Assembly: GCF_001442805.1 (NCBI RefSeq)
Contig: NZ_CP011131.1
Span: forward strand, 1,550,001-1,614,000
Source: Lysobacter gummosus
GTDB taxonomy: Bacteria > Pseudomonadota > Gammaproteobacteria > Xanthomonadales > Xanthomonadaceae
DNA: 64,000 bases
Reading direction: 5' to 3'
A model generated the notes under the pieces. It was not told the origin of the DNA, did no database searches, and saw only the letters and a list, made by a program, of their open reading frames with translations. Each line of letters begins with the position of its first letter. The first letter of the stretch is position 1. Positions 1 through 64,000 of this stretch are shown here, in pieces. The position numbers were made by a program, and so were the translations under genes.

Positions 1-49
1 CCGACCGCTGCTCCGGCAGCCGGTGGCGGCACGGGCCCGGTCAGCAAAG

Positions 50-78
50 AAAGCCCCGCATCGCGGGGCTTTTCTTTT
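50..78 (+). terminator. Rho-independent terminator at left edge
   Basis: A perfect 9-bp stem (AAGCCCCGC / GCGGGGCTT) with a 3-nt loop is followed by TTCTTTT. It probably ends a rightward gene lying left of the window. I could not find a convincing coding tail with a stop codon in bases 1-50, although one frame reads as a Pro/Ala/Gly-rich tail, so no gene is called there. Confidence 0.85.
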
Positions 79-262
79 GCGCGGACGGTTTGTGGACGCG
101 GCGCACGCGATGGCTGCCGCTATTGCGCATTGCCCGCAGGCAAATCGCGCATTTGCATGACGGGCGTCGTGATTTCGGCGACAAGGTGTAATTTTTTCAT
201 TAAGATGCGCGCCGTTCCCGCGGACGGGAACGTCATGACCAAATCTAAGGGACAAGGAAATT

Positions 263-910
263 ATGAAGAAGCAACTCGCGCTGGCCCTGTTGCTGGCGAC
301 TGCGTCCTCGGCGGCCGCCGCTGCCGACGGCCTGAGCCACAGCTACGTCGAAGCCGGTTTCGTGCGTCACCAGGCCGAACTGCCGGTCGTGGAAGGCCAG
401 GGCGTCTCGGTCGACGACATGAAGGCCGACGGCGGTTACATCGCCGGTTCGTTCGAGGTGATGGAGAGCGTGTATCTGTTCGGCGGTTACCACAAGGGCA
501 ACGACGATGTCGGCGTGAGCCTCGACGGCATCGGCGAAATCGGCGAGTTCGATGCCGACGTGCAGCAGGGCCACATCGGCCTGGGCTACCACCACAAGCT
601 CAGCGACCGCGTCGAGTGGACCGGTGAGTTGAGCTACCTCAACACCCGTCTGGAGCTGAAGGTCGAAGACTTCAAGGAACGCCTGAAGGGCGACGACTAC
701 CGCGCTTCGGTCGGTCTGCGCGGCGATCTGGCCGCCAACTTCGAAGGCTGGATCAAGGCCAACTACACCGACGGTGACGTCTACGACGGCGAGTTCAGCG
801 GCACGCTCGGCGCGCTGGTGAAGTTCAACAAGACCTGGGGCATCGTCGGCGAAGCCGAAGTCGGCTCCGACGACCGTCAGTTCCGCCTCGGCGTGCGCGC
901 GAGCTTCTAA
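263..910 (+). CDS. Ax21-like outer-membrane beta-barrel protein
   Basis: This 215-residue protein has a clear Sec signal peptide (MKKQLALALLLATASSAAAA, cut near residue 20). The mature part alternates polar and hydrophobic residues in beta-strand fashion and ends in RASF, the terminal Phe typical of outer-membrane barrels. Start, length and the early DGLSHSYVEAGFV segment resemble the Ax21 family of Xanthomonas and Stenotrophomonas, small barrels found in outer membrane and vesicles. A ribosome site (GGACAAGGA) lies just upstream, and TAAGAT at 201-206 could be a -10 element. A strong terminator follows, so it is a single-gene unit. Barrel fold is confident; the Ax21 assignment is from recall of family members. 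Confidence 0.8.
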   Translation: MKKQLALALLLATASSAAAAADGLSHSYVEAGFVRHQAELPVVEGQGVSVDDMKADGGYIAGSFEVMESVYLFGGYHKGNDDVGVSLDGIGEIGEFDADVQQGHIGLGYHHKLSDRVEWTGELSYLNTRLELKVEDFKERLKGDDYRASVGLRGDLAANFEGWIKANYTDGDVYDGEFSGTLGALVKFNKTWGIVGEAEVGSDDRQFRLGVRASF

Positions 911-942
911 GCCCGCGCGACACCTTCGAAGGTGCGACAGTC

Positions 943-974
943 AAAGCCCGGCGCAAGCCGGGCTTTGTTTTTTT
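943..974 (+). terminator. Rho-independent terminator of the Ax21-like gene
   Basis: AAAGCCCGGC and GCCGGGCTTT pair around a 4-nt loop, followed by GTTTTTTT. It sits 33 bases after the stop of the barrel gene. Its stem could also work weakly for the leftward gene ending at 1018. Confidence 0.9.
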
Positions 975-1017
975 CCGGCCGTGGTTGCGGCGATCGCAGG
1001 CCGCGATCGCGAGCGGT

Positions 1018-1872
1018 TCACTGCGGCGCGTTCTGCACGATCACGTACTGCTTGCGGTATTCCAGTCCCGTCGCCGCCGGCCATCTCGCCGCGTAGGCGC
1101 GCAACGCATCCAGTCCCTGCGGCCATTCTTCGCCGTTGACCCGGCAATCGGCCTGGCATTCGCCGCCGGCGTTGTCGTGCGAGGCGAACAGGCGCAGGCC
1201 GTAGAACTGATCGCTGCGCAGCAGCGGTTCGAAAGCGTCGATGGATTTGGTGAACAGACAGCAGGGACAGAAGTCTTCTTCGTCCGTGTCCGTGTCTTCG
1301 TCTGCACTGGCGTCGGCATCGGCATCGGCATCGCGCTGCGGTTGGCCGAAGTGCTCGACCGGCCCGAACAACAGCCGCCGCTTGCGCGCCGGGCGTCCGT
1401 CCTCGGCCGGCAGCTCCATGCTCATGGTCATGCACGACCGCGGTTCCGCGCTCGCCGCGTCCAGCAGCACCGGCAGATCCGTGCGCGCCCACTTGCGGAA
1501 ACCCGAGGTCACCGCGTCGTCGAAAGTTTCCTCGATCGCGTACTGGTATTCGAACAAGCCCTGCGGCAGCAATTGCGGGTGATTGCACTGCATCGTGGTG
1601 GCGGTGCCGATCCGTTCGTCGTCGCGCACCTGGAACTCGATGAACTGCGGCAACAGATGCAGGCCGCTTTCGGTCAGCTCCAGCCAGCCGTCTTCGTGCA
1701 TGAGCGTGGCGTGGCCGAGTTCGCGCAGGACGTTGGCGGCCAGTTCGGGCAGGTCGAAGGGTTCCAGCCATTCCTCGCCGTCGGTGCCGGTGAAGCGCAG
1801 ATGGCCGTGGGTGTCGGTGCCCGGGTTCTGCGCCAGCGCTTCGAACGCGTGCGCCGATGTTTCCTCGCTCAC
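1018..1872 (-). CDS. Uncharacterised cytoplasmic protein, DUF6348-like
   Basis: The protein has 284 residues and starts at a GTG that overlaps the TGA of the upstream dipeptidase (GTGA), so the two are translationally coupled. No signal peptide or membrane segment is visible. The C-terminal part (FYGLRLFASHD..., ADCRVNGEEW, YRKQYVIVQ) resembles DUF6348, a family of unknown role, as far as I recall it. Residues 181-200 are a low-complexity acidic run of DA and DT repeats, encoded by a GATGCC-type microsatellite, followed directly by a CPCC motif at 202-205 that could bind metal. I do not know its function. Confidence 0.7.
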   Translation of the reverse strand: MSEETSAHAFEALAQNPGTDTHGHLRFTGTDGEEWLEPFDLPELAANVLRELGHATLMHEDGWLELTESGLHLLPQFIEFQVRDDERIGTATTMQCNHPQLLPQGLFEYQYAIEETFDDAVTSGFRKWARTDLPVLLDAASAEPRSCMTMSMELPAEDGRPARKRRLLFGPVEHFGQPQRDADADADASADEDTDTDEEDFCPCCLFTKSIDAFEPLLRSDQFYGLRLFASHDNAGGECQADCRVNGEEWPQGLDALRAYAARWPAATGLEYRKQYVIVQNAPQ

Positions 1873-3074
1873 TGCTGCGACGCCTTGGCTTCGACCGCGC
1901 TCCACACGCGCAGCAGATTGCCGCCGAGCACCTTGCGGATGGTTTCCTCCGAATGCCCGCGCGCCTTCATGCCTTCGATCAGGTTCGGATAATCGGCGAC
2001 CGACTTCAGGCCGTCGGGCAAGGCGCCGCCGACGCCGTCGAAATCCGAGCCGATGCCGATGTGATCGGCGCCGACCAGCTTGATGCCGTAGTCGATCTGG
2101 TTCAGCACCGCGTCGATCTTGACCGGAAGCGGCGGATGCGCGGCTTCCCATTCCTTGTCGAAGGCCTCGGACGACTTCGGCGTCTCGCCGCGCGCGCGCG
2201 CCGCGGCCTGTTCCTGTTCGAACTGGGCGCTGGCGACGAAATAGGCCTGGGTGACCGCGGCCGAAGCCGGATCGACGAAGGCATTGCCGAACACGATCTG
2301 GATCACGCCGCCCTTGGCCGCGACCGCCTTGGCCAGTTCGTCGCTGATATTGCGCTCGAAGCCCGGAGTGAAATGGCGCAGCCCCGAATGGCTGGCGATC
2401 ACCGGCGCCTTGCTGCGCGCGAGCACATCGCGCGTGGCGTCGTCGGACAGATGCGAGACATCGACCATGATGCCGAGCCGGTTCATCTCATCGACGACTT
2501 TCTCGCCGAACGGGCTCAGGCCCTTCCAGGTGTGCTTGCGGCTGTAGGACGAATCGCTGATGCGGTTGTCCTCGCTGTGGGCGAGGGTGATGTAGCGCAC
2601 GCCGCGCTCGTGGAACAGCTTGAGCCGCGACAAGTCGTCGCCGATCGGCGCGCCGTTCTCCATGCCCAGCGCCAGCAGCACGCGCTGGCCGTGCGCGTGC
2701 AGGCGGTCGAAATCCTTCGGCGAACGCAGCAGCGCGAACTGCTCCGGGCGGCGGCCGATCATCGCCTCGACCGCGTCGATCTGGGTATGCGCGATCTGGG
2801 TCGCTTCGCCGGCTTTGTCCTCGCCGGGCGAGGTGTAGATCGACATGAAGGCGACATCCAGCCCGCCCTGGCGCGCGCGCGGGTAGTCGAACTCGACCTT
2901 GGGCGTGTCCACGCCCAGATCGGCCCAATGGCGCAGCAGCAGACTGGGCGCGTCGATGTGGGTATCGACGATGGTCGCGTCCTGAGCGAAGCGCTGACCG
3001 GCGCTGAGAGGCTGGTCGGCCTGCGCGGCGAGCGGCAGCAGGGCAAGAGCTAGGGCGAGAGCGGCGATACGCAC
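1869..3074 (-). CDS. Membrane dipeptidase family protein (peptidase M19)
   Basis: This is a secreted zinc dipeptidase of 401 residues. A signal peptide (RIAALALALALLPLAAQA) precedes the M19 fold. Metal-binding features are visible: HID at 39-41, VDVSHL, ASHSG and GSDFDGVGG near the C-terminus. Family members hydrolyse dipeptides, including D-amino-acid-containing ones, in the periplasm. I chose a GTG start because GGAGG lies 4 bases before it and the signal peptide follows at once; upstream in-frame starts would read through the intergenic repeat. It is first in a two-gene operon with the DUF6348-like gene. Confidence 0.9.
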   Translation of the reverse strand: MRIAALALALALLPLAAQADQPLSAGQRFAQDATIVDTHIDAPSLLLRHWADLGVDTPKVEFDYPRARQGGLDVAFMSIYTSPGEDKAGEATQIAHTQIDAVEAMIGRRPEQFALLRSPKDFDRLHAHGQRVLLALGMENGAPIGDDLSRLKLFHERGVRYITLAHSEDNRISDSSYSRKHTWKGLSPFGEKVVDEMNRLGIMVDVSHLSDDATRDVLARSKAPVIASHSGLRHFTPGFERNISDELAKAVAAKGGVIQIVFGNAFVDPASAAVTQAYFVASAQFEQEQAAARARGETPKSSEAFDKEWEAAHPPLPVKIDAVLNQIDYGIKLVGADHIGIGSDFDGVGGALPDGLKSVADYPNLIEGMKARGHSEETIRKVLGGNLLRVWSAVEAKASQQ

Positions 3075-3238
3075 GTGACCTCCAAACGATGGGAATGCGC
3101 GTGAGCCAACGCGCCGGGCGCCCAGCGTACAACAGCAAGTGCGGGCTGCCTTGCCGCGTTGCAGCGTTTGTGGGGCGGCGTATCGGTGGCGCGCCGAATT
3201 GCGCAAGCGTCTGCGCTCTCCATCAGACGACGGCTGTT

Positions 3239-3370
3239 CCCCCCTTTGAAAAAGGGGGCAGGGGGGGGATTTGCTTTTGCTGTGCACTGAAGCAAAAGCA
3301 AATCCCCCGCGCGGATGCGCCATGCACAGGCTTCGTACTGCGCCAGCGCCGCCCCTTTTTCAAAGGGGCA
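3239..3370. repeat. Family A palindromic intergenic repeat
   Basis: Nested inverted repeat: outer arms CCCCTTTGAAAAAGGGG and CCCCTTTTTCAAAGGGG, inner arms GGGGATTTGCTTTTGC and GCAAAAGCAAATCCCC. About 130 bases between the dipeptidase start and the end of hutI. Further copies lie at 23957-24475, 49619-49760 and 52811-53430. Confidence 0.9.
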
Positions 3371-3402
3371 ATGGGGTGGCGTCTGAGATGTAGGGAGAGC
3401 TA

Positions 3403-4671
3403 TCAGCGATCCGTCTGATCGACCAGAACCCGCCCCGCGCTAACCACCCGCCGCGCCAAACGCCCGCCGAGCCAATAGCACAGCTCCGAGGGATGACCGA
3501 TATCCCACTGCACGAAGTCCGCCCGCGCGCCCACCCGCAACACACCCGCATCGCTCAGGCCCAATGCCCGCGCCGCGTGCACGGTCGCGCCGCGCAGGGC
3601 TTCCTCCGGGGTCAGGCGGAAGTGCGTGCACGACAGCTGCATGGCCTGACGCAGCGACAACAGCGGCGAAGTGCCCGGGTTGCAGTCGGTCGCCACCGCC
3701 ATCGCCACGCCGTGTTCGCGGAACGCATCCAGCGGCGGCAGCTTGGTTTCGCGCAGCACGTGAAACGCGCCCGGCAACAACACCGCGACCGTGCCGTGCG
3801 CCGCCATCGCCTTCACGCTGTCCAGCGAAGTGTGTTCGACATGATCGGCCGACAAGCCGTCGAACGCGGCCGCCAGCGCGCCGCCGCCCAGGTCGCTGAG
3901 CTGATCGGCATGCAGCTTGACCGGCAAGCCCAAGGCGCGCGCGGTTTCGAACACGCGCCGGGTCTGCGGCGGACTGAAGCCGATGCCTTCGCAGAACGCA
4001 TCGACCGCGTCGATCAGGCCTTCGGAGTGCAACCGCGGCATCCATTCGCAGACCGCGTCGATGTAATCGTCGGCGCGGCCCTGGTATTCCGGCGGCAAGG
4101 CGTGCGCGCCCAGGTAGGTGGTGCGCACCTGCACGCCCAGCGCGTCGCCCACTTGGCGCGCGACCCGCAGCATCTTGCGTTCGTTGTCGAAGTCCAGGCC
4201 GTAGCCGGATTTGATTTCCAGGCTGGTCGCGCCGTCGCCGAGCAAGGCGCGCGCGCGCGGTAGCGACTGGCGCAGCAGTTCGGCCTCGTCCGCGGCGCGG
4301 GTGGCGCGCACGCTGGAGACGATGCCGCCGCCGGCGCGGGCGATCTCTTCGTAGCTCGCGCCCTTCAAGCGCAGCTCGAATTCGCGCGCGCGGTCGCCGG
4401 CGAAGACCAGATGGGTGTGGCAGTCGATCAGGCCGGGAGTGATCCAGCCCTGGGCCTGGATCACGGTTTCGGCCAAATCGGCGGGCGCGCCGGGCAGGTC
4501 GGCGCGCGGGCCGAGCCAGGCGATGCGGCCGTCGCGCCAAGCCAGCGCGGCGTCGGCGATTTCGCCGTAACCGTCGGCGCAGTCCAGGGTCGCGAGCGAG
4601 GCGCCGAGGATCAGGCCGTCGTAGAGGCGGCCGTCGGGCCGGCGATGAGGGGCGTCGGAGGCGGTGTTCAT
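3403..4671 (-). CDS. hutI: Imidazolonepropionase
   Basis: HutI hydrolyses 4-imidazolone-5-propanoate to N-formimidoyl-L-glutamate, the third step of histidine degradation, in the cytoplasm. The 422-residue length fits the family. The metal site HTH is at 85-87 within [14 protein letters not shown], and [18 protein letters not shown] and [10 protein letters not shown] are conserved amidohydrolase segments. It diverges from hutF with an 88-base gap, an arrangement consistent with shared control, although no HutC-like operator is visible in that very GC-rich gap. A family A repeat lies just past its stop and may act as its transcript end. Confidence 0.97.
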
Positions 4672-4759
4672 GCGCCGATTCTAGTCGCTGCGCCGTCCCG
4701 CGGCCGTCGTCGCCGCGGCGAAGGTCGCGTTGCGCGCGCGCGCAGGCGAGAATGCGCGC

Positions 4760-6037
4760 ATGACCTCTTCGACTCCGACCCGCGTGTGGACCCCGGACGG
4801 CTGGCGCGGCGACGCCGCCGGCGAACGTATCGTGCCGGGCATCGCCAACCTGCATTCGCACGCGTTCCAGCGCGCGATGGCGGGCATGGCCGAGCGCCAG
4901 ACCAACCCCGCCGACAGCTTCTGGACCTGGCGCGAAACCATGTACCGCTTCGCCGAGCGCTTCACCCCCGAGGCGCTGCATGCGGTCGCGACCCAGCTGT
5001 ACGTGGAAATGCTCGAAGCCGGCTACACCAGCGTGTGCGAGTTCCACTATCTGCACCACGCGCCCGACGGCCGCGCTTACGCCGACCCCGCGGAAATGTC
5101 GCGCGCGCTGATCGCGGCCGCGCGCGACACCGGCATCCGCATGACCCTGCTGCCGGTGCTTTACATGACCGGCGGTTTCGACGAACGGCCGCTGAGCGAG
5201 CGCCAGCGCCGCTTCGGGCATACGGTCGATGCCTATCTGCGCCTGCTCGACGCCCTGCGCGCGGAATCCGATGAACTGCTGCGCGTGGGCTGCTGCCTGC
5301 ACAGTCTGCGCGCGGTGCCGCCGGCGCCGATGCGCGAGGTGCTGGCGGCGCTGCCGGCCGACAGCCGCGTGCACGTACATATCGCCGAACAGGTCGCCGA
5401 AGTCGAAGACTGCCTCGCCCTGCGCCACGCGCGTCCGGTGGAGTGGTTGCTGGCCAACGCGCAGGTGGATCAGCGCTGGACCCTGGTACACGCCACCCAT
5501 TTGAACGAAGCCGAAGTGCAGGGCATCGCCGCCAGCGGCGCGACGGTGGCGGTCTGCACCACCACCGAAGCCAATCTGGGCGACGGGTTTTTTCCGCTGC
5601 GCGATTACCTGGATGCCGGCGGGTATTGGGGCGTGGGATCGGATTCGCATATCTCGATTTCGCCGGTCGAGGAACTGCGCTGGCTGGAGTACGGGCAGCG
5701 CTTGCTCACGCGGCGTCGAAACATCGCGGTCGGCGCGGGCAGCGCCAGTGTCGGCGAGACTTTGCTGCAGGGCGTGCATGCGAGCGCGGAGCGTTCGACC
5801 GGCCATTCGGCGGCGAGTCTGGCCGGCGACACCCTGATGCTGGATCGCGATGCGCCGGCGTTCGCTGGAGCCAGCGATGAAGATTACGTCGATCGCTGGT
5901 TGTTCAGCGGCAATCGCAATCTGGTGCGCGAGGTGCGCGTAGGCGGGGCGCAGGTCGTGGCCGATGGGTGTCATCGCGATCGCGAGGCGATCGCGGCGCG
6001 GTATGGGCGGACCTTGCGGGCTTTGCTTGCGGATTGA
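4760..6037 (+). CDS. hutF: Formimidoylglutamate deiminase
   Basis: HutF converts N-formimidoyl-L-glutamate to N-formyl-L-glutamate and ammonia, which indicates the five-step histidine pathway rather than the HutG formiminoglutamase route. The protein has 425 residues of amidohydrolase fold with LHSHAFQRAM at 31-40 (metal His), HVHIAEQ, LVHATHL and GVGSDSHISISP. I placed the start at the second ATG, because GGCGAG lies about 9 bases before it and the protein then begins like its relatives; the ATG ten codons earlier has no ribosome site. It diverges from hutI. The next hut enzyme, formylglutamate amidohydrolase, is not in the window. Confidence 0.96.
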   Translation: MTSSTPTRVWTPDGWRGDAAGERIVPGIANLHSHAFQRAMAGMAERQTNPADSFWTWRETMYRFAERFTPEALHAVATQLYVEMLEAGYTSVCEFHYLHHAPDGRAYADPAEMSRALIAAARDTGIRMTLLPVLYMTGGFDERPLSERQRRFGHTVDAYLRLLDALRAESDELLRVGCCLHSLRAVPPAPMREVLAALPADSRVHVHIAEQVAEVEDCLALRHARPVEWLLANAQVDQRWTLVHATHLNEAEVQGIAASGATVAVCTTTEANLGDGFFPLRDYLDAGGYWGVGSDSHISISPVEELRWLEYGQRLLTRRRNIAVGAGSASVGETLLQGVHASAERSTGHSAASLAGDTLMLDRDAPAFAGASDEDYVDRWLFSGNRNLVREVRVGGAQVVADGCHRDREAIAARYGRTLRALLAD

Positions 6038-6054
6038 TGTCTGGCGATCTGAGC

Positions 6055-6145
6055 CGAAGGCATCGGGGTTGAAGCCCCTCCCACAAAAGATTGCGCCGCA
6101 AAGAAGTCTGTTGTGAGAGGGGCTTCAGCCCCGATGCTCTTCGCC
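6055..6145. repeat. Family B REP-like element (inverted pair)
   Basis: Two facing copies of a short unit (GCATCGGGGYTGAAGCCCCT and its complement) enclose about 45 bases. It lies between the convergent ends of hutF and ogt and probably folds in both transcripts as a terminator-like hairpin. Other copies: 8391-8480, 36823-36855, 45672-45771, 56818-56897. Confidence 0.88.
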
Positions 6146-6162
6146 CAGACAGCCCAACAGGC

Positions 6163-6705
6163 TCACATCGCAAACAAATCATCGATAGGCACGCGCCTGG
6201 GCAGCGCACCTTCCAGATTCAACAGGAATTCCTTCGTCGGCAGCCCACCGCCGAATCCGGTAAGGCTGCCGTCGGCACCGATCACGCGATGGCAGGGCAG
6301 CACGATCGGCAGCGGATTGCGGCCGTTGGCCGCGCCGACCGCGCGGGTCGCGGTCGGCTGGCCCATGTGCCGCGCCATCTGCCCGTAGCTCCAGGTCTCG
6401 CCCCAGCGAATCAAAGCCAGCGTATGCCAGCACTGCAACTGGAACGGCGTGCCGTGCGGCGCCAGCGGCAGATCGAATTCCTGGCGAATGCCGTCGAAGT
6501 ACTCGCTCAACTGCTTGCGCGTTTCCAGCAGAACGCCGTTGTCGCCTTCGCGCCAGTCGCCGTCCATCGCCACCGGATGCCACGGCGCCTGGAATTCGAT
6601 CAGGCGCAATCCGTCCTCGCCGCTGGCCAGCAGCAGCCGGCCGACCGGGCTGTCGATGTGCTGGAACGTGACCGCACCGCCCTTGAGGCGGATGTGCTTG
6701 CTCAT
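6163..6705 (-). CDS. ogt: Methylated-DNA--protein-cysteine methyltransferase
   Basis: This protein removes methyl groups from O6-methylguanine and O4-methylthymine by suicidal transfer to Cys138 in the PCHRV motif (residues 137-141). It has 180 residues, with the Arg-containing helix-turn-helix segment TATRAVGAANGRNP before the active site, as in Ogt/AGT proteins. Its ATG overlaps the TGA of the upstream Ada-AlkA gene (ATGA), so they form a coupled two-gene repair operon. The Ada-type N-domain lies in the partner, so the transcriptional sensor and the O6-methylguanine activity are on separate proteins here. Confidence 0.95.
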   Translation of the reverse strand: MSKHIRLKGGAVTFQHIDSPVGRLLLASGEDGLRLIEFQAPWHPVAMDGDWREGDNGVLLETRKQLSEYFDGIRQEFDLPLAPHGTPFQLQCWHTLALIRWGETWSYGQMARHMGQPTATRAVGAANGRNPLPIVLPCHRVIGADGSLTGFGGGLPTKEFLLNLEGALPRRVPIDDLFAM

Positions 6706-8294
6706 GCGGCTTTCCTCGATTTCTTCGCCGCGCTCGCGCCGGCTGGCGCGTCGCCCGGCTTGGCGGCTTTGGCGATAGGCACCGGCATGCTGTCGCGCCA
6801 GACCTGGATCACTCCGTAGGCGCGCCACGGCCGCCACGCTTCGGCGCGCGCGTTGAGCGCCTTCGCGCTCATGCGCACGCCGTCCTCGGGCATGGCCTTT
6901 TGCAGCACCAGATCGTCGGCCGGGAAGGCATCGGGATGGCCGAGCGCGCGCAGGGCGACGTAATGCGCGGTCCATGGGCCGATGCCGGGCAAGGCCACCC
7001 AACGCGCGACGAAATCGTCGAGCGTGCGTTCGGCGCGGAAATCCACCCGCCCCTCGAGCAGGGCGCGCGCGACCGTGCGCACGGTGTCGGCGCGCGCGCG
7101 GGTCAGGCCGACTTCGGCCAGATCCGCATCGGCCAGCGCTTCGGGAGTTGGGAACAGATGCTCCAGTCCGGGCCCGAACGGCTTCGGCAAGGCCTGGCCG
7201 AAACGCTGCGCCACGCGCGCGGCCAAGGTGCGCGCGGCGGCGACGCTGACCTGCTGGCCGAGGATCGCCCGCACCGAAATCTCGAAGCCGTCCCAACCGC
7301 TGGGCAAACGCAATCCGGGACGTTTCGCGAACAAGGCCTTCAGGCGCGGATCGACCGACAGGGCCGTGGCGATCGCGTTCGGATCGGCGTCCAGGTCGAA
7401 CATGCGGCGCAGGCGATTGATGATTTCCAGCAGACGCGCCGGCGCCGGGCCGTGCAGTTCCAGTTTCAGCGCGTGCGGGTGGTCGTCGGCGGCTTTGCGC
7501 TTGTCGCTGGGCCACGCGCTCACGCGCAGCCAGCCTGGCGATTCGATCGGGCCGATGACGCGGCTGTAGCTATGTTCGTCGACGACTTCAACGCCGGGCA
7601 GGGCGCGCCCGCGCAGGAAATCCAGCATCGCGGTGAAATCGTACGGCGGGCGATAACCCAGGCGCAGCACCAGACTGTCGCCGTCGCCGTTCGGGGTTTC
7701 GTTCGGGCGCCGGCGCAGATCGCGCGGCGCCATGCGGTAGGCCTCGCGGAAGGTCGTGTTGAAGCGGCGCAGGCTGCCGAAACCGGCGGCCATCGCGACT
7801 TCGGTGATCGGCAAGCGGGTTTCGGTCAACAATTGCTTGGCGAACAACAGCCGGCGCGTGCCGTGCACGCCGATCGGCGGAGCGCCCAGGCGTTCGACGA
7901 ACAAACGCCGCAACTGGCGTTCGCCCAGGCCGACGCGCTCGGCCAGCGCCGCCAGCGGTTGCTCGGCGAGCAGGCCTTCGTCGATGAGTTTCAAGGCGCG
8001 CGCGACCGCGGCATCGCCGCGGCGCCATGCGCCTTCGGCCGGGGACAGCTCCGGGCGGCAACGCAGGCAGGGGCGGAAACCGGCGGCTTCGGCCGCGGCG
8101 GCGTGGCCGAAATACTTGACGTTCTCGCGCTTGGCCGCGGGAGCGGGGCAGACCGGCCGGCAATAGATGCCGGTGCTGGTCACGGCGGTGAAGAACAGAC
8201 CGTCGAAACGCGGATCGCGGCTGATGCGGGCTTGTTCGCAAACCCGCCAGTGCGGCAGCGAGGCGTCCGGTGCGGGAGTGGCGATGGCGTCCAT
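6702..8294 (-). CDS. alkA: Ada-type regulator fused to AlkA DNA glycosylase
   Basis: A 530-residue multidomain repair protein. Residues about 20-85 form the Ada zinc domain with Cys45, Cys49, Cys76 and Cys79, spaced exactly like E. coli Ada Cys38/42/69/72; the first is the methylphosphotriester acceptor. An AraC-type DNA-binding region follows (about 95-195, with RLPITEVAMAAGFGSLRRFNTTFR), then an AlkA N-domain and the HhH-GPD glycosylase fold with LPGIGPW at 435-441 and the catalytic Asp region PADD near 458-461. It should excise 3-methyladenine and probably activates its own operon when methylated. The C-terminal tail is Ala/Lys-rich. No AGT domain is present; Ogt follows with a 4-base overlap. 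Confidence 0.95.
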   Translation of the reverse strand: MDAIATPAPDASLPHWRVCEQARISRDPRFDGLFFTAVTSTGIYCRPVCPAPAAKRENVKYFGHAAAAEAAGFRPCLRCRPELSPAEGAWRRGDAAVARALKLIDEGLLAEQPLAALAERVGLGERQLRRLFVERLGAPPIGVHGTRRLLFAKQLLTETRLPITEVAMAAGFGSLRRFNTTFREAYRMAPRDLRRRPNETPNGDGDSLVLRLGYRPPYDFTAMLDFLRGRALPGVEVVDEHSYSRVIGPIESPGWLRVSAWPSDKRKAADDHPHALKLELHGPAPARLLEIINRLRRMFDLDADPNAIATALSVDPRLKALFAKRPGLRLPSGWDGFEISVRAILGQQVSVAAARTLAARVAQRFGQALPKPFGPGLEHLFPTPEALADADLAEVGLTRARADTVRTVARALLEGRVDFRAERTLDDFVARWVALPGIGPWTAHYVALRALGHPDAFPADDLVLQKAMPEDGVRMSAKALNARAEAWRPWRAYGVIQVWRDSMPVPIAKAAKPGDAPAGASAAKKSRKAA

Positions 8295-8390
8295 GGGCTT
8301 AGGCTAGCACCGGTGGCGGGTTCGGACTCGCCGGATTCGGACATCAATACTGGATGGGATTTATCGAGGGTCAAGCGAGTGGATCGGCGC

Positions 8391-8480
8391 TTTTGTAGGA
8401 GGGACTTCAGCCCCGATGCCTTTCGTTCCGTTCGCGGTGATCTGAGACAAAGGCATCGGGACTGAAGCCCCTCCCACAAG
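8391..8480. repeat. Family B REP-like element (inverted pair)
   Basis: GAGGGACTTCAGCCCCGATG and its facing copy, CATCGGGACTGAAGCCCCTC, are separated by about 45 bases, with flanking TGTAGGA and CCCACAA. It lies between the starts and ends of two leftward genes. The 270-base gap it occupies otherwise shows only degenerate pieces of the same unit (ACAAGAGGCC, CCACAGGAGGAGG). Confidence 0.85.
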
Positions 8481-8563
8481 AGGCCTCCCACAAAAAAACC
8501 TTCGACAAGAGCAGAGGACTCCCACAGGAGGAGGCCTCGGCATCTCTGGCAACAGCTGGTTGC

Positions 8564-10804
8564 TTATTGGCAAGCCGGCAGCGGCGTACCGTCGCTCCAG
8601 GCGTTGCGCAGCCACTTGATGCCTTCGCGGCCGTTGTACGGCACGGTCGGCGAATGGCTGGCCGGATCGTTCTGGCCGAGATAGCACGCGCTGCCCCATT
8701 GCGAATCGCGCACGAAGCGGGTGTCGCTGACTTCGATCACCACGCCCGAGCCCAGGCCGGAGTCGTACGGCGCCAAGGTGTAGCCGCCGCCGGCGAGCCG
8801 GCTTTCGCGAATGGTCAGCGTCGATCCGGCGCCCGGGCGATCGGCCCAGAAAATCGCCGCGTTGCCATAACCGGAGGAATTGACCGGACGCGCGTCGATA
8901 TCGCTGTGGATGACGCTGAGGTGGCCGACTTGCCCCGGCGAATAGAACTGCAGCGCGTCGAGATGATCGTCGGGATAGAAACAGGTGTTGTGAATCAGGC
9001 TGTCCTGGATCACCACCGGTTCGCCGCCGCCGGCGATCAGCATGTCGTCGCCGTTGTGATGCAGATGCGCGCGGATCAGCGTGTAGCCGTTGTCGCCGTT
9101 GATCAGGCGGCGGCCGCCGTTGTTGACCGCGGGGCAGCGGTCCGGGCCGAGATCCACGTCCTTCAGCACCAGGTTGCGATGGGTCCGATGATCGACGAAG
9201 CCTTTGATGCGGCTGTTGCTGACGGTGACGTTGTTATGGCGGATGACCAGATCGCCGGTAATCAGCAAGGCATTGATGATCTGCCCATCGCGGCTGGTGC
9301 TGTAGTCGCCGGCGATGGTAGTCAGGCTTTGCCCGGCTGGAACGCCGGTGCAGGCCTCGTTCGGGAACGCTGGGAACGGCGGGCAGGCGCGCGCGCTGCC
9401 CAGCGGCGGCGTGGTCGCGCTGACCGGTTCGGAACGCGCCGATTCGTTGCCGGCCGTATCGAGCGCGCTGATCCGATAGGTGTAGTTCGTCTCCGGCTGC
9501 GCGGTGTCGTGGACGTAGCCGGTGAGCTCGGTTTCGGTCAACGCGAGCGGATTGCCGTCGATATAGACGCGGTAACGCACCGCGCTGGTGTCGTCGCTGC
9601 TGGCGTTCCAGTGCAGGCCGACGGTGTTGGCGTCGGACACGGTCGCCGACATGCCGGTCGGCACGCTCGGCGGGGTGGTGTCGCCGCTCAGCGGCGCGAA
9701 TTCGACATCGACCCAGTAATTGGCCGAGCGCCAGGTCGAGTCCGGAAATCCGCTCTGCGCGGCGTAGCGGTAGTTGCCGTTGCCGCCGTCGCTGCCGTCG
9801 CGCAGGGCGCGCAGCGGGCCGTTGGCGTAGTCGGCCGCGGAGAAGTAATCCAGATCCGCCGAATAGCGGCCGTTGGGCGCGTAGTAGGACACGATGTAGG
9901 TAGTGTCGGCGGCGATGCGCACCGGCGCGGCGAAGGCGACGCGCTGCCAGCCCGATTCGGTTTCGTTCGCGAACTGCGCGCGCGCCAGCAAGGTTCCGTC
10001 CGCGCTCCACAGATTGCCGAGGTGGACGCCGGTGTTGGCGGCCGACTTGTAGAAACGCACGCCCTTGATCCAGCCCGGCTGGGTGCTGCGGAAACGCAGA
10101 CCCAGCTCGACGCCTTCAGGATCGGTCGAATCCACCAGCGTCGGCAGTGCGCTGTCGTTCCACAGGCTTTGATTGCCGGCCTGGAATGCGCGCACTTCAC
10201 GGATGTTGGTCCAGTACGAACTGTTATGGGTGCAATGCAGCTTGCCGGTCACGCGCACCGCGCGCACCTCGCGCGGCGCGCCGCGGAAGCTGTAGACCAC
10301 GCCGGCGGTTTGCGAAGAATCGTAGGCGTATTGCGGTTCCACCGCCCAGCCGCTGTCGCGCCAGTCGCCGCGCACGCTGTTGGAGAACTGCAGGCTGAGC
10401 CCGTCGCAGAACGCGCCGTCGCCGCTGCTGTTCCAACTGCCATGGACGATCTCGACCCGGTCGATGGTGCGCGGCCCGTCGCTCCACACCACGCCGGCGG
10501 CTTCGTAGTTGTTGCTCGGCTCGGCCTGGCCGCCGCTGAGATCGACATCGACCGCGTCGTCGCCGTCGTTGAGCAGCGGCTCGGCGACGCGCACGCTGGT
10601 CGGCTCGGTTTCGCTGCGGCCGTCGGCGCCGGGCGTGAAGCCGTGGGCCCAGCGATAGGCAGTGCCAACCGGAGCGACGTTCTGCGCGAACGCCGCGGAA
10701 GAAAACGCAAATACGGCCACGATCGCGATCGACCGCAGGTAACGCGAACGAGCTGAACGACCCGCGCGGACACGCGCAGGACTAAGGCCTGGTTCGGTAT
10801 GCAT
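8564..10804 (-). CDS. Secreted DUF4082 / fibronectin III / parallel beta-helix protein
   Basis: A 746-residue exported protein. The N-terminus has an Arg-rich segment and a hydrophobic core ending in SSAAFAQ (cut near residue 41). About 225-370 matches the DUF4082 domain pattern (LGLRFRSTQPGWIKGVRFYK, YYAPNGRYSADLDYF), next comes a fibronectin type III domain (about 377-465, PPSVPTGMSATVSDANTVGL), then a C-terminal region with repeated short beta-strands (LLITGDLVIRHNNVTVSNSR, LVLKDVDLG, TLTIRESRL) typical of right-handed beta-helix pectate-lyase-like folds. A carbohydrate-binding or degrading role outside the cell is plausible but no catalytic residues can be named. Its 370-base promoter region is rich in symmetric sites. 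Confidence 0.8.
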   Translation of the reverse strand: MHTEPGLSPARVRAGRSARSRYLRSIAIVAVFAFSSAAFAQNVAPVGTAYRWAHGFTPGADGRSETEPTSVRVAEPLLNDGDDAVDVDLSGGQAEPSNNYEAAGVVWSDGPRTIDRVEIVHGSWNSSGDGAFCDGLSLQFSNSVRGDWRDSGWAVEPQYAYDSSQTAGVVYSFRGAPREVRAVRVTGKLHCTHNSSYWTNIREVRAFQAGNQSLWNDSALPTLVDSTDPEGVELGLRFRSTQPGWIKGVRFYKSAANTGVHLGNLWSADGTLLARAQFANETESGWQRVAFAAPVRIAADTTYIVSYYAPNGRYSADLDYFSAADYANGPLRALRDGSDGGNGNYRYAAQSGFPDSTWRSANYWVDVEFAPLSGDTTPPSVPTGMSATVSDANTVGLHWNASSDDTSAVRYRVYIDGNPLALTETELTGYVHDTAQPETNYTYRISALDTAGNESARSEPVSATTPPLGSARACPPFPAFPNEACTGVPAGQSLTTIAGDYSTSRDGQIINALLITGDLVIRHNNVTVSNSRIKGFVDHRTHRNLVLKDVDLGPDRCPAVNNGGRRLINGDNGYTLIRAHLHHNGDDMLIAGGGEPVVIQDSLIHNTCFYPDDHLDALQFYSPGQVGHLSVIHSDIDARPVNSSGYGNAAIFWADRPGAGSTLTIRESRLAGGGYTLAPYDSGLGSGVVIEVSDTRFVRDSQWGSACYLGQNDPASHSPTVPYNGREGIKWLRNAWSDGTPLPACQ

Positions 10805-10845
10805 GGTTGGGTCCGGTGCGTGGAAGTGCGCGAGTGCGCGGGCGC

Positions 10846-10875
10846 GCCCAAGGAACGGCGAACCGTTCCTTGGGC
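10846..10875. promoter_or_regulatory. 13-bp perfect palindrome before the beta-helix gene
   Basis: GCCCAAGGAACGG and CCGTTCCTTGGGC are perfect inverted arms around a 4-base loop, 42-71 bases upstream of the leftward start. No T-run follows on either strand, so a terminator is unlikely; an operator or a 5'-leader hairpin fits better. Confidence 0.6.
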
Positions 10876-10969
10876 GGTGTTGCGGGGAGGAGGTCCCTGG
10901 ATTCCCGGAGCTAAGCTAGCGTCAGTGATCGGCGAAAAAGCACGGCCGGCGTCACCAAAATCCAGATCG

Positions 10970-11059
10970 ATGACAAACGTCAGGGCCGGACCCTGTCATC
11001 GGCGCGTTCGCGCATGACAAATTGCAGGGATCGGGCATTGACGCGGGCGAAGTTGTCAT
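10970..11059. promoter_or_regulatory. Cluster of four TGTCAT half-sites in a 374-base gene-free region
   Basis: ATGACA at 10970-10975 and 11014-11019 and TGTCAT at 10994-10999 and 11054-11059 form two inverted pairs. The first pair also contains CAGGG/CCCTG inverted pieces. The gap 10805-11178 holds no gene that I can support; it is the promoter region of the secreted beta-helix protein gene, and these repeats look like binding sites for a dimeric regulator. This is an inference from symmetry only. Confidence 0.45.
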
Positions 11060-11178
11060 CGCCGGCATGTGACTCGGCGCACCGCGCAAGCGGCATCGGC
11101 GTCGGGCTTTGCGCGAACCACGCCGATTGCGGACCGATCCGGACCGGGCCGATCGCGGCCCGCGCCGACGGAGCGGAC

Positions 11179-12441
11179 TCAGGGCGCGGCGGTGTCGCGC
11201 AGCGCCGGCAACAGCGGCGTGATGTCGCCGTCGTTCTTCGCCGGCTTGATGCCGATCAGTCGCGCCAGCAGCGGATACACATCGACATTATCGAACGGCG
11301 CCACGGTCGCGCCGCGTTTGAACGCCGGGCCGCGCGCGACGAAGATCGCGCGCATCGAAGCCAGCGCCGGGTCGTAGCCGTGCGAGCCGCGGGTTTCGTC
11401 CTTGCGCGCGGTCTTGAGTTTTTCCGCCTCGATCGCGTCCCAGCCTTCGTGCATCTGGCAGACGATCGGCGGCACCCGCGGATGGGTGCCGTAGCGCCAG
11501 CGCGCCGGCAGTTCGCTCTTGCGCCAGCAGTCGTAGGTGTCGTGCGCGCCCAGCAGGCGTTTTTCGACGTCGGCTTCGTGTCCAGGATTGGGCGCGATGC
11601 CGATCGACTGGCCGACCGAGGTCACCACCGCCTGTTTCACCGTGACCATGTCTTCCACGGCGATGCGGTGGCCGGGCGCGACTTCGGCCATGCCGTGATC
11701 GGAGACCACGATCAGATTGACCTGTTCGAGTTGGCCGCGCGCGGCCAGGCCGTCGAGCAGGCGGCCGATCGCCGCGTCGATGCGTTGCAGCGCCACCCGC
11801 ACTTCGGCCGAGTCAGGGCCGTGGTCGTGGCCTTCGTGATCGAGCGCGTCGAAGTACAAGGTGGCCACGTGCGGGCGCGTGCCGGCGGCCGGTTCGCCCA
11901 GCCAGCCCAGTACTTCGTCCACGCGCGCGTTTTCGTCGATCTTGGCGTCGAACAGGCGCCAGCGATTGGGGCGCAGGCCGTGGATCGGCGCTTCGCTGCC
12001 GGGCCAGAACAAGGTGGCGCTGCGCAGGCCGGCTTTTTGCGCGCCGATCCAGATCGGCTCGCCGCCGTTCCACCAGCGCGTGTCGCCGACGGCGTCGCGG
12101 TCGGCGACCTTGAACTTGCCGATGGCGGCGTCGCTCATGCTGTTGTGGATCACGCCGTGATGGTCCGGGCGCAGGCCGGTGACCAGGGTGTAGTGATTGG
12201 GGAAGGTCAGCGACGGATACGAGGGCGACATCCACTGCGCGCGCACGCCGTCGCGGGCCATCCGTTCCAGGTTCGGGGTCAGGCCCAGCTCGAAATAGCT
12301 GGCGCGAAAACCGTCGATGGAAATCAGCAGCACGGGTGTGTCGGCCGGCGGCGGTTCGCGGCGGGGCGAGGCGGCGCAGGCGCTGAGGAGGAAGACGAAG
12401 GCGAGCAGGGCGGCGCGGGCCGCGGAGAAGGTCGAACGCAT
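11179..12441 (-). CDS. NPP-type nucleotide pyrophosphatase/phosphodiesterase lipoprotein
   Basis: A 420-residue alkaline-phosphatase-superfamily enzyme. It has a lipoprotein signal with lipobox LLSAC (Cys22). Asp43 in LISIDGF is the first zinc ligand and Thr79 in PSYPSLTFPNHYTLVTG is the expected nucleophile, the hallmark of bacterial NPP enzymes such as that of Xanthomonas, which cleave nucleotide pyrophosphate and phosphodiester bonds. FDALDHEGHDHGP and VVSDHGM carry further metal ligands, and GSHGYDP the last one. It probably recovers nucleotides or phosphate in the periplasm or outer membrane. It diverges from the NTF2-like gene at 12602. Confidence 0.9.
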   Translation of the reverse strand: MRSTFSAARAALLAFVFLLSACAASPRREPPPADTPVLLISIDGFRASYFELGLTPNLERMARDGVRAQWMSPSYPSLTFPNHYTLVTGLRPDHHGVIHNSMSDAAIGKFKVADRDAVGDTRWWNGGEPIWIGAQKAGLRSATLFWPGSEAPIHGLRPNRWRLFDAKIDENARVDEVLGWLGEPAAGTRPHVATLYFDALDHEGHDHGPDSAEVRVALQRIDAAIGRLLDGLAARGQLEQVNLIVVSDHGMAEVAPGHRIAVEDMVTVKQAVVTSVGQSIGIAPNPGHEADVEKRLLGAHDTYDCWRKSELPARWRYGTHPRVPPIVCQMHEGWDAIEAEKLKTARKDETRGSHGYDPALASMRAIFVARGPAFKRGATVAPFDNVDVYPLLARLIGIKPAKNDGDITPLLPALRDTAAP

Positions 12442-12601
12442 CAGAGCATAGTAATGGCATGCGGTTGCCGGCCGATGTCAGCCGTCGCCGATCCCGCCCG
12501 CGCGGCGAGCCGCCAAGGTCGGCACGGCCATGACTTCAGTCGCTGGCGCCGCGCCCGCGCGCGGGGCGATAGTGAGGCCGCCTGTCATCGCGAGTTCCGC
12601 C

Positions 12602-13309
12602 ATGCGCCCGATCGCCGCCGCCGTGTGTTTGTCCGTGTCGTTGCTGGCAGGGGTTCCGGCGCAGGCCGCATTCGCGGGCGAACCCGTTGTTGCGGGCCAG
12701 GCCGATCCGAAGCGGGCCGATACGCAGTTCGGCGAGGCCAGGCCCGCGGACACGAAACCCGCCGAACCGAAGCCAGCCGAACCGAAGCCGGCCGAACCGA
12801 AGCCAGCCGAACCGAAGCCGGCCGAACCGAAGCCGGCCGATTCGAAGCCCGCCGAACTCAGCGCCGAGGAATGCGAGGTCTGGGCGCGCGAGCTGAGCTT
12901 CGCCCGCTCGATCGCCGAGCACGACGCCAAGGCCTTCGCCGCGCATCTGCATCCGCAGGCGGCGTTCGGCGCCGGCCGCCCGCAGCCCAGCCGCGGGCGC
13001 GACAAGATCGCCGCGGAATGGGCCGGGCTGATCGAAGGCAAGCAGCTGCGTCTGCGCTGGTATCCGGTGCGGGTCACCATCGGCGGCGTCGGCGATGTCG
13101 CCTGGTCCACCGGGCCGGCGCTGTACCAGCGGCTCGATCCGGGCGCGCAGCCGCGTTATCTGATCGGCGCCTACCAATCGGTCTGGCATCGCGACGCCGA
13201 CGGCGTATGGCGGATCCTGTTCGACGACGGCCTGACCCCGCGTCCGGCCACCGAGGCGGAGGCGATGGCGTTCGAACACGGCCGCCGCGAGGCCTGCCCG
13301 CGACGCTGA
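12602..13309 (+). CDS. Secreted NTF2-like (SnoaL/DUF4440-type) protein with KPAEP repeats
   Basis: The protein has 235 residues, beginning at an ATG that puts a good signal peptide (MRPIAAAVCLSVSLLAGVPA) first; an earlier in-frame ATG at 12530 would place 24 residues before it. Residues about 50-86 are a linker of five KPAEP repeats plus degenerate copies. The rest (ECEVWARELSFARSIAEHDA to WRILFDDG) matches the nuclear-transport-factor-2-like fold of the SnoaL/DUF4440 group, whose members often bind or convert small molecules. No catalytic role can be assigned. The repeat linker suggests the domain stands off the membrane or wall. Confidence 0.8.
   Translation: MRPIAAAVCLSVSLLAGVPAQAAFAGEPVVAGQADPKRADTQFGEARPADTKPAEPKPAEPKPAEPKPAEPKPAEPKPADSKPAELSAEECEVWARELSFARSIAEHDAKAFAAHLHPQAAFGAGRPQPSRGRDKIAAEWAGLIEGKQLRLRWYPVRVTIGGVGDVAWSTGPALYQRLDPGAQPRYLIGAYQSVWHRDADGVWRILFDDGLTPRPATEAEAMAFEHGRREACPRR
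12754..12860 (+). repeat. In-frame 15-bp tandem repeat encoding KPAEP units
   Basis: About seven units of a 15-base repeat (core CCGAAGCCRGCCGAA). The third-position base of the Ala codon alternates between A and G in part of the array, suggesting a 30-base higher-order unit. As the unit is a multiple of three, copy number can change without breaking the gene. Confidence 0.85.
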
Positions 13310-13407
13310 CGACTGCCTAAACGGCCGGTGCCGCGCAAGCGCCGCGGCGGTGCCGGAGGCGTAGGCTGGATCGGTCCAATCGCGTTCCTGATGTCAGGAG
13401 GTGTCCC

Positions 13408-13758
13408 ATGAAACGTCTATTGCTCGCCGCCGCGCTGAGCCTGAGCGCGTTCGCGGCCTTCGCGCAGACCGCCGCGGTCGATGCGCGCGTGCAGGCCGGA
13501 GCCAACGCCACGGCGCTGGATTCGGTCGATGCGCAGGTGCAGACCCAGGTGCAGGTGCAGGCCGACTCGAAGCCCGCCGCCGCGACGAAAAACCGCTACG
13601 ACCCCAATTGCGTGAGCCAGACCGGCACGCGCCTGCAGCCGCGCCATCGCAGCAACTGCATCGCCAATGGCCGCAGCTACACCCGCGAAGACCTGGACCG
13701 CACCGGTCAGGTCGACGTCGGCGAGGCGCTGCGCAAACTCGATCCGCGCCTGTACTGA
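13408..13758 (+). CDS. Small secreted protein of unknown function
   Basis: A 116-residue protein with a strong ribosome site (GGAGG, 6 bases before ATG) and a clear signal peptide (MKRLLLAAALSLSAFAAFAQ). The mature part has a Gln/Val-rich stretch (VDAQVQTQVQVQ) and two cysteines (in NCVSQ and NCIANG) that could form a disulfide. It ends with a short charged segment (SYTREDLDRTGQVDVGEALR) and is followed by a strong terminator, so it is a single-gene unit. I do not recognise a family. Confidence 0.8.
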   Translation: MKRLLLAAALSLSAFAAFAQTAAVDARVQAGANATALDSVDAQVQTQVQVQADSKPAAATKNRYDPNCVSQTGTRLQPRHRSNCIANGRSYTREDLDRTGQVDVGEALRKLDPRLY

Positions 13759-13806
13759 GCGCGCAAGCATCGGTTCCGGTCCGGACCTGGTTCGGACCGT
13801 CCTCAC

Positions 13807-13833
13807 GCCCGGCCTTGTGCCGGGCGTTTTTTA
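13807..13833 (+). terminator. Rho-independent terminator
   Basis: CGCCCGGC and GCCGGGCG pair around a 5-base loop and are followed by six Ts. It ends the transcript of the small secreted protein. Confidence 0.93.
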
Positions 13834-13883
13834 TCCGCGGCAGTCCGCTTTGCGTCTCGTGCGCGCGTTGCAGGACATCGCCG

Positions 13884-14150
13884 TCATTCGGACGGTTTTT
13901 CGAAATCCGCCAACTTGGCGGCATCGACTTCCAGCAGCCGGTCCAGACGCAGCGTTTCGCCGGAGGCGGTGGTGAGGTATTCCGCGCCTTGCTTCGCGAA
14001 CACATCGGCGATCACCGCGTCGCGGCGCTGCACGACGCCGTGTTCGTCGAGGAAGCTGATCCGCGCGGGCTTGCGCGTGGTCGCGAGGTCTTCGAGCAGA
14101 TCGTGGAACTCGCAGTTGATCGGCTGGTAGTCGCTTCGGTCGGAGGTCAT
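13884..14150 (-). CDS. rof: Rho-binding antiterminator (Rof/YaeO family)
   Basis: An 88-residue protein with the Rof opening YQPINCEFHDLLEDLA followed by an SH3/Sm-like beta-barrel (KPARISFLD, GEYLTTASGETLRLDRL pattern). Rof proteins bind the Rho hexamer and reduce Rho-dependent termination. The start is at the ATG giving MTSDRSDYQPINC; longer readings upstream are Arg-rich noise. Only the recalled family pattern supports the assignment, but the N-terminal signature is good. It lies alone between a convergent terminator and the end of msrA. Confidence 0.8.
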   Translation of the reverse strand: MTSDRSDYQPINCEFHDLLEDLATTRKPARISFLDEHGVVQRRDAVIADVFAKQGAEYLTTASGETLRLDRLLEVDAAKLADFEKPSE

Positions 14151-14303
14151 GGCGGGGCCATCGGTCGGGGGCACGGCTCGCCGCAGCGGCGTGCGCGTTG
14201 AACGAAGGCGATCGCGTTCGCGCTCACGTGCGCAACGTCGTCTTCGCAAGACAAAGGCGTCGCCGCCCAGGCCGCGCATTCGCGCGCGGCCCGGCGTCGC
14301 CGG

Positions 14304-14810
14304 TCATTGCCGCTTGGGCAGCTTCCAGTCCGGACGGATGAAGTGGCAGGTGTAGCCGGAGGGGTAGCGCTCCAGATAATCCTGATGCTCCGGCTCGGCC
14401 TCCCAGAACGGCCCGGCCGCCTCGATCTGCGTCACCGCCTTGCCCGGCCACAAGCCGGAGGCATCGACATCGGCCAGCGTGTCCTGTGCGACCGCTTTTT
14501 GCTCGTCGTCGGCATAGAAGATGGCCGAGCGGTAGCTGGTGCCGATGTCGTTGCCCTGGCGGTTGGCGGTGGTGGGGTCGTGAATCTGGAAGAAGAATTC
14601 CAGGATCTGCCGATAGCTGATCCGGGCGGGATCGAACACGATCTCGATCGCCTCGGCATGCGAGCCGTGATTGCGATAAGTGGCGTTGGCGACGTCGCCG
14701 CCGGTGTAGCCCACGCGGGTGGATACCACGCCGGGCATGCGCCGGATCAGGTCCTGCATGCCCCAGAAGCAGCCGCCGGCCAGGATCGCGGTTTGGGTTT
14801 GTGTCGTCAT
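14304..14810 (-). CDS. msrA: Peptide methionine sulfoxide reductase A
   Basis: MsrA reduces the S-epimer of methionine sulfoxide in proteins or free amino acid, using the catalytic cysteine in GCFWG (Cys14). The length of 168 residues is normal for the short MsrA form. [17 protein letters not shown] and [21 protein letters not shown] are typical family segments, and [12 protein letters not shown] follows. No second-domain MsrB fusion is present. GGAGA lies about 9 bases upstream of the ATG. A decayed ohr fragment, also an oxidative-stress gene, sits just upstream. Confidence 0.97.
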
Positions 14811-14917
14811 GATCGATTCTCCACAGCAGCCTGGATGGTGCGCGATGGCGGCCGGCCCGTCGAGCCGGTCACCGGGTTTTCATTCATCGGCCTTGCGCGC
14901 GCCGCCCGCGAAGCGTG

Positions 14918-15035
14918 TCATGGCGTGACGAGGTTGACCGCGACATCGATCGCCGCGCGTGGCCTTCGAGTATGGGCAGATTTCATGCGCGGCATGGGCG
15001 ATGCGCTCGGCGATGTCGGGCGCCAGTGCGGGCAT
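14918..15035 (-). pseudogene. Fragment of organic hydroperoxide resistance gene (Ohr/OsmC family)
   Basis: On the minus strand this reads PALAPDIAERIAHAAHEICP then YSKATRG, which matches the Ohr/OsmC C-terminal helix and the second active-site cysteine motif (CPYSNATRGN in intact proteins). Two bases appear to be missing after ATRG; shifting frame restores IDVAVNLVTP and a stop at 14918. Upstream, an in-frame TAA lies two codons before the first Met, so the N-terminal three quarters is gone. The rest of the 476-base gap 14811-15287 holds nothing that I can identify. Confidence 0.75.
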
Positions 15036-15287
15036 GCGGGTTTAAGCGGGCTGCAGCCACCATCGGGGCCGGTTACAGGCGCACCGCGGCGCTCCAGGCA
15101 GGCTCGTTCCGTCGCACGGGCGGAACAATAAAGCGTAAACGATTCAGTCGCATGCGCAGTATAGGCGAATCCTCGACCCCGATCCGGCGCTTACTCACAG
15201 GACGCAGACGAAATCGAAGCCCGATGAGCGAAGTGCGAGGTTGCCGCACGAGTCCGGATCTCATTCACGCGCAGCGCCCGCCGGCGC

Positions 15288-15869
15288 TCAGCTTGCGATG
15301 CCGTCGAGCAAACGCCGCAGCGAGTCTTTATAGAAACGGCGGAACTCGCTTTCGCCGTAACTGAAGCGGCCGGCGCGGTACAGCACGATCAATCCGTGGG
15401 TATGCGCCCATAACGTCATCGCGATGTCCCAGGCATCGCCCGCGCGCAGGCGACCGGCCTGCTGCGCTTCGATCACCACGTCGGCGACCACGTTCAAGGT
15501 CGGCGAGCGGCGCGCGCGGAAATCTTCCGGAAAGCGCCGCGCGCGTTCGCGCGGCATCGAGAAGGCGTGATCGAACAGATGCGGATGGGCCAGCGCGTAG
15601 TCCAGATAGATCTGCTGGATCGCCAGCAGCCGCGCGATCACGTCGCCGCCCTCGTTGCGCGCGCTCCAGTGATGGGAAATCTCCTGGAAGCTGTCGTCGC
15701 TGATGCGTTGCAGCAGCGCTTCGCGATTGGGGAAGTGGCGGTAGATCGCCATCGGCGTCAGCCCGATGCTGTCGGCGATGCGGCGCATGCTCACCGCCTG
15801 CGCGCCGCCGCGCTCGAACAAGGCGCGGGCGGCGCGCACGATGCGGTCGGCGGTGGCGGGCGCAGTCAT
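15288..15869 (-). CDS. TetR family transcriptional regulator
   Basis: A 193-residue regulator. The N-terminal helix-turn-helix is canonical (RIVRAARALFERGGAQAVSM, RRIADSIGLTPMAIYRHFPN, residues about 8-55), and the C-terminal part resembles the TetR_C_13/WHG ligand domain. A perfect 8-bp palindrome overlaps its start codon, so it very probably represses itself. hutU begins 145 bases away on the other strand and may share this control; the ligand is unknown. Confidence 0.92.
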   Translation of the reverse strand: MTAPATADRIVRAARALFERGGAQAVSMRRIADSIGLTPMAIYRHFPNREALLQRISDDSFQEISHHWSARNEGGDVIARLLAIQQIYLDYALAHPHLFDHAFSMPRERARRFPEDFRARRSPTLNVVADVVIEAQQAGRLRAGDAWDIAMTLWAHTHGLIVLYRAGRFSYGESEFRRFYKDSLRRLLDGIAS

Positions 15870-15886
15870 GTATACAGCGTATACAT
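15868..15886. promoter_or_regulatory. TetR operator candidate
   Basis: ATGTATAC-AGC-GTATACAT is a perfect 8+3+8 palindrome in GC-rich surroundings, including the start codon of the tetR gene. Its position and symmetry fit an autorepressor site. The TGTATAC half-site also loosely resembles HutC operators, but no HutC gene is in the window. Confidence 0.75.
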
Positions 15887-16013
15887 TTTGCCGCCGCCGC
15901 GGCAAATTCGGGCGCAAACGCCGCATTGTCCGACCGCCCGGGCCGGTTGTGCGCTGGCGGGCGCTGGAAGCGCGGCGCGATAATTTGCGTCTCTCACGAA
16001 CACCGGAGCCGCC

Positions 16014-17684
16014 GTGTCCGCCACCGATCGCAACGATCCCTCCCGCGTCATCCGCGCCCCGCGCGGCAGCGAAAAGAGCTGCAAGTCCTGGCTCAGCGAA
16101 GCCGCGTTCCGCATGATCCAGAACAATCTGGACCCGGACGTGGCGGAAAACCCGGCCGAACTGGTGGTTTACGGCGGCATCGGTCGCGCCGCGCGCGACT
16201 GGGCCTCGTTCGACGCCATCCTCAAGTCGCTGCGCGAACTGGAAGACAACGAGACCTTGCTGATCCAGTCGGGCAAGCCGGTCGGCGTATTCCCCACCCA
16301 CGCCGACGCGCCGCGGGTGTTGCTGGCGAACTCCAACCTGGTCCCGCACTGGGCCACCTGGGAGCACTTCAACGAGCTCGATAAGAAGGGCCTGATGATG
16401 TACGGCCAGATGACCGCCGGCAGCTGGATCTACATCGGCTCGCAAGGCATCGTCCAGGGCACGTACGAAACCTTCGTCGAGATGGGCCGCCAGCACTACG
16501 GCGGCAGCCTGAGCGGCAAGTGGATTCTCACCGCCGGCCTGGGCGGCATGGGCGGCGCGCAGCCGCTGGCGGCGTCGCTGGCCGGCGCGTGCTCGCTCAA
16601 CATCGAATGCAAGCAGAGCAGCATCGACATGCGCCTGCGCACGCGTTACGTCGATGAGCAGGCCAGCGATCTGGACGACGCGCTGGCGCGTATCGCCAAG
16701 TACACCGCCGCCGGCGAAGCCAAGTCGATCGCGCTGCTGGGCAACGCCGCCGAAGTGCTGCCGGAACTGGTGCGCCGCGGCGTGCGTCCGGACGCGGTTA
16801 CCGACCAGACCAGTGCGCACGATCCGGTGCACGGCTATCTGCCGATCGGCTGGACCGTGGAGCGCTGGCTGGCCGAGCAGAAGAACGATCCGCAAGGCGT
16901 GCGCGATGCGGCCAAGAAATCCATGCGCGTGCATGTCGAGGCGATGCTGGCGTTCCAGCAGCAGGGCATCCCGACCTTCGACTACGGCAACAACATCCGC
17001 CAGATGGCGCAGGACGAAGGCTGCAAGAACGCCTTCGATTTCCCCGGCTTCGTGCCGGCCTACGTGCGTCCGCTGTTCTGCCGCGGCGTCGGCCCGTTCC
17101 GCTGGGTCGCGCTCAGCGGCGATCCGGAAGACATCTACAAGACCGACGCCAAGGTCAAGGAAATCATCGCCGACGATGCGCATCTGCATCGCTGGCTGGA
17201 CATGGCCAAGGAGCGCATCAGCTTCCAGGGTTTGCCCGCGCGCATCTGCTGGGTCGGCCTGGGCCTGCGCCACAAGCTCGGACTGGCCTTCAACGAAATG
17301 GTGCGCAACGGCGAGTTGAAGGCGCCGATCGTGATCGGCCGCGATCACCTCGACAGCGGCTCGGTCGCCTCGCCCAACCGCGAAACCGAAGCGATGAAGG
17401 ACGGCAGCGATGCGGTCAGCGACTGGCCGCTGCTCAACGCCATGCTCAACGTCGCCGGCGGCGCGACCTGGGTGTCGCTGCACCACGGCGGCGGCGTCGG
17501 CATGGGCTATTCGCAGCATTCCGGCGTGGTCATCGTCTGCGACGGCAGCGAGGAAGCCGACAAGCGCATCGCGCGGGTGCTGTGGAACGATCCCGGCACG
17601 GGCGTGATGCGGCATGCCGATGCGGGTTACGAGATCGCGCAGCAGTGCGCGAAAGAGCAGGGGCTGAAGTTGCCGATGCTCTGA
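16014..17684 (+). CDS. hutU: Urocanate hydratase
   Basis: HutU converts urocanate to 4-imidazolone-5-propanoate using tightly bound NAD+ as an electrophile. The protein has 556 residues, the normal length. [10 protein letters not shown] near residue 175 belongs to the NAD-binding fold, and Cys412 in ARICWVGLG corresponds to the conserved active-site cysteine. [20 protein letters not shown] and [13 protein letters not shown] are further signature segments. The start is a GTG; no earlier in-frame start gives a better ribosome site. It feeds HutI, whose gene is 11 kb away. hutH and hutG are not adjacent, so the hut pathway is split in this genome. Confidence 0.97.
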
Positions 17685-17765
17685 AGCAGTCGCGGCTCGC
17701 GCTGCGCCGCAGGCGGGTCGTGCGATTCATATCCGCGACTAGTGAAGCTAGCTCCCTCTCCCTCT

Positions 17766-17946
17766 CCCTCTCCCGCTTGCCACCCAAGGTGACTTCCTTC
17801 GGGGCGCGGGAGAGGGCTGGGGTGAGGGTGTGAGCGCCGTAGGCGCGAATGCTCTTGCTTGGAGTTCCACGACTGCTCGGGCCCTCACCCCAACCCCTCT
17901 CCCGCGCCCCGAAGGAAGTCACCTTGGGTGGCGAGCGGGAGAGGGG
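17766..17946. repeat. Family C long inverted repeat
   Basis: Arms of about 63 bases, nearly identical (one or two mismatches), enclose a loop of about 53 bases. Each arm contains CCCTCTCCCGC, then CCACCCAAGGTGACTTCC, then CGCGGGAGAGGG and TGGGGTGAGGG. It fills most of the 316-base gap between hutU and the SRPBCC gene, which converge, and may terminate both. Shorter relatives are at 28905-29058 and 31393-31529. Confidence 0.9.
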
Positions 17947-18000
17947 CTGAATCGGCGGCCCCGGCGTTCGTTCAGTCGCGCGCGATTCCGACCCGATCGA

Positions 18001-18447
18001 TCAATCCGGAATCGTCGGCTTGACCAACCGGTCCAGCAGCGCCAGCGAATCCTGCCAGCCCAGATAGCACTGCTCGGTAGGGATCACCTCGGGAATACCT
18101 TCCTGGACCACCTGCACCTCGGTGCCGCACGACACCTCGCGAAAGGTGATCGTGGTGATCATGGTGCCGGGCAGATTGGGATCGTCGAAGCGATCGTCGT
18201 GGACGATGCGCTGGTTCGGCACCAGTTCCAGATAGGTGCCGCCGAAGCTGTGGCCGTTGCCGGTGCTGAAATTGGTGAACGTCATCCGGTAGCGGCCGCC
18301 GACCCGCGCGTCCAGTTCGTGCACGGTGCAGGTGAAACCGTCCGGCGGCAGCCATTTGGACAGCGCGGCGGCATCGAGGAAGGCGCGGTAGACGCGCTCG
18401 GGCGGGGCGGACAGGACGCGGTGCAGGCGGACGGTGCCGGTGGTCAT
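18001..18447 (-). CDS. SRPBCC / AHSA1-type protein
   Basis: A 148-residue protein of the START-like ligand-binding superfamily: VRLHRVLSAPPERVYRAFLD at the start, WLPPDGFTC, GGRYRMTF, GGTYLELVPNQRIVHDDRF and a C-terminal helix with GWQDSLALLDRLV. Members of the AHSA1 group bind small hydrophobic ligands or are fused to ArsR regulators; here the domain stands alone. GGAGA lies 7 bases before the ATG. Its function is unknown beyond the fold. Confidence 0.88.
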   Translation of the reverse strand: MTTGTVRLHRVLSAPPERVYRAFLDAAALSKWLPPDGFTCTVHELDARVGGRYRMTFTNFSTGNGHSFGGTYLELVPNQRIVHDDRFDDPNLPGTMITTITFREVSCGTEVQVVQEGIPEVIPTEQCYLGWQDSLALLDRLVKPTIPD

Positions 18448-18702
18448 GGGTAATCTCCGTAGCGAGGTGAAGTCCTCACTGTCTGTGACGAACGGAAGGG
18501 ACGCGAATCGACAGCCTTCCGTGAATACATTCTCGCAACAGTTTCCGCGATCGGTTCCTGCCAGGGTAGGCGGCGCGATGCCCGCGGCGGCGCGACGCGG
18601 CGGATGTCGATCCGCAGTCCGGTGATTCGTCTTACGAATATCACTGGTGAATCGGGCCGCCGGCCCGGATCATGCACCGGTGCGACCCAGACGGAGCATG
18701 CG

Positions 18703-20124
18703 ATGAGCAACCAGCCCACGGCCACCCATGACGTGCCCCCGCACTCGCTGTGGAGCGACCTGCGCGACGCCATCCGCGGCACCGACGCCGACTACACCAA
18801 GATCCCGCTGCGGCGCGCGGTGTTCCTGCTGGCGGTGCCGATGGTGCTGGAGCTGGTGCTGGAATCTACCTTCGCCGTGGTCGATATCTTCTTCGTCGCC
18901 AAGCTGGGACCGTCGGCGGTGGCGACGGTCGGCCTGACCGAAAGTTATCTGTTCCTTCTGTACGCGATGGCCATGGGCCTGGCGATGGCGGTGACCGCGG
19001 TGGTGGCGCGGCGCGTGGGCGAGGGCAAGCGCGAGGATGCGGCGATCACCGCGGTGCAGGCGATCTTCATCGCCCTGCTGGTGGCGGTGCTGCCGGCCCT
19101 GGCCGGCATCTTCTATGCGCAGGATCTGCTGCGGTTGATGGGCGCCGATGCCTGGAGCATCGAGCACGGCTATCGCTACACGCAATGGATGCTCGGCGGC
19201 AACGCGGTGATCATGCTGTTGTTCGTGATCAACGCGATCTTCCGTGGCGCCGGCGATGCGGCCATCGCGATGCGGGTGCTGTGGCTGTCCAACGGCCTGA
19301 ACATCCTGCTGTGCCCATTGCTGATCTTCGGCCTCGGGCCGGTGCCGGCGCTGGGCATCGAGGGCGCGGCCATCGCCACCAACATCGGCCGCGGCATCGG
19401 CGTGGCGTTCCAGCTGTGGGTGTTGTTTCACGGCGGCAAGCACATCCGGGTGAGGCTGGCGCAGTTCGTCTGGCGCGGGGCGATGCTATGGAACATCGTG
19501 CGCACCTCGCTCGGCGGCGTCGGCCAGATGATCGTGGCGATGACCTCGTGGATTTTCCTGATGCGCATCCTGGCCAGCATCGGCAGCGAAGCCGTGGCCG
19601 GCGCCACCATCGCCATCCGCATCATGATGTTCACGATGATGCCGGCCTGGGGCATGTCCAACGCCGCCGCCACCCTGGTCGGGCAGAACCTCGGCGCCGG
19701 CCATCCCGAGCGCGCCGAGGCCTCGGTGTGGCGCATCGGCTGGTACAACATGGCCTATCTGGTCGTGGTGTCGGTGCTGTTCTTCGCCTTTCCGCATCAA
19801 CTGGTGGCGTTCTTTACCGACGATGCGAAAGTGGTCGCGATCGGCGGGCAGTGGCTGCGCATCCTGTCGTACTCGTTCTTCATCTACGGCTGGTGGATGG
19901 TGGCGGTGCAGGCCTTCAACGGCGCCGGCGACACGATGACGCCGACCAAGATCAATGTGGTGTTCTTCTGGCTGATCCAGATTCCGCTGTCCTATGTGCT
20001 GGCCATCACCTTGGACTGGCAGCACTCGGGCGTGTTCTGGGGCGTGTTCGTGTCCGAGACGTCCGTGGGCGTGTTCACGCTGTGGCTGTTCACGCGCGGG
20101 CGCTGGAAGTCGGCACAGGTGTAG
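18703..20124 (+). CDS. MATE family efflux transporter
   Basis: A 473-residue inner-membrane protein with about twelve hydrophobic segments and the MatE pattern (two related halves, each opening with VPMVLELVLESTFAVVDIFF or SLGGVGQMIVAMTSWIFLM type helices). It exports cationic compounds in exchange for Na+ or H+. The start ATG at 18703 has GGAG seven bases upstream; the polar 30-residue N-terminus precedes the first membrane helix. The 255-base gap upstream likely holds its promoter and that of the divergent SRPBCC gene. Confidence 0.93.
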   Translation: MSNQPTATHDVPPHSLWSDLRDAIRGTDADYTKIPLRRAVFLLAVPMVLELVLESTFAVVDIFFVAKLGPSAVATVGLTESYLFLLYAMAMGLAMAVTAVVARRVGEGKREDAAITAVQAIFIALLVAVLPALAGIFYAQDLLRLMGADAWSIEHGYRYTQWMLGGNAVIMLLFVINAIFRGAGDAAIAMRVLWLSNGLNILLCPLLIFGLGPVPALGIEGAAIATNIGRGIGVAFQLWVLFHGGKHIRVRLAQFVWRGAMLWNIVRTSLGGVGQMIVAMTSWIFLMRILASIGSEAVAGATIAIRIMMFTMMPAWGMSNAAATLVGQNLGAGHPERAEASVWRIGWYNMAYLVVVSVLFFAFPHQLVAFFTDDAKVVAIGGQWLRILSYSFFIYGWWMVAVQAFNGAGDTMTPTKINVVFFWLIQIPLSYVLAITLDWQHSGVFWGVFVSETSVGVFTLWLFTRGRWKSAQV

Positions 20125-20145
20125 CCCATGTACCGACGCGCCGGG

Positions 20146-20589
20146 TCACTCCGGCGCGCTGTCCGGCGGCGGTGACCATTCCACTTCGAGCTGGCGGAAC
20201 TGGCCGGGGAACAACTCGCCCGGCATCGAGGCGATTCGAAACTCTCCGTGCCGCAAGATCGCCTGTGCGCTGAGCCGGTCGATGCCTGTATCGATCAGCG
20301 CTTCCAGTTCGGTATAGCGCGGGTCGTAATGGCCGTACTTGGGATGCGATTCGGGACTCTGCCGGCCGGCCTTGGCTTCGGCCTCCCAGCGCTGCCAGAT
20401 CGCCCAGTGCTCGCGCGCCCAGGCGAAGGTTTCCGCATCGAGCGGGGTCAGGGTGAAGACCTCGGCGTACTCCAGGTGCTCCGGATCGAAGGCGCAGGCG
20501 AAGTAATGCGGCCGGCCGGCGTGATCGGCGATGCCGGCGCGGGGGCCGTCGTCGTAGTCCCAGGTCATGTGGATGGGTTCGTAGGCCAT
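20146..20589 (-). CDS. Hypothetical protein
   Basis: A 147-residue acidic soluble protein rich in Trp, Tyr and His (HMTWDYDDGPR, FACAFDPEHLEYAEVFTL, WAIWQRWEAEAKAG, HPKYGHYDPRYTELEALI). No signal peptide or membrane segment. I do not recognise a family. It converges with the MATE gene (21 bases apart) and its codon use matches the surroundings, so it is likely real. A second ATG seven codons in is an alternative start. Confidence 0.65.
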   Translation of the reverse strand: MAYEPIHMTWDYDDGPRAGIADHAGRPHYFACAFDPEHLEYAEVFTLTPLDAETFAWAREHWAIWQRWEAEAKAGRQSPESHPKYGHYDPRYTELEALIDTGIDRLSAQAILRHGEFRIASMPGELFPGQFRQLEVEWSPPPDSAPE

Positions 20590-20613
20590 GAGCTCGAAGG
20601 TCGGCAGAGGGGA

Positions 20614-20844
20614 TCAGGCGACCGGGCCGGAATGCCCGATCGCGACGGCGAATGCCACCAGTATCCAAAAACCGATGCCGACCACCAAGCACAGATCGTC
20701 GTTGGGCGGCTTGCGCCGATAGAACGGCCACAGCACCGCGCGGCCGGTGCCGTACATCAACCGCTCGACGATCAGCTCGAACGCCATGCGCGCGACGAAT
20801 CGCACCGCGGCGCCGGCCAGTTCCACAAAGGCATCCAATGCCAT
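20614..20844 (-). CDS. Small membrane protein of unknown function
   Basis: A 76-residue protein with a strong ribosome site (GGAGG, 4 bases before ATG). It has an amphipathic N-terminal part (AFVELAGAAVRFVARMAFEL) and one clear C-terminal membrane helix (LCLVVGIGFWILVAFAVAIG) preceded by the basic FYRRKPPND. It lies 24 bases upstream of the hypothetical gene ending the cluster and is probably cotranscribed with it. Confidence 0.7.
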   Translation of the reverse strand: MALDAFVELAGAAVRFVARMAFELIVERLMYGTGRAVLWPFYRRKPPNDDLCLVVGIGFWILVAFAVAIGHSGPVA

Positions 20845-20908
20845 CTTGCCTCCTGTATTCAAAACTCGCGGCGCGAGCGGCCGTGAATCCACAGATGTTC
20901 CCGCGGAA

Positions 20909-21259
20909 TCAGCGATCGGTCCACACCGCCAGCTCATAGCCGCTGGGATCGGTGAAATGAAAGCGCCGCCCGCCCGGGAATTCGAGCTGGGCGGTGATCG
21001 CGCCGCCGGCGGCTTCGACGCGGCGCTGCGCGTCGGCCAGATCGTCGGCGTAGATCACCACCAGCGCGCCGCCCGGGCGCGGAGCGCTCTGGCGGTGGAA
21101 GCCGCCCTTCATGCCGCCGTCGTTGAATTCGCAGTAGTCCGGGCCGTAATCGGTGAAGGCCCAGCCGAACGCGGCGCCGTAGAAGGCCTTGGTCGCGGCG
21201 ATGTCGGCGACGGCGAATTCGAGGTAGTCCAGGCGCAGGTTGCGGTCGGAAGCGGTCAT
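20909..21259 (-). CDS. VOC family (glyoxalase/bleomycin-resistance-like) protein
   Basis: A 116-residue two-module beta-alpha-beta-beta-beta protein. LDYLEFAVADIAATKAFYGA opens the first module, and ALVVIYADDLADAQRRVEAA followed by FPGGRRFHFTDPSGYELAVW forms the second, the classic VOC pattern with a C-terminal metal-ligand Glu (in YELAVW). Substrate is unknown. The start gives the typical length; longer readings upstream are Arg-rich. It may form an operon with the two small genes to its left. Confidence 0.88.
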   Translation of the reverse strand: MTASDRNLRLDYLEFAVADIAATKAFYGAAFGWAFTDYGPDYCEFNDGGMKGGFHRQSAPRPGGALVVIYADDLADAQRRVEAAGGAITAQLEFPGGRRFHFTDPSGYELAVWTDR

Positions 21260-21403
21260 GCGGGAATCCTTGAGCGGATGCGGAATGCCGGGATCGGAAC
21301 GGATACGGTCAGCGCCGCAGCCGGCGGGATCGGGATCGCCGCCGGCGGACGCGAGCGCGGGCCGAAGCGAACACGCCGGCGATGATAGCGACGCGCGCGA
21401 ACG

Positions 21404-21432
21404 AAAAGGGCCGCCGTCGCCGGCAGCCCTTT
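21404..21432 (-). terminator. Rho-independent terminator of the CsgG-like gene
   Basis: On the minus strand AAAGGGCTGCCG pairs with CGGCGGCCCTTTT around a 4-base loop and runs into TTTTCG. It lies 27 bases past the stop codon at 21459. Confidence 0.75.
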
Positions 21433-21458
21433 CGCGCATCGCTACCCGCGGCGATGGA

Positions 21459-22424
21459 TTACTTCGACAACTCCAGCGCCAGCGAAGACACCCAGCCCTT
21501 GTTGCCGAGTTCATCCTCGACTTCCCACATGGCGCCCTGCTTGTTGCCGGTGGGGTAGAGCATCATGCCCGGGTCGAGCGGACGCACCACCTTGCCGGCG
21601 CCGTTGGAATTGGCGAACAGGCGCGCGGTCTTGACCACGGTGACCGCCTGTTGCGAATTCGACGCCGACGGGTTGTCCGACAGGCCGCCGAGTTGGCCGA
21701 CCAGATCGGTGTAGGCCTGCAGATAGGCCATCGTGATGACCTGGCCGACTTCGGTGTTGGCGTAACCCGACACGCCCGCGCTGCCCAGGCCGCTGCTGCC
21801 CCACAACGCGCCGCTGCCGCCGAAGCCGATGTCGGTCTTCTTGGCGCTGCCTTCGGCCATCGCGACCTGCTCGGAGGAGCGCACGTCGGTCACGGTCAGC
21901 ACGACGTCGGCGGTCTTCTTGTTGAAGTTGAGATTGCCGGCGACCTGGCCGGCCTTGCCGCCGATCAGACCGCCGAGCAGGCCGCCGATCGCGTTGCCGC
22001 CGGCGTTGCTGTTCTTGGAGATCAGGTCGGGCACCAGCACGTAGTCGGCGGCGCGGATCTGGCCCTTGCCGATGTTCGACTTGTTGCGCAGCTGGCCGCC
22101 AGAGGACAGTTCGCGTTCGCGCATCGCCATGTCCATGCCGGCGCCGCGGTCGACCAGGGTGAAGCAGCGCGACTTCTGCACGAACACCTTGATCAGCTTG
22201 CTCGGCGCGGGCAGTTGCTGGCCGCTCCACCAGTTCACGGAGTCTTCCGGCTCGATCACCGAGATCGCGCCCAGATTCTTGGAGCAGGTCGGGATCTGGG
22301 TCATCTTCTCGGCGCGCAGGTCTTGAGCGCTCTTGCGCTGGGCCCAGCTCGGCGCGGCGCTCAGCGCCAGCCCTAAACCGATCATGCAGGCCGTGGCCTG
22401 AATTCCCCTAATTGCGGTCTTCAT
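21459..22424 (-). CDS. CsgG/HfaB-like exported protein with C-terminal SH3-like domain
   Basis: A 321-residue protein with a signal peptide ending in SAAPSWAQ (no lipobox Cys follows). The central part resembles CsgG/HfaB outer-membrane assembly proteins: KLIKVFVQKSRCFTLVDRGA, REREL, IRAADYVLVPDLI, and a Gly-rich GGLLGGLIGG segment followed by KTADVVLTVTDVRSSEQVA. Residues about 250-321 (KTARLFANSNGAGKVVRPLD, WEVEDELGNKGWVSSLALEL) look like a bacterial SH3 domain. CsgG proteins form secretion pores for curli or holdfast; the lack of a lipobox and the SH3 tail make this a variant. A terminator follows. Confidence 0.75.
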   Translation of the reverse strand: MKTAIRGIQATACMIGLGLALSAAPSWAQRKSAQDLRAEKMTQIPTCSKNLGAISVIEPEDSVNWWSGQQLPAPSKLIKVFVQKSRCFTLVDRGAGMDMAMRERELSSGGQLRNKSNIGKGQIRAADYVLVPDLISKNSNAGGNAIGGLLGGLIGGKAGQVAGNLNFNKKTADVVLTVTDVRSSEQVAMAEGSAKKTDIGFGGSGALWGSSGLGSAGVSGYANTEVGQVITMAYLQAYTDLVGQLGGLSDNPSASNSQQAVTVVKTARLFANSNGAGKVVRPLDPGMMLYPTGNKQGAMWEVEDELGNKGWVSSLALELSK

Positions 22425-22770
22425 CGTCAGTTCGTTCCTTCAAACAGCTTTCCTGAAAGCCGCGGCCGTTGCGGGCGCGGCGCCTGTCGGAGTCCGTCGT
22501 CTACTGCGGCCTCGCTGCACAGGACAGCGGGAGGTCGGCCGAAGCTCCCCAGACGGATTCAGGCCGGTTGCGCTGGCCTGAGAGTGGACTCACTGCGCAA
22601 TAATAACGTGATAGAAGTCATTTTAAGGACGCCTGCTGGCATTACAGACCGACGGCGGCGGTCCCGGCGCGGTCGCCGGCGCCGCCGAGGCCGATCCGGT
22701 CGCCGGCGCAGCACCTGCGACCGGCCTGCGCGATCCTGGCGATCCGCTCCAGCCCAGCCGACCGACGCTC
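22425..22770. other. 346-base divergent promoter region
   Basis: Lies between the CsgG-like gene (left) and the ATPase gene (right). The only AT-rich part is 22598-22630 (ATAATAACGTGATAGAAG and TCATTTTAAGG), likely promoter sequence. The rest is GC-rich, with no gene or repeat that I can support. Confidence 0.4.
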
Positions 22771-23931
22771 ATGCTCACCACCTTGGCCATCGCCAATTAC
22801 CGTTCCCTGCGCGAGCTGGTCGTGCCGATGGCGCGGCTCAACCTGGTCACCGGCGCCAACGGCAGCGGCAAGTCCAACCTCTACCGGGCCCTGCGCCTGC
22901 TGGCGGAAACCGCGCAGGGCGGGGTAGTGCCGGCGCTGGCGCGCGAGGGCGGGCTGCAATCGACGCTATGGGCCGGGCCGGAGACGATCAGCGCGCGCAT
23001 GAAGCGCGGCGAGGTGCCGATACAGGGCGGGCCGCGCAACGAACCGGTGGCCTTGCGCCTGGGTTTCGCCGGCGACGAGTACGGTTACGCGATCGATCTG
23101 GGCCTGCCGACGCCGAGCCAGTCGATGTTCGGTCACGATCCGCAGATCAAGCGCGAGGCGATCTGGAGCGGCCCGTTTCTGCGCAGTTCCAATCTGCTGG
23201 TGGACCGGCGCGGGGCGATGGCGCGGGTGCGCGACGGCCGTGGCTGGCGCGTCGCCGCCGAGCATCTGAGCTCGTTCGAGAGCCTGTTCGCGCAGCTCGC
23301 CGACCCGCGCGCGGCGCCGGAAGTGCTGAGCCTGCGCGAAACCATCCGCGGCTGGCGTTTCTACGATCATTTCCGCAGCGACGCGCAGGCGCCGGCGCGC
23401 CAGCCGCAGTTAGGCACGCGCACGCCGGTGTTGAGCCACGACGGCCGCGATCTGGCCGCGGCGTGGCAGACCATCGTCGAGATCGGCGACCCGCGCGCGC
23501 TGGCCGCGGCGGTGGACGACGCCTTCCCCGGCGCCCAGGTCGCGGTGGTCGGCGAAGGCGGGCGCTTCGCCCTGGAGTTTTCCCAGCACGGCTTGTTGCG
23601 GCCGTTATCGGCGGCGGAATTGTCCGACGGCACCTTGCGTTACTTGTTGTGGATCGCCGCCCTGCACACGCCGCGGCCGCCGCCGCTGATGGTGCTCAAC
23701 GAACCGGAGACCAGCCTGCATCCGGACCTGTTGCCGGCGCTGGCGCGATTGATCGCGCACGCCTCCAGGCGCAGCCAGGTGTGGGTGGTGTCGCATGCCT
23801 CGCGGCTGATTTCGGCGTTGGAAGAGGAGCCGGAGTGCAACAGCGTGCATCTGCACAAGGAATTCAGTCAGACCGCGATTGTGGGGCAAGGGATGCTGGA
23901 TGCGCCGGCGTGGTATTGGCCGGAGCGGTGA
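22771..23931 (+). CDS. AAA family ATPase (AAA_21 / COG4637-like)
   Basis: A 386-residue stand-alone ATPase of the ABC/SMC-like type. Walker A is GANGSGKS at 28-35, an ABC-like signature is SAAELSDGTLRYLLWIAALH, Walker B is LMVLNEPETSLHPDLLPAL near 305-320, and the switch His lies in VWVVSHASRL. Such proteins resemble OLD/RecF-type ATPases; close relatives have unknown cellular roles, and some work in phage defence when paired with a nuclease. No nuclease partner is next to it, and a family A repeat array follows, so it seems to stand alone. The ribosome site is weak; the start is set by the conserved LTTLAIANYRSL opening. Confidence 0.9.
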   Translation: MLTTLAIANYRSLRELVVPMARLNLVTGANGSGKSNLYRALRLLAETAQGGVVPALAREGGLQSTLWAGPETISARMKRGEVPIQGGPRNEPVALRLGFAGDEYGYAIDLGLPTPSQSMFGHDPQIKREAIWSGPFLRSSNLLVDRRGAMARVRDGRGWRVAAEHLSSFESLFAQLADPRAAPEVLSLRETIRGWRFYDHFRSDAQAPARQPQLGTRTPVLSHDGRDLAAAWQTIVEIGDPRALAAAVDDAFPGAQVAVVGEGGRFALEFSQHGLLRPLSAAELSDGTLRYLLWIAALHTPRPPPLMVLNEPETSLHPDLLPALARLIAHASRRSQVWVVSHASRLISALEEEPECNSVHLHKEFSQTAIVGQGMLDAPAWYWPER

Positions 23932-23956
23932 GTTGCACAACCGCGCCGCGACGAAT

Positions 23957-24475
23957 CGCGACGTGCAGTTCCCCCCTTTGAAAAAGGGGGCTAGGGGGGA
24001 TTTGCTGTTGCTCTTAATCGAGTGTTTTGAATCGCCGGCTGCGTGAAAAGCGAATCCCCCCTAACCCCCCTTTTTCAAAGGGGGGAACAGTTGCGTGGGA
24101 GTTGGGGGAGTGCTGTGATCGGGTGAGAGGCGTCGATTGCTCGCGCTACAAGCCTCATCGCATCGAGGCGACCGCGACGTGCAGTTCCCCCCTTTAAAAA
24201 AGGGGGGCAGGGGGGATTTGCTGTTGCTCTTAATCGAGTGTGTTGAATCGCCGGCTGCGTGAAAAGCGAATCCCCCTAACCCCCTTTTTCAAAGGGGGGG
24301 ACAGTTGCGTGGGAGTTGGGGGGAGTGCTGTGATCGGGTGAGAGGCGTCGATTGCTCGCGCTACAAGCCTCATCGCATCGAGGCGACCGCGATCTTGCAG
24401 TTCCCCCCTTTTTCAAAGGGGGGAACAGTTGCGTAGGAGATTGAGGAGCGCTGCGATCGGGTAAGTGGCGTTGCG
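23957..24475. repeat. Tandem array of family A repeat (about 216-base period)
   Basis: Two full copies of a 215-216-base unit (starting at 23957 and 24173) and a third, internally deleted copy (from 24388). Each full unit has the A palindrome plus a unique-looking 100-base flank (AGTGCTGTGATCGGGTGAGA, AAGCCTCATCGCATCGAGGC) that is duplicated with it. The third copy keeps the flank and one outer arm only. It fills the gap between the ATPase and LysR genes, which converge. Confidence 0.93.
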
Positions 24476-24486
24476 CTTGCCGCGGC

Positions 24487-25425
24487 TCAAGCCGCCTCGC
24501 GCAACCGCACCCCATCCAACCCCACCAGCGCCGGAATCCGCTCCACCAGCAGATCGATCGCCGCGCGCGTGCGCAGCGGCAGGTAGTGGGTGTGCGGCCA
24601 GATCGCGCTGATGCGGCTGCCGACGACGCGATCGGCATGCATGACCATCTGCAATTCGCCGCTGCGCAGGTAACGGCTCAGCAGCCAGCACGGCAGCATC
24701 GCCAGGCCGGCGCCGGCGATGGCGGCGTCGGCGATCGCCTGCAGATCGTCGAAGCGCAGCCGTGCCTGCACGTCGGGTTCGCGCACCTGGCCGTTGGCGT
24801 CGCGCAGGCGCCAGGACACGTTCTGGCCATGGCGGCCGTAGATCACCGCGTCGTGGCCGCGGAAATCGTCCACATCGCGCGGCAGCCCGCGCCGCGCCAG
24901 GTACTCGGGCGCGGCGCAGATGCCCAGGTTCTCTTCGGTGAGCCGGCGCGCGGCGAGAGTGGCGCTGTCGGGCAGGCGGCCGATGCGGATGCCCAGGTCG
25001 TAGCCTTCCTCGACCAGATCGACCACGCGGTCGTTGAACGACAGGTCGATGTCGAGCTTGGGATGGCGACGCGCCAGTTCCAGGATCACCGGCGCCACGC
25101 AGTGTCGGCCGAACAACACCGGCGCGCTGATCCGCAGCCGCCCGCTGGGCTCGCGCCGGCTGGTGTCGAGCGCGGCTTCGGCGGCGTCGAGTTCGGCCAG
25201 CGCTTTGACGCAGCGTTCGTAATAGGCCTGGCCGTCGTCGGTCAGGCTCTGCCGGCGCGTGCTGCGATGGAACAGGCGCGCGCCGAGTTGCTGTTCGAGC
25301 CGGGCGATGCGCTTGCCGATCGCCGAACGGGTCACACCCAGGCGGTCGGCGGCGACGGCGAAGCTGCCGGCTTCGGCGGACTGGACGAAGGCGACGATAC
25401 CGAGCAGGCGATCATTCATGGCCAT
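24487..25425 (-). CDS. LysR family transcriptional regulator
   Basis: A 312-residue regulator. The winged helix-turn-helix is at about 5-65 (SFAVAADRLGVTRSAIGKRI, ARLEQQLGARLFHRSTRR); the ligand domain follows from about 95 (GRLRISAPVLFGRHCVAPVI). I chose the ATG at 25425 since AAGGA lies 8 bases upstream. It diverges from the MDR oxidoreductase at 25571 with 145 bases between, the normal arrangement for a LysR regulator and its target. ATATAGCCACTAACGAATAT at 25458-25477 is an AT-rich, partly symmetric candidate site. Confidence 0.93.
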   Translation of the reverse strand: MAMNDRLLGIVAFVQSAEAGSFAVAADRLGVTRSAIGKRIARLEQQLGARLFHRSTRRQSLTDDGQAYYERCVKALAELDAAEAALDTSRREPSGRLRISAPVLFGRHCVAPVILELARRHPKLDIDLSFNDRVVDLVEEGYDLGIRIGRLPDSATLAARRLTEENLGICAAPEYLARRGLPRDVDDFRGHDAVIYGRHGQNVSWRLRDANGQVREPDVQARLRFDDLQAIADAAIAGAGLAMLPCWLLSRYLRSGELQMVMHADRVVGSRISAIWPHTHYLPLRTRAAIDLLVERIPALVGLDGVRLREAA

Positions 25426-25570
25426 ATTGGTTCCTTCAGCGCTACAAAGAGTGGATTGAATATAGCCACTAACGAATATCTGGCGACGATATCTTAGCGC
25501 CACTCGTCCGGGGCGGCACTACCCCTCAACCGCCCGGGCCCTGTCCTCATCGTTTGTCCAGGAGATTCCC

Positions 25571-26587
25571 ATGAAGGCTTTTCGTATCCGCAGCGGCGCA
25601 GGCATCGGCACGCTGGCGTTGTCCGAGTCCCCGTCCGCGGCACTGGCGCCGGGCCAGGTGCGGGTGAAAGTGCGCGCGGTGTCGTTGAACTTCCGCGATC
25701 TGATGATCGCCGACGGCAGTTATCTGGCCGATTCCGAGAATCCGGTGATCCCGGGCTCCGACGCGGTCGGCGAAATCGTCGAAGTCGGCCCGGCGACCAG
25801 CCGCTGGCGCGTCGGCGACCGCGTCGCCACCAGCTTCTTCCCGTACTGGCACCACGGCGCGGCGACGCCGCACAACACCCGCGACGCGCTCGGCGCGGTC
25901 GCCGACGGCGTGCTGGCGGAGGAAATCGTGATCTCGGAGGATTCCGTGTTCGCCGTGCCCGAGCACCTGGACGACGCCCAGGCCGCGACCCTGTCCTGCG
26001 CCGGCGTGACCGCCTGGAATGCGCTGTTCGTGGAAGCCAAACTGCAGCCGGGTCAGAGCGTGCTGCTGCTGGGCACCGGCGGCGTGTCGATCTGGGGCCT
26101 GCAACTGGCCAAGGCTGCCGGCCTGGAAACCATCATCACCTCTTCCAGCGACGACAAGCTCGAACGCGCCAAGGCTCTGGGCGCCAGCGCGACCATCAAC
26201 TACCGCACTCATCCGGAATGGCAGGACGAAGTGCGCAAGCTCAGCGGCGGCCGCGGCGTGGACGCGGTGCTGGAAGTCGGCGGCAAGGGCACCTTGCAGC
26301 GTTCGATCGACGCGGCGGCGATGAACGGCACCATCGCCATCATCGGCGGCGTCAGCGGTTTCGCCGGAGAGTTCAATCCGTTCTCGTTGATCACCGGCGC
26401 CAAGCGCCTGTCGGGCATCTTCGTCGGCAGCCGCGGCATGGGCGAGGATCTGTCGCGCTTCGTCGGCGTGAACAAGATCGCGCCGGTAGTGGATCGGGTG
26501 TTCGATTTCGAACAGACGCCCGCCGCGTACGAGTACCTCAAGAGCGGCGCGCACTTCGGCAAGGTGGTGATCCGGGTCGCGCGCTGA
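25571..26587 (+). CDS. NAD(P)-dependent alcohol dehydrogenase, MDR superfamily
   Basis: A 338-residue medium-chain dehydrogenase/reductase. The GroES-like part contains VSLNFRDLMIADGSY and GSDAVGEIVEVGP; the Rossmann part carries LLLGTGGVSIWGLQLAKAAG. The structural-zinc cysteines and the catalytic-zinc Cys are absent, so it probably acts like quinone oxidoreductase-type, zinc-independent members. The ribosome site is GGAGA, 6 bases before ATG. It is the likely target of the divergent LysR regulator. The substrate is unknown. Confidence 0.92.
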   Translation: MKAFRIRSGAGIGTLALSESPSAALAPGQVRVKVRAVSLNFRDLMIADGSYLADSENPVIPGSDAVGEIVEVGPATSRWRVGDRVATSFFPYWHHGAATPHNTRDALGAVADGVLAEEIVISEDSVFAVPEHLDDAQAATLSCAGVTAWNALFVEAKLQPGQSVLLLGTGGVSIWGLQLAKAAGLETIITSSSDDKLERAKALGASATINYRTHPEWQDEVRKLSGGRGVDAVLEVGGKGTLQRSIDAAAMNGTIAIIGGVSGFAGEFNPFSLITGAKRLSGIFVGSRGMGEDLSRFVGVNKIAPVVDRVFDFEQTPAAYEYLKSGAHFGKVVIRVAR

Positions 26588-26837
26588 GGGTTCGGCGCCG
26601 GTGAGCGCGGACGGCCGTCGCGAGAGCGGCGGCCGGGCCGGTTCAGACGGGGCGCGACGGTCGTCGGCCAACGCCACGCGCGTCGGCGATCGCCGCGGTG
26701 GTTTCGGAGGCAGCCTGTCCGACGGCGCCGCCGCGCATCGCGTCGCGGCCGCCGTGCGACTTTCCGATGATGTCGCCGACCGCCGAGTCGTGCGATCTTG
26801 CCGCGATAATCTCCGCACCCGCACCGAGCCCGCCGCA

Positions 26838-27395
26838 ATGAACGCCCCCCGCACCGTCGTCACCGATCTGCCCACCCGCATCCGCCGCGCCGAGCCGTCC
26901 GATGTCGGCGCCCTCGCGCTGACCGGCGCGGCCACGTTCCTGGAATCCTTCGCCGGGATTCTCGACGGACGCGACATCGTCGAGCACTGCCGTCTGCAGC
27001 ACGCGCCGTCGGTGTACGCCGACTGGCTGGCCGACGACGCGGTCGCCGCGTGGCTGGCCGAAACCGTCTCGCCCCCGGCGCCGGTGGGCTATGCGGTGAT
27101 CGCGCCGCCCAAGCTGCCCTTGGACGATCTGAGCGAGACCGACCTGGAACTCAAGCGCATCTATCTGCTGTCGCGATTCCACGGCGGCGGCGTCGGCCGC
27201 GAGCTGATGAACCACGCCATCGCCGAATCGCGCGCCCGCGGCGCGCGCCGCCTGCTGCTGGGCGTGTACTCGGGCAATGCGCGCGCGCTGGCGTTCTACG
27301 CGCGCAACGGCTTCGTCAAGGTCGGCGAGCGTCGTTTCCAGGTCGGCGGCAATATCTACGACGACGACGTGCTGGCCCTGGACCTGCGCGCGTGA
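26838..27395 (+). CDS. GNAT family N-acetyltransferase
   Basis: A 185-residue acetyltransferase. The N-terminal IRRAEPSDVGALALTGAATF is followed by LKRIYLLSRFHGGGVGRELM, the acetyl-CoA pyrophosphate-binding motif (GGGVGRELM), then LLLGVYSGNARALAFYARNG. The acceptor is not predictable. The stop codon overlaps the GTG of a second GNAT gene (GTGA), so they are translationally coupled. The 250 bases upstream are very GC-rich with no feature I can name. Confidence 0.92.
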   Translation: MNAPRTVVTDLPTRIRRAEPSDVGALALTGAATFLESFAGILDGRDIVEHCRLQHAPSVYADWLADDAVAAWLAETVSPPAPVGYAVIAPPKLPLDDLSETDLELKRIYLLSRFHGGGVGRELMNHAIAESRARGARRLLLGVYSGNARALAFYARNGFVKVGERRFQVGGNIYDDDVLALDLRA

Positions 27396-27934
27396 GCGTA
27401 GCGGTCGCGCCGTTGCGCGCCGAGCGCCTGCAGGCCGCGCTGGCGTTCGACGCCAGCTTCCTGGTCGATTCGCGCCTGAGCCTGCATGCGGACGACGGCG
27501 CGATCGGTTTCGACATCGTGCCGGTGTCGCCTTACCGCAAGCGCTACGGCGATGCCATCGGCGTGGAGGAACTGCGCGAATACCTCGACGGCGAAGATTG
27601 CGCGGCGTTCGTCGCACTCGATGCCGACGCGGTGATCGGCCGGCTGCTGCTGTCGCGCAGTTGGAACGGCTACGCGCTGATCGACGATATCGCCGTGGAT
27701 GCCGGTGCGCGCCGCGGCGGCGCCGGCTCGGCCCTGATCGATCGCGCCCTGGCCTGGGCGCGCGAGCAGGCCTTGCCCGGGGTGATGCTGGAAACGCAGG
27801 ACAACAACGTCGCCGCGTGCCGCTTCTATCAGCGCAAAGGTTTCGTGCTGGGCGGGTTCGACCGCTTCCACTATGCGCATGACCCGGCGTTGGCACATGA
27901 AACTGCGCTCTTTTGGTATCAGTTAGTCACCTAA
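27392..27934 (+). CDS. GNAT family N-acetyltransferase (second of a pair)
   Basis: A 180-residue acetyltransferase starting at GTG within the stop of the preceding gene. Core segments are LIDDIAVDAGARRGGAGSAL (CoA-binding loop RRGGAGSAL), ALPGVMLETQDNNVAACRFY and QRKGFVLGGFDRFHY; the end ETALFWYQL is typical of streptothricin-acetyltransferase-like GNATs. The two proteins share little sequence, so this is not a recent duplication. Substrate unknown. Confidence 0.9.
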   Translation: MSVAVAPLRAERLQAALAFDASFLVDSRLSLHADDGAIGFDIVPVSPYRKRYGDAIGVEELREYLDGEDCAAFVALDADAVIGRLLLSRSWNGYALIDDIAVDAGARRGGAGSALIDRALAWAREQALPGVMLETQDNNVAACRFYQRKGFVLGGFDRFHYAHDPALAHETALFWYQLVT

Positions 27935-28054
27935 AGTCAGTACGAAAATATCGGTGAACTGATCGCGAACGCAATGCATGTGCTTGAGTTATGCATGACT
28001 TCGCCGTGATCCCTCCACAGCATTCGACAGCACGCTGATAGTGCGAATACCTGG

Positions 28055-28093
28055 TGCGCAAAATCACGATGAATTGACATCGATTTGTGCGCA
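28055..28093. promoter_or_regulatory. Imperfect palindrome before the GH75-like gene
   Basis: TGCGCAAAATCACGATG (28055-28071) and CATCGATTTGTGCGCA (28078-28093) are inverted with small differences. TTGACA at 28075-28080 lies in its centre and could be a -35 element. The sequence from 27935 to 28158 is clearly more AT-rich than its neighbours, consistent with a promoter region. Confidence 0.5.
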
Positions 28094-28159
28094 ATCCCGT
28101 TAGCTTGAAGGAAGGCGCGATAGCGATCGCGCCGTTCGACCACGGCTAAGGAGGGAGCC

Positions 28160-28879
28160 ATGAGTATTTTGGTCGTCGATCGATGGATGGAATATCGGGG
28201 AACCGTTGTCCACAGCATCGATACAGGGGCACGACAGGCCTACGCCTATTTGAGTCCGAACATCATCGTTACCGCCGACGGTGCGCCCGATGCGTACCAC
28301 CCGGACAATCTGGGCACCGGCCACATCCGCAAGACCCATTGGCCCGACGGCGACTGGCAGCGCGCGCTGGTGGCCGATCCGGACCATCCGCGGCGTCCGC
28401 TGCAACAGACCGGCGGACGCAACGCCGGCTACTTCGTCTCGATCACCGCCTTGAACGATCCGAGCCGATCGCGCACCGACCCGACGGCCTACGTCGATGC
28501 CGGCCGGATTCCGTATCTGGTGTTGCCGGCGCCGTTCCATGCCATCGACGGCAGCGGCGATCTGGGCGATTTCGTCGTCGCCTATCACCCGGTCACGCGC
28601 CGCTTCAGTTACGGGCTGATCGGCGACATCGGCGCCGACCGGCCTCTGGGCGAGATTTCCATGCGCATGGCCAGCGATCTGTCCGGCCACCGTGCCGAGG
28701 CCAAGAGCGGGCAGGGCGTGCCGTTCGGATCGATGCTGTGCCTGGTGTTTCCGAAATCGCGGATGACGCCGGCCTGGCCGATGCCGCCCGCGGCGATCCG
28801 CGCGCGTTGCGAGCACTTGCTGAAACGGCTGGGAGGGCAAATGCGGCTGCCGCAACTCGCGGAGGCCTTGGCGGAATAA
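28160..28879 (+). CDS. GH75-like (fungal chitosanase fold) protein without signal peptide
   Basis: A 239-residue protein whose sequence follows the glycoside hydrolase 75 pattern: TADGAPDAYHPDN (38-50), NAGYFVSITALNDPS, TDPTAYVDAGRIPYLVLPAP (107-126, cut to the conserved part), and GDIGADRPLGEIS (155-167). Asp156 and Glu165 occupy the places of the two catalytic acids known in fungal GH75 chitosanases. Such enzymes hydrolyse chitosan. No export signal is visible at the strongly supported start (AAGGAGGGAG upstream), so it may act in the cytoplasm, leave by another route, or use the fold differently. Recognition is from recalled family patterns. Confidence 0.72.
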   Translation: MSILVVDRWMEYRGTVVHSIDTGARQAYAYLSPNIIVTADGAPDAYHPDNLGTGHIRKTHWPDGDWQRALVADPDHPRRPLQQTGGRNAGYFVSITALNDPSRSRTDPTAYVDAGRIPYLVLPAPFHAIDGSGDLGDFVVAYHPVTRRFSYGLIGDIGADRPLGEISMRMASDLSGHRAEAKSGQGVPFGSMLCLVFPKSRMTPAWPMPPAAIRARCEHLLKRLGGQMRLPQLAEALAE

Positions 28880-28904
28880 GAGCGACTAGCGGAACTCCAT
28901 CAGC

Positions 28905-29058
28905 TCCCTCTCCCGCTTGCCACCCAAGGTGACTTCCTTCGGGCGTGGGAGAGGGTTGGGGTGAGGGGGTGAGGGCCGTAGGCGCGAATGCTCTTGCTTG
29001 GATTCCTGTGACTGCCCGCACCCTCACCCCAACCCCTCTCCCGCGAGCGGGAGAGGGG
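28905..29058. repeat. Family C inverted repeat
   Basis: Left arm CCCTCTCCCGCTTGCC to TTGGGGTGAGGG, right arm CCCTCACCCCAACCCC to GGGAGAGGGG. The right arm lacks the 30-base inner piece found in the 17.8-kb copy, but the loop text (GCCGTAGGCGCGAATGCTCT) is nearly the same. It lies between convergent genes. Confidence 0.88.
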
Positions 29059-29124
29059 TTTAGTCGGCGTTTCTGCGATCGAATAGTTTGTAGCGGCTAA
29101 AGCAGCGACCGGCGCGCTTGTGAG

Positions 29125-30180
29125 TCAAGCGTGCGCGTCCAAACACAAATCCAGCCGCACCAAGCGGCCGAGCCGGTCGCGGCGCTGCGCACGCAGATAC
29201 CAATGCGCGCGCAGACGTTCCAGCGGCAGCGGCGGCAGCACCGCCTCGCCCCATAGCGTGAGTTCGTAATTGCGCGCGTGCAGCCAGTGCAGCAGCGCAT
29301 CGAAACGGCCCTGATCGTCGGGCAGCAGCAGATCGGCATCGCCGGGCGGGCGCGGCGCGGTGTCGTCGTCGCGCGACAACCAGGACGCGAAGCTGCCGAA
29401 CACTTCGAAGGCGAAGCCGGCCTCGGCCATCGCCCGCAGTTCGGCGCGGGTGCTGGCGATGCACGGGGTTTCGCGGGTCTTCTGAAAGATCAGCGCGTAC
29501 TCGTGACTGCGGTTGCTGCGCGTGGCGCCGGCCGGTAGCGCTTGCTTGTCGCGCTGATAACACAGCAGGCGCTCCTCGCGCGCCACGAACAAGCCGCGCA
29601 GCACGCCGGCCAGATCCCAGGCCAGCGGCAGCATCCGGTCCTGGATCGTCAGGTTCTCGACCATGGCGATGCAGAAACCGCCCTCGGGAAGGGCGCGGCG
29701 CACGGTGTGGAAGATGTCGCGCAGGCGGTGCAGATAGGCGGCGTAGTCGTTTTCCAGATAAAGCTGGCCTTCGTCCGGGCCGGCTTCATCGCTTGGCCAG
29801 CGACAGCCGAAGTAGGGCACGTTGGTCAGGCACAGATCGATCGCGCGCGGGATCGCGGTCTGCGGCAGGCTGCCGACCGCGATCGGCGCGTCCACGCCGT
29901 GGCGGCGCAGGCGTTCGCGCGCGAGTTCGGCGCGGGCGGCGTCGATCTCGATTCCGCAGCCGCTGCGACCTTCCAGCGCGGCGGCGAGCAAGGTGGTGCC
30001 GAAGCCGCAGAACGGATCGAACACGCATTGGCCGGGCTGGCTGAAATGGCGTACGAACGGACGCATCTGCGCGACCCAGCCGCAATCGCGGCCGCCGAAG
30101 CGGTCGCGCGCGCGCAGGTCGGCCGGCAGGTCGTGTTCCGGCGGATCGGGCTGCAACAGCAGCCAGCTGCGGCTATCCAT
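29125..30180 (-). CDS. DNA methyltransferase fused to a nucleotidyltransferase-like domain
   Basis: A 351-residue protein with two parts. Residues 1-235 are an S-adenosylmethionine DNA methyltransferase: a lead-in WVAQMRPFVRHFSQPGQ, motif I FDPFCGFGTT (54-63), acidic EID (78-80), and motif IV LTNVPYFG (118-125), an N/DPPY variant, then HEYALIF. Motif I precedes IV, as in gamma/zeta-type amino-methyltransferases. Residues 255-351 read as a minimal nucleotidyltransferase fold: GSF (262-264), GDADLLL (280-286) and RLVRLDLCLD (339-348), giving the GS...DxD...D triad. No known family combining the two comes to mind. It overlaps the upstream radical SAM gene by 8 bases. No restriction enzyme is adjacent. 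Confidence 0.8.
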   Translation of the reverse strand: MDSRSWLLLQPDPPEHDLPADLRARDRFGGRDCGWVAQMRPFVRHFSQPGQCVFDPFCGFGTTLLAAALEGRSGCGIEIDAARAELARERLRRHGVDAPIAVGSLPQTAIPRAIDLCLTNVPYFGCRWPSDEAGPDEGQLYLENDYAAYLHRLRDIFHTVRRALPEGGFCIAMVENLTIQDRMLPLAWDLAGVLRGLFVAREERLLCYQRDKQALPAGATRSNRSHEYALIFQKTRETPCIASTRAELRAMAEAGFAFEVFGSFASWLSRDDDTAPRPPGDADLLLPDDQGRFDALLHWLHARNYELTLWGEAVLPPLPLERLRAHWYLRAQRRDRLGRLVRLDLCLDAHA

Positions 30181-31339
30181 GCGCGCGCTCCGCGTCCGCC
30201 GATGATGCAGCAGCGGATTCCAGCGGCCACAGCACGTCGCGATCGGGTTGCCAGCCCGCGCACAGCCGGCCGTCGGCATGGAACACCAGCTTGTAGATGT
30301 CGCCGCTGGCGTGGCGGCGATGCATGGCGCTGTAGTCGGAGGATTCGAACACCACCTCCAGGCCGCTGATTTCATCGCGCAGGCGCAGGTTCCAGAAGTA
30401 ATAGCCTTCGGTGATCTGCAGCGGCGTCATTCGCGACCACCACGGCGCGGCCATGCAGTCGCCGAGCACCTGCTCGATCGCCACTCGTTCGCTTTCGACA
30501 TAGCGGCGCGTGCCGTTTTCGCGGTAGCCATCGCCCAGGCGCGAGAACTCGCGGAAGATCGCCGTGCCGGCGCCGCAACGCCGCGCCCAATCCAGATAGG
30601 CGGCGACGCCGTGCGCATCGTCCACGCCGCCGCGTTGCAGGATGCAGACCTGGCGCAGCGGAATTTCCTGCGCGATCGAGCGCGCGACCGTCTCGAACGC
30701 CGCGTTGCCGGCGATGGGCTCGCCGTCGCGGAAACGCATGATGCGTTGGTTGCGCGGCGCGTCGGGATGATGGCGCGACAGTTCGACCCAGGACAGGCCG
30801 AAGCGGGTCAGCGCCGCGATCAGCTCCGCGCCGCGGCCGCGGGCGAAGCCGGCGCCGTTGCTGTAGAGCACGCGGTCCTGGGCGACGATGCCGCCCTGTT
30901 CGGCCTGCTGCAGGGTACTCAGCAGTCGCAGGAACCAGTCTTCGTCGTCGCTGGATTCCAGGCCCGACAGCGACCACGACAGCGGCAGGCCGCGCAGTTG
31001 CGCCAGCGCTTGGGTCAGCGTCGCGAAATACTCCGGTCCGGGCCGCAGGGTTTGCGCCATCGTGCCGCGTTCGACCGGCTGCAGGGTTTCCGAGCAGAAG
31101 CGGCAGCGCGCCGAACATGGGCGTACCGAGGCGTAAGGGGTGAAGGTGATCGGTTGGGCGAATCGATAGCGCCGGCCGCCGAGGCTGTGCGCATGCCAAC
31201 GGGTGGCGTCGTGTTCGACTGGGGCGCGGCGGGCGAGCTGCGGCGTGCTGGCGCGCAGGCGTTCGAACAGGGAGGAGGCTGCGCTGAGGGGCAGGGTCGC
31301 CGGGTCTGCGGCGGCGAGCCCTTCGATGGGGGCTTGCAT
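30173..31339 (-). CDS. Radical SAM protein
   Basis: A 388-residue enzyme with the radical SAM cluster motif CSARCRFC (Cys75, Cys79, Cys82; CX3CX2C) preceded by ITFTPYASVRP. A central barrel region (LSWSLSGLESSDDEDWFLRL, VLYSNGAGFARG, ISWVELSRHHPD-like) and a C-terminal part (EGYYFWNLRLRDEISGLEVV, YKLVFHADGRLCAGW) follow; the last segment has one Cys only, so no SPASM-type second cluster is evident. It uses SAM and a 4Fe-4S cluster for radical chemistry on an unknown substrate. The overlap with the methyltransferase-nucleotidyltransferase gene implies a joint pathway. Confidence 0.85.
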   Translation of the reverse strand: MQAPIEGLAAADPATLPLSAASSLFERLRASTPQLARRAPVEHDATRWHAHSLGGRRYRFAQPITFTPYASVRPCSARCRFCSETLQPVERGTMAQTLRPGPEYFATLTQALAQLRGLPLSWSLSGLESSDDEDWFLRLLSTLQQAEQGGIVAQDRVLYSNGAGFARGRGAELIAALTRFGLSWVELSRHHPDAPRNQRIMRFRDGEPIAGNAAFETVARSIAQEIPLRQVCILQRGGVDDAHGVAAYLDWARRCGAGTAIFREFSRLGDGYRENGTRRYVESERVAIEQVLGDCMAAPWWSRMTPLQITEGYYFWNLRLRDEISGLEVVFESSDYSAMHRRHASGDIYKLVFHADGRLCAGWQPDRDVLWPLESAAASSADAERAHG

Positions 31340-31392
31340 GGTGGGGTTCCGGTTTGTTGTGCGGTGAAGCGTTCGCGCCTTCGGCGCTCATG

Positions 31393-31529
31393 CCCTCACC
31401 CTAGCCCTCTCCCGCAAGCGGGAGAGGGGACGGTTCTGTGGCTATTCGATGGCTTCGACCTGAGCCCCTCTCCCGCTTGCCACCCAAGGTGACTTCCTTC
31501 GGGGCGCGGGAGAGGGGTTGGGGTGAGGG
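31393..31529. repeat. Family C repeat (two hairpins)
   Basis: A short hairpin (CCCTCTCCCGC, AAGC, GGGAGAGGG) near 31404-31428 and a second arm with the CCACCCAAGGTGACTTCC core near 31468-31529. It lies between the radical SAM gene and the end of nadV. Confidence 0.85.
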
Positions 31530-31539
31530 CCGTCAGCGC

Positions 31540-32964
31540 TCAAAGCCGCGTAGCGTTAGCCAACTCGCGCACCTGCGCGAACGTCCAGTCGTTGACGATC
31601 CTGCCGTCCTCCCACACCGTCACCATCGCATCGTCGAAGCCCAGCGGCTTCACCGCTTCTTCCAGCGACGCCGCTTCCGGCGGCACCGGCACGGTCTTGA
31701 AGTGGCCGTATTCGCGATGGCGCAGCAGTGTCATGCGGCCGCGCTTGCTCGACTTGCCCTTGTCGGTGACCGGGTCCTTGTAGACGTCGATCCACTCGCC
31801 GTTGACCCGCGCCGCGGAACACTTCAGCGCGAACTTCTGCGTATCGCGATCCAACCGCTGCAACAGCGCGCCGCCCATGCCGAAGGCGAGGTTGTCGGTG
31901 GCGTAGCCGTAGCTGGTGATGCGTTCCAGGATCGCGCGGATGCTGGTCGGGTTGATGCCGTCGCCCTGGATCACCCGCACGTGGTTGAGCACCTTGTAGC
32001 CCTTGCTGTTGACGGTATGGCCGAAGGCTTCGTCTAGCATGGTCACGCACTGGTGCACGACATCGACCGGATCGCCGGAGTCCGGACGCACCACCAGGGT
32101 CGCGCCCGAAGCGATGACCTCATCGCGCAATGTCTTGCCCCAATGCTCGCGGATCGCATGGAAGATGTCGTAGCTGTCGGAGACCACCGCGACGATCGCG
32201 CCGGGCTTGCCGAACTGGGTCAGCATGTTGCGGTACGCGTCCACCTCGTGTTCGCGTCCCCAACTGGTGATGGTGCTGTGCTCGGCGGCCGGAATGGAGA
32301 AGCCGGCCATCGGTTCGTGATAATAGCGGCGCGCCAGCAACAGGCCCGACACCGTGTCGGTGCCGAGGAAATTCACCAGATGCGCGGCGCCGCCGAACGC
32401 CGCCGACTCGGTGCTGGATACGCCGCGCGCGCCGAAGTCATGCAGCTTGAACGGCAGCTGGCCTTCCGGATCGTCGCTGGTGCGTTCCAGGAACTGGCGG
32501 ATGGTCTGCTTGGCATGCCAACTGATCGTCGCCACCGTCACCGGATACCACAGGCGCAGCAGCAGCGTTTCCAGGTACGACGGCACCCAGTAGGCGTTCG
32601 GGTCGGTGGATTCGATCGTCACCAGGGCCTGATGCGTCGGCACCACCGTGCCTTCGGGCACGGCGCGGATACGGATCGGCATCAGTCCGCCGTGATGATC
32701 GACGATGTAGCGCCAGCCGGTCTCGTTGAACGGTTCGCCGTGCGCGGCGAACAGGTCGCGCGCCTCAATGATGTCGGCGTGGGTGATCGGCTTGGCCAGA
32801 TACTCTTTCAAGATCGCCTGCAGGCCGAAGAACACGGTGCGATCGTGCACGCCGCCGCGCGATTCGACGTAGAAGAACGTCGCATCGGTGCCGGGCGGGT
32901 ATTGCAGCCAGTGGCTGGCCTTATAGCTGTCGGTGTTGAGCAGCAGGTTGTCGAGGCATTGCAT
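31540..32964 (-). CDS. nadV: Nicotinamide phosphoribosyltransferase
   Basis: NadV (NAMPT) joins nicotinamide and PRPP to make NMN. The protein has 474 residues. NTDSYKASHWLQYPPGT opens the fold, LHDFGARGVSS carries the catalytic His175 (human His247 equivalent), NFLGTDTVSG and LVVRPDSGDP bind the ribosyl phosphates, and FGMGGALLQRLDRDT is conserved. The ATG at 32964 has GGAG nine bases upstream. With the NadM-Nudix gene 76 bases upstream it makes a two-gene NAD salvage operon that bypasses deamidation of nicotinamide. Confidence 0.96.
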   Translation of the reverse strand: MQCLDNLLLNTDSYKASHWLQYPPGTDATFFYVESRGGVHDRTVFFGLQAILKEYLAKPITHADIIEARDLFAAHGEPFNETGWRYIVDHHGGLMPIRIRAVPEGTVVPTHQALVTIESTDPNAYWVPSYLETLLLRLWYPVTVATISWHAKQTIRQFLERTSDDPEGQLPFKLHDFGARGVSSTESAAFGGAAHLVNFLGTDTVSGLLLARRYYHEPMAGFSIPAAEHSTITSWGREHEVDAYRNMLTQFGKPGAIVAVVSDSYDIFHAIREHWGKTLRDEVIASGATLVVRPDSGDPVDVVHQCVTMLDEAFGHTVNSKGYKVLNHVRVIQGDGINPTSIRAILERITSYGYATDNLAFGMGGALLQRLDRDTQKFALKCSAARVNGEWIDVYKDPVTDKGKSSKRGRMTLLRHREYGHFKTVPVPPEAASLEEAVKPLGFDDAMVTVWEDGRIVNDWTFAQVRELANATRL

Positions 32965-33040
32965 GACGGAAGCTCCTTCGCGTCTGGGAGTAGCCGGCGG
33001 TCTGTCCACCGGCGCGTGTGGCCGGGCGGTCCCTGTGGAC

Positions 33041-34096
33041 TTAACCGCGGCCGAGAAAGAATTCGAGGATGTGCAGGTGGTCTTCGAACAATTGCGGGCT
33101 CATCTCCAGCGCTTCGCTGACCGGAATCCAGCGCGCCTTGTCTGCATCGTCGCCGCCGCGCACGGCGGGCAGTTCGCCGGCCGGGAATTCGAAGTGGAAG
33201 GCGTGGGTGATGGTGCGGCCGCGCGCGCTGCGTTCGGGATGGTCGAACACGTGCTCGCCCTTGATCGAACCCTTGAGCACCGGCAGCGGCAGCTTGAGCC
33301 GGGTTTCCTCGCGCAGCTCGCGCAAGCAGGCGTCGAGCACGGTCTCGTCCTGGCCGACGAAGCCGCCCGGCAGGGCCCACAGGCCCTTGCCCGGTTCGGC
33401 GCGACGGCGCACCAGCAGCACGTGGCCGGAATGCACGATCACCGCATCGGTGGTGACGAAGGTCGGCGCATACGGCGCATCGGCCCAGGCGGCGCGGTAC
33501 TGCTCGATGAACCGGTACTCGGCGACCAGCTGGGTGAACGCCGGAGAGCTCTTGCGGAAGGCTTCGAGCATGTCGAACACCGGGCCGGGCACGTTGGCGC
33601 GGATCAGCATCAGGCCGCCGTGGCTGTCGATCTGGTTGGCTTCGAACAGATAGCGGCGCAGCTCGGTCGCCGACAGCGTGGCGGTGTGGCTGACATCGAC
33701 CAGCGGCCACTGCGGGAATTCGCGCAGGTAGTAGCTGGAGGCGTCCTTGTCCATGCCGATCAGGCCGATGCGCGCGTCGGCATCGCCGCCGTCGGCGCGT
33801 ACGGCCTCGGCGACGGTGCGCTGCACGTTGGCGATCCACAGGCTCTCGTTATAGAGGTGATCGCGCAGCGGGCGCACGATCAGCCGGCCGTCGGCGTCGT
33901 TGAGCGCGGCCTGGATCATCACCGCGCGCTCGGCGACGGTGAAGGGGTTCTTGATGGTGCGGGGGGTGTCGGCGGAACCGACCAGGAAGATGACTTTGGC
34001 GGCCTTGGCCAGGCCATGGCGGGCGACGGCGGCGTGACCGTTGTGGAAAGGCTCGAAACGGCCGATGAAAACCAGGTAATCGTATTCGTGTGCCAT
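33041..34096 (-). CDS. nadM: Bifunctional NMN adenylyltransferase / Nudix hydrolase
   Basis: A 351-residue fusion. The N-terminal half is a NadM-type nucleotidyltransferase with VFIGRFEPFHNGH (9-21, HxGH) and SATELRRYLFE; it adenylates NMN to NAD. The C-terminal half is a Nudix domain with the box GFVGQDETVLDACLRELREE followed by TRL, where the usual Gly near its end is Arg. Similar fusions (for example in Synechocystis) hydrolyse ADP-ribose. It is the first gene of the operon with nadV, so nicotinamide goes to NMN and then NAD with cleanup of ADP-ribose. Confidence 0.94.
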   Translation of the reverse strand: MAHEYDYLVFIGRFEPFHNGHAAVARHGLAKAAKVIFLVGSADTPRTIKNPFTVAERAVMIQAALNDADGRLIVRPLRDHLYNESLWIANVQRTVAEAVRADGGDADARIGLIGMDKDASSYYLREFPQWPLVDVSHTATLSATELRRYLFEANQIDSHGGLMLIRANVPGPVFDMLEAFRKSSPAFTQLVAEYRFIEQYRAAWADAPYAPTFVTTDAVIVHSGHVLLVRRRAEPGKGLWALPGGFVGQDETVLDACLRELREETRLKLPLPVLKGSIKGEHVFDHPERSARGRTITHAFHFEFPAGELPAVRGGDDADKARWIPVSEALEMSPQLFEDHLHILEFFLGRG

Positions 34097-34218
34097 GAGA
34101 ATCCCTCACGGAGTTGATGTCGCCATCGGTCTGTCCGTTGGCGTATGGGAAATGCTACGCCGATGGTTTGTGTCGTCAAGTGCTGGTTGTCGTCGCGTTT
34201 GCGGGGTCGGCTTGGGGG

Positions 34219-34297
34219 AGGAACGAGTTCAGAGGAGTGAGGAGTGAGTAAAGGCAGGCTCACCCCACTCACTCCTCACTCCTCTGAACTCGTTCCT
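34219..34297. repeat. Perfect 31-bp inverted repeat
   Basis: Arms 34219-34249 and 34267-34297 are exact inverted copies (31 of 31) around a 17-base loop; the arms contain GAACGAGTTCAGAGG and GAGTGAGGAGTGAG. No T-run follows. It lies between nadM and the rightward gene at 34333, i.e. between divergent starts, which is unusual for a terminator. Confidence 0.92.
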
Positions 34298-34332
34298 GCG
34301 CATACTGTCCGCGACACAGGGGGAGGATGCGA

Positions 34333-35328
34333 ATGGCGATGATCGTTCCGGAGTTCTGGGCGGAGGGGCGGGTCAGCGAGCAGTTCGGGCGGGGGCATGT
34401 CTCCGGGCGGTATTCGCTTACGGTGCGTCGCTTCGGTTGGTCCGATTCCAGTCTCGCCGAAGCGCAGGCGATGGCCGATGCGCGCGCCCGCGCCGCGTTC
34501 GACGGCATCCTGGCCGGCGAATCGCTGGCCAAGCGCGATCCGCGGGTGCCTTACGACGCCGAAGGCCTGCCGATTCGCGAGCCCATCGTCGAGCGCGACG
34601 GCGATGTGGTCATCACCCGCAACAGTTACGGCGCACGTTGCTTGAATTCGCCGAACGTATTGTTCGCCGACATCGATTTCGCGCCGCCGCCGTCAGGCTG
34701 GCGCGCCGCTTACTTCTGGATATCGCTGGCGGTCGGCGCGGCGACCGGATTCTGGATCAAGCCGTGGATCGGCGTACTGTCGCTGCTCGCACTGCTGTGG
34801 CTGTTCGCGTTGATCGCCCGCGCCGCCGCGGCGCGGCGCCATCGCACCGAAGGCGGCGGCCTGGAAGCACGCGCGATGGCGCCGGTGCGGGCCTTCGTCG
34901 CGGCGAATCCGGACTGGCATCTGCGGGTCTATCGCACGCCCAACGGTTTTCGCCTGTTGGCCATGCATCGCGTGTTCGATCCGCTGGACCGGAGCGTGCC
35001 GGATTTCTTCCAGGCCATCGGCGCCGATTCGTACTACGCCTTGCTCTGCCAGCGCCAGCATTGCTTCCGCGCGCGGGTCAGTCCGAAACCCTGGCGCATC
35101 GGCATGCGCGAACGCATGCCGCCGCGCACCGGCCTGTGGCCGATCGCGCCCGAGCGCATGCCCGAGCGCGAGCGCTGGGTCGCCGAGTACGAGCGCAAGT
35201 CCGATGCCTACGCCTCGTGCCGCTTCGTTGAAGCCTTGGGCAGTCGCGATTACGTGTCGGAAACGCGAGGGGTGCAGCGGATGCACGATGCGATGTGCCG
35301 AGCCGACCGCGACCTGCCGTTGGCGTGA
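34333..35328 (+). CDS. Hypothetical membrane protein
   Basis: A 331-residue protein. It has two adjacent hydrophobic segments (about 125-165: AAYFWISLAVGAATGFWI and WIGVLSLLALLWLFALIARA) followed by a basic loop and a soluble C-terminal half rich in Arg (WHLRVYRTPNGFRLLAMHRV, SYYALLCQRQHCFRARVSPK). I chose ATG 34333 because GGGAGG ends six bases upstream; the ATG at 34327 touches that site. The family is unknown to me, but the pattern resembles uncharacterised transmembrane proteins found across Xanthomonadaceae. Confidence 0.75.
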   Translation: MAMIVPEFWAEGRVSEQFGRGHVSGRYSLTVRRFGWSDSSLAEAQAMADARARAAFDGILAGESLAKRDPRVPYDAEGLPIREPIVERDGDVVITRNSYGARCLNSPNVLFADIDFAPPPSGWRAAYFWISLAVGAATGFWIKPWIGVLSLLALLWLFALIARAAAARRHRTEGGGLEARAMAPVRAFVAANPDWHLRVYRTPNGFRLLAMHRVFDPLDRSVPDFFQAIGADSYYALLCQRQHCFRARVSPKPWRIGMRERMPPRTGLWPIAPERMPERERWVAEYERKSDAYASCRFVEALGSRDYVSETRGVQRMHDAMCRADRDLPLA

Positions 35329-35428
35329 AGCTGTCGCCGTTCTCAGCGCCCGCGGCCTGATTGGCCTTGTCCAGGCGTGAGCGAGTCGCCCGAAGAACGG
35401 CGGCGCGGCGATGGCCGCGCGAATCGGC

Positions 35429-35653
35429 TCAGCCGGAGACGACCTGAATCGTCGAGCCCTCGCACTCCACCGTCTGCCCCGCGCGGATCTTGCAGGTCTT
35501 GCGCAGCTCGACCTGGCCGTCCACCCGCACCACGCCGCTGGCGACCATGGCCTTGCCGGCACCGCCGCTGTCGCACAGGCCGACCAGCTTGAGCAGTTGA
35601 TTGAGTTCGACGTGGTCGTGGCTGGGGTCGAGTTCGAAACGGATCGGTTGCAT
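35429..35653 (-). CDS. S4-domain RNA-binding protein (YbcJ-like)
   Basis: A 74-residue protein that is almost entirely an S4 domain: IRFELDPSHDHVELNQLLKL, VGLCDSGGAGKAMVASGVVR, VDGQVELRKTCKIRAGQTVE. This matches the small YbcJ-type proteins thought to bind RNA, possibly rRNA. The start gives the typical short form. It converges with the membrane-protein gene to its left and diverges from the enoyl reductase to its right. Confidence 0.88.
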   Translation of the reverse strand: MQPIRFELDPSHDHVELNQLLKLVGLCDSGGAGKAMVASGVVRVDGQVELRKTCKIRAGQTVECEGSTIQVVSG

Positions 35654-35819
35654 GAGGCCGGCAGCTCGTAAGGCAGGGCAGGGTCGCAGCGCTGAGACTT
35701 GGACGCAAGACGTTTGCACTGGCGCGGGCGTACTCTCGGGTATGTACGCGGGGCGGGCGGGTCGGTCGCGATCGGTCCGCCCCGCCGATTCGACTCCACT
35801 ACCCCAGATGAGGACGGCG

Positions 35820-36812
35820 ATGAAGAAGGCCCAGTACGAGCAGCGCGGTCCGGTGCCGCAGGACGTGATCCAGGCGGTGGAGTTCCAGACGCCGCCGCTG
35901 GCCGCCGGGCAGGTGCTGATCGAAGTCCTCGCTTCGCCGATCAATCCCTCCGACGTGCTGACCCTGACCGGCGAGTACGGCCTGCTGCCGCCGCTGCCCG
36001 CGGTCGGCGGCAACGAGGGCGTGGGCCGGATCGCCGAGGTCGGGCCGGAGGTGACGAATCTGAAACCCGGCCAGACCGTGCTGCTGCCGATCCAGGGCGG
36101 CGCCTGGGCCACGCACATGGTCGCCCCGGCCAAGCATCTGATCGCGCTGCCCGACGACGCCGATCCCAAGCAGCTGGCGATGATCACGATCAATCCCCCG
36201 ACCGCGCTGCTGATGCTCAGCGACATCGTCGAGCTGCAGCCGGGCGACTGGGTGATCCAGAACGCGGCCAATTCGGCGGTCGGCACCTACCTGATCCAGC
36301 TGGCCAAGCTGCGCGGGCTGCGCACGATCAATGTGGTGCGGCGCGAATCGGCGGTGGAGGCGGTGCGCGCAGCCGGCGCGGACGTGGTCCTGGTCGATGG
36401 CGAGGACCTGGGCAAGCGCGCCCGCGGGGCGGCGAACAAGGCGCCGATCAAGCTCGGCATCGACGCGGTCGGCGGGCTGGCGACCCAGCACATCGCGCAA
36501 TCGCTGGCCGAGGGCGGGGTGGTGGTCAACTACGGCGCGATGAGCGGCGAGGCCTGTCAGATTTCGCCGGCCTCGTTCGTGTTTCGCGATGTCAGCCTGC
36601 GCGGGTTCTGGCTGTCGCGCTGGTTCCAGACCGCGACCCCGGCGCGGCGCGCGGAAGTGTTCGGCGAGGTCACCAAGCTGATCGCCACCGGCAAGTTGCA
36701 GGCGCGGGTGCAGGCGACCTACGGCCTGGACCAGATCAAGGAAGCGGTGACCGCCGCCGCGGCCGGCGAGCGCGACGGCAAGATCCTGGTCCTGCCGAAC
36801 GGGCCGGTGTGA
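35820..36812 (+). CDS. Trans-2-enoyl thioester reductase-like MDR protein (MECR/ETR type)
   Basis: A 330-residue medium-chain reductase. VLIEVLASPINPSDVLTLTG, LPAVGGNEGVGRIAEVGPEV and the Rossmann segment NAANSAVGTYLIQLAKLRGL are typical of the MECR/ETR1 group, which reduces 2-enoyl-ACP or -CoA with NADPH; FWLSRWF near 265 is also characteristic. No zinc ligands are seen. Start at ATG 35820 with GAGG seven bases upstream, inside a longer open frame. It may help fatty-acid synthesis or detoxify enals and quinones. Confidence 0.85.
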   Translation: MKKAQYEQRGPVPQDVIQAVEFQTPPLAAGQVLIEVLASPINPSDVLTLTGEYGLLPPLPAVGGNEGVGRIAEVGPEVTNLKPGQTVLLPIQGGAWATHMVAPAKHLIALPDDADPKQLAMITINPPTALLMLSDIVELQPGDWVIQNAANSAVGTYLIQLAKLRGLRTINVVRRESAVEAVRAAGADVVLVDGEDLGKRARGAANKAPIKLGIDAVGGLATQHIAQSLAEGGVVVNYGAMSGEACQISPASFVFRDVSLRGFWLSRWFQTATPARRAEVFGEVTKLIATGKLQARVQATYGLDQIKEAVTAAAAGERDGKILVLPNGPV

Positions 36813-36822
36813 GGGCAGAACC

Positions 36823-36855
36823 TTTGTAGGAGGGCTTCAGCCCCGGTGCTCTTCG
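36823..36855. repeat. Family B REP-like element (single half)
   Basis: TTTGTAGGAGGGCTTCAGCC followed by CCGGTGCTCTTCG, one arm of the B unit with small changes. The facing arm is reduced to the degenerate AAAGCATCGACATTGAAAGC at 36893-36912. It lies between the reductase and MAPEG genes. Confidence 0.7.
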
Positions 36856-36938
36856 CTCCGATCGCACCGCCATGCGGTGTGAGCCGACGGCAAAGCATCG
36901 ACATTGAAAGCCTTCGCAAGAGGAGGATCGCCAGGCCC

Positions 36939-37328
36939 ATGAACACCGAACTGCAAATGCTGGCTTGGTCGATCGCCCTGGGCATCGTCCAACTGCTGAC
37001 CGCCGCCGCCTTCATGACCGCCCAGCGCGGCATGCACTGGAATGCCGGCGCCCGCGACGGCACGCCCGAACCCTTGACCGGCATGGCCGCGCGCCTGGAC
37101 CGGGCCTGGCGCAACTTCATGGAGACCTTCCCGTTCTTTGCCGCCGCGGTGTTGGCGGTGACCCTGAGCGGTCGCGGCAACGACGCCACCGCGCTCGGCG
37201 CGCAGGTGTATTTCTGGGCGCGGCTGGCCTATGTGCCGGTGTACGCCGCGGGAATTCCTTATTTGCGCACCGCGATCTGGGCCGCGGCGCTGTGGGGCGT
37301 GCTGCAAATGTTGTGGGCGTTGCTTTAG
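36939..37328 (+). CDS. MAPEG family membrane protein
   Basis: A 129-residue protein with four membrane segments. RGMHWNAGARDGTPEPLTGM, RLDRAWRNFMETFPFFAAAV and YFWARLAYVPVYAAGIPYLR are the conserved MAPEG elements (membrane-associated eicosanoid and glutathione metabolism). Bacterial members may be glutathione transferases or peroxidases; the substrate is unknown. AGGAGG lies 12 bases before the ATG, slightly far. It converges with the GIY-YIG gene two bases away. Confidence 0.9.
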   Translation: MNTELQMLAWSIALGIVQLLTAAAFMTAQRGMHWNAGARDGTPEPLTGMAARLDRAWRNFMETFPFFAAAVLAVTLSGRGNDATALGAQVYFWARLAYVPVYAAGIPYLRTAIWAAALWGVLQMLWALL

Positions 37329-37330
37329 GT

Positions 37331-37654
37331 TCACACGGACGCGGTGTCCGCCTGAACCGGTTCGCCTGGTGCGTCCGCGCTCGCCTCGGCGGCCGCCGCG
37401 ACGACGGCCGCGTCGGCGCACAAGGCCCGTTTGGCCGACGCCGTCAGTTGTTTGATCGCATACTCGGCGCGCAGGGCCGAAGACCGGTCGGGGTGGGGGA
37501 ATCGGGCAAGAAGCTGTGCTGGCGGGTGTGAGCGCGTGTAACGCGCGCCCTTGCCGGCGACGTGTTCGGCGTAACGGCGCTCCACATCGACGGCAATGCC
37601 GGTGTAGAGACTGCCGTCGCGGCATTCGATGACATAGACGAACCAGGGCGACAT
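37331..37654 (-). CDS. GIY-YIG nuclease superfamily protein (UPF0213)
   Basis: A 107-residue protein. WFVYVIECRDGSLYTGIAVD (the GIY-YIG strands as VYV...YTG), then RRYAEHVAGKGARYTRSH with the conserved Arg, and ALRAEYAIKQLTASAKRAL. These small single-domain GIY-YIG proteins are widespread and of unclear role in DNA repair. The C-terminal 25 residues are Ala-rich and not part of the domain. Confidence 0.92.
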   Translation of the reverse strand: MSPWFVYVIECRDGSLYTGIAVDVERRYAEHVAGKGARYTRSHPPAQLLARFPHPDRSSALRAEYAIKQLTASAKRALCADAAVVAAAAEASADAPGEPVQADTASV

Positions 37655-37810
37655 GGCACTAGCCTAGCGGCTGAACGCCTTGGGCGCAGCGTGGTCCAAG
37701 AGGTAGCGTTTGTTGCGAATCCCGCCGTTCATCACAACCATACGCACACGAACGTCATTGCCTAGTCTTGTCGGGCTCACCACAATGAGCCTCCTTCCAG
37801 GAGTTGCCGC

Positions 37811-38842
37811 TTGAACGCCGACGCCGAATCGCAAACCTCCGTTGCCAACCTGCGTCAGCTTTGCGCGCGTTTCGCCAAGCCTCAACTCGGACGGGCCGTC
37901 TGGCAGCTCATCAACACGCTGGTTCCCTTCGCCGCGATGTGGGCGCTGATGGCCTGGAGCGTGATCGGCCACTGGGGCTACGGCTGGACCTTGCTGATGG
38001 CGCTGCCGACCGCCGGCCTGTACGTGCGCACCTTCATCATCCAGCACGACTGCGGGCACGGCTCGTTCTTCGCCAGCAGCCGCGCCAACGACATGGTCGG
38101 GCGCTGCCTGGGCCTGGTGACCTTGTTCCCGTATGGCTACTGGAAGAAGACCCACGCCATCCACCACGGCACCTCGGGCAACCTCGACCGCCGCGAGATG
38201 GGCGACATCGAGACCCTGACCGTCGCCGAATACCGCGCGCGCTCCTGGCTCGGCCGCCTGAGCTATCGCCTGTACCGCAGCATCCCGGTGCTGCTGGGCG
38301 TCGGCCCGGTGTACCAGTTCGTGATCAAGCATCGTTTCCCGTTCGACCTGCCCTTCACCTGGAAGCGCGAGTGGGCGAGCGTGCTGTTCAACAACCTCGC
38401 GCTGGCGGTGACCATCCTGGCGATGGGCTTCGCCATCGGCTGGCACACGGTGTTCATGGTGCATCTGCCGATCGTGCTGTTCGCCGGCGCCGCCGGCGTA
38501 TGGCTGTTCTACGTGCAGCACACCTTCGAAGACGCCTACTGGACCCGCAAGGGCGAGTGGGACTCGCACGAGGCGGCGATCGCGGGCAGCTCCTACTACG
38601 ACCTGCCGGGCATCGTGCATTGGTTCACCGGCAACATCGGCTACCACCACATCCACCATCTGGCCAGCCGCATTCCCAACTACCGTCTGCGCGAGGCCTT
38701 CGAATCCAGCCCGCTGCTGCAGGCCGCGCCGCGGCTGACCATGTGGTCCAGCCTCAAGTGCGCGCGCATGAAGCTGTGGGATGAGGAATTGCAGCGGATG
38801 GTGGGCTTCCCAAAAAAGCAGCCCAAGTGCGCCAGCGCTTGA
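37811..38842 (+). CDS. Membrane fatty acid desaturase (Delta-12/Delta-9 acyl-lipid type)
   Basis: A 343-residue integral membrane di-iron enzyme. The three histidine boxes are present: QHDCGHGSFF (His79, His83), HAIHHG (His115, 118, 119) and GYHHIHHLASRIPNYRL near 280. Between them lie four hydrophobic segments. The overall pattern matches acyl-lipid desaturases of the Bacillus Des / DesA group, which add a double bond to membrane lipids and adjust fluidity. The start is TTG, with CAGGAG seven bases upstream; no better ATG exists. Confidence 0.9.
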   Translation: MNADAESQTSVANLRQLCARFAKPQLGRAVWQLINTLVPFAAMWALMAWSVIGHWGYGWTLLMALPTAGLYVRTFIIQHDCGHGSFFASSRANDMVGRCLGLVTLFPYGYWKKTHAIHHGTSGNLDRREMGDIETLTVAEYRARSWLGRLSYRLYRSIPVLLGVGPVYQFVIKHRFPFDLPFTWKREWASVLFNNLALAVTILAMGFAIGWHTVFMVHLPIVLFAGAAGVWLFYVQHTFEDAYWTRKGEWDSHEAAIAGSSYYDLPGIVHWFTGNIGYHHIHHLASRIPNYRLREAFESSPLLQAAPRLTMWSSLKCARMKLWDEELQRMVGFPKKQPKCASA

Positions 38843-38845
38843 CCC

Positions 38846-38945
38846 AATCCCCCTCTCCCGCTGGCGGGGTGAGCGGACGCGGCTTGCGAGCCATCGGCTC
38901 GCGCGTCCGCGAACGCCCAAACGCTATGCGTTTGGGCCGGGAGGG
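38846..38945. repeat. Hairpin-rich intergenic element after the desaturase
   Basis: GCGGACGC (38873-38880), GCGAGCC, GGCTCGC and GCGTCCGC (to 38910) form a long stem with a 5-base bulge; a second hairpin, CCCAAACGC-TAT-GCGTTTGGG, is at 38916-38936. It begins with CCCCCTCTCCCGC, the start of the family C arm. Probably the end of the desaturase transcript. Confidence 0.75.
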
Positions 38946-39041
38946 CGAGGTACTCCGAGCCATTGACGGCCTTGCAGTCGCCTGAATGTCGCCGGCTCGC
39001 TACCCTAATTGCGTCCGGCCGTCACCCATCCCGCACGACAA

Positions 39042-39057
39042 TTAGCATTTTAGTTAA
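39042..39057 (+). promoter_or_regulatory. ArsR-box candidate upstream of arsR
   Basis: TTAGCATTTTAGTTAA, 65-80 bases before the ArsR-family gene, in an AT-rich island (39031-39072). The same box, TTAGCAAATTAGTTAA, occurs before the leftward desaturase operon at 41543-41558 (14 of 16 identical). Likely operator for the ArsR regulator. Confidence 0.6.
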
Positions 39058-39122
39058 ATAAGCATCACTATACCCGCACCCGCGCCGATCCCCGGCGCCC
39101 AGCCCGACCGCGGCGGTGCCCC

Positions 39123-39437
39123 ATGATGCAGGACAAGATCTTCGAAGCCCTGGCTTCCTCGCCGCGACGGCAGATCCTGGCCTTCCTGTCCGAACGCGAG
39201 CTCAGCGCCGGCGACATCGCCGCGCGCTTCGAGATGAGCGCGCCGGCGATCTCGCGCCACCTGTCGGTATTGGTCAACGCCGGCCTGATCAGCAGCGAGC
39301 GCCGCGGCCAGTTCGTGGTCTACAAGCTGGTGCCGGACAACCTGGTCAACACCCTGAGCCAGTTCGCCTTCGAGATCTGCCCGGTCGGCGGCCCGCTCAA
39401 GCGCGAAAGCCGGCGCGCCAAGAAGGCGGCCGGCTGA
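39123..39437 (+). CDS. ArsR family transcriptional regulator
   Basis: A 104-residue winged helix-turn-helix repressor: IFEALASSPRRQILAFLSER, SAGDIAARFEMSAPAISRHL, SVLVNAGLISSERRGQFVVY. The metal-binding cysteine box of arsenic sensors is missing; only one Cys (ICPVGG) near the end is present, so it resembles the SdpR/autoregulator-type group that often controls lipid or SRPBCC genes. It converges with the SRPBCC membrane protein gene (18 bases apart). A box shared with the desaturase promoter suggests that it controls that operon. Confidence 0.92.
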   Translation: MMQDKIFEALASSPRRQILAFLSERELSAGDIAARFEMSAPAISRHLSVLVNAGLISSERRGQFVVYKLVPDNLVNTLSQFAFEICPVGGPLKRESRRAKKAAG

Positions 39438-39455
39438 TTCGCTCGCCGCGCGCGC

Positions 39456-40505
39456 TCAGACGGCCGATGCCGGCGCCTCGGCGCGATGGCGATAGAACTC
39501 CAGGATCACTTCGCTGAAATTGCCGATCAGCCAATCCGCCAGCGGCACCGTGTACCAGTTGAAGCCGGTGCTGACCCGATAGTCCATGCGGATGCTCAAC
39601 TCGGTGGCGTCGCCGCGCGGCGTCAGGGTGTAGCGCGTGTCGAGCAGATCGAAGTAGTCGCCGCCGATGCGGACATGATCGTCGAGCGCGCCGGCCGGCA
39701 CCGAGTCTTCTTCGAACTTGTATTGCCAGTGCACGTAGCGCTGCGGGCTCCAGTCGGCCGACATCTGCCGGAAGTGGATGCCCTTGCCCATGCGCACCTC
39801 GCGGACCAGGCCGGTCGGGGTCTGATGGGTGAGTCCAGCCAGCGGCGTGGGCACGCCGATGCGGTACATCCAGGCGCGATCGACTTCGTCCGCGCGGATG
39901 TGGTCGGCGTCGAGCAGATTGCGCCAGACCTGGGCCGGAGTGGCCTGGATCAGCACGCGACGCTCGACGTGTTCGTAGCGCCGCGGCTGCTCGCCGCCGA
40001 CGCCCAGCATCGCCAGCACCACCGGCAAGGCCACGAAGCTGTAGGCGGTGGGCGCTTTGGGCCCGCGAAACGTGCGATAGAGCGCGCCCATGATCACCCC
40101 GCCGACCGCGCCCATGACCGCGAACAGCGGCAGAATCAGAATCACGCAGATCCAGCCTTCCCACAGCAGCGCCATGCTGCCGAGCACGCACAGCGATACG
40201 CTCAGCATCGGCATGAAGAAGTGGTACCTCGCCGTGCGCGGCCGGATTTCCTCCGCCAGATAGACGGTGAATGCGCCGATTGCGAACGGAGCCAGCAGGA
40301 TGAAGATCCAGACCATGGCCGCGAAATCGCTGCCGGGGTTGCCGTTGAAGATCCCGCGCAGGATCAGGCCGATCAAGGCGCCGCCCACGATCGGCCAGCC
40401 GGCCATGAAGGCTTTTTCCATCCGGCTGGAGCGTTCGCGCGGCGGCTTGGGTTTCGCCGAGGGAAGCGGCGGCGGAGTCGGGGGGCTGTCAGGAATTTTG
40501 CTCAT
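39456..40505 (-). CDS. Membrane protein with C-terminal SRPBCC domain
   Basis: A 349-residue protein. Residues 1-30 are Pro/Lys-rich and cytosolic; about 35-175 contain four or five membrane helices (FMAGWPIVGGALIGLILRGI, AAMVWIFILLAPFAIGAFTV, MLSVSLCVLGSMALLWEGW, VILILPLFAVMGAVGGVIMG). After YEHVERRVLIQATPAQVWRN the rest matches the SRPBCC/polyketide-cyclase-like fold. Its ATG overlaps the stop of the desaturase gene (ATGA), so the two are cotranslated. A role in presenting lipid or sterol-like ligands near the membrane is possible but unproven. Confidence 0.8.
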   Translation of the reverse strand: MSKIPDSPPTPPPLPSAKPKPPRERSSRMEKAFMAGWPIVGGALIGLILRGIFNGNPGSDFAAMVWIFILLAPFAIGAFTVYLAEEIRPRTARYHFFMPMLSVSLCVLGSMALLWEGWICVILILPLFAVMGAVGGVIMGALYRTFRGPKAPTAYSFVALPVVLAMLGVGGEQPRRYEHVERRVLIQATPAQVWRNLLDADHIRADEVDRAWMYRIGVPTPLAGLTHQTPTGLVREVRMGKGIHFRQMSADWSPQRYVHWQYKFEEDSVPAGALDDHVRIGGDYFDLLDTRYTLTPRGDATELSIRMDYRVSTGFNWYTVPLADWLIGNFSEVILEFYRHRAEAPASAV

Positions 40506-41479
40506 GGCGCGGCCAGCGTAGCGTTTGCGTGCGCATGCCGCGCTGGCGATTGCGGCTCCAGGCGATGCAGTTCCTCGCGCGGCGGCAGATCTTCCGGCAA
40601 GCGCAGATCGCGCACCAGTCCGACTCGCGCGCAAGCGCGCAGAAACCACCAGCCCGGATCCCATTCGCCCGCATACAGGCCGAGCCTGGACGAACCGGGA
40701 AACGCGTGATGGTTGTTATGCCAGCACTCGCCCATGGTCAGCAGCGACATGAAGCGCACGTTGCGGCCCTGCACCGCGGCGCCGCGCACCTCGTGATGCA
40801 TGCCGCCGTGGTTGTGGGCGAAGTAGCCGACCAGCCAATGCCCGAACACGCCCGCGGTCACCCGTGCGCACACGCCCCAGAACACCCAGCCCCAGCCGCC
40901 GATGGCGAAGAACGCCAGCGCCCACGGCAGGTGCTGCAGCATCCAGGTGCGTTGCAGGAAGCGATAGAAACGGTCGTCGGCGATGCGCGCTTCGATGCGG
41001 ATCTGCGGCGGATCGAGCAGATGCAGTTGGCAGTGCAACTGCCACCATGCGTCGATCGCGAACGGCTGGCGATGGCTGAGGTAGTCGTGGCAGGCGGGCA
41101 GGCGCTGGGCGTAGTCGCGCAGATCGTGGGTGCGCACCAGCCCGATCGGCCCGGCCAGGCCGACCTGCACGCCGCAATACACCAGCAGGTATTCCAGCCA
41201 TTTCGGGCAGGCGAAGCTGTCGTGGATCAGCTTGCGGTGCATGCCGACCGAATGGCCGAGCAGCAGCACCAGCGCGGTGGAGACCACGAACAGCGCGAAC
41301 GCCGCCCAGGTGAAGCTCAGCGCGCCGCCGACGACCGCGCCGAGCGCCATGCCGCTGAACCACAGCGAGCGCACCGGTTCCCAGGCGACCAGGCCGTGGC
41401 TGACGCTGCGCAGCGAGGCCGCCTGATCGGCCAGGGACTGGACGCGATGCGACTTCAGGCTTTCGGGTAATGCGTTCAT
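40502..41479 (-). CDS. Acyl-CoA desaturase (stearoyl-CoA Delta-9 type)
   Basis: A 325-residue membrane enzyme. Histidine-rich elements are GHSVGMHRKLIHDSF (His76, His81, His86), RTHDLRDYAQ and ECWHNNHHAFPGSSRLGL near 260, matching the acyl-CoA Delta-9 desaturase class; the middle box is HDLRDYAQ instead of the usual HxxHH and deserves a check. Hydrophobic segments are at about 38-75 and 180-215. The start has AGGGAGAGG close upstream. It heads an operon with the SRPBCC membrane protein and carries an ArsR-box 64-79 bases upstream. Confidence 0.87.
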   Translation of the reverse strand: MNALPESLKSHRVQSLADQAASLRSVSHGLVAWEPVRSLWFSGMALGAVVGGALSFTWAAFALFVVSTALVLLLGHSVGMHRKLIHDSFACPKWLEYLLVYCGVQVGLAGPIGLVRTHDLRDYAQRLPACHDYLSHRQPFAIDAWWQLHCQLHLLDPPQIRIEARIADDRFYRFLQRTWMLQHLPWALAFFAIGGWGWVFWGVCARVTAGVFGHWLVGYFAHNHGGMHHEVRGAAVQGRNVRFMSLLTMGECWHNNHHAFPGSSRLGLYAGEWDPGWWFLRACARVGLVRDLRLPEDLPPREELHRLEPQSPARHAHANATLAAP

Positions 41480-41542
41480 GACCTCTCCCTGGTGGCTGGC
41501 CCGCAGGCGGCTGATCGTCGCCGATCTGTATGTATTCAGCAA

Positions 41543-41558
41543 TTAACTAATTTGCTAA
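41543..41558 (-). promoter_or_regulatory. ArsR-box candidate upstream of the desaturase operon
   Basis: Reads TTAGCAAATTAGTTAA on the minus strand and differs from the box before arsR (39042-39057) only at two central bases (AA for TT). It lies in the only AT-rich part of the gap 41480-41720. Confidence 0.6.
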
Positions 41559-41720
41559 ATAATTCGGCCGACGACGCCCGCGCGTCAAGCCTGGGCCGAC
41601 GAGCGGTCGGCATCGAGGCATGACGCGGATTCGTTGAGATGGAGATTGCGATGCGGACGCGCTCGGCGCGCCAGCCATTTGCGCGCGCGGCCCACGGACC
41701 GCAGCGGCGCGGTCGCGCGA

Positions 41721-42206
41721 TCAGCCGTACTCGATCGCCAGCACTTCCACATTCAAATCGCCGGCCGGCCGTTTCCACAGCGCGCTGTCGCCCACGCGCG
41801 CGCCGTGCAGCGCGCGCGCCAGCGGCGAGACCCAGCTGATCAGACCGTGCTCGGGATCGGCCTCATCCTCGCCGACCACGCGGTAGCGATATTCGTGGCC
41901 GTCGTCATCGACCAGCTCGACTCGCGCGCCGAAGGCGACGCGGTCGGCCGGCTGGCGCTCGGGCGCGATGGTGATCGCGCCGAGGATGCGCGCCTGCAAC
42001 CAGCGCATCTCGCGTTCGATATGGGCACGTTCGAGTCTGGCGTCGGCATCCAGCGCGCCGACGCGGCGGGCCGCGTCGTCCAGGCGCGAACGCAGCAGCG
42101 CCATACCGCGCGGCGTCACGTAGTTGGGGTGCTCGCTGATCGGCAACTCCGGCAGATCGCCGGCGTTCTCGTCGCCGTCGCCTTCCTTGACGAAAGCGCG
42201 GCTCAC
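41721..42206 (-). CDS. greB: Transcription elongation factor GreB family
   Basis: A 161-residue protein. The C-terminal half is the FKBP-like Gre domain (FGARVELVDDDGHEYRYRVV, LISWVSPLARALHGARVGDS, LWKRPAGDLNVEVLAIEY), close to GreB. The N-terminal coiled-coil (ALLRSRLDDAARRVGALDAD, LERAHIEREMRWLQARI) reaches into RNA polymerase to rescue backtracked complexes. The N-terminus SRAFVKEGDGDENAG and HPNYVTPRG match a common variant group. I placed the start at GTG 42206 on that basis; no strong ribosome site is visible. Confidence 0.88.
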   Translation of the reverse strand: MSRAFVKEGDGDENAGDLPELPISEHPNYVTPRGMALLRSRLDDAARRVGALDADARLERAHIEREMRWLQARILGAITIAPERQPADRVAFGARVELVDDDGHEYRYRVVGEDEADPEHGLISWVSPLARALHGARVGDSALWKRPAGDLNVEVLAIEYG

Positions 42207-42305
42207 GGATGGGCAGTGTGATCGGGCATCGAACCAATGTAGGACAAATCGCGTTGCCGGCGAGTGAGCGCAGCGGCGCCGCACTGTGCGCAACTTGGCC
42301 GCAAC

Positions 42306-42875
42306 TCATTCGACGAAGTCGTACAGCCGGTAGATCCACGACAACTGATACAGCAGGCTGGCGACGACGAAGCCCTTGTGGAAGCGCTCCGAGCGGGTGC
42401 GCATGGCGATCAGGCACAGCGCCACGTAGGCCAGATTGCGCAGCGGATATTCCAGGCCGAAGGCTTCGAAGTAGCGCCTGCCCTTGATCAGGGTATCGCC
42501 GAAGTCGATCACGTAGGACAGGGCCATGATCCCGAAGAACCAGCCGCGTCGCGACAGGAAGTAATCGCGCCAGCCCTCGTAGTCGCCGATGTCGTCCGGG
42601 AACAGCAAGGTGCACAGCAGGAACAGCACCACCACGTACAGGATCAAAAAGGCGAAGGAGACGAAGCTCCATTGGCTCAAATGCACCAGACGGAACTCCC
42701 ACCACCAGAAGTGCGCGAGCAAGGTGAACATCGACAGCGCCCAGCCGATATGCACCCAGTACACGCGCTCGCGGCCGGGGTGCTGGACGAAGCGGGCCAG
42801 GCCCTTGAGCAAGGTGGTGATGGCCAGGCCCAGCACGATGCCGAGCAGGACGCGGATATGCAGGAACTGCTCCAT
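42306..42875 (-). CDS. Hypothetical membrane protein
   Basis: A 189-residue integral membrane protein with about six helices (RVLLGIVLGLAITTLLKGLA, VYWVHIGWALSMFTLLAHFW, FVSFAFLILYVVVLFLLCTL, GIMALSYVIDFGDTL and two more near the end). FPDDIGDYEGWRDYFLSRRG is a soluble loop. Ribosome site GGGAG lies 7 bases before the ATG. I recognise no named family; similar proteins of about 190 residues are common in proteobacteria. It diverges from dbpA. Confidence 0.82.
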   Translation of the reverse strand: MEQFLHIRVLLGIVLGLAITTLLKGLARFVQHPGRERVYWVHIGWALSMFTLLAHFWWWEFRLVHLSQWSFVSFAFLILYVVVLFLLCTLLFPDDIGDYEGWRDYFLSRRGWFFGIMALSYVIDFGDTLIKGRRYFEAFGLEYPLRNLAYVALCLIAMRTRSERFHKGFVVASLLYQLSWIYRLYDFVE

Positions 42876-43072
42876 GACGGTCTCCCTGCGGATGCGGTAA
42901 GGCGGCTTGGCGACGGTACCGCGACAGCATAGGGCGAGTGCGGGGCGCGGTGCTCGCGGGCGATGATTTCGGCGGGAGTCGGGGCAAAGCGAATGGTCGC
43001 GGGGGCCGGGCAGCCGCGGCAGCGGGCCGGGGCTTGCCGTGTGCCCGCGCCCCGAAGCTGCGATCATGGCGC

Positions 43073-44473
<1,401 letters not shown>

Positions 44474-44477
44474 ATCA

Positions 44478-44497
44478 CGCCTCGCGCTTGCGAGGCG
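44478..44497 (+). terminator. Hairpin after dbpA
   Basis: CGCCTCGC and GCGAGGCG pair around GCTT four bases past the dbpA stop. Only TTC follows, so it is a weak intrinsic terminator at best. A second imperfect hairpin (AAGCGTTGC / GCGACGCTT) lies at 44562-44582. Confidence 0.55.
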
Positions 44498-44716
44498 TTC
44501 GATGCGCCCGGTGTGGTTGTCGCGCGCATCGCATAAGCATCGCGTACATCAAAAGAACTCAAGCGTTGCGTAGCGACGCTTAGCAGCGTCCGCGTCGCGC
44601 TTGACGGCGGTTACGCGCATCCAGAATATCCGCCGACGATCTTCGCGGCGGGCGCCGCCGCGCACGCATCGTGCGACGGCGATGCGGATCATCGCCGCCA
44701 TCACCGGGGCCGTGAG

Positions 44717-45628
44717 ATGCGCAGAGCGATACGTTTGAAGGAATGGGGCATCGGGATCGATGTGCAGCGCACGCCCGATGCTGGCGCGATCGAACGATCG
44801 GATCCGACGCTCGGCGCCGACACCGTGCGTTTCCGCACCGATGCCGACGGCTTCATCGCCAGCGGTTTCGCGCATGCGCCCGGCGATGACGACATCATCG
44901 TGCTGGGCGACAGCGTCGTGGAATGCATGTTCCTGCATGAAGGCCGCCGTCTGAGCGATCGCTGCGAACTCGCGCTGCGCCGGCGCGGCATCGCCGCCCG
45001 GGTCCGCAACGGCGGCGCCTCGGGGACGACCAGCCTGCATCTGCTGAACATGATCCTGGCCAAGATCGTGCCGCTGCGGCCACGTGCGCTGGTCATGCTC
45101 AGTGGCGTGATCGACATCGACGTGTCGTTGAAGTCCGGCGGATTCTGGTCGCGCGATGCTTATCTGAACCCGCTGAAGTGCGAACCCGAGCCGCCGCCGG
45201 GCGCGGTCGAGCCCTTGGTCGCGATGGATTTGTCCGACCGCACGCGCATGCTGGAGTTGATCGGCGAGACCTGCGATCGCTTCGGCCTGCCGCTGGCGTT
45301 CGCGACGTTCGCGCACCGCGGCCGCGATGACTACGCGATCGCGCGCGGCGCCTGGTTCGAGGAATTGTCGGCCAAGCGCCGCGCGGTCAACGCCAACACC
45401 CGTAGCTACTGCGCAGCCGCCGGTCGGGCATGCATCGATCTTGAAAACCAATTCGCCGGGCGCGCCGATCTGTTCTACGACCAGTTTCATCTGAATCACG
45501 AAGGCGCGCGCGTGATCGGCGAGGCGCTGGCCGAGCGGCTGGCCGGGTTGTTCTTCGCATCGGTTCCGGGGCGATTGAATCCGCGCGACGGCTCGGCGCC
45601 CGCATCGCCGGCCGCGATTCGATCGTGA
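44717..45628 (+). CDS. SGNH/GDSL-type hydrolase
   Basis: A 303-residue protein. Block I is VLGDSVVECMF with Ser66, the Gly-containing block is NGGASGTTSLHL, and block V is DQFHLNHEG with Asp255 and His258, giving the serine-hydrolase triad. No signal peptide is present at this start, so it may be cytoplasmic or associated with the inner face. SGNH enzymes are esterases acting on acyl groups of glycans or lipids. No partner gene suggests the substrate. Confidence 0.85.
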   Translation: MRRAIRLKEWGIGIDVQRTPDAGAIERSDPTLGADTVRFRTDADGFIASGFAHAPGDDDIIVLGDSVVECMFLHEGRRLSDRCELALRRRGIAARVRNGGASGTTSLHLLNMILAKIVPLRPRALVMLSGVIDIDVSLKSGGFWSRDAYLNPLKCEPEPPPGAVEPLVAMDLSDRTRMLELIGETCDRFGLPLAFATFAHRGRDDYAIARGAWFEELSAKRRAVNANTRSYCAAAGRACIDLENQFAGRADLFYDQFHLNHEGARVIGEALAERLAGLFFASVPGRLNPRDGSAPASPAAIRS

Positions 45629-45671
45629 GCGAACGCAACGTTCGAGCCGCCGCGACCCTGCGAGGTCTCTT

Positions 45672-45771
45672 GCAGGAGGGGCTTCAGCCCCGATGCTTTT
45701 CGATCAGATCCAGATAAATTTCGCCGCGACCGGAGCCAAGAGAGTTGGGGCTCAAGGCTCCTCCCACAAAA
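45672..45771. repeat. Family B REP-like element (inverted pair)
   Basis: GCAGGAGGGGCTTCAGCCCC at the left and GTTGGGGCTCAAGGCTCCTC, CCACAAAA at the right, with about 50 bases between. It lies between the convergent SGNH hydrolase and DoxX genes. Confidence 0.85.
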
Positions 45772-45802
45772 ATCTCGTCGCGGTTTCGCGCCAGCGACGC
45801 GA

Positions 45803-46198
45803 TCACTTGCCGTTGAGGCTGTACCGCCCCGGCCCCAGCAGCGCGATGGCGACCGCGGTGCCCAGGAACATCGCCTGCAGCTCGATCGCCCAGCCGCCTT
45901 CCTTGTTGAGCTCGCCCAACTGGCCCAGATGCACCAGCGCCAGCGCCACCAGCATGTTGCCGGCGATCAGCACCGCGCCGACGCGCGCATGCCAGCCCAA
46001 AATCAGCAGCAGCGGCGCCAGCACTTCGCCGATCAGCACGCCGTAACCGAGAAATCCCGGCAGCCCGTGCGCCTCGACCAAGCCGACGATGGCCTCGGTG
46101 CCGCCGCGCAACTTGGACACGCCGTGCAGCAGGATCAGCGCGCCCAAGGTCAGGCGCAGCAGCAGCTTGCCAAGGTCCTGGTATCGGTCGGCGTTCAT
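45803..46198 (-). CDS. DoxX family membrane protein
   Basis: A 131-residue protein with four membrane helices. LGKLLLRLTLGALILLHGVS, PGFLGYGVLIGEVLAPLLLI and the final GPGRYSLNGK are typical of DoxX proteins, which in other bacteria link to thiol stress or quinol-related redox chemistry. AGGAACC lies before the ATG. Confidence 0.92.
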   Translation of the reverse strand: MNADRYQDLGKLLLRLTLGALILLHGVSKLRGGTEAIVGLVEAHGLPGFLGYGVLIGEVLAPLLLILGWHARVGAVLIAGNMLVALALVHLGQLGELNKEGGWAIELQAMFLGTAVAIALLGPGRYSLNGK

Positions 46199-46320
46199 GG
46201 CGGTTCCTGCGAAAACGGGCGAGGCCTGCAGGATAAATCCTCGCCGCGAACACGCCCCGTGAAGCCGCCGCCGCCGGTCGGCGCACAGCCCGCGCCCGCC
46301 GGATCGGCGAGCCGGCGGAC

Positions 46321-46347
46321 GCGGCGGGCGCGTCAGGCGCCCGCCGC
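46321..46347 (-). terminator. GC-rich hairpin after the GH64 gene
   Basis: GCGGCGGGCGC and GCGCCCGCCGC are perfect 11-bp arms around a 5-base loop, 8 bases past the stop at 46355. No U-run follows, so it may stabilise the 3' end rather than terminate. Confidence 0.5.
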
Positions 46348-46354
46348 GCGAACC

Positions 46355-47554
46355 TCAGCGCAGAGCGCGCAAGGTCACCGTCAAGGTATCCGGATCGCCC
46401 GAACGCGCCGCGCCGCTGAAATCCTGGCCGCCGCTCGGCGCCACATCGTCGTAGGGGAAGGCGTAGCCGCGATTGTCCGGCAGGCGCTCGTGCACCAGCC
46501 GCGCGTAGTGGTTGGTCTGGGCGTTGCGATAGAACCGGCTGGCGACTTCGCCCTGCGGCTGGTTGGCGTTGTCGAGCAGGGTGGTGCGGTTCAAGGCCGC
46601 GGCCAGGCGCGGGATGATCGCCTTGCGCACCTCGCTGGCGCCGGCCAGGCTGAAGGGGCCGCTGTCGCAGCTGAGCACGTCGGCGGTGCTGGGGCGGGCG
46701 AAGGTCTCGCCGTTGTTGAAGCGCAGCAGGCCGTCGCCGCCGACGCGCGCGGTCAATACGCCGAAGCCGGACTGGGTATCCACGGTCAAGGTGTTGGAGG
46801 CGTACTTGCTCCAGACCGAGTTGATGTAGCCGCTGAGATAATTCTGGAAGCGGGCGGCCTGATAGTGCGCGCTCATCGCGCGCAGGTTGCGGCCGTCGCT
46901 GCCGCGCTGGATCAGCGAATCCCAGGCCGAACCTTCCTGCGAGGCTTGTTGCTGCAGCGAATAGCAGATCGGATCCAGCGACCCGGCCGGCAGGCCTGGA
47001 ACGGTTTCGCTGCGGCCCGACAGCGAGCGCAGCGACAGGCTCAACGGTGCGGCGACGAAATCGACATAGCTGATGTTGGAGAACAGCTCGAACTCGTTGA
47101 AGGTGAATTCGGCGAAGGTCCAGTTCTTCTGGAAATTGGTGTCGCTGGTGTTGAGGAAGCTGGGATGCACCACGGCCGGGCCGGGATTGACGTAGAAATT
47201 GAGCTTGCTGCCGGTGACGAGGTAAATGCGTGCGCCGTACATGCGCGGCACCGACACCCGCGTGGTCGAGCCCTGCCCGCCAAGCGGAATCGCGCAGTCC
47301 TGGCCCAATGGCGTCACCGGCGAAGACGGCGAGGGCGGGAAATAACTGCCGCCGTCGGCGCGCACGAAGAACGGCCGGTCGTTGGACAAACCGACCACGT
47401 AGGCATACGCGGTGTTCTGCCCCGAGGCGTTGACCAGGGCGAGATTGAAGCGCGCCGGCGTGGCCGCGAAGGCTTGGCGCGATATCAGCGGACTGGCGAC
47501 GCCGGCGGCGAGTGCGGCCGCGGAGGCGCCGAGAAACTTACGGCGAGTGACCAT
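46355..47554 (-). CDS. GH64 endo-1,3-beta-glucanase with Tat signal
   Basis: A 399-residue exported enzyme. The N-terminus TRRKFLGASAAALAAGVAS is a twin-arginine signal, so it is exported folded. The body follows the GH64 (laminaripentaose-producing, thaumatin-like) pattern: SVPRMYGARIYLVTGSKLNF, WTFAEFTFNE with Glu149 and NISYVDFV with Asp165, spaced 16 residues like the Glu154/Asp170 pair of the Streptomyces enzyme. It should degrade beta-1,3-glucan of fungal walls, fitting a mycolytic Lysobacter lifestyle. The gene stands alone with a long upstream region. Confidence 0.92.
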   Translation of the reverse strand: MVTRRKFLGASAAALAAGVASPLISRQAFAATPARFNLALVNASGQNTAYAYVVGLSNDRPFFVRADGGSYFPPSPSSPVTPLGQDCAIPLGGQGSTTRVSVPRMYGARIYLVTGSKLNFYVNPGPAVVHPSFLNTSDTNFQKNWTFAEFTFNEFELFSNISYVDFVAAPLSLSLRSLSGRSETVPGLPAGSLDPICYSLQQQASQEGSAWDSLIQRGSDGRNLRAMSAHYQAARFQNYLSGYINSVWSKYASNTLTVDTQSGFGVLTARVGGDGLLRFNNGETFARPSTADVLSCDSGPFSLAGASEVRKAIIPRLAAALNRTTLLDNANQPQGEVASRFYRNAQTNHYARLVHERLPDNRGYAFPYDDVAPSGGQDFSGAARSGDPDTLTVTLRALR

Positions 47555-48105
47555 CGTTGAGCTCCTGAGCTGGGCAAGCGATGGCGATCCGTCAGGGCTT
47601 CAGACTGTGAGGGTCTGGCGGCTTCGTGCCGCGACAGGGCCTTGCAGAAGGCAACTGGCTTGCAGGGAAGGGCGTGAGCGCCCGCGTCGCGGTCGTTCGC
47701 GCGCCTGCGCCCACGGCCCGCACCTTGTCCTATGTATGACAGCGCTGTCAGTGACCGGGGGCGCAGAACCGGCAGCGCCCGCGATGCTGCACTGCGGCGC
47801 GAAAAGCGCCTGAATACGGCTTCGCGCGCGATCGCCCGCGCGCGGGGAGGGCCCGAACCCGCGCGCGGCCGCGGCGGAGCTTTACCCGATCTGCCGGTTC
47901 GCGCGCGTCAGCCCCAACCTAGTACGAATGGCTGACAACGCGCGGGTTTCGGCCTGACGGCCTGATCGGCGATCATCTGCGCATGGCCGGTCCGCTCGCG
48001 CGGATCACGCGCAGGCCGCGCACGCTTCGCCGATTCCGACGGCCGCGGCGGCAGGTATCAAAACAGGAGCGCGTCGCGCGGCGCGTGGGGCAGGACGAAT
48101 CACCG
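47555..48105. other. 551-base divergent region between GH64 and M1 peptidase genes
   Basis: Contains the palindrome at 47737-47750 and short AT-richer patches (CCTATGTATGACAG, TAGTACGAATGG). No gene, repeat family or RNA that I can support. It is large enough to hold two promoters. Confidence 0.4.
47737..47750. promoter_or_regulatory. Perfect palindrome TGACAGCGCTGTCA
   Basis: A 14-base perfect palindrome, preceded by TATGTA, 183 bases upstream of the GH64 start. Its TGACA/TGTCA halves match the repeated ATGACA/TGTCAT halves at 10970-11059 before another secreted-protein gene. Confidence 0.5.
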
Positions 48106-49527
48106 ATGCATCAGCCGTTGAACCAATCCGGAGTTTCTTCGTTGCGCCGCCGCATCGCCACCGCGGCGCTGGCGCTCGCGTGCTGCTGCGCGGCCGGTTC
48201 CGCGCTGGCGCAGGGCGCCGCGCGCGCCGGCGCCAATCTCGATGTGCTGCATTACACCGCGCGCATCGAACCTGATATCGGCGCCAAAAGTCTGCGCGGG
48301 CAGGTGTCGATCCGTCTGGCCCTGCGCAGCGACGGCGCGCAGCAGTTGGAGTTCGACGCCGGCGATCTGGACATCGAGCGGGTCGGCGAACGCGGGCAGG
48401 CGCTGAACTTCGAGAAAGTCGAGCAACGTCTGCGCGTGCGATTGCCCAAGCCCGGCGCGGCCGGCGAGCGCCACGAGATCGACATCGCCTACCGAGGCAC
48501 GCCGCGCCACGGCCTGGAATTCCATCCCGAGCGCGGCGAGGTCTACACGATCTTCTCCACCAGCCAATGGCTGGTGTGCATCGACGCGCCGTCCGAGCGC
48601 GCGAGCCTGGACCTGACCTTGACCGTGCCCAGCGGCCTGAAAGCGGTCGGCAACGGCCGGCTGGTGGCCAAGTCGGCGCTGGGCGGCCGCCGCGATTCGT
48701 ATCGCTGGCGCCAGGACATGGCGATGCCGAGTTACGTCTACGGCTTCGCCGCCGGACGCTACGCCGAGGCCGGCGCCACCGGCGAAAACGGCGCCCTGCG
48801 TTTTCTCTCCGCCGATCTGCAGGCCGCGCAATTGCGCCGCGTGTTCGCCGACAGCGCCGACATGATGCGTTTCTTCGGCCGCCGCGCCGGCATCCGTTAT
48901 CGCGGCGACTACACCCAGGCGCTGGTGGCGAAGACCGTCGGCCAGGAGCTGGACGGCTTCTCGCTGATGTCGGAAGCCTACGGCCGCGAAGTGCTGGAAA
49001 AGCCCGAGAACGAATCGCTGATCGCGCACGAGTTGGCGCACCAGTGGTGGGGCAACATGGTCACCAGCCGCGACTGGGGCCATTTCTGGCTCAACGAAGG
49101 CTTCGCCAATTTCATGGCGGCGGCGTACATGCAGCATCGCTTCGGCGATGCGGCGTATCGCGAACGGGTGGACGCGTGGAAGCGGCGCGTGGACAAGCTG
49201 CGCGAAAGCGGCAAGGACCATGCGCTGGTTTATGCGAGCTGGAACAAGCCCAGCGCCGACGATCGCGCCGTGGTTTACCAGAAAGGCGCCTACGTGCTGC
49301 ACATGCTGCGCGAGGAACTGGGCGAGCGCGCGTTCTGGCGCGGCATTCGCGCTTACACCCGGGCTTATTACGGCCACTCGGTGGTGACCGCGGATTTCCG
49401 CGCGGCCATGGAGCGCGCGAGCGGGCGCGATCTGGGTGGGTTCTTCGCGCGCTGGGTGGAGTCGGCGGAGAACGTGCCGCTTAAGGCTGAGGCGACGCCG
49501 GTGAAGGCGGATGTTCCGGCGAAGTAG
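48106..49527 (+). CDS. Secreted M1 family metallopeptidase (compact)
   Basis: A 473-residue exported zinc aminopeptidase-like protein. The signal peptide ends in AAGSALAQ. HELAHQWWGN carries His308, Glu309 and His312, and NEGFANF gives Glu331, the full HExxH-x18-E site. The usual GAMEN exopeptidase motif is replaced by LDGFSLMSE around residue 290, and the C-terminal helical domain of large M1 enzymes is absent. So it is a short variant whose specificity may differ from classic aminopeptidase N. I chose the start at 48106 because the signal peptide follows closely. Confidence 0.88.
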   Translation: MHQPLNQSGVSSLRRRIATAALALACCCAAGSALAQGAARAGANLDVLHYTARIEPDIGAKSLRGQVSIRLALRSDGAQQLEFDAGDLDIERVGERGQALNFEKVEQRLRVRLPKPGAAGERHEIDIAYRGTPRHGLEFHPERGEVYTIFSTSQWLVCIDAPSERASLDLTLTVPSGLKAVGNGRLVAKSALGGRRDSYRWRQDMAMPSYVYGFAAGRYAEAGATGENGALRFLSADLQAAQLRRVFADSADMMRFFGRRAGIRYRGDYTQALVAKTVGQELDGFSLMSEAYGREVLEKPENESLIAHELAHQWWGNMVTSRDWGHFWLNEGFANFMAAAYMQHRFGDAAYRERVDAWKRRVDKLRESGKDHALVYASWNKPSADDRAVVYQKGAYVLHMLREELGERAFWRGIRAYTRAYYGHSVVTADFRAAMERASGRDLGGFFARWVESAENVPLKAEATPVKADVPAK

Positions 49528-49618
49528 ATCGGCGTCGGTAGCCGTCCAAGCCTCACGCATCTATTCCCGATGCCCGTCGAAAACGCCAGGCGCCTCGACC
49601 TTCTGAAGCCCGACGCTT

Positions 49619-49760
49619 CCCCCCTTTGAAAAAGGGGGCCGGGGGGGATTTGCTCTTCGCCCGCATCCGCCATCGCAAAGCCAAAGCAAATCCCCCGCGC
49701 TGCGGTGTTCGCTCCGGAACCATCTTGCGCCGGGCGCCCGCCCCCTTTTTCAAAGGGGGC
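49619..49760. repeat. Family A palindromic intergenic repeat
   Basis: CCCCCTTTGAAAAAGGGGG and CCCCCTTTTTCAAAGGGGG arms with inner GATTTGCTCTTCGC and GCAAAGCCAAAGCAAATCCC. It occupies the left part of the 392-base gap 49528-49919; the rest holds the promoter and ribosome site of the TonB receptor, with no other feature seen. Confidence 0.9.
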
Positions 49761-49919
49761 AACGGTTCGCGCCGCTCTGCTGGCCATGCCGTCCGCAGCC
49801 CCAGGACCGCAACCACCCGCACGCTTCCTTTCACAGTTCCGGTCCGGCCACTGTGCACGAACGGGTGTCTTGGCTTTAGGCTAGGGGGATCGCCCCGCCA
49901 GACCAGCAAGGATTCCGCT

Positions 49920-52370
49920 ATGACCCAGCCCCGTCTCGCCCCCCGTGCCCGCCTGCATCGCGCCGGCTTGTTCCGCGCGGTCCATTGCGCGTTATGGCTC
50001 GGAGGCAGCCTGTTCGCCGGCAGCGCACTGGCCCAGGACGCCGCCCAGGACGCGGCGCCCGCGCCGGCCAGCGAGGCGCGCACGCTCGAGACGGTGTCGG
50101 TGCTGGGTTCGCGCCGCAGCCAACGTTCGTCGGACACCACCTCGATCTCGCCGGTCGATGTGCTGCCGATGGCCAAGACCGTGGAAGAGGGCGCGCAGTT
50201 CGACCTCGCCCAGTCGCTGCAGTACACCGCGCCCGCGTTCAACTCCACCCGCCAGAGCGGCGCCGACGGCGCCGACCTGGTCGATTCGGCCGCGCTTCGC
50301 GGCCTGGGCTCGGACCAGACCCTGGTGCTGGTCAACGGCAAGCGCCACCACACCACCGCGCTGTTGAATCTGTTCGGCGCGCGCAACCGCGGCAACACCG
50401 GCACCGACCTCAACACCATTCCGCTGATGGCGATCGACAGCGTCGAGATCCTGCGCGACGGCGCCGCCGCGCAGTACGGCTCCGACGCCATCGCCGGGGT
50501 CATGAACATCTCGCTGAAGAAGCGCAAGGGCTGCGAAGCGGTCGCCGGCTACGGCCAGTACTCCAAGGGCGACGGCGAAAACTGGCTGGCCACCGCCTAC
50601 TGCGGCTTCGGCCTGGGCAGCGACGGCAGCCTGGGCATCACCGGCGAATGGCAGGACCGCGGCCGCTCCGACCGCTCCGAGCCGGCCGGCAGCCCGCGCA
50701 TCATCGGCGATTCCAAGATCCGCAACGAAACCTTGTTCCTCAACGGCGACAAGCCGCTGGCCGAGAACGTGGACCTGTACTTCACCCTCGGCGTGCAGCG
50801 CCGCGACGCGTCCTCGGCCGCGTTCGCGCGCGACGGCCTGGGCTCGGAAGACATCCCCTCGCGCAATTCGGCGGCGATGTATCCGGACGGCTTCGTGCCC
50901 TTCATCGACGGCGACATCGACGATCGCTTCGGCATCCTCGGCCTGCGCTGGGCGATGGGCGAGTGGAACGCCGATCTGTCCTACACCTACGGCTACAACA
51001 AGCTGCGCTACACCATCAACAACACCCTCAACGCCTCCATCGCCAACCTTGACCTGATCAACGGCGGCAAGGGCGTGAGCGCGCGCAGCTTCGATGCCGG
51101 CGGTTTCTCGTTCGAACAGAACACGATCAACTTCGACGTCAACCGTTTCTACGACCAGGTCTTCAAGGGCCTCAACGTCGCCTTCGGTCTGGAACGGCGC
51201 GATGAGGAGTACAAGATCTTCGCCGGCGAGCCGGGTTCCTACATCGACGCCGACGGCGTCGGCGAAGGCGGCAACGCCGGCAGCCAGGGCTTCCCGGGCT
51301 TCCAGCCGGCCGATGCCGGCGCCCACAGCCGCGACAGCTGGTCGGCCTACGCGGACGTTGAAGCCGACTTCACCGAACGCTTCACCGCCGGCGTGGCGCT
51401 GCGCTACGAGGACTACAGCGATTTCGGCAAGACCACCACCGGCAAGCTCGCCGCCGGTTTCCGCGCCACCGACACGCTGATGTTCCGCGCCTCGGCCAGC
51501 ACCGGTTTCCGCGCGCCGTCGCTGCAGCAGAAGTATTTCTCCTCGACCATCACCGACTTCGTCAACGGCGAACCGGTGGACGTGGTGATCGCGCCCAACG
51601 GCGGCACCATCGCCAACGCCGCCGGCCTGCCGCTGCTGACCAAGGAGAAGTCGCGCAACTACACCCTCGGCCTGACCTGGTCGCCGACCGCCGACACCTC
51701 GCTGACCCTGGACGCGTATCGCATCGACATCGACGACCGCATCGTGCTCAGCGGCCGCTTCGACACCACCGATCCGACCATCGGCACCATCCTGGATTCG
51801 CTCGGCGTCGGCCAGGCGCAGTTCTTCGTCAACTCGGTCGATACCCGCACCGAAGGCGTGGACTTCACCTTCAACAACGAGCGCGAACTGGGCAACGACT
51901 TCAAGCTCGGCACCTTCTTCGCCTTGAACCTCAACCGCACCAAGGTCAACGCCATCCACGCGCCGCCGGCGCTGGTCGGCCGCGAAGACGTGCTGTTGTC
52001 CGAGCGCGAGCGCTTGTTCATCGAACAGGGCGCGCCCAAGTCCAAGGCCGTGCTCGGCTTCGACCTGTCGCGCGGCGCCTGGGACGGCAACCTCAAGCTG
52101 ATCTACTTCGGACCGCAGACCCTGGGCACGTTCTCGGGCACCGCCGGCGGCGTGCCGAACGCGCGCTACAAGGCCAAGAGCTCGGTCGATTTGAGCGTGA
52201 CCTACGCCTTCAGCGACAACACCAAGCTCACCGTCGGCGGCGCCAACCTGCTCAACGTCAAGCCGACCCGGCAGAACCCGGACGAAACCGACAACGGCCA
52301 CATCTTCGACAGCGTGCAGTTCGGCTTGAACGGCGCTTCCTACTTCGTGCGCTTGTGGCATAAGTTCTGA
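49920..52370 (+). CDS. TonB-dependent receptor
   Basis: An 816-residue outer-membrane receptor. After a signal peptide ending near AGSALAQ, LETVSVLGSRRSQRSSD begins the plug domain, with ALRGLGSDQTLVLVNGKRHH and SVEILRDGAAAQYGSDAIAG as plug signatures. The barrel follows and ends in ASYFVRLWHKF with terminal Phe. It imports an unknown large or rare substrate (siderophore, glycan or similar) with TonB-ExbBD energy. The plug resembles the iron/oligosaccharide-type receptors numerous in Xanthomonadaceae. AAGGA lies seven bases before the ATG. No regulator or enzyme next to it reveals the substrate. Confidence 0.95.
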   Translation: MTQPRLAPRARLHRAGLFRAVHCALWLGGSLFAGSALAQDAAQDAAPAPASEARTLETVSVLGSRRSQRSSDTTSISPVDVLPMAKTVEEGAQFDLAQSLQYTAPAFNSTRQSGADGADLVDSAALRGLGSDQTLVLVNGKRHHTTALLNLFGARNRGNTGTDLNTIPLMAIDSVEILRDGAAAQYGSDAIAGVMNISLKKRKGCEAVAGYGQYSKGDGENWLATAYCGFGLGSDGSLGITGEWQDRGRSDRSEPAGSPRIIGDSKIRNETLFLNGDKPLAENVDLYFTLGVQRRDASSAAFARDGLGSEDIPSRNSAAMYPDGFVPFIDGDIDDRFGILGLRWAMGEWNADLSYTYGYNKLRYTINNTLNASIANLDLINGGKGVSARSFDAGGFSFEQNTINFDVNRFYDQVFKGLNVAFGLERRDEEYKIFAGEPGSYIDADGVGEGGNAGSQGFPGFQPADAGAHSRDSWSAYADVEADFTERFTAGVALRYEDYSDFGKTTTGKLAAGFRATDTLMFRASASTGFRAPSLQQKYFSSTITDFVNGEPVDVVIAPNGGTIANAAGLPLLTKEKSRNYTLGLTWSPTADTSLTLDAYRIDIDDRIVLSGRFDTTDPTIGTILDSLGVGQAQFFVNSVDTRTEGVDFTFNNERELGNDFKLGTFFALNLNRTKVNAIHAPPALVGREDVLLSERERLFIEQGAPKSKAVLGFDLSRGAWDGNLKLIYFGPQTLGTFSGTAGGVPNARYKAKSSVDLSVTYAFSDNTKLTVGGANLLNVKPTRQNPDETDNGHIFDSVQFGLNGASYFVRLWHKF

Positions 52371-52398
52371 TCGCGGCGATGGCGATAAGATCGCGGCC

Positions 52399-52776
52399 AT
52401 GAGCAACGACCTGATCGCCCATCTGCAGGATCTGGCCTCGGACTTCGGCGCGCTGAGCGCGCGCCGGATGTTCGGCGGCCACGGCATCTACCACGACGGC
52501 GTGATGATCGGATTGGTGTCGGGCGAGGTGCTGTATCTGAAGACCGATGCGGACACGCAGGAACGGTTCCGCGTGGCCGGCAGCGGGCCTTTCATGTACA
52601 CGCGTCGCGGCGAGACGGTGCCGACCAGCTATTGGTCGGTGCCGGAGGCGGCGATGGATTCGCCGCAGGATATGAGGCCATGGTTGAGGTTGGCGTTCGA
52701 GGCGGCGTTGCGTAAGGCGAATGCGGCGCCGGTCAAGCGGCCTCGGTCGTCAAAACGGCCGGGTGCGAAGAAGTAG
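52399..52776 (+). CDS. TfoX/Sxy N-terminal domain protein
   Basis: A 125-residue protein: LQDLASDFGALSARRMFGGH, GIYHDGVMIGLVSGEVLYLK and PTSYWSVPEAAMDSPQDMRP match the TfoX N-terminal domain. The C-terminal domain of full Sxy is absent; instead there is a Lys/Arg/Pro-rich tail. Single-domain members are common and not proven competence regulators. It begins 28 bases after the TonB receptor stop and might be cotranscribed. Confidence 0.88.
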   Translation: MSNDLIAHLQDLASDFGALSARRMFGGHGIYHDGVMIGLVSGEVLYLKTDADTQERFRVAGSGPFMYTRRGETVPTSYWSVPEAAMDSPQDMRPWLRLAFEAALRKANAAPVKRPRSSKRPGAKK

Positions 52777-52810
52777 GCAAGGTCGAATTGCTCACTCAGC
52801 ACGACCCGAA

Positions 52811-53430
52811 GCCGAAGTCCCTCCAGACCCTGAAACCTTCTCCAACCGCCTCCCCCCTTTGAAAAAGGGGGGGGCAGGGGGGATTTGCTTTTGCTTCAGT
52901 ACGACGCACAGCGAAGAGCAAATCCCCCGCGCTGCGGTTTAGCCGGAAACCGATTCTCGCCGGGCGCTCGCCCCCTTTTTCAAAGGGGGCAATATTGGCG
53001 CGCGGGTCTCAGGCTTCGAAGCCGAAGTCTCTCCAGACCCCAACGCCATCCTCCAACCGCCTCCCCCCTTTGAAAAAGGGGGGCAGGGGGGATTTGCTTT
53101 TGCTTCAGTACGACGCACAGCGAAGAGCAAATCCCCCGCGCTGCGGTTTAGCCGGAAACCGATTCTCGCCGGGCGCTCGCCCCCTTTTTCAAAGGGGGCA
53201 ATATTGGCGCGCGGGTCTCAGGCTTCGAAGCCGAAGTCTCTCCAGACCCCAACGCCATCCTCCAACCGCCTCCCCCCTTTGAAAAAGGGGGCAGGGGGGA
53301 TTTGCTTTTGCTTCAGTACGACGCACAGCGAAGAGCAAATCCCCCGCGCTGCGGTTTAGCCGGAAATCGATTCTCGCCGCGCGCTCGCCCCCTTTTTCAA
53401 AAGGGGGCAGAATTGCCGTGCGGGCTTCAG
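52811..53430. repeat. Tandem triplication of family A repeat (about 210-base period)
   Basis: Three near-identical units start at about 52811, 53021 and 53230, each with GAAGCCGAAGTCTCTCCAGA flank, the A palindrome, and CAATATTGGCGCGCGGGTCT. The copies differ mainly in the length of G and A runs. The last unit ends in sequence next to the LysR stop codon (53434). It fills the whole 657-base gap between the TfoX-like and LysR genes, which converge. Confidence 0.95.
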
Positions 53431-53433
53431 GCC

Positions 53434-54318
53434 TCAGTGCTTCTCCACCGCCAACAACCAATCCAGGAACGTCTGCGCCGTCGCCCGCAAACGCCGGTGC
53501 GACGGGTAGATCGCGTAATACCCCCAGCGCGCCGGCATCGCCGGCCCCGGCAAGCGGATCAACTGCCCCGAGCGCAGATACGGCCCGACGATCTGCTCGC
53601 GCGCCAGCGCCACGCCGATGCCTTGCGCCGCCGCCATCATCGCGTCGGTGGTGTTGCTGAAGATGTAGCGCTCTTCCAGCTTGCGTCCGTGCACGTCGGC
53701 GGCACGGAACCAGTCGTGCCAACCCTGCCGGGCCTGATCGGCGATCAGAGGCATCTCGGCGATCTGCGCGGGCTCGGTGATCTGCTCGACGCCGGGCAGA
53801 TTGGGCGAGGCCACCGGGAACAAGGCATCGTCCATCAGATGGTGCGCGGTCAATCCCGGCCAATGGCCGGCGCCGTGGCGGATGCCGATGTCGGGGCCGC
53901 TGTCGTCGAAACGGGTCAGCGCGATCTCGGTATCGACGCTGAGCTGGATTTGCGGGTGCGCGCGGGTGAACTGGTTCAGGCGCGGCAGCAGCCAGATGTA
54001 GGCCAGCGAGTGCAAGGTGGTGATGCGCACGCGGTCGCGCTCTTCGCGCGCCAGACGCAGGCTGCGCAGCACGCCGTCCATGTCGGCCAGGGCGGTGCCG
54101 GCGGCGTCGGCGAGCTGGCGGCCCTGGTCGGTCAACGCCACCCCGCGCGCATGGCGCTGGAACAGGCTCAGGCCGAGCCGGCTTTCGAGCTTGCGCACGT
54201 GATGGCTGATCGCGCTGGCGGTCAGATGCAGCTCTTCGGCGGCATGGGCGAAATTCTGGTGGCGCGCGGCGGCTTCGAACGCCGCCAGGGCCGGTAACCA
54301 GTCTGCTCTGAGGGCCAT
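53434..54318 (-). CDS. LysR family transcriptional regulator (GcvA-like)
   Basis: A 294-residue regulator with N-terminal LPALAAFEAAARHQNFAHAA, ELHLTASAISHHVRKLESRL, and a ligand domain from about residue 92 (DRVRITTLHSLAYIWLLPRL). The opening and the HLTASAISHHVRKLE helix are typical of the GcvA group. It diverges from the EamA exporter gene at 54718 with 399 bases between. The end of the gene abuts the repeat array. Confidence 0.93.
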   Translation of the reverse strand: MALRADWLPALAAFEAAARHQNFAHAAEELHLTASAISHHVRKLESRLGLSLFQRHARGVALTDQGRQLADAAGTALADMDGVLRSLRLAREERDRVRITTLHSLAYIWLLPRLNQFTRAHPQIQLSVDTEIALTRFDDSGPDIGIRHGAGHWPGLTAHHLMDDALFPVASPNLPGVEQITEPAQIAEMPLIADQARQGWHDWFRAADVHGRKLEERYIFSNTTDAMMAAAQGIGVALAREQIVGPYLRSGQLIRLPGPAMPARWGYYAIYPSHRRLRATAQTFLDWLLAVEKH

Positions 54319-54717
54319 GTCGAGCCTTAAATTAAATTTGTGTCTGGGTTCGAAAGTATGCGCTTGTCTGGGTTTGGCGGCCAGTCAGAATAGCGGGGAG
54401 AGGAAAGCCAGATTGTCGCCACGGGTCGTATCGCTGGCGTTCGCAGTTGCTCGCAATGGTGTGGAAACGGCCTGTGGCCGACCCGCGGCGAGGCGATGCA
54501 ACCACCACGCCCGGCAGGCACGAACCGATCGCGACAGGCGGCTTTACCGGCCCAGCCCGATGGATGAAATCCGCAACCGGACCCGCCGGTTCGCGCATCC
54601 CGGGCCGGACCGATTACGGATATTCCCGCCGCCCCGATCGCGGCATGCTGCACCCAGATTCGCCAGCCGGCGCCCCCACGCTCCGGTCGTTCCGCCACCG
54701 TCGCTCGCGAGGTCGAA
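54319..54717. other. 399-base divergent region between LysR and EamA genes
   Basis: An AT-rich island (CCTTAAATTAAATTTGTG, 54325-54342) close to the LysR start is the likely promoter/operator. The remaining 370 bases show no gene or repeat that I can support. Confidence 0.4.
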
Positions 54718-55647
54718 ATGAGTACGTCGCAAACGCTCCGCATGCCCGCCGAATCGCAACCCACCGCCACGCCCTCGGGCGAAGCGGCGACCGCACAGTC
54801 CTGGCGCACGCCGCTGGAGCTGACCATCCTCGGCGCGATCTGGGGCTCCTCGTTCCTGTTCATGCGCGTGGCGGCGAAAGATTTCGGCGCGGTGCCGCTG
54901 GTGGAGATGCGCCTGGGCCTGGGCGCGCTGATCCTGCTGCCGTTCCTGTGGAAGGCGCGCGCTTCGTTCAAGGGCGCGATCTGGGCCAAGCTCGCCTTGA
55001 TCGGCCTGATCAATTCGGCGATTCCCTTCATCCTGTTCGCCTGGGCCGCGCAGCGCGCGCCGGCCGGCATCGGCGCGATCACCAATTCGATGGCGGTGCT
55101 GTTCACCGCCCTGGTCGGGTTCCTGTTCTTCGGCGAGAAGATCGGCGGCAAGCGCGCGATCGCCTTGCTCGCCGGTTTCGCCGGCGTGGTGGTGCTGGCC
55201 AGCGGCAAGACCGCCGGCGCCAGCATCGGTTGGGCCGTCGCCGCCGGCTGTTCGGCCGCGTTCTTGTACGGCATCGGCGCCAACCTGGTGCGGCGCCAGC
55301 TCACCGGCCTGCCGGCGGCCGCGGTCGCGGCGGCGACGCTGGGCACCTCGGCGTTGCTGATCCTGCCGTTCGCGATCGCCAACTGGCCCGATCACGCGAT
55401 CCCGGCCAAGTCGTGGTTCTCCGCGTCGATGCTGGGCGTGGTCTGCACCGGCATCGCCTTCGTCATGTACTACCGCCTGATCCAGCGCATCGGCGCCGCC
55501 CGCGCGGTCGCGGTGACCTATCTGGTGCCGCTGTTCGGCGTGGCCTGGGGCTGGATGCTGCTGGGCGAGCCGTTGACGGTGACGATGGTGGTTGCGGCCA
55601 TGTTGATTTTGGGGAGCGTGGCGTTGAGTCAGCGGGCGGCCAAGTAG
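54718..55647 (+). CDS. EamA/DMT family transporter
   Basis: A 309-residue inner-membrane exporter with ten helices in two EamA repeats (LELTILGAIWGSSFLFMRVA in the first; IGWAVAAGCSAAFLYGIGAN in the second). LVPLFGVAWGWMLLGEPLT is the conserved end. Members export amino acids, metabolites or drugs. GAGG lies seven bases before the ATG. It may be controlled by the divergent LysR regulator. Confidence 0.93.
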   Translation: MSTSQTLRMPAESQPTATPSGEAATAQSWRTPLELTILGAIWGSSFLFMRVAAKDFGAVPLVEMRLGLGALILLPFLWKARASFKGAIWAKLALIGLINSAIPFILFAWAAQRAPAGIGAITNSMAVLFTALVGFLFFGEKIGGKRAIALLAGFAGVVVLASGKTAGASIGWAVAAGCSAAFLYGIGANLVRRQLTGLPAAAVAAATLGTSALLILPFAIANWPDHAIPAKSWFSASMLGVVCTGIAFVMYYRLIQRIGAARAVAVTYLVPLFGVAWGWMLLGEPLTVTMVVAAMLILGSVALSQRAAK

Positions 55648-55739
55648 GCCTCTGCCAACGAAGGCATCGTCATGGCATCGCGCGGATGCCGTTGTTGCCG
55701 CGCCTTTTGCATTCCCCCTTCCCGCGCATTTCTTACTCC

Positions 55740-55848
55740 GTCATTCCCGCGAAGGCGGGCTCCGCTTTACTTCGGCGGAGCCGAACATCCAGCGGCTTTC
55801 GTCCAGGTTGCGTCAAAGTCACTGGATCCCCGCGTTCGCGGGAATGAC
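55740..55848. repeat. Family D intergenic repeat
   Basis: Bounded by GTCATTCCCGCGAAGGCGGG and CCCGCGTTCGCGGGAATGAC in inverted orientation, with an inner hairpin GGCTCCGC-TTTACTTC-GGCGGAGCC. A second copy is at 58597-58705. Confidence 0.9.
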
Positions 55849-55887
55849 GAGCGAAAAACGAATCAGCAGTTTTACCCGGAGCCCCGC

Positions 55888-56784
55888 ATGCCCCCCATCC
55901 AACACCGCGTCCAATTCGACTTCGACATCGAATTCAGCAACGGCGGCGGCCTGCAAGGCCAAGGCTTCCGCCTCGACATCGACGGCGACGACATCAGCGA
56001 TGCCGAACTGATCGACTACATCGTGCGCGATCTGCGCCTGTTGATGGTCGGCCCGGCGCGCATCCTCAACAAGCGCATCCTGGTCGAGGCGCACAAGCGC
56101 AAGGCCGGCGAGATCGAGAGCGGCAGCATCCGCTATGTCGATCTGAGCCATACCATCGAAGACGGGCTGGTCACGTATCCGGGCATGCCGCCGGCGCACA
56201 TCTGCGATTACCTCAGCCGCGAACGCTCGCGCGAGATCTATCAGGAGGGCACCGAGTTCCAGATCGGACGCATCGACATGGTCGCCAACACCGGCACCTA
56301 CATCGACTGCCCATCGCATCGCTATGCCGACGGCAAGGACTTGTCCGAAATCGGCGCGGAAGACTGCGCCGACCTCGACGCGATCGTGGTGCGGGTCGGA
56401 GCGGACGTGCGCGCGATCGACGACACGTATTTCCGCGATCTGGAACTGCGCGGCCGCGCGGTGTTGGTGCATACCGGCTGGGATGTGCATTTCGCCACCG
56501 CGGCCTATGGCGTGGACCATCCGTTCCTGACCGAATCGGCGGCGGTGTGGCTGCGCGATTGCGGGGTCAAGCTGGTCGGGATCGACTCGGTGAATATCGA
56601 CGACACGCGCGGCAAGAGCCGGCCGGTGCATTCGACCTTGCTCGGCGCCGGCATTCTGATCGTCGAGCACCTGCGCAATCTGGCCGCGCTGCCGGATGAG
56701 GGCTTCAGCTTCAGCGCGGTGCCGCCGAAGGTGAAGGGCATGGGGACGTTTCCGGTGCGGGTTTTGGCGAAGATCGTCGGCTGA
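55888..56784 (+). CDS. Cyclase family protein (kynurenine-formamidase-like) with N-terminal extension
   Basis: A 298-residue protein. From about residue 85 it follows the metal-dependent cyclase/KynB pattern: VDLSHTIEDGLVTYPGMP, ANTGTYIDCPSHRYADG (metal ligands His and Asp), LVHTGWDVHF and GVKLVGIDSVNIDD. The first 80 residues (QHRVQFDFDIEFSNGGGLQG, FRLDIDGDDISDAELIDYIV) are an acidic domain not found in short KynB enzymes. Members hydrolyse amides or lactones. CGGAG lies eight bases before the ATG. The gene stands alone between a family D and a family B repeat, and the substrate is unknown. Confidence 0.85.
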   Translation: MPPIQHRVQFDFDIEFSNGGGLQGQGFRLDIDGDDISDAELIDYIVRDLRLLMVGPARILNKRILVEAHKRKAGEIESGSIRYVDLSHTIEDGLVTYPGMPPAHICDYLSRERSREIYQEGTEFQIGRIDMVANTGTYIDCPSHRYADGKDLSEIGAEDCADLDAIVVRVGADVRAIDDTYFRDLELRGRAVLVHTGWDVHFATAAYGVDHPFLTESAAVWLRDCGVKLVGIDSVNIDDTRGKSRPVHSTLLGAGILIVEHLRNLAALPDEGFSFSAVPPKVKGMGTFPVRVLAKIVG

Positions 56785-56817
56785 TCGGTGGGGCGTGCGC
56801 GAGTGCTGAGCGAAGAG

Positions 56818-56897
56818 CATCGGGGCTGAAGCCCCACAAAAGACTTCGCGGCTACGAGGTTTGTTGTGGGAGGGGCTTCAGCCCCGATGCTTTTCGG
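56818..56897. repeat. Family B REP-like element (inverted pair)
   Basis: CATCGGGGCTGAAGCCCC and its facing copy GTGGGAGGGGCTTCAGCCCC, with GATGC at the end, separated by about 35 bases. It lies between convergent genes. Confidence 0.9.
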
Positions 56898-56913
56898 CCA
56901 GACCGCCCGAAAC

Positions 56914-57816
56914 TCACCGCCGCAAATACTCCTGCAACGCCGCGATCGCCATCCGCACCTTCGCTGGCTGCGCATCGCGCTGCGCGGTCACCGCGAACAC
57001 GCCCAGCGGCGGCATCGTCCACTCCGGCAACACCAGCACGGCGCGGCCGTCGGCCAGCAGCGGCGTCGCATCGGGCTCGGGCAGGCGCACGATGCCCAGG
57101 TCCTGCAGCATCATTTCCATCACCGTGCGCGAACTGTTGCTGACGATGCGTCCGCTCACGCGCACGCGCCGCGAGGGTTCGCCGTCGCGATACAGCTCCA
57201 CGTATTCGGGCTGATTGATCACGCTGAGGATCAGCATCGGATGCTGCGACAGCTCTTCCGGCGTCGCCGGCAGGCCGTGCTCGCGCGCGTAGGCCGCCGA
57301 GGCCACCAGCAGGTGCCGCCATTCGGCCATGCGCCGTGCGATGAGGTTGGAGTCCAGCAGGCGCCCGACCCGGATCGCCAGATCGATGCGCTCGGCGATC
57401 AGGTCGATCTGGCGGTCGTCGGCGAACACGCGCAGCGATAACTCCGGATACGCGCGCAGCAGCGGCGCCAGCGCCGGCGCCAGATGCGACGCGAACCCCA
57501 CCGGCACCGCGACCCGCAATTCGCCGCGCGGCGTGTCGCGCAGGTCGCCCAGGCGCCCGTCGGCGTTGCGCGCGGCGTGCAGCATCGCCGCGCAGTCCTC
57601 GTAATAGGCCTGGCCGATCTCGGTGGTGGTCAGCTTGCGGGTGGATCGATGCAGCAGCACCACGCCGGTCTCGCTCTCCAGTTGGCGCAGTTGCTGGCTG
57701 ACCGCCGAGGGGGTCATGTCCAGCTCGCGCGAGGCCGCGCTCATCGAGCCCAGCTCGACCACGCGGGCGAACAGGGCCATGCGCTTGAGGCGATCTATCG
57801 TGAAGTCCAGCTTCAT
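56914..57816 (-). CDS. LysR family transcriptional regulator
   Basis: A 300-residue regulator: FARVVELGSMSAASRELDMT, PSAVSQQLRQLESETGVVLL, HRSTRKLTTTEIGQAYYEDC, then the ligand-binding domain from about residue 97. This resembles the LrhA/CrgA-like LysR group that regulates divergent oxidoreductases. It diverges from the NAD(P)-binding protein at 57899, 82 bases away, its probable target. Confidence 0.93.
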   Translation of the reverse strand: MKLDFTIDRLKRMALFARVVELGSMSAASRELDMTPSAVSQQLRQLESETGVVLLHRSTRKLTTTEIGQAYYEDCAAMLHAARNADGRLGDLRDTPRGELRVAVPVGFASHLAPALAPLLRAYPELSLRVFADDRQIDLIAERIDLAIRVGRLLDSNLIARRMAEWRHLLVASAAYAREHGLPATPEELSQHPMLILSVINQPEYVELYRDGEPSRRVRVSGRIVSNSSRTVMEMMLQDLGIVRLPEPDATPLLADGRAVLVLPEWTMPPLGVFAVTAQRDAQPAKVRMAIAALQEYLRR

Positions 57817-57898
57817 GGTCTTAGCTTCCGTGGCCGGATTATCGCGGGGTCTTTAAGTAGCCAAACTATATCCCGTCCTCACCTCACTGGAGTCACCC

Positions 57899-58549
57899 AT
57901 GAACATCGTCCTGATCGGCGCCACCGGCTACGTCGGCCGCGCCGTGCTCGAAGAAGCCCTGAGCCGCGGCCACCGCGTCACCGCCGTGGCCCGCGACACC
58001 ACTTCGCTGCCGGCCCACGCCGGCCTGACCGCGAAGGCGGCGGCCATCGACGGCGGCGACCCGGCCAAGGTCGCCGAGCTGGTGCGCGGCCACGAGGCGG
58101 TGATCGCTTCGTTCAACGCCGGCGGCTGGAACAACCCGAATCTCGGCGCCGATACGGTCGCCGGTTACGCGCAGATCGTCGCCGGCCTGAAGCAGGCCTC
58201 GGTGCCGCGCCTGTTGGTGGTCGGCGGCGCCGGCAGCCTGGAGGTCTCGCCCGGTCAGCAGGTGCTCGATCAGCCCGGCTTCCCGGAGCAGTACCGTGGC
58301 GGCGCCGAAGCGATGCGCACGGTGTTGAACACGCTGCGCGGCGAGCGCGAACTGGACTGGACCTTCCTGTCCCCGGCCGCGCATCTGGTGCCGGGCGAGC
58401 GCAGCGGCCGGTTCCGCGTCGGCGGCGATCAGCTGCTGGTCGATGACAAGGGCGAGAGCAATATCTCGGTGCAGGATTACGCGGTCGCGCTGATCGATGA
58501 GCTGGAGCAGCCGGCGCATTCGCGCAAGCGGTTCACCGTGGCGTACTGA
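57899..58549 (+). CDS. NAD(P)-binding oxidoreductase (atypical SDR, NmrA-like)
   Basis: A 216-residue protein with an N-terminal Rossmann motif IGATGYVGRAVLEEALSRGH (GATGYVG at 7-13). RLLVVGGAGSLEV, ELDWTFLSPAAHLVPGERSG and YAVALIDELEQPAH match the small NmrA/NAD(P)H-binding SDR group. It lacks the YxxxK catalytic pair of classical SDRs. Likely induced with, or controlled by, the divergent LysR regulator. Confidence 0.9.
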   Translation: MNIVLIGATGYVGRAVLEEALSRGHRVTAVARDTTSLPAHAGLTAKAAAIDGGDPAKVAELVRGHEAVIASFNAGGWNNPNLGADTVAGYAQIVAGLKQASVPRLLVVGGAGSLEVSPGQQVLDQPGFPEQYRGGAEAMRTVLNTLRGERELDWTFLSPAAHLVPGERSGRFRVGGDQLLVDDKGESNISVQDYAVALIDELEQPAHSRKRFTVAY

Positions 58550-58596
58550 GCGAAGGATCGATGGCGGCGGGCGGATGGCGCCCGCTGCTTGAGACC

Positions 58597-58705
58597 GTCA
58601 TTCCCGCGAACGCGGGCTCCGCTTTACTTCGGCGGAGCCGAACATCCAGCGACTTCCGTGCAGGTTGCGTCAAAGACACTGGATTCCCGCGTTCGCGGGA
58701 ATGAC
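58597..58705. repeat. Family D intergenic repeat
   Basis: Same 109-base structure as 55740-55848, with inverted ends GTCATTCCCGCGAACGCGGG and CCCGCGTTCGCGGGAATGAC. The two copies differ at only a few positions. It lies between convergent genes. Confidence 0.92.
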
Positions 58706-58727
58706 GGTTTGAGAGCTACGCAACACC

Positions 58728-59690
58728 TCAACCTACGGCAGCAATCAACGCCTCACGTTGCGCAGCATCCAACATCGCCCCAACCCCCGCCTTGAGATTG
58801 TCGGTCTGATTCCTGGGCTTGGCCGTAGCCGGAATCACCACCGTCACCGCCGGCTGGCTGAGCACGAACTTCAGGAACAACTGCGCCCACGAATCGGCGC
58901 CGACCTCGCTCGCCCACGCCGGCAGCGGTTTGCCCTTGACCTGGGCGAACAGACGGCCGTCTTCGAAGGCGCGGTTGATCATCACCGCGATGCCGAGCTC
59001 GCCCGCCAGCGGCAGGACCGTCCGCTCCGCGCCGCGCGATATCACCGAATAATTGATCTGGATGAAGTCCGGCTTGAGCGCGCGCATGTCCTGCGCCAAC
59101 TGCGCGTGCGCGCTTTCCAGGTAATGGGTGAGGCCGACCAGCCGCACCTTGCCCTGCTGCTTGAGTTCGCGCGCCAAGGCCAGCTGCGTGGGGGTATCGC
59201 GCAGGTTATGCACCTGCAGCAGGTCGATGCGATCGGTGCGCAGGCGCTGCAACGAGCGCTGGAACTGCGCCAGCCCTTCGGCGCGGCCGCTGACGCCGGA
59301 CAGTTTGGTCGCCAGGAACAGGCGATCGCGCAGTTTGGCCTGCGCGACCAGTTCGCCGAGCACGTCCTCGGCGCTGGAATAGGTCGGCGCGGTATCGACC
59401 ACACGCGCGCCGGCATCGACGAAACGCTTGAGCACCTCGCGCAGCGGTTCGCGCGCAGCTAAGTCGTCGCCGATTTCGAAATTGCCCGAGGTGCCCAGGC
59501 CGATAACCGGGATCAGTTCGCCGGTCGCGGGAATCTTGCGTTTGATCAGCACGCCGGAGAACGGCGTATCCGGCCGCTCGGCGGCCGGTGCCGCCGACGG
59601 CGTTTCGCCGCTGCATGCGCTCAAGGGCGCGAGGGCGAGGCCGGTGGCGACCACGGCGGTGGAACTGAGGAATTCGCGACGACTGGCCAT
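58728..59690 (-). CDS. Exported aldo/keto reductase with Tat/lipoprotein signal
   Basis: A 320-residue protein. The N-terminus ASRREFLSSTAVVATGLALA is a twin-arginine signal, immediately followed by PLSACSG, a lipobox (Cys26), so a Tat-exported lipoprotein is likely. The body is an aldo/keto reductase barrel: VIGLGTSGNFEIGDD, RVVDTAPTYSSAEDVLGEL (catalytic Asp and Tyr), LFLATKLSG, IDLLQVHNLRD (catalytic His) and VIPATAKPRNQTDNL. NADPH-using enzymes are rarely exported, so the cofactor source is a puzzle unless it is exported with NADP bound. Confidence 0.9.
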   Translation of the reverse strand: MASRREFLSSTAVVATGLALAPLSACSGETPSAAPAAERPDTPFSGVLIKRKIPATGELIPVIGLGTSGNFEIGDDLAAREPLREVLKRFVDAGARVVDTAPTYSSAEDVLGELVAQAKLRDRLFLATKLSGVSGRAEGLAQFQRSLQRLRTDRIDLLQVHNLRDTPTQLALARELKQQGKVRLVGLTHYLESAHAQLAQDMRALKPDFIQINYSVISRGAERTVLPLAGELGIAVMINRAFEDGRLFAQVKGKPLPAWASEVGADSWAQLFLKFVLSQPAVTVVIPATAKPRNQTDNLKAGVGAMLDAAQREALIAAVG

Positions 59691-59795
59691 GACGATGACT
59701 CGCGTTGGAATCGATGCGGTTCGGTACGGCTTCGATGCGCAGCCTCGCGCATCCCGGCGCCGCGCTCAAGCGCCGGCAACGCGTCCACGGCCGCG

Positions 59796-60707
59796 TTAAC
59801 GCGCCCCGATCATCTCCAGCAGCCGCATCGACGCCGCCGGATTGCGCTCCTTCGCCGCGCTGATGAAATACACGAACACCTCGCGTGGCGCGGCCTTGGC
59901 CAGCGGCGCGCCGACATGCGGCAGCTCCGGATTGTCCTCGCCTCGCGCCCAGGCCTGCGCGCGCCGCGCCCAGGCGTCGAGCTCGTCCTCGGGATAACCG
60001 GTGGCGATGTCGGCGCGCGCGCGCATCAGCCGCGCGTAGACGAAATCGCCGGTGACATCGGCCAGCGACGGGTATTCGTCGGAATCGGTGAACACCGTGG
60101 CGATGCGACGCTCGCGCGCCAGTTGCAGATAAGCTGGATCGAGAAAGCTCGCGTGGCGCACTTCCAGCACGTGCTTGAGCGCGCGGCCGTTGAGCGTGCG
60201 CGGCAGGGCGTCGAGGAACGGCGCCAGATCGTCGGCATCGAAGCGGCGGCTGGGCGCCAGCTGCCATAGGATCGGCCCGAGCCGTTCGCCGAACTCGCCC
60301 AGGCCGCCGTCGATGAAGGCCTTCGCGCCCGAATTCGCCTTGGCCAGCGCGCCGGCCTGGGTGATGCGGCCGGGCGCCTTGAGCGAGAACATGAAATGTT
60401 CCGGCGTGTCCGCGGCCCATTTGGCGTAGGTCGCCGGCTTCTGTGCGCTGTAGAAGGTGCCGTTGATCTCGATGCTGCTGAGCTGGCGGCTGGCGTATTC
60501 CAGCTCGCGCCGCTGCACCAGGCCTTTGGGATAGAAGTTGTCGCGCCACGGCACGAAGGTCCAGCCGCCGATGCCGCTGCGGATGCCGTCGATGGGCGCC
60601 ACGCCGTTGTTGCCGGCGAGCGGATCCACGGCCGCGGGCCTGGTCGCGGCGGCGAACAGATCGCCGCCGGCGGAGGGATGATCGGACTTGCTCGATTTGC
60701 GGTTCAT
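59796..60707 (-). CDS. DUF72 family protein (YecE-like)
   Basis: A 303-residue protein of the TIM-barrel-like DUF72 family: GIGGWTFVPWRDNFYPKGLV, IEINGTFYSAQKPATYAKWA, FMFSLKAPGRITQ, LKHVLEVRHASFLDP and FVYARLMRAR. The biochemical role of the family is unknown. Its ATG overlaps the stop of the VOC gene upstream (ATGA), so the two are coupled. The first 50 residues before the domain are low complexity. Confidence 0.92.
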   Translation of the reverse strand: MNRKSSKSDHPSAGGDLFAAATRPAAVDPLAGNNGVAPIDGIRSGIGGWTFVPWRDNFYPKGLVQRRELEYASRQLSSIEINGTFYSAQKPATYAKWAADTPEHFMFSLKAPGRITQAGALAKANSGAKAFIDGGLGEFGERLGPILWQLAPSRRFDADDLAPFLDALPRTLNGRALKHVLEVRHASFLDPAYLQLARERRIATVFTDSDEYPSLADVTGDFVYARLMRARADIATGYPEDELDAWARRAQAWARGEDNPELPHVGAPLAKAAPREVFVYFISAAKERNPAASMRLLEMIGAR

Positions 60708-61126
60708 AGGTTCCAGGGATTGTAGGTGCCGAACCACCACAGGCGGCCTTCGATGTCGCGGCAGGTGTAGGCGCGTCCGCCGTAGTCCTGGTCGGCGACT
60801 TCGACCACGATCTGCGCGCCGGCCGCGCGGGCGCGGGCGTAGTGCTCGTCGGCGTCGCTGACGACGACCGAGCAGGCCTGAGTTTCGCGCCCTCCGATCT
60901 CATCGGGTTGGACGATGCGCTTGCTCCACTCGTTATCGCCGTCGACGACCGAACCGAGCATGATCATGCCCGGGCCGTAGGTCAGCTGGGCATGGTGGAC
61001 GATCTCGCCGTCCTGGTAGACCGCGTGTTTCTCGAAACCGAAGGCGCGGCACAGCCATTCGATCGCGGCGGGTGCGTTGCGGTAGCGCAGGGACGGGATG
61101 ATGGTGCTTCCGGCGATGGGATCCAT
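60704..61126 (-). CDS. VOC family (glyoxalase-like) protein
   Basis: A 140-residue protein of the VOC superfamily: IPSLRYRNAPAAIEWLCRAF, GFEKHAVYQDGEIVHHAQLT, and YGGRAYTCRDIEGRLWWFGT, the last being typical of the PhnB/YdfO-like group. The start follows AGGAG by about 9 bases. It forms a coupled pair with the DUF72 gene. Confidence 0.88.
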   Translation of the reverse strand: MDPIAGSTIIPSLRYRNAPAAIEWLCRAFGFEKHAVYQDGEIVHHAQLTYGPGMIMLGSVVDGDNEWSKRIVQPDEIGGRETQACSVVVSDADEHYARARAAGAQIVVEVADQDYGGRAYTCRDIEGRLWWFGTYNPWNL

Positions 61127-61245
61127 GAGACAGGCTCCTGAGACGGCGGATTGGCGGTTGTCGCGGCGACGGGTGACGTTTGTCAGGCGACGAGGATAGC
61201 GCGGCAACGTTATTCTCGCGTCTTCATAGGGACGGGTGCGCGCGC

Positions 61246-61596
61246 ATGGCCACTTACACCGGCAGTTGCCACTGCGGCAAGGTCGCGTATGAAGTCGAGG
61301 GCCAGATCGATCAGACGATCGACTGCAATTGTTCGATGTGCCAGCGCCGCGGCGGCCTGCTCTGGTTCGTGCCGCGCGCGGCCTTCAGCCTGAAGAGCGA
61401 TCCGGCCGAGGTGGGCACGTATCGCTTCAACAAGCATTCGATCGATCACCACTTCTGCCGCAACTGCGGCATCGCGCCGTACAGCGAAGCGTCGATGCCC
61501 GACGGTACGCCGATGACGGCGATCAACGTGCGCTGCCTGGACGGGGTGGATCTGACATCGCTGAAGATCGTGCCGATCGACGGGCGTTCGTTCTGA
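61246..61596 (+). CDS. GFA family protein (glutathione-dependent formaldehyde-activating-like)
   Basis: A 116-residue zinc protein. Cysteines lie in GSCHCGKVAYEVEG (Cys8, Cys10), DCNCSMCQRRGG (Cys27, 29, 32) and FCRNCGIAPYSEAS, the GFA/CENP-V pattern that holds two zinc ions. Most such proteins have no proven formaldehyde activity. It lies alone between a divergent VOC gene and a convergent small gene. Confidence 0.92.
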   Translation: MATYTGSCHCGKVAYEVEGQIDQTIDCNCSMCQRRGGLLWFVPRAAFSLKSDPAEVGTYRFNKHSIDHHFCRNCGIAPYSEASMPDGTPMTAINVRCLDGVDLTSLKIVPIDGRSF

Positions 61597-61630
61597 GCCT
61601 CGCGCCGCTCTCGCACCGGACGGCGCTGAC

Positions 61631-61885
61631 TTAGTTCGGGATCTCGCCGGTGCGCAGACGCTCGCGTCCGCGTTCGGTCAGGACCGCCACGCTGCTCTCG
61701 CCATGCGCTTCGACCCGCACCCAGCCCGGCGCGGGATGATCGCCGATCGCGTCTTCGCCGATCCAGGCCAACTCGCGCAGCAGTACGCTCATGCGCACGC
61801 CCAGCCGTTTGCACAGGCGCGGCAGCGAGACGCCGCCGGCTTCGCCGGCCAGCATCGCCAGCAGCGGCTCAGTCAACTCGGACAA
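61631..61885 (-). CDS. Small winged-helix-like protein following the molybdoenzyme
   Basis: An 84-residue protein starting at TTG inside the end of the FdhF/YdeP-type gene (17-base overlap), which implies coupled translation. The pattern EPLLAMLAGEAGGVSLPRLC, KRLGVRMSVLLRELAWIGED, WVRVEAHGESSVAVLTERGR looks like a single winged helix-turn-helix. It may bind DNA or the partner enzyme. Function unknown. Confidence 0.7.
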   Translation of the reverse strand: MSELTEPLLAMLAGEAGGVSLPRLCKRLGVRMSVLLRELAWIGEDAIGDHPAPGWVRVEAHGESSVAVLTERGRERLRTGEIPN

Positions 61886-64000
61886 GGCCGATGTCTCTGG
61901 CCGACTGCAAACCCTGCGCCGGCTGCGGCGCGTGCGGATACACGATCACCGGAATCGATTTCGAAGTCGGCGTGCGCGCTTCGTCGGCGAAGCTCGACAG
62001 CGGCACCAGGGAATTGGTTTCCGGGTAGTACGCGGCCAGGCAGCCACGCGGGATGTTGTACTCGACCAGCATGAAGCGCTTGGCGACGCGCTTGACGCCG
62101 TCGTCGCACAGGCTTTCCAAGTCCACCCAGTCGCCCGCGCTCATCCGCAACGCGGCGATATCCTGCGCGTTGATGAACAACACCCGGCGCTCGCCGAACA
62201 CGCCGCGGTAGCGATCGTTCATGCCGTAGATGGTGGTGTTGTATTGATCGTGCGAACGCGTGGTCGCCAGCGTGAACACCGGTTGCGAGTGGCTGGCGCG
62301 GGCGCGGTGCACGGGCAGGTCGGTCGGCACCGCGTGCGGCTTGAACAGCGCCTTGCCTTCGGGATTGAGCCAGCGCCGCTCGCTGGCCGAATTGGTCAGA
62401 TGGAAACCGCCGGGCACGCGCAGGCGCTGGTTGAAGTCGTAGAAATCGTCGAACACTTGCTCGATCTTGTCGCGGATGCGGTCGTAATCGCCGATCAACC
62501 ATAGCCATGGCACCTTGCTGCGCGCGCCCAGGGTGGCGTGGGCCAGGCGCGCGACGATCGCCGGTTCCGACAACAGCATCGGATCGGCCGGCGCGTTGAT
62601 GCCGGCCGACAGGTGGACCATGCTCATCGAATCCTCGACCGTGACGCCTTGCGGGCCGGTGTCCTGGATGTCGATTTCGGTGCGGCCCAGGCAGGGCAGG
62701 ATGTAGGCGTCGCGGCCGTGCACCAGATGGCTGCGGTTGAGCTTGGTGGTCACGTGCACGGTCAGGTCGCAGCGGCGCAGCGCGCGATGGGTGGCCTCGG
62801 TGTCGGGCGTGGCGGTGGCGAAGTTGCCGCCCAGGCCGAAGAAGGTCTTGCAGCGGCCGTCGAGCATGGCTTCGATCGCGCCGACGGTGTCGTGGCCGTG
62901 TTCGCGCGGCGGTTCGAAACCGAACACCTCGCGCAGCCGGTCCAGGAACGCGGGCGAGGGTTTTTCGTAGATGCCCATCGTGCGGTCGCCCTGCACGTTG
63001 CTGTGTCCGCGCACCGGGCAGGGGCCGGCGCCAGGGCGGCCGATATTGCCGCGCAGCAGCATCAGGTTGAGGATCATCTGGATCGTCGCCACCGAATGCT
63101 TGTGCTGGGTGATGCCCATGCCCCAGCAGCAGATCACCCGGTCGGCGCGGGCGTAGATATCGCCGGCGCGTTCGAGTTCGGCGCGCGACAGGCCCGACTC
63201 GGCGACGATGGTGTCCCACGATTCGGTCGCCACCTCACTCGCGAACGCATCGAAGCCGCGCGTGTGTTCGGCGATGAAATCGATATCGATCACACGCGCG
63301 CGGCCTTCCGCCTGCGCCAGCGCATCCAGCTCCAGGGTGCGCTTGATCATGCCCTTGAGCGCGGCCAGATCGCCGCCGATGCGCAACTGGAAATAATCCG
63401 AGGAAATGCGGGTCGAGCCGTTGTGCAGCATCTCCAGCTTGTCCTGCGGGTCGGCGAATTTCTCCAGCCCGCGCTCGCGCAGCGGGTTGAACGAGACGAT
63501 CGCCGCGCCGCGCTTGGAGGCCTGGCGCAATTCGCCGAGCATGCGCGGATGGTTGGTGCCGGGGTTCTGGCCGAAGATGAAGATCGCATCGGCCAGTTCG
63601 AAATCGCGCAACTGCACCGTGCCCTTGCCGATGCCGATCTGCGCCTTCATGGCGGTGCCGGAAGGCTCGTGGCACATGTTCGAGCAATCGGGAAAGTTGT
63701 TCGTGCCGAACTCGCGCACGAACAGTTGGTACAGGAACGCCGCTTCGTTGCTGCAGCGGCCCGAGGTGTAGAACAGTGCCTGATCGGGCGAGGCCAGCGC
63801 GTTCAAATGCGCGCCGATGCGGGTGAAGGCTTCGTCCCAGGTGATCGGCAGATAGCGGTCGCTGGCCGGGTCCCAGCGCATCGGATGGGTCAGCCGGCCC
63901 TGGTTCTCCAGCCAGTGATCGCTGTAGCGGGCCAGCTCGGCGAGGGTGTGCTTGGCGAACAGCTCCGGCGTGGCGCGATGGCGGGTGGCTTCGGCGGCGA
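61869..64000 (-). CDS. FdhF/YdeP-type molybdopterin oxidoreductase (5' part outside window)
   Basis: The visible part is 710 residues long; reading continues in frame to the right edge, with EATRHRATPELFAKHTLAEL before the first visible Met. LPITWDEAFTRIGAHLNALA, YTSGRCSNEAAFLYQLFVRE, SNMCHEPSGTAMKAQIGIG, FGQNPGTNHPRMLGEL and GVRGHSNVQGDRTMGI-like segments are those of the YdeP/FdhF-like group, which binds bis-molybdopterin guanine dinucleotide; E. coli YdeP is linked to acid resistance. The N-terminal iron-sulfur part cannot be judged. The C-terminal MopB_CT domain is complete (THDQYNTTIYGMNDRYRGVF-type). Substrate unknown; formate is not proven. Confidence 0.9.
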   Translation of the reverse strand, partial: AAEATRHRATPELFAKHTLAELARYSDHWLENQGRLTHPMRWDPASDRYLPITWDEAFTRIGAHLNALASPDQALFYTSGRCSNEAAFLYQLFVREFGTNNFPDCSNMCHEPSGTAMKAQIGIGKGTVQLRDFELADAIFIFGQNPGTNHPRMLGELRQASKRGAAIVSFNPLRERGLEKFADPQDKLEMLHNGSTRISSDYFQLRIGGDLAALKGMIKRTLELDALAQAEGRARVIDIDFIAEHTRGFDAFASEVATESWDTIVAESGLSRAELERAGDIYARADRVICCWGMGITQHKHSVATIQMILNLMLLRGNIGRPGAGPCPVRGHSNVQGDRTMGIYEKPSPAFLDRLREVFGFEPPREHGHDTVGAIEAMLDGRCKTFFGLGGNFATATPDTEATHRALRRCDLTVHVTTKLNRSHLVHGRDAYILPCLGRTEIDIQDTGPQGVTVEDSMSMVHLSAGINAPADPMLLSEPAIVARLAHATLGARSKVPWLWLIGDYDRIRDKIEQVFDDFYDFNQRLRVPGGFHLTNSASERRWLNPEGKALFKPHAVPTDLPVHRARASHSQPVFTLATTRSHDQYNTTIYGMNDRYRGVFGERRVLFINAQDIAALRMSAGDWVDLESLCDDGVKRVAKRFMLVEYNIPRGCLAAYYPETNSLVPLSSFADEARTPTSKSIPVIVYPHAPQPAQGLQSARDIGLVRVD

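Follow-up and report, generated by a model that had tools for sequence, protein, structure and literature searches.

What might be the joint role, in Lysobacter, of two enzymes encoded by overlapping genes, one of the radical SAM type and the other a fusion of methyltransferase and nucleotidyltransferase? The window analyzed here, a stretch of 64,000 nucleotides, comes from a genome consisting of a single 6.06 Mb contig, and the named relatives nearest to both proteins are from Lysobacter. The radical SAM gene (388 aa) occupies positions 30173-31339 of the minus strand and is followed on that strand by the gene for the fusion protein, MT~NT (29125-30180, 351 aa), in which a methyltransferase (residues 1-236) is joined to a nucleotidyltransferase (residues 241-351), as judged by Pfam, AlphaFold2, and fold matches. 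The two genes have eight bases in common (ATGGATAG, 30173-30180, minus strand), which confirms the overlap given in a preliminary description of this DNA. The start of MT~NT is placed at 30375 in the list of open reading frames, but the alignment with its relatives begins only at the ATG of position 30180. Short interspersed palindromic repeats with arms CCCTCTCCCGC, some with CCACCCAAGGTGACTTCCTTCGGG, occur in the window at 17766-17945, 28906-29060, and 31405-31520, and the latter two sets flank the gene pair.

What the preliminary description missed is the main context, namely a block of NAD salvage genes upstream, as well as the co-occurrence of the pair with one of these genes where they are unlinked. 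The gene for nicotinamide phosphoribosyltransferase (NAMPT; 31540-32970, minus strand) was recognized by NAMPT_N (4.3e-29) and NAPRTase (2e-64) in Pfam and by PRK09198.1 (2.9e-206), a model labelled nicotinate phosphoribosyltransferase in NCBIfam. It is preceded by the gene for NadM, a bifunctional NMN adenylyltransferase/Nudix protein (33041-34096, minus strand; NCBIfam PRK05379.1-5, 2.6e-216). The order on the one strand is NadM/Nudix, NAMPT, radical SAM, and MT~NT, with gaps of 70 bp between the first two genes and 200 bp between NAMPT and the radical SAM gene. The arrangement of a NAMPT-NadM salvage operon (adjacent, on one strand) is present in the window, and the conserved unit extends past 29125-31339 to include both salvage genes directly upstream.

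Linkage of the two genes in other genomes had been set as a test, and it was found in every locus tested: the methyltransferase lies directly 3′ of the radical SAM gene on the same strand in 51/51 loci, the aligned stretches being -62 to 76 bp apart. Each locus holds a full-length radical SAM relative; 48 were drawn from individual genomes and three from named contigs, and together they represent 49 genomes, two of the named contigs being second copies (L021 of G628 and L022 of G611). The nucleotidyltransferase part was matched by tblastn in 49 of the 51; the two misses are a short stored stretch (G650) and a diverged domain (G530), the latter with the invariant residues present in the alignment despite the tblastn miss. 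Against two relatives, dN/dS was 0.23-0.24 for the radical SAM gene and 0.23-0.32 for MT~NT, versus 0.03-0.11 for NAMPT and NadM. By this measure the pair is functional, is under weaker constraint than NAMPT and NadM, and evolves faster than NAMPT. Because of the complete linkage, the invariant residues described below, and these ratios, it is more than a chance arrangement.

With regard to the first protein, the CX3CX2C motif read earlier as that of a radical SAM enzyme (CxxxCxxC, residues 75-82, 31094-31117, minus strand) held up, since CSARCRFC (Cys75/79/82) is invariant in 56/56 close and 31/31 broader relatives, both sets having been hand-picked for alignment. The only conserved cysteines beyond it are C232 and C360, the latter missing from some relatives; in MoaA, a second cluster is formed by C-terminal cysteines. 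No match at E <= 1 was obtained in Pfam (including PF04055) or NCBIfam, and sequence searches of the PDB with profiles built from the radical SAM protein reached E 0.027 at best (PqqE). The AlphaFold2 model (pLDDT 92.1) contains a radical SAM barrel, and the structures that it matches best belong to the radical SAM superfamily. The predicted fold is as close to enzymes of peptides and lipids as it is to MoaA and viperin, whose substrates are nucleotides.

The methyltransferase domain of MT~NT (AlphaFold2 model of the whole protein, pLDDT 92.7) matched N6_N4_Mtase (PF01555, 4e-18, above its cut-off) and UPF0020 (1.3e-5) in Pfam. Both motif I of SAM-dependent amino-methyltransferases (FDPFCGFGTT, residues 54-63, 29992-30021, minus strand) and a DPPY-like motif IV (TNVPYFGC, residues 119-126, 29803-29826, minus strand) are present, with D55, P56, F57, and G59 of the former and P122, Y123, F124, and G125 of the latter invariant in 51/51 aligned sequences. 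The amino-methyltransferase kind proposed in the preliminary description was thereby upheld. The top structural scores of the predicted model belong to the tRNA m2G methyltransferases Trm11, TrmN, and Trm14, while the closest sequence profile is that of a putative DNA methylase (2zie, 2.7e-27). The protein leaves no space for a target-recognition domain, and the methyltransferase core is acidic (median pI 5.9, mean net charge -3.7, computed without a control set). These two features favor a small substrate, whereas the fold relatives favor RNA. It is possible, albeit rather unlikely, that the module hypermodifies RNA: the Trm11-like domain would methylate guanine at N2, the radical SAM enzyme would alter that base or one close to it, and the nucleotidyltransferase would act on an RNA end or position the RNA. 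A common fold, however, shows no function, and no THUMP domain was matched in MT~NT by Pfam at E <= 1, with only about 50 residues preceding motif I. The Trm11 family model TIGR01177 was not reached either (30 bits versus a cut-off of 316.55), and the acidity of the methyltransferase core is shared by the nucleotidyltransferase domain (mean net charge -4.0), which also counts against RNA.

The C-terminal part of MT~NT (residues 241-351, 29128-29460, minus strand) had been described as a minimal nucleotidyltransferase, and the profile-profile comparison agrees with that assignment. In hhalign, the domain matched 13 NTP_transf_5 sequences with a probability of 90.6% (E 1.3e-6; control profile 0.5%), and the order of secondary structures in the AlphaFold2 model fits a nucleotidyltransferase. 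The signature of DNA polymerase beta-type nucleotidyltransferases is intact in 51/51 aligned sequences and comprises G262-S263 (29392-29397), the DxD of D281-A-D283 (29332-29340; both aspartates invariant), and the third carboxylate D344 (29149-29151), all on the minus strand. With an intact triad and this profile match, the domain is most probably a nucleotidyltransferase. Pfam searches gave only weak matches (MdcG at E 0.0078 and NTP_transf_5 at 0.02, each with one of 12 members, among eight weak families); searches against PDB gave nothing with the single sequence and at best E 0.1 with a profile, to a protein that is not a nucleotidyltransferase. The alignment behind the Pfam and PDB profile searches (A7) held the misframed L117, which is left out of A9. 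No nucleotidyltransferase structure is among the 50 matches listed in the fold search with MT~NT, because the methyltransferase domain fills that list. Being small, MNT-like, and intact in its triad, the domain brings to mind toxin-antitoxin modules of the MNT/HEPN kind; such a module is nevertheless highly improbable here, given that the partner has no HEPN match (no Pfam match at E <= 1) and is predicted to fold as a radical SAM enzyme.

The preliminary description further considered DNA as the substrate and a role in defence, and these parts of it were not supported, while linkage, nucleotidyltransferase homology, the amino-methyltransferase kind, and the lack of an adjacent restriction enzyme were. 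Its alternative of tRNA or nucleotides as the target is plausible. DNA is disfavored as a substrate by the missing room for a recognition domain, the nearest folds being tRNA m2G methyltransferases, and the acidic core. That the module performs DNA modification, restriction-modification, or another phage defence is very unlikely, although the 2zie profile agrees with it and PADLOC reports type II methyltransferase matches for MT~NT, together with a mad2 match at 1e-13. The radical SAM protein has no PADLOC match; no endonuclease was found in the immediate neighbors scanned (NAMPT, NadM, and an unassigned protein at 28160-28879), the only gene scanned farther out being that at 22771-23931; and the flanking genes are ordinary and common to loci within lineages. 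It has also been proposed that NAD salvage enzymes help phages against NAD-depleting defence (PMC9503650). Pattern scans of viral contigs, which detect only copies holding the patterns, found no pair.

Defence and viral origin were also considered as candidates in their own right and rejected. For MT~NT, the matches in PADLOC and PHROGs were for the most part to generic methyltransferases, while the radical SAM protein had no match in either; three viral-contig pattern scans returned only one methyltransferase match of 38 residues (L071), and a fourth, with a Dulem phage protein, returned only the relatives of that protein. Nothing found favors restriction-modification or defence above other readings; defence and DNA modification are both unlikely. 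A separate gene of the window (22771-23931, plus strand) encodes an AAA_21 ATPase with strong PADLOC matches to HEC-01A and AriA; since it occupies the same neighborhood in 11 of the 29 loci compared, the window included, it is perhaps not a mobile defence gene.

The salvage genes offer a different lead. Of 297 family genomes, 52 gave a match to the radical SAM gene and 93 a match to NAMPT; one of the 52 (G524, E 3.3e-4) was too weak to be counted as a carrier, and it was the only radical SAM match in the 204 genomes without NAMPT. All 51 remaining carriers (46 full-length and five broken) have NAMPT, and in 50/51 copies the radical SAM gene shares the strand of NAMPT and lies -10 to 272 bp 3′ of it. 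Fisher's test of the association gives 6e-32 over the 297 genomes (kinship ignored), and a large share of the distribution within the family is due to common descent. In a sample of 60 relatives, all 18 radical SAM carriers are among the 24 genomes with NAMPT. NadM and NAMPT stand together directly upstream of the pair in 25 of the 27 loci longer than 8 kb, or 23 of 25 genomes when two duplicate genomes are taken into account, the exceptions being L061 and L067. Because the outer flanks belong to several unrelated sets, the four genes appear to be kept together beyond general synteny. The pair tends to travel with the genes for nicotinamide-to-NAD+ salvage, a link that favors the NMN/NAD pool as the site of action and that RNA hypermodification leaves unexplained.

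Salvage does not need the module, since 42 of the 93 family genomes with NAMPT have no radical SAM match. In addition to the intact loci, 29 further NAMPT loci (L075-L103) were inspected, from 22 genomes without a radical SAM match, five broken carriers, and two carriers of an unlinked pair. In six of them (G600, G626, G637, G680, G683, and G692; loci L095-L099 and L085), remnants of a broken radical SAM or MT~NT gene lie directly behind a complete NAMPT frame, and NadM is partial or undetected in some of the six. The decay is asymmetric, in that fragments of the pair occur beside full NAMPT genes, yet no family carrier is without NAMPT. The module is patchy and repeatedly lost, which also speaks against RNA hypermodification. 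The same patchiness and repeated decay would suit a specialized metabolite pathway, in which a nucleotide-containing natural product is made beside NAD genes that are neighbors by history alone; distant radical SAM relatives beside an aminotransferase-like gene, judged by eye (L024 and L068), would suit it as well. Such a pathway is nonetheless improbable, as no gene besides NAMPT and NadM stays with the pair from one lineage to the next, and the pair co-occurs with NAMPT where the two are unlinked.

In a sample of family f16, which belongs to Burkholderiales to judge from a 23S probe, the radical SAM gene was found in 3/299 genomes, and in genus g119 (probably Variovorax, to judge from named homologues) in 7/61. 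NAMPT is present in six of these seven carriers versus nine of the 51 non-carriers searched (54 exist), a co-occurrence with p = 0.0007 (kinship ignored), and in the carriers it lies on another contig or more than 1 Mb away. NAMPT is likewise present on other contigs in both carriers of genus g601, in G046, and in G568. Where the pair stands apart from NAMPT, in Burkholderiales and one further family, the genome usually has NAMPT all the same, though independent cases are few. The six co-occurrences in g119 may equal one or two events, because the NAMPTs of the carriers cluster in the tree, and reading of that tree suggests about three or four independent unlinked events. The tree was built from the best aligned piece per row and holds 16 of 17 hits, G1355 (a hit in two pieces) being left out, plus the NAMPT of the window on a very long branch. 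One genome (G1377; 86% complete, 450 contigs) has the pair without a NAMPT hit. Outside the family, the radical SAM gene is rare: it was matched in 3/398 genomes of a phylum sample, one of them the source of the window and another a weak match, and by profile search in 3/369 genomes of a class sample, again counting the source genome, as well as the distant relative G997.

Still more distant relatives were also detected. A scan of genome contigs with one protein gave eight close loci, and among the 120 of 377 matches listed for the radical SAM family are proteins named from Rhodocytophaga, Flavilitoribacter, Calditrichota, Polyangiaceae, and Myxococcota. On a plasmid of Hymenobacter swuensis, a radical SAM relative (38% by tblastn) is followed by a stand-alone protein of 171 aa that is 38% identical to the nucleotidyltransferase domain over 90 residues. 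No methyltransferase match was found within the 20,948 bases read, and no NAMPT on the plasmid, the chromosome lying outside the search. This single locus suggests that the radical SAM enzyme and the nucleotidyltransferase may be the older pair. Searches of plasmids and phages also gave distant radical SAM relatives without a detected nucleotidyltransferase partner (Embleya and Dulem virus 40) and relatives of the methyltransferase only (Streptomyces and Haloferax). The relatives in L024 (9440-11979, Embleya) and L068 (6132-8361, same class) have an extra N-terminal part, and the aminotransferase-like gene is the next one after them. In Dulem virus 40 (L027, 9171-11324), two radical SAM genes adjoin a gene named NAT, and close relatives of the second are present on three viral contigs (L072-L074). 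The Streptomyces plasmid (L025, 9986-10660) carries a stand-alone methyltransferase with 36% identity to the methyltransferase domain and no nucleotidyltransferase match. On the Haloferax plasmid (L026, 9788-13382), a methyltransferase 30% identical to the domain adjoins a UvrD helicase with a PD-(D/E)XK/Cas4-like nuclease domain, perhaps a separate defence context.

Taken together, the pairing with NAD salvage genes points to a nucleotide-modifying pathway rather than DNA defence. It is tentatively proposed, at somewhat less than an even chance, that the radical SAM enzyme and MT~NT form one accessory nucleotide-modifying or biosynthetic module on an operon for salvage from nicotinamide via NMN to NAD+. 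Briefly, the radical SAM enzyme would make a carbon-centered change on a nucleotide-type small molecule that comes from the NMN/NAD/ADP-ribose pool or acts on it; the Trm11-like domain would N-methylate a planar amide or exocyclic amine; and the nucleotidyltransferase would add a nucleoside monophosphate to yield a modified nucleotide, a dinucleotide, or an adenylylated metabolite. We infer one pathway for the three activities, co-transcription, a small substrate, and this order of steps. Since planar amines or amides serve as substrates for amino-methyltransferases of this kind, the carboxamide of nicotinamide is a conceivable target. Against the salvage-module proposal, the nearest solved folds of the methyltransferase act on tRNA and its nearest profile is a putative DNA methylase. 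The family genomes with NAMPT alone, the few independent unlinked events, G1377, the Hymenobacter plasmid without NAMPT, and the faster evolution of the module relative to NAMPT also count against it. The more specific idea that NMN, NAD, or ADP-ribose is turned into a modified dinucleotide cofactor or signal, an undescribed branch of NAD metabolism, is doubtful; if it is true, these bacteria make a relative of NAD that nobody has looked for. If the module acts on NAD-related nucleotides, soil and plant-associated bacteria would have a new pathway for a cofactor or a signal; with RNA as the target, it would be a new modification route. In the open-licence papers searched, as far as their available text goes, no description of the pair, the MT~NT fusion, or a tie to NAD salvage was found. 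The enzyme module is real and conserved, is coupled to NAD salvage, and appears to be undescribed.

Among known systems, the closest in gene order is NadV-NadM NAD+ salvage of phages and bacteria, presumably the pathway named NARP2, as NAMPT and NadM/Nudix are likewise adjacent here. It differs by its partners: NadV and NadM occur in phages (PMC9503650), and the available part of that source mentions neither the word radical nor an MT~NT partner, whereas both are present at this locus. Motif IV of Trm11, TrmN, and Trm14 is of the DPPY type. The methyltransferase domain shares the fold and motif order (I then IV) of these enzymes, but has NVPYFG at this position, is without a THUMP match, and is joined to a C-terminal nucleotidyltransferase and a radical SAM partner. 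Both of its conserved regions also align by profile with DNA amino-methyltransferases (PF01555; 2zie, a putative modification methylase), although MT~NT has no recognition region and the order in 2zie is swapped, with profile positions 42-94 falling on chain positions 228-280 and 110-180 on 37-106. In contrast to enzymes of the MoaA/PqqE/SkfB type, the radical SAM protein gives no match to PF04055 at E <= 1, shows a single evident cluster motif, and has signatures of its own (SLSGLE and GYY). The GS and DxD region of the nucleotidyltransferase domain aligns with NTP_transf_5 (PF14907) at the probability given above, but the domain is much shorter (about 111 aa versus 249 model positions, with 171 aa in the Hymenobacter protein). 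Each domain belongs to a known superfamily, and it is the combination and its tie to NAD salvage that are apparently new.
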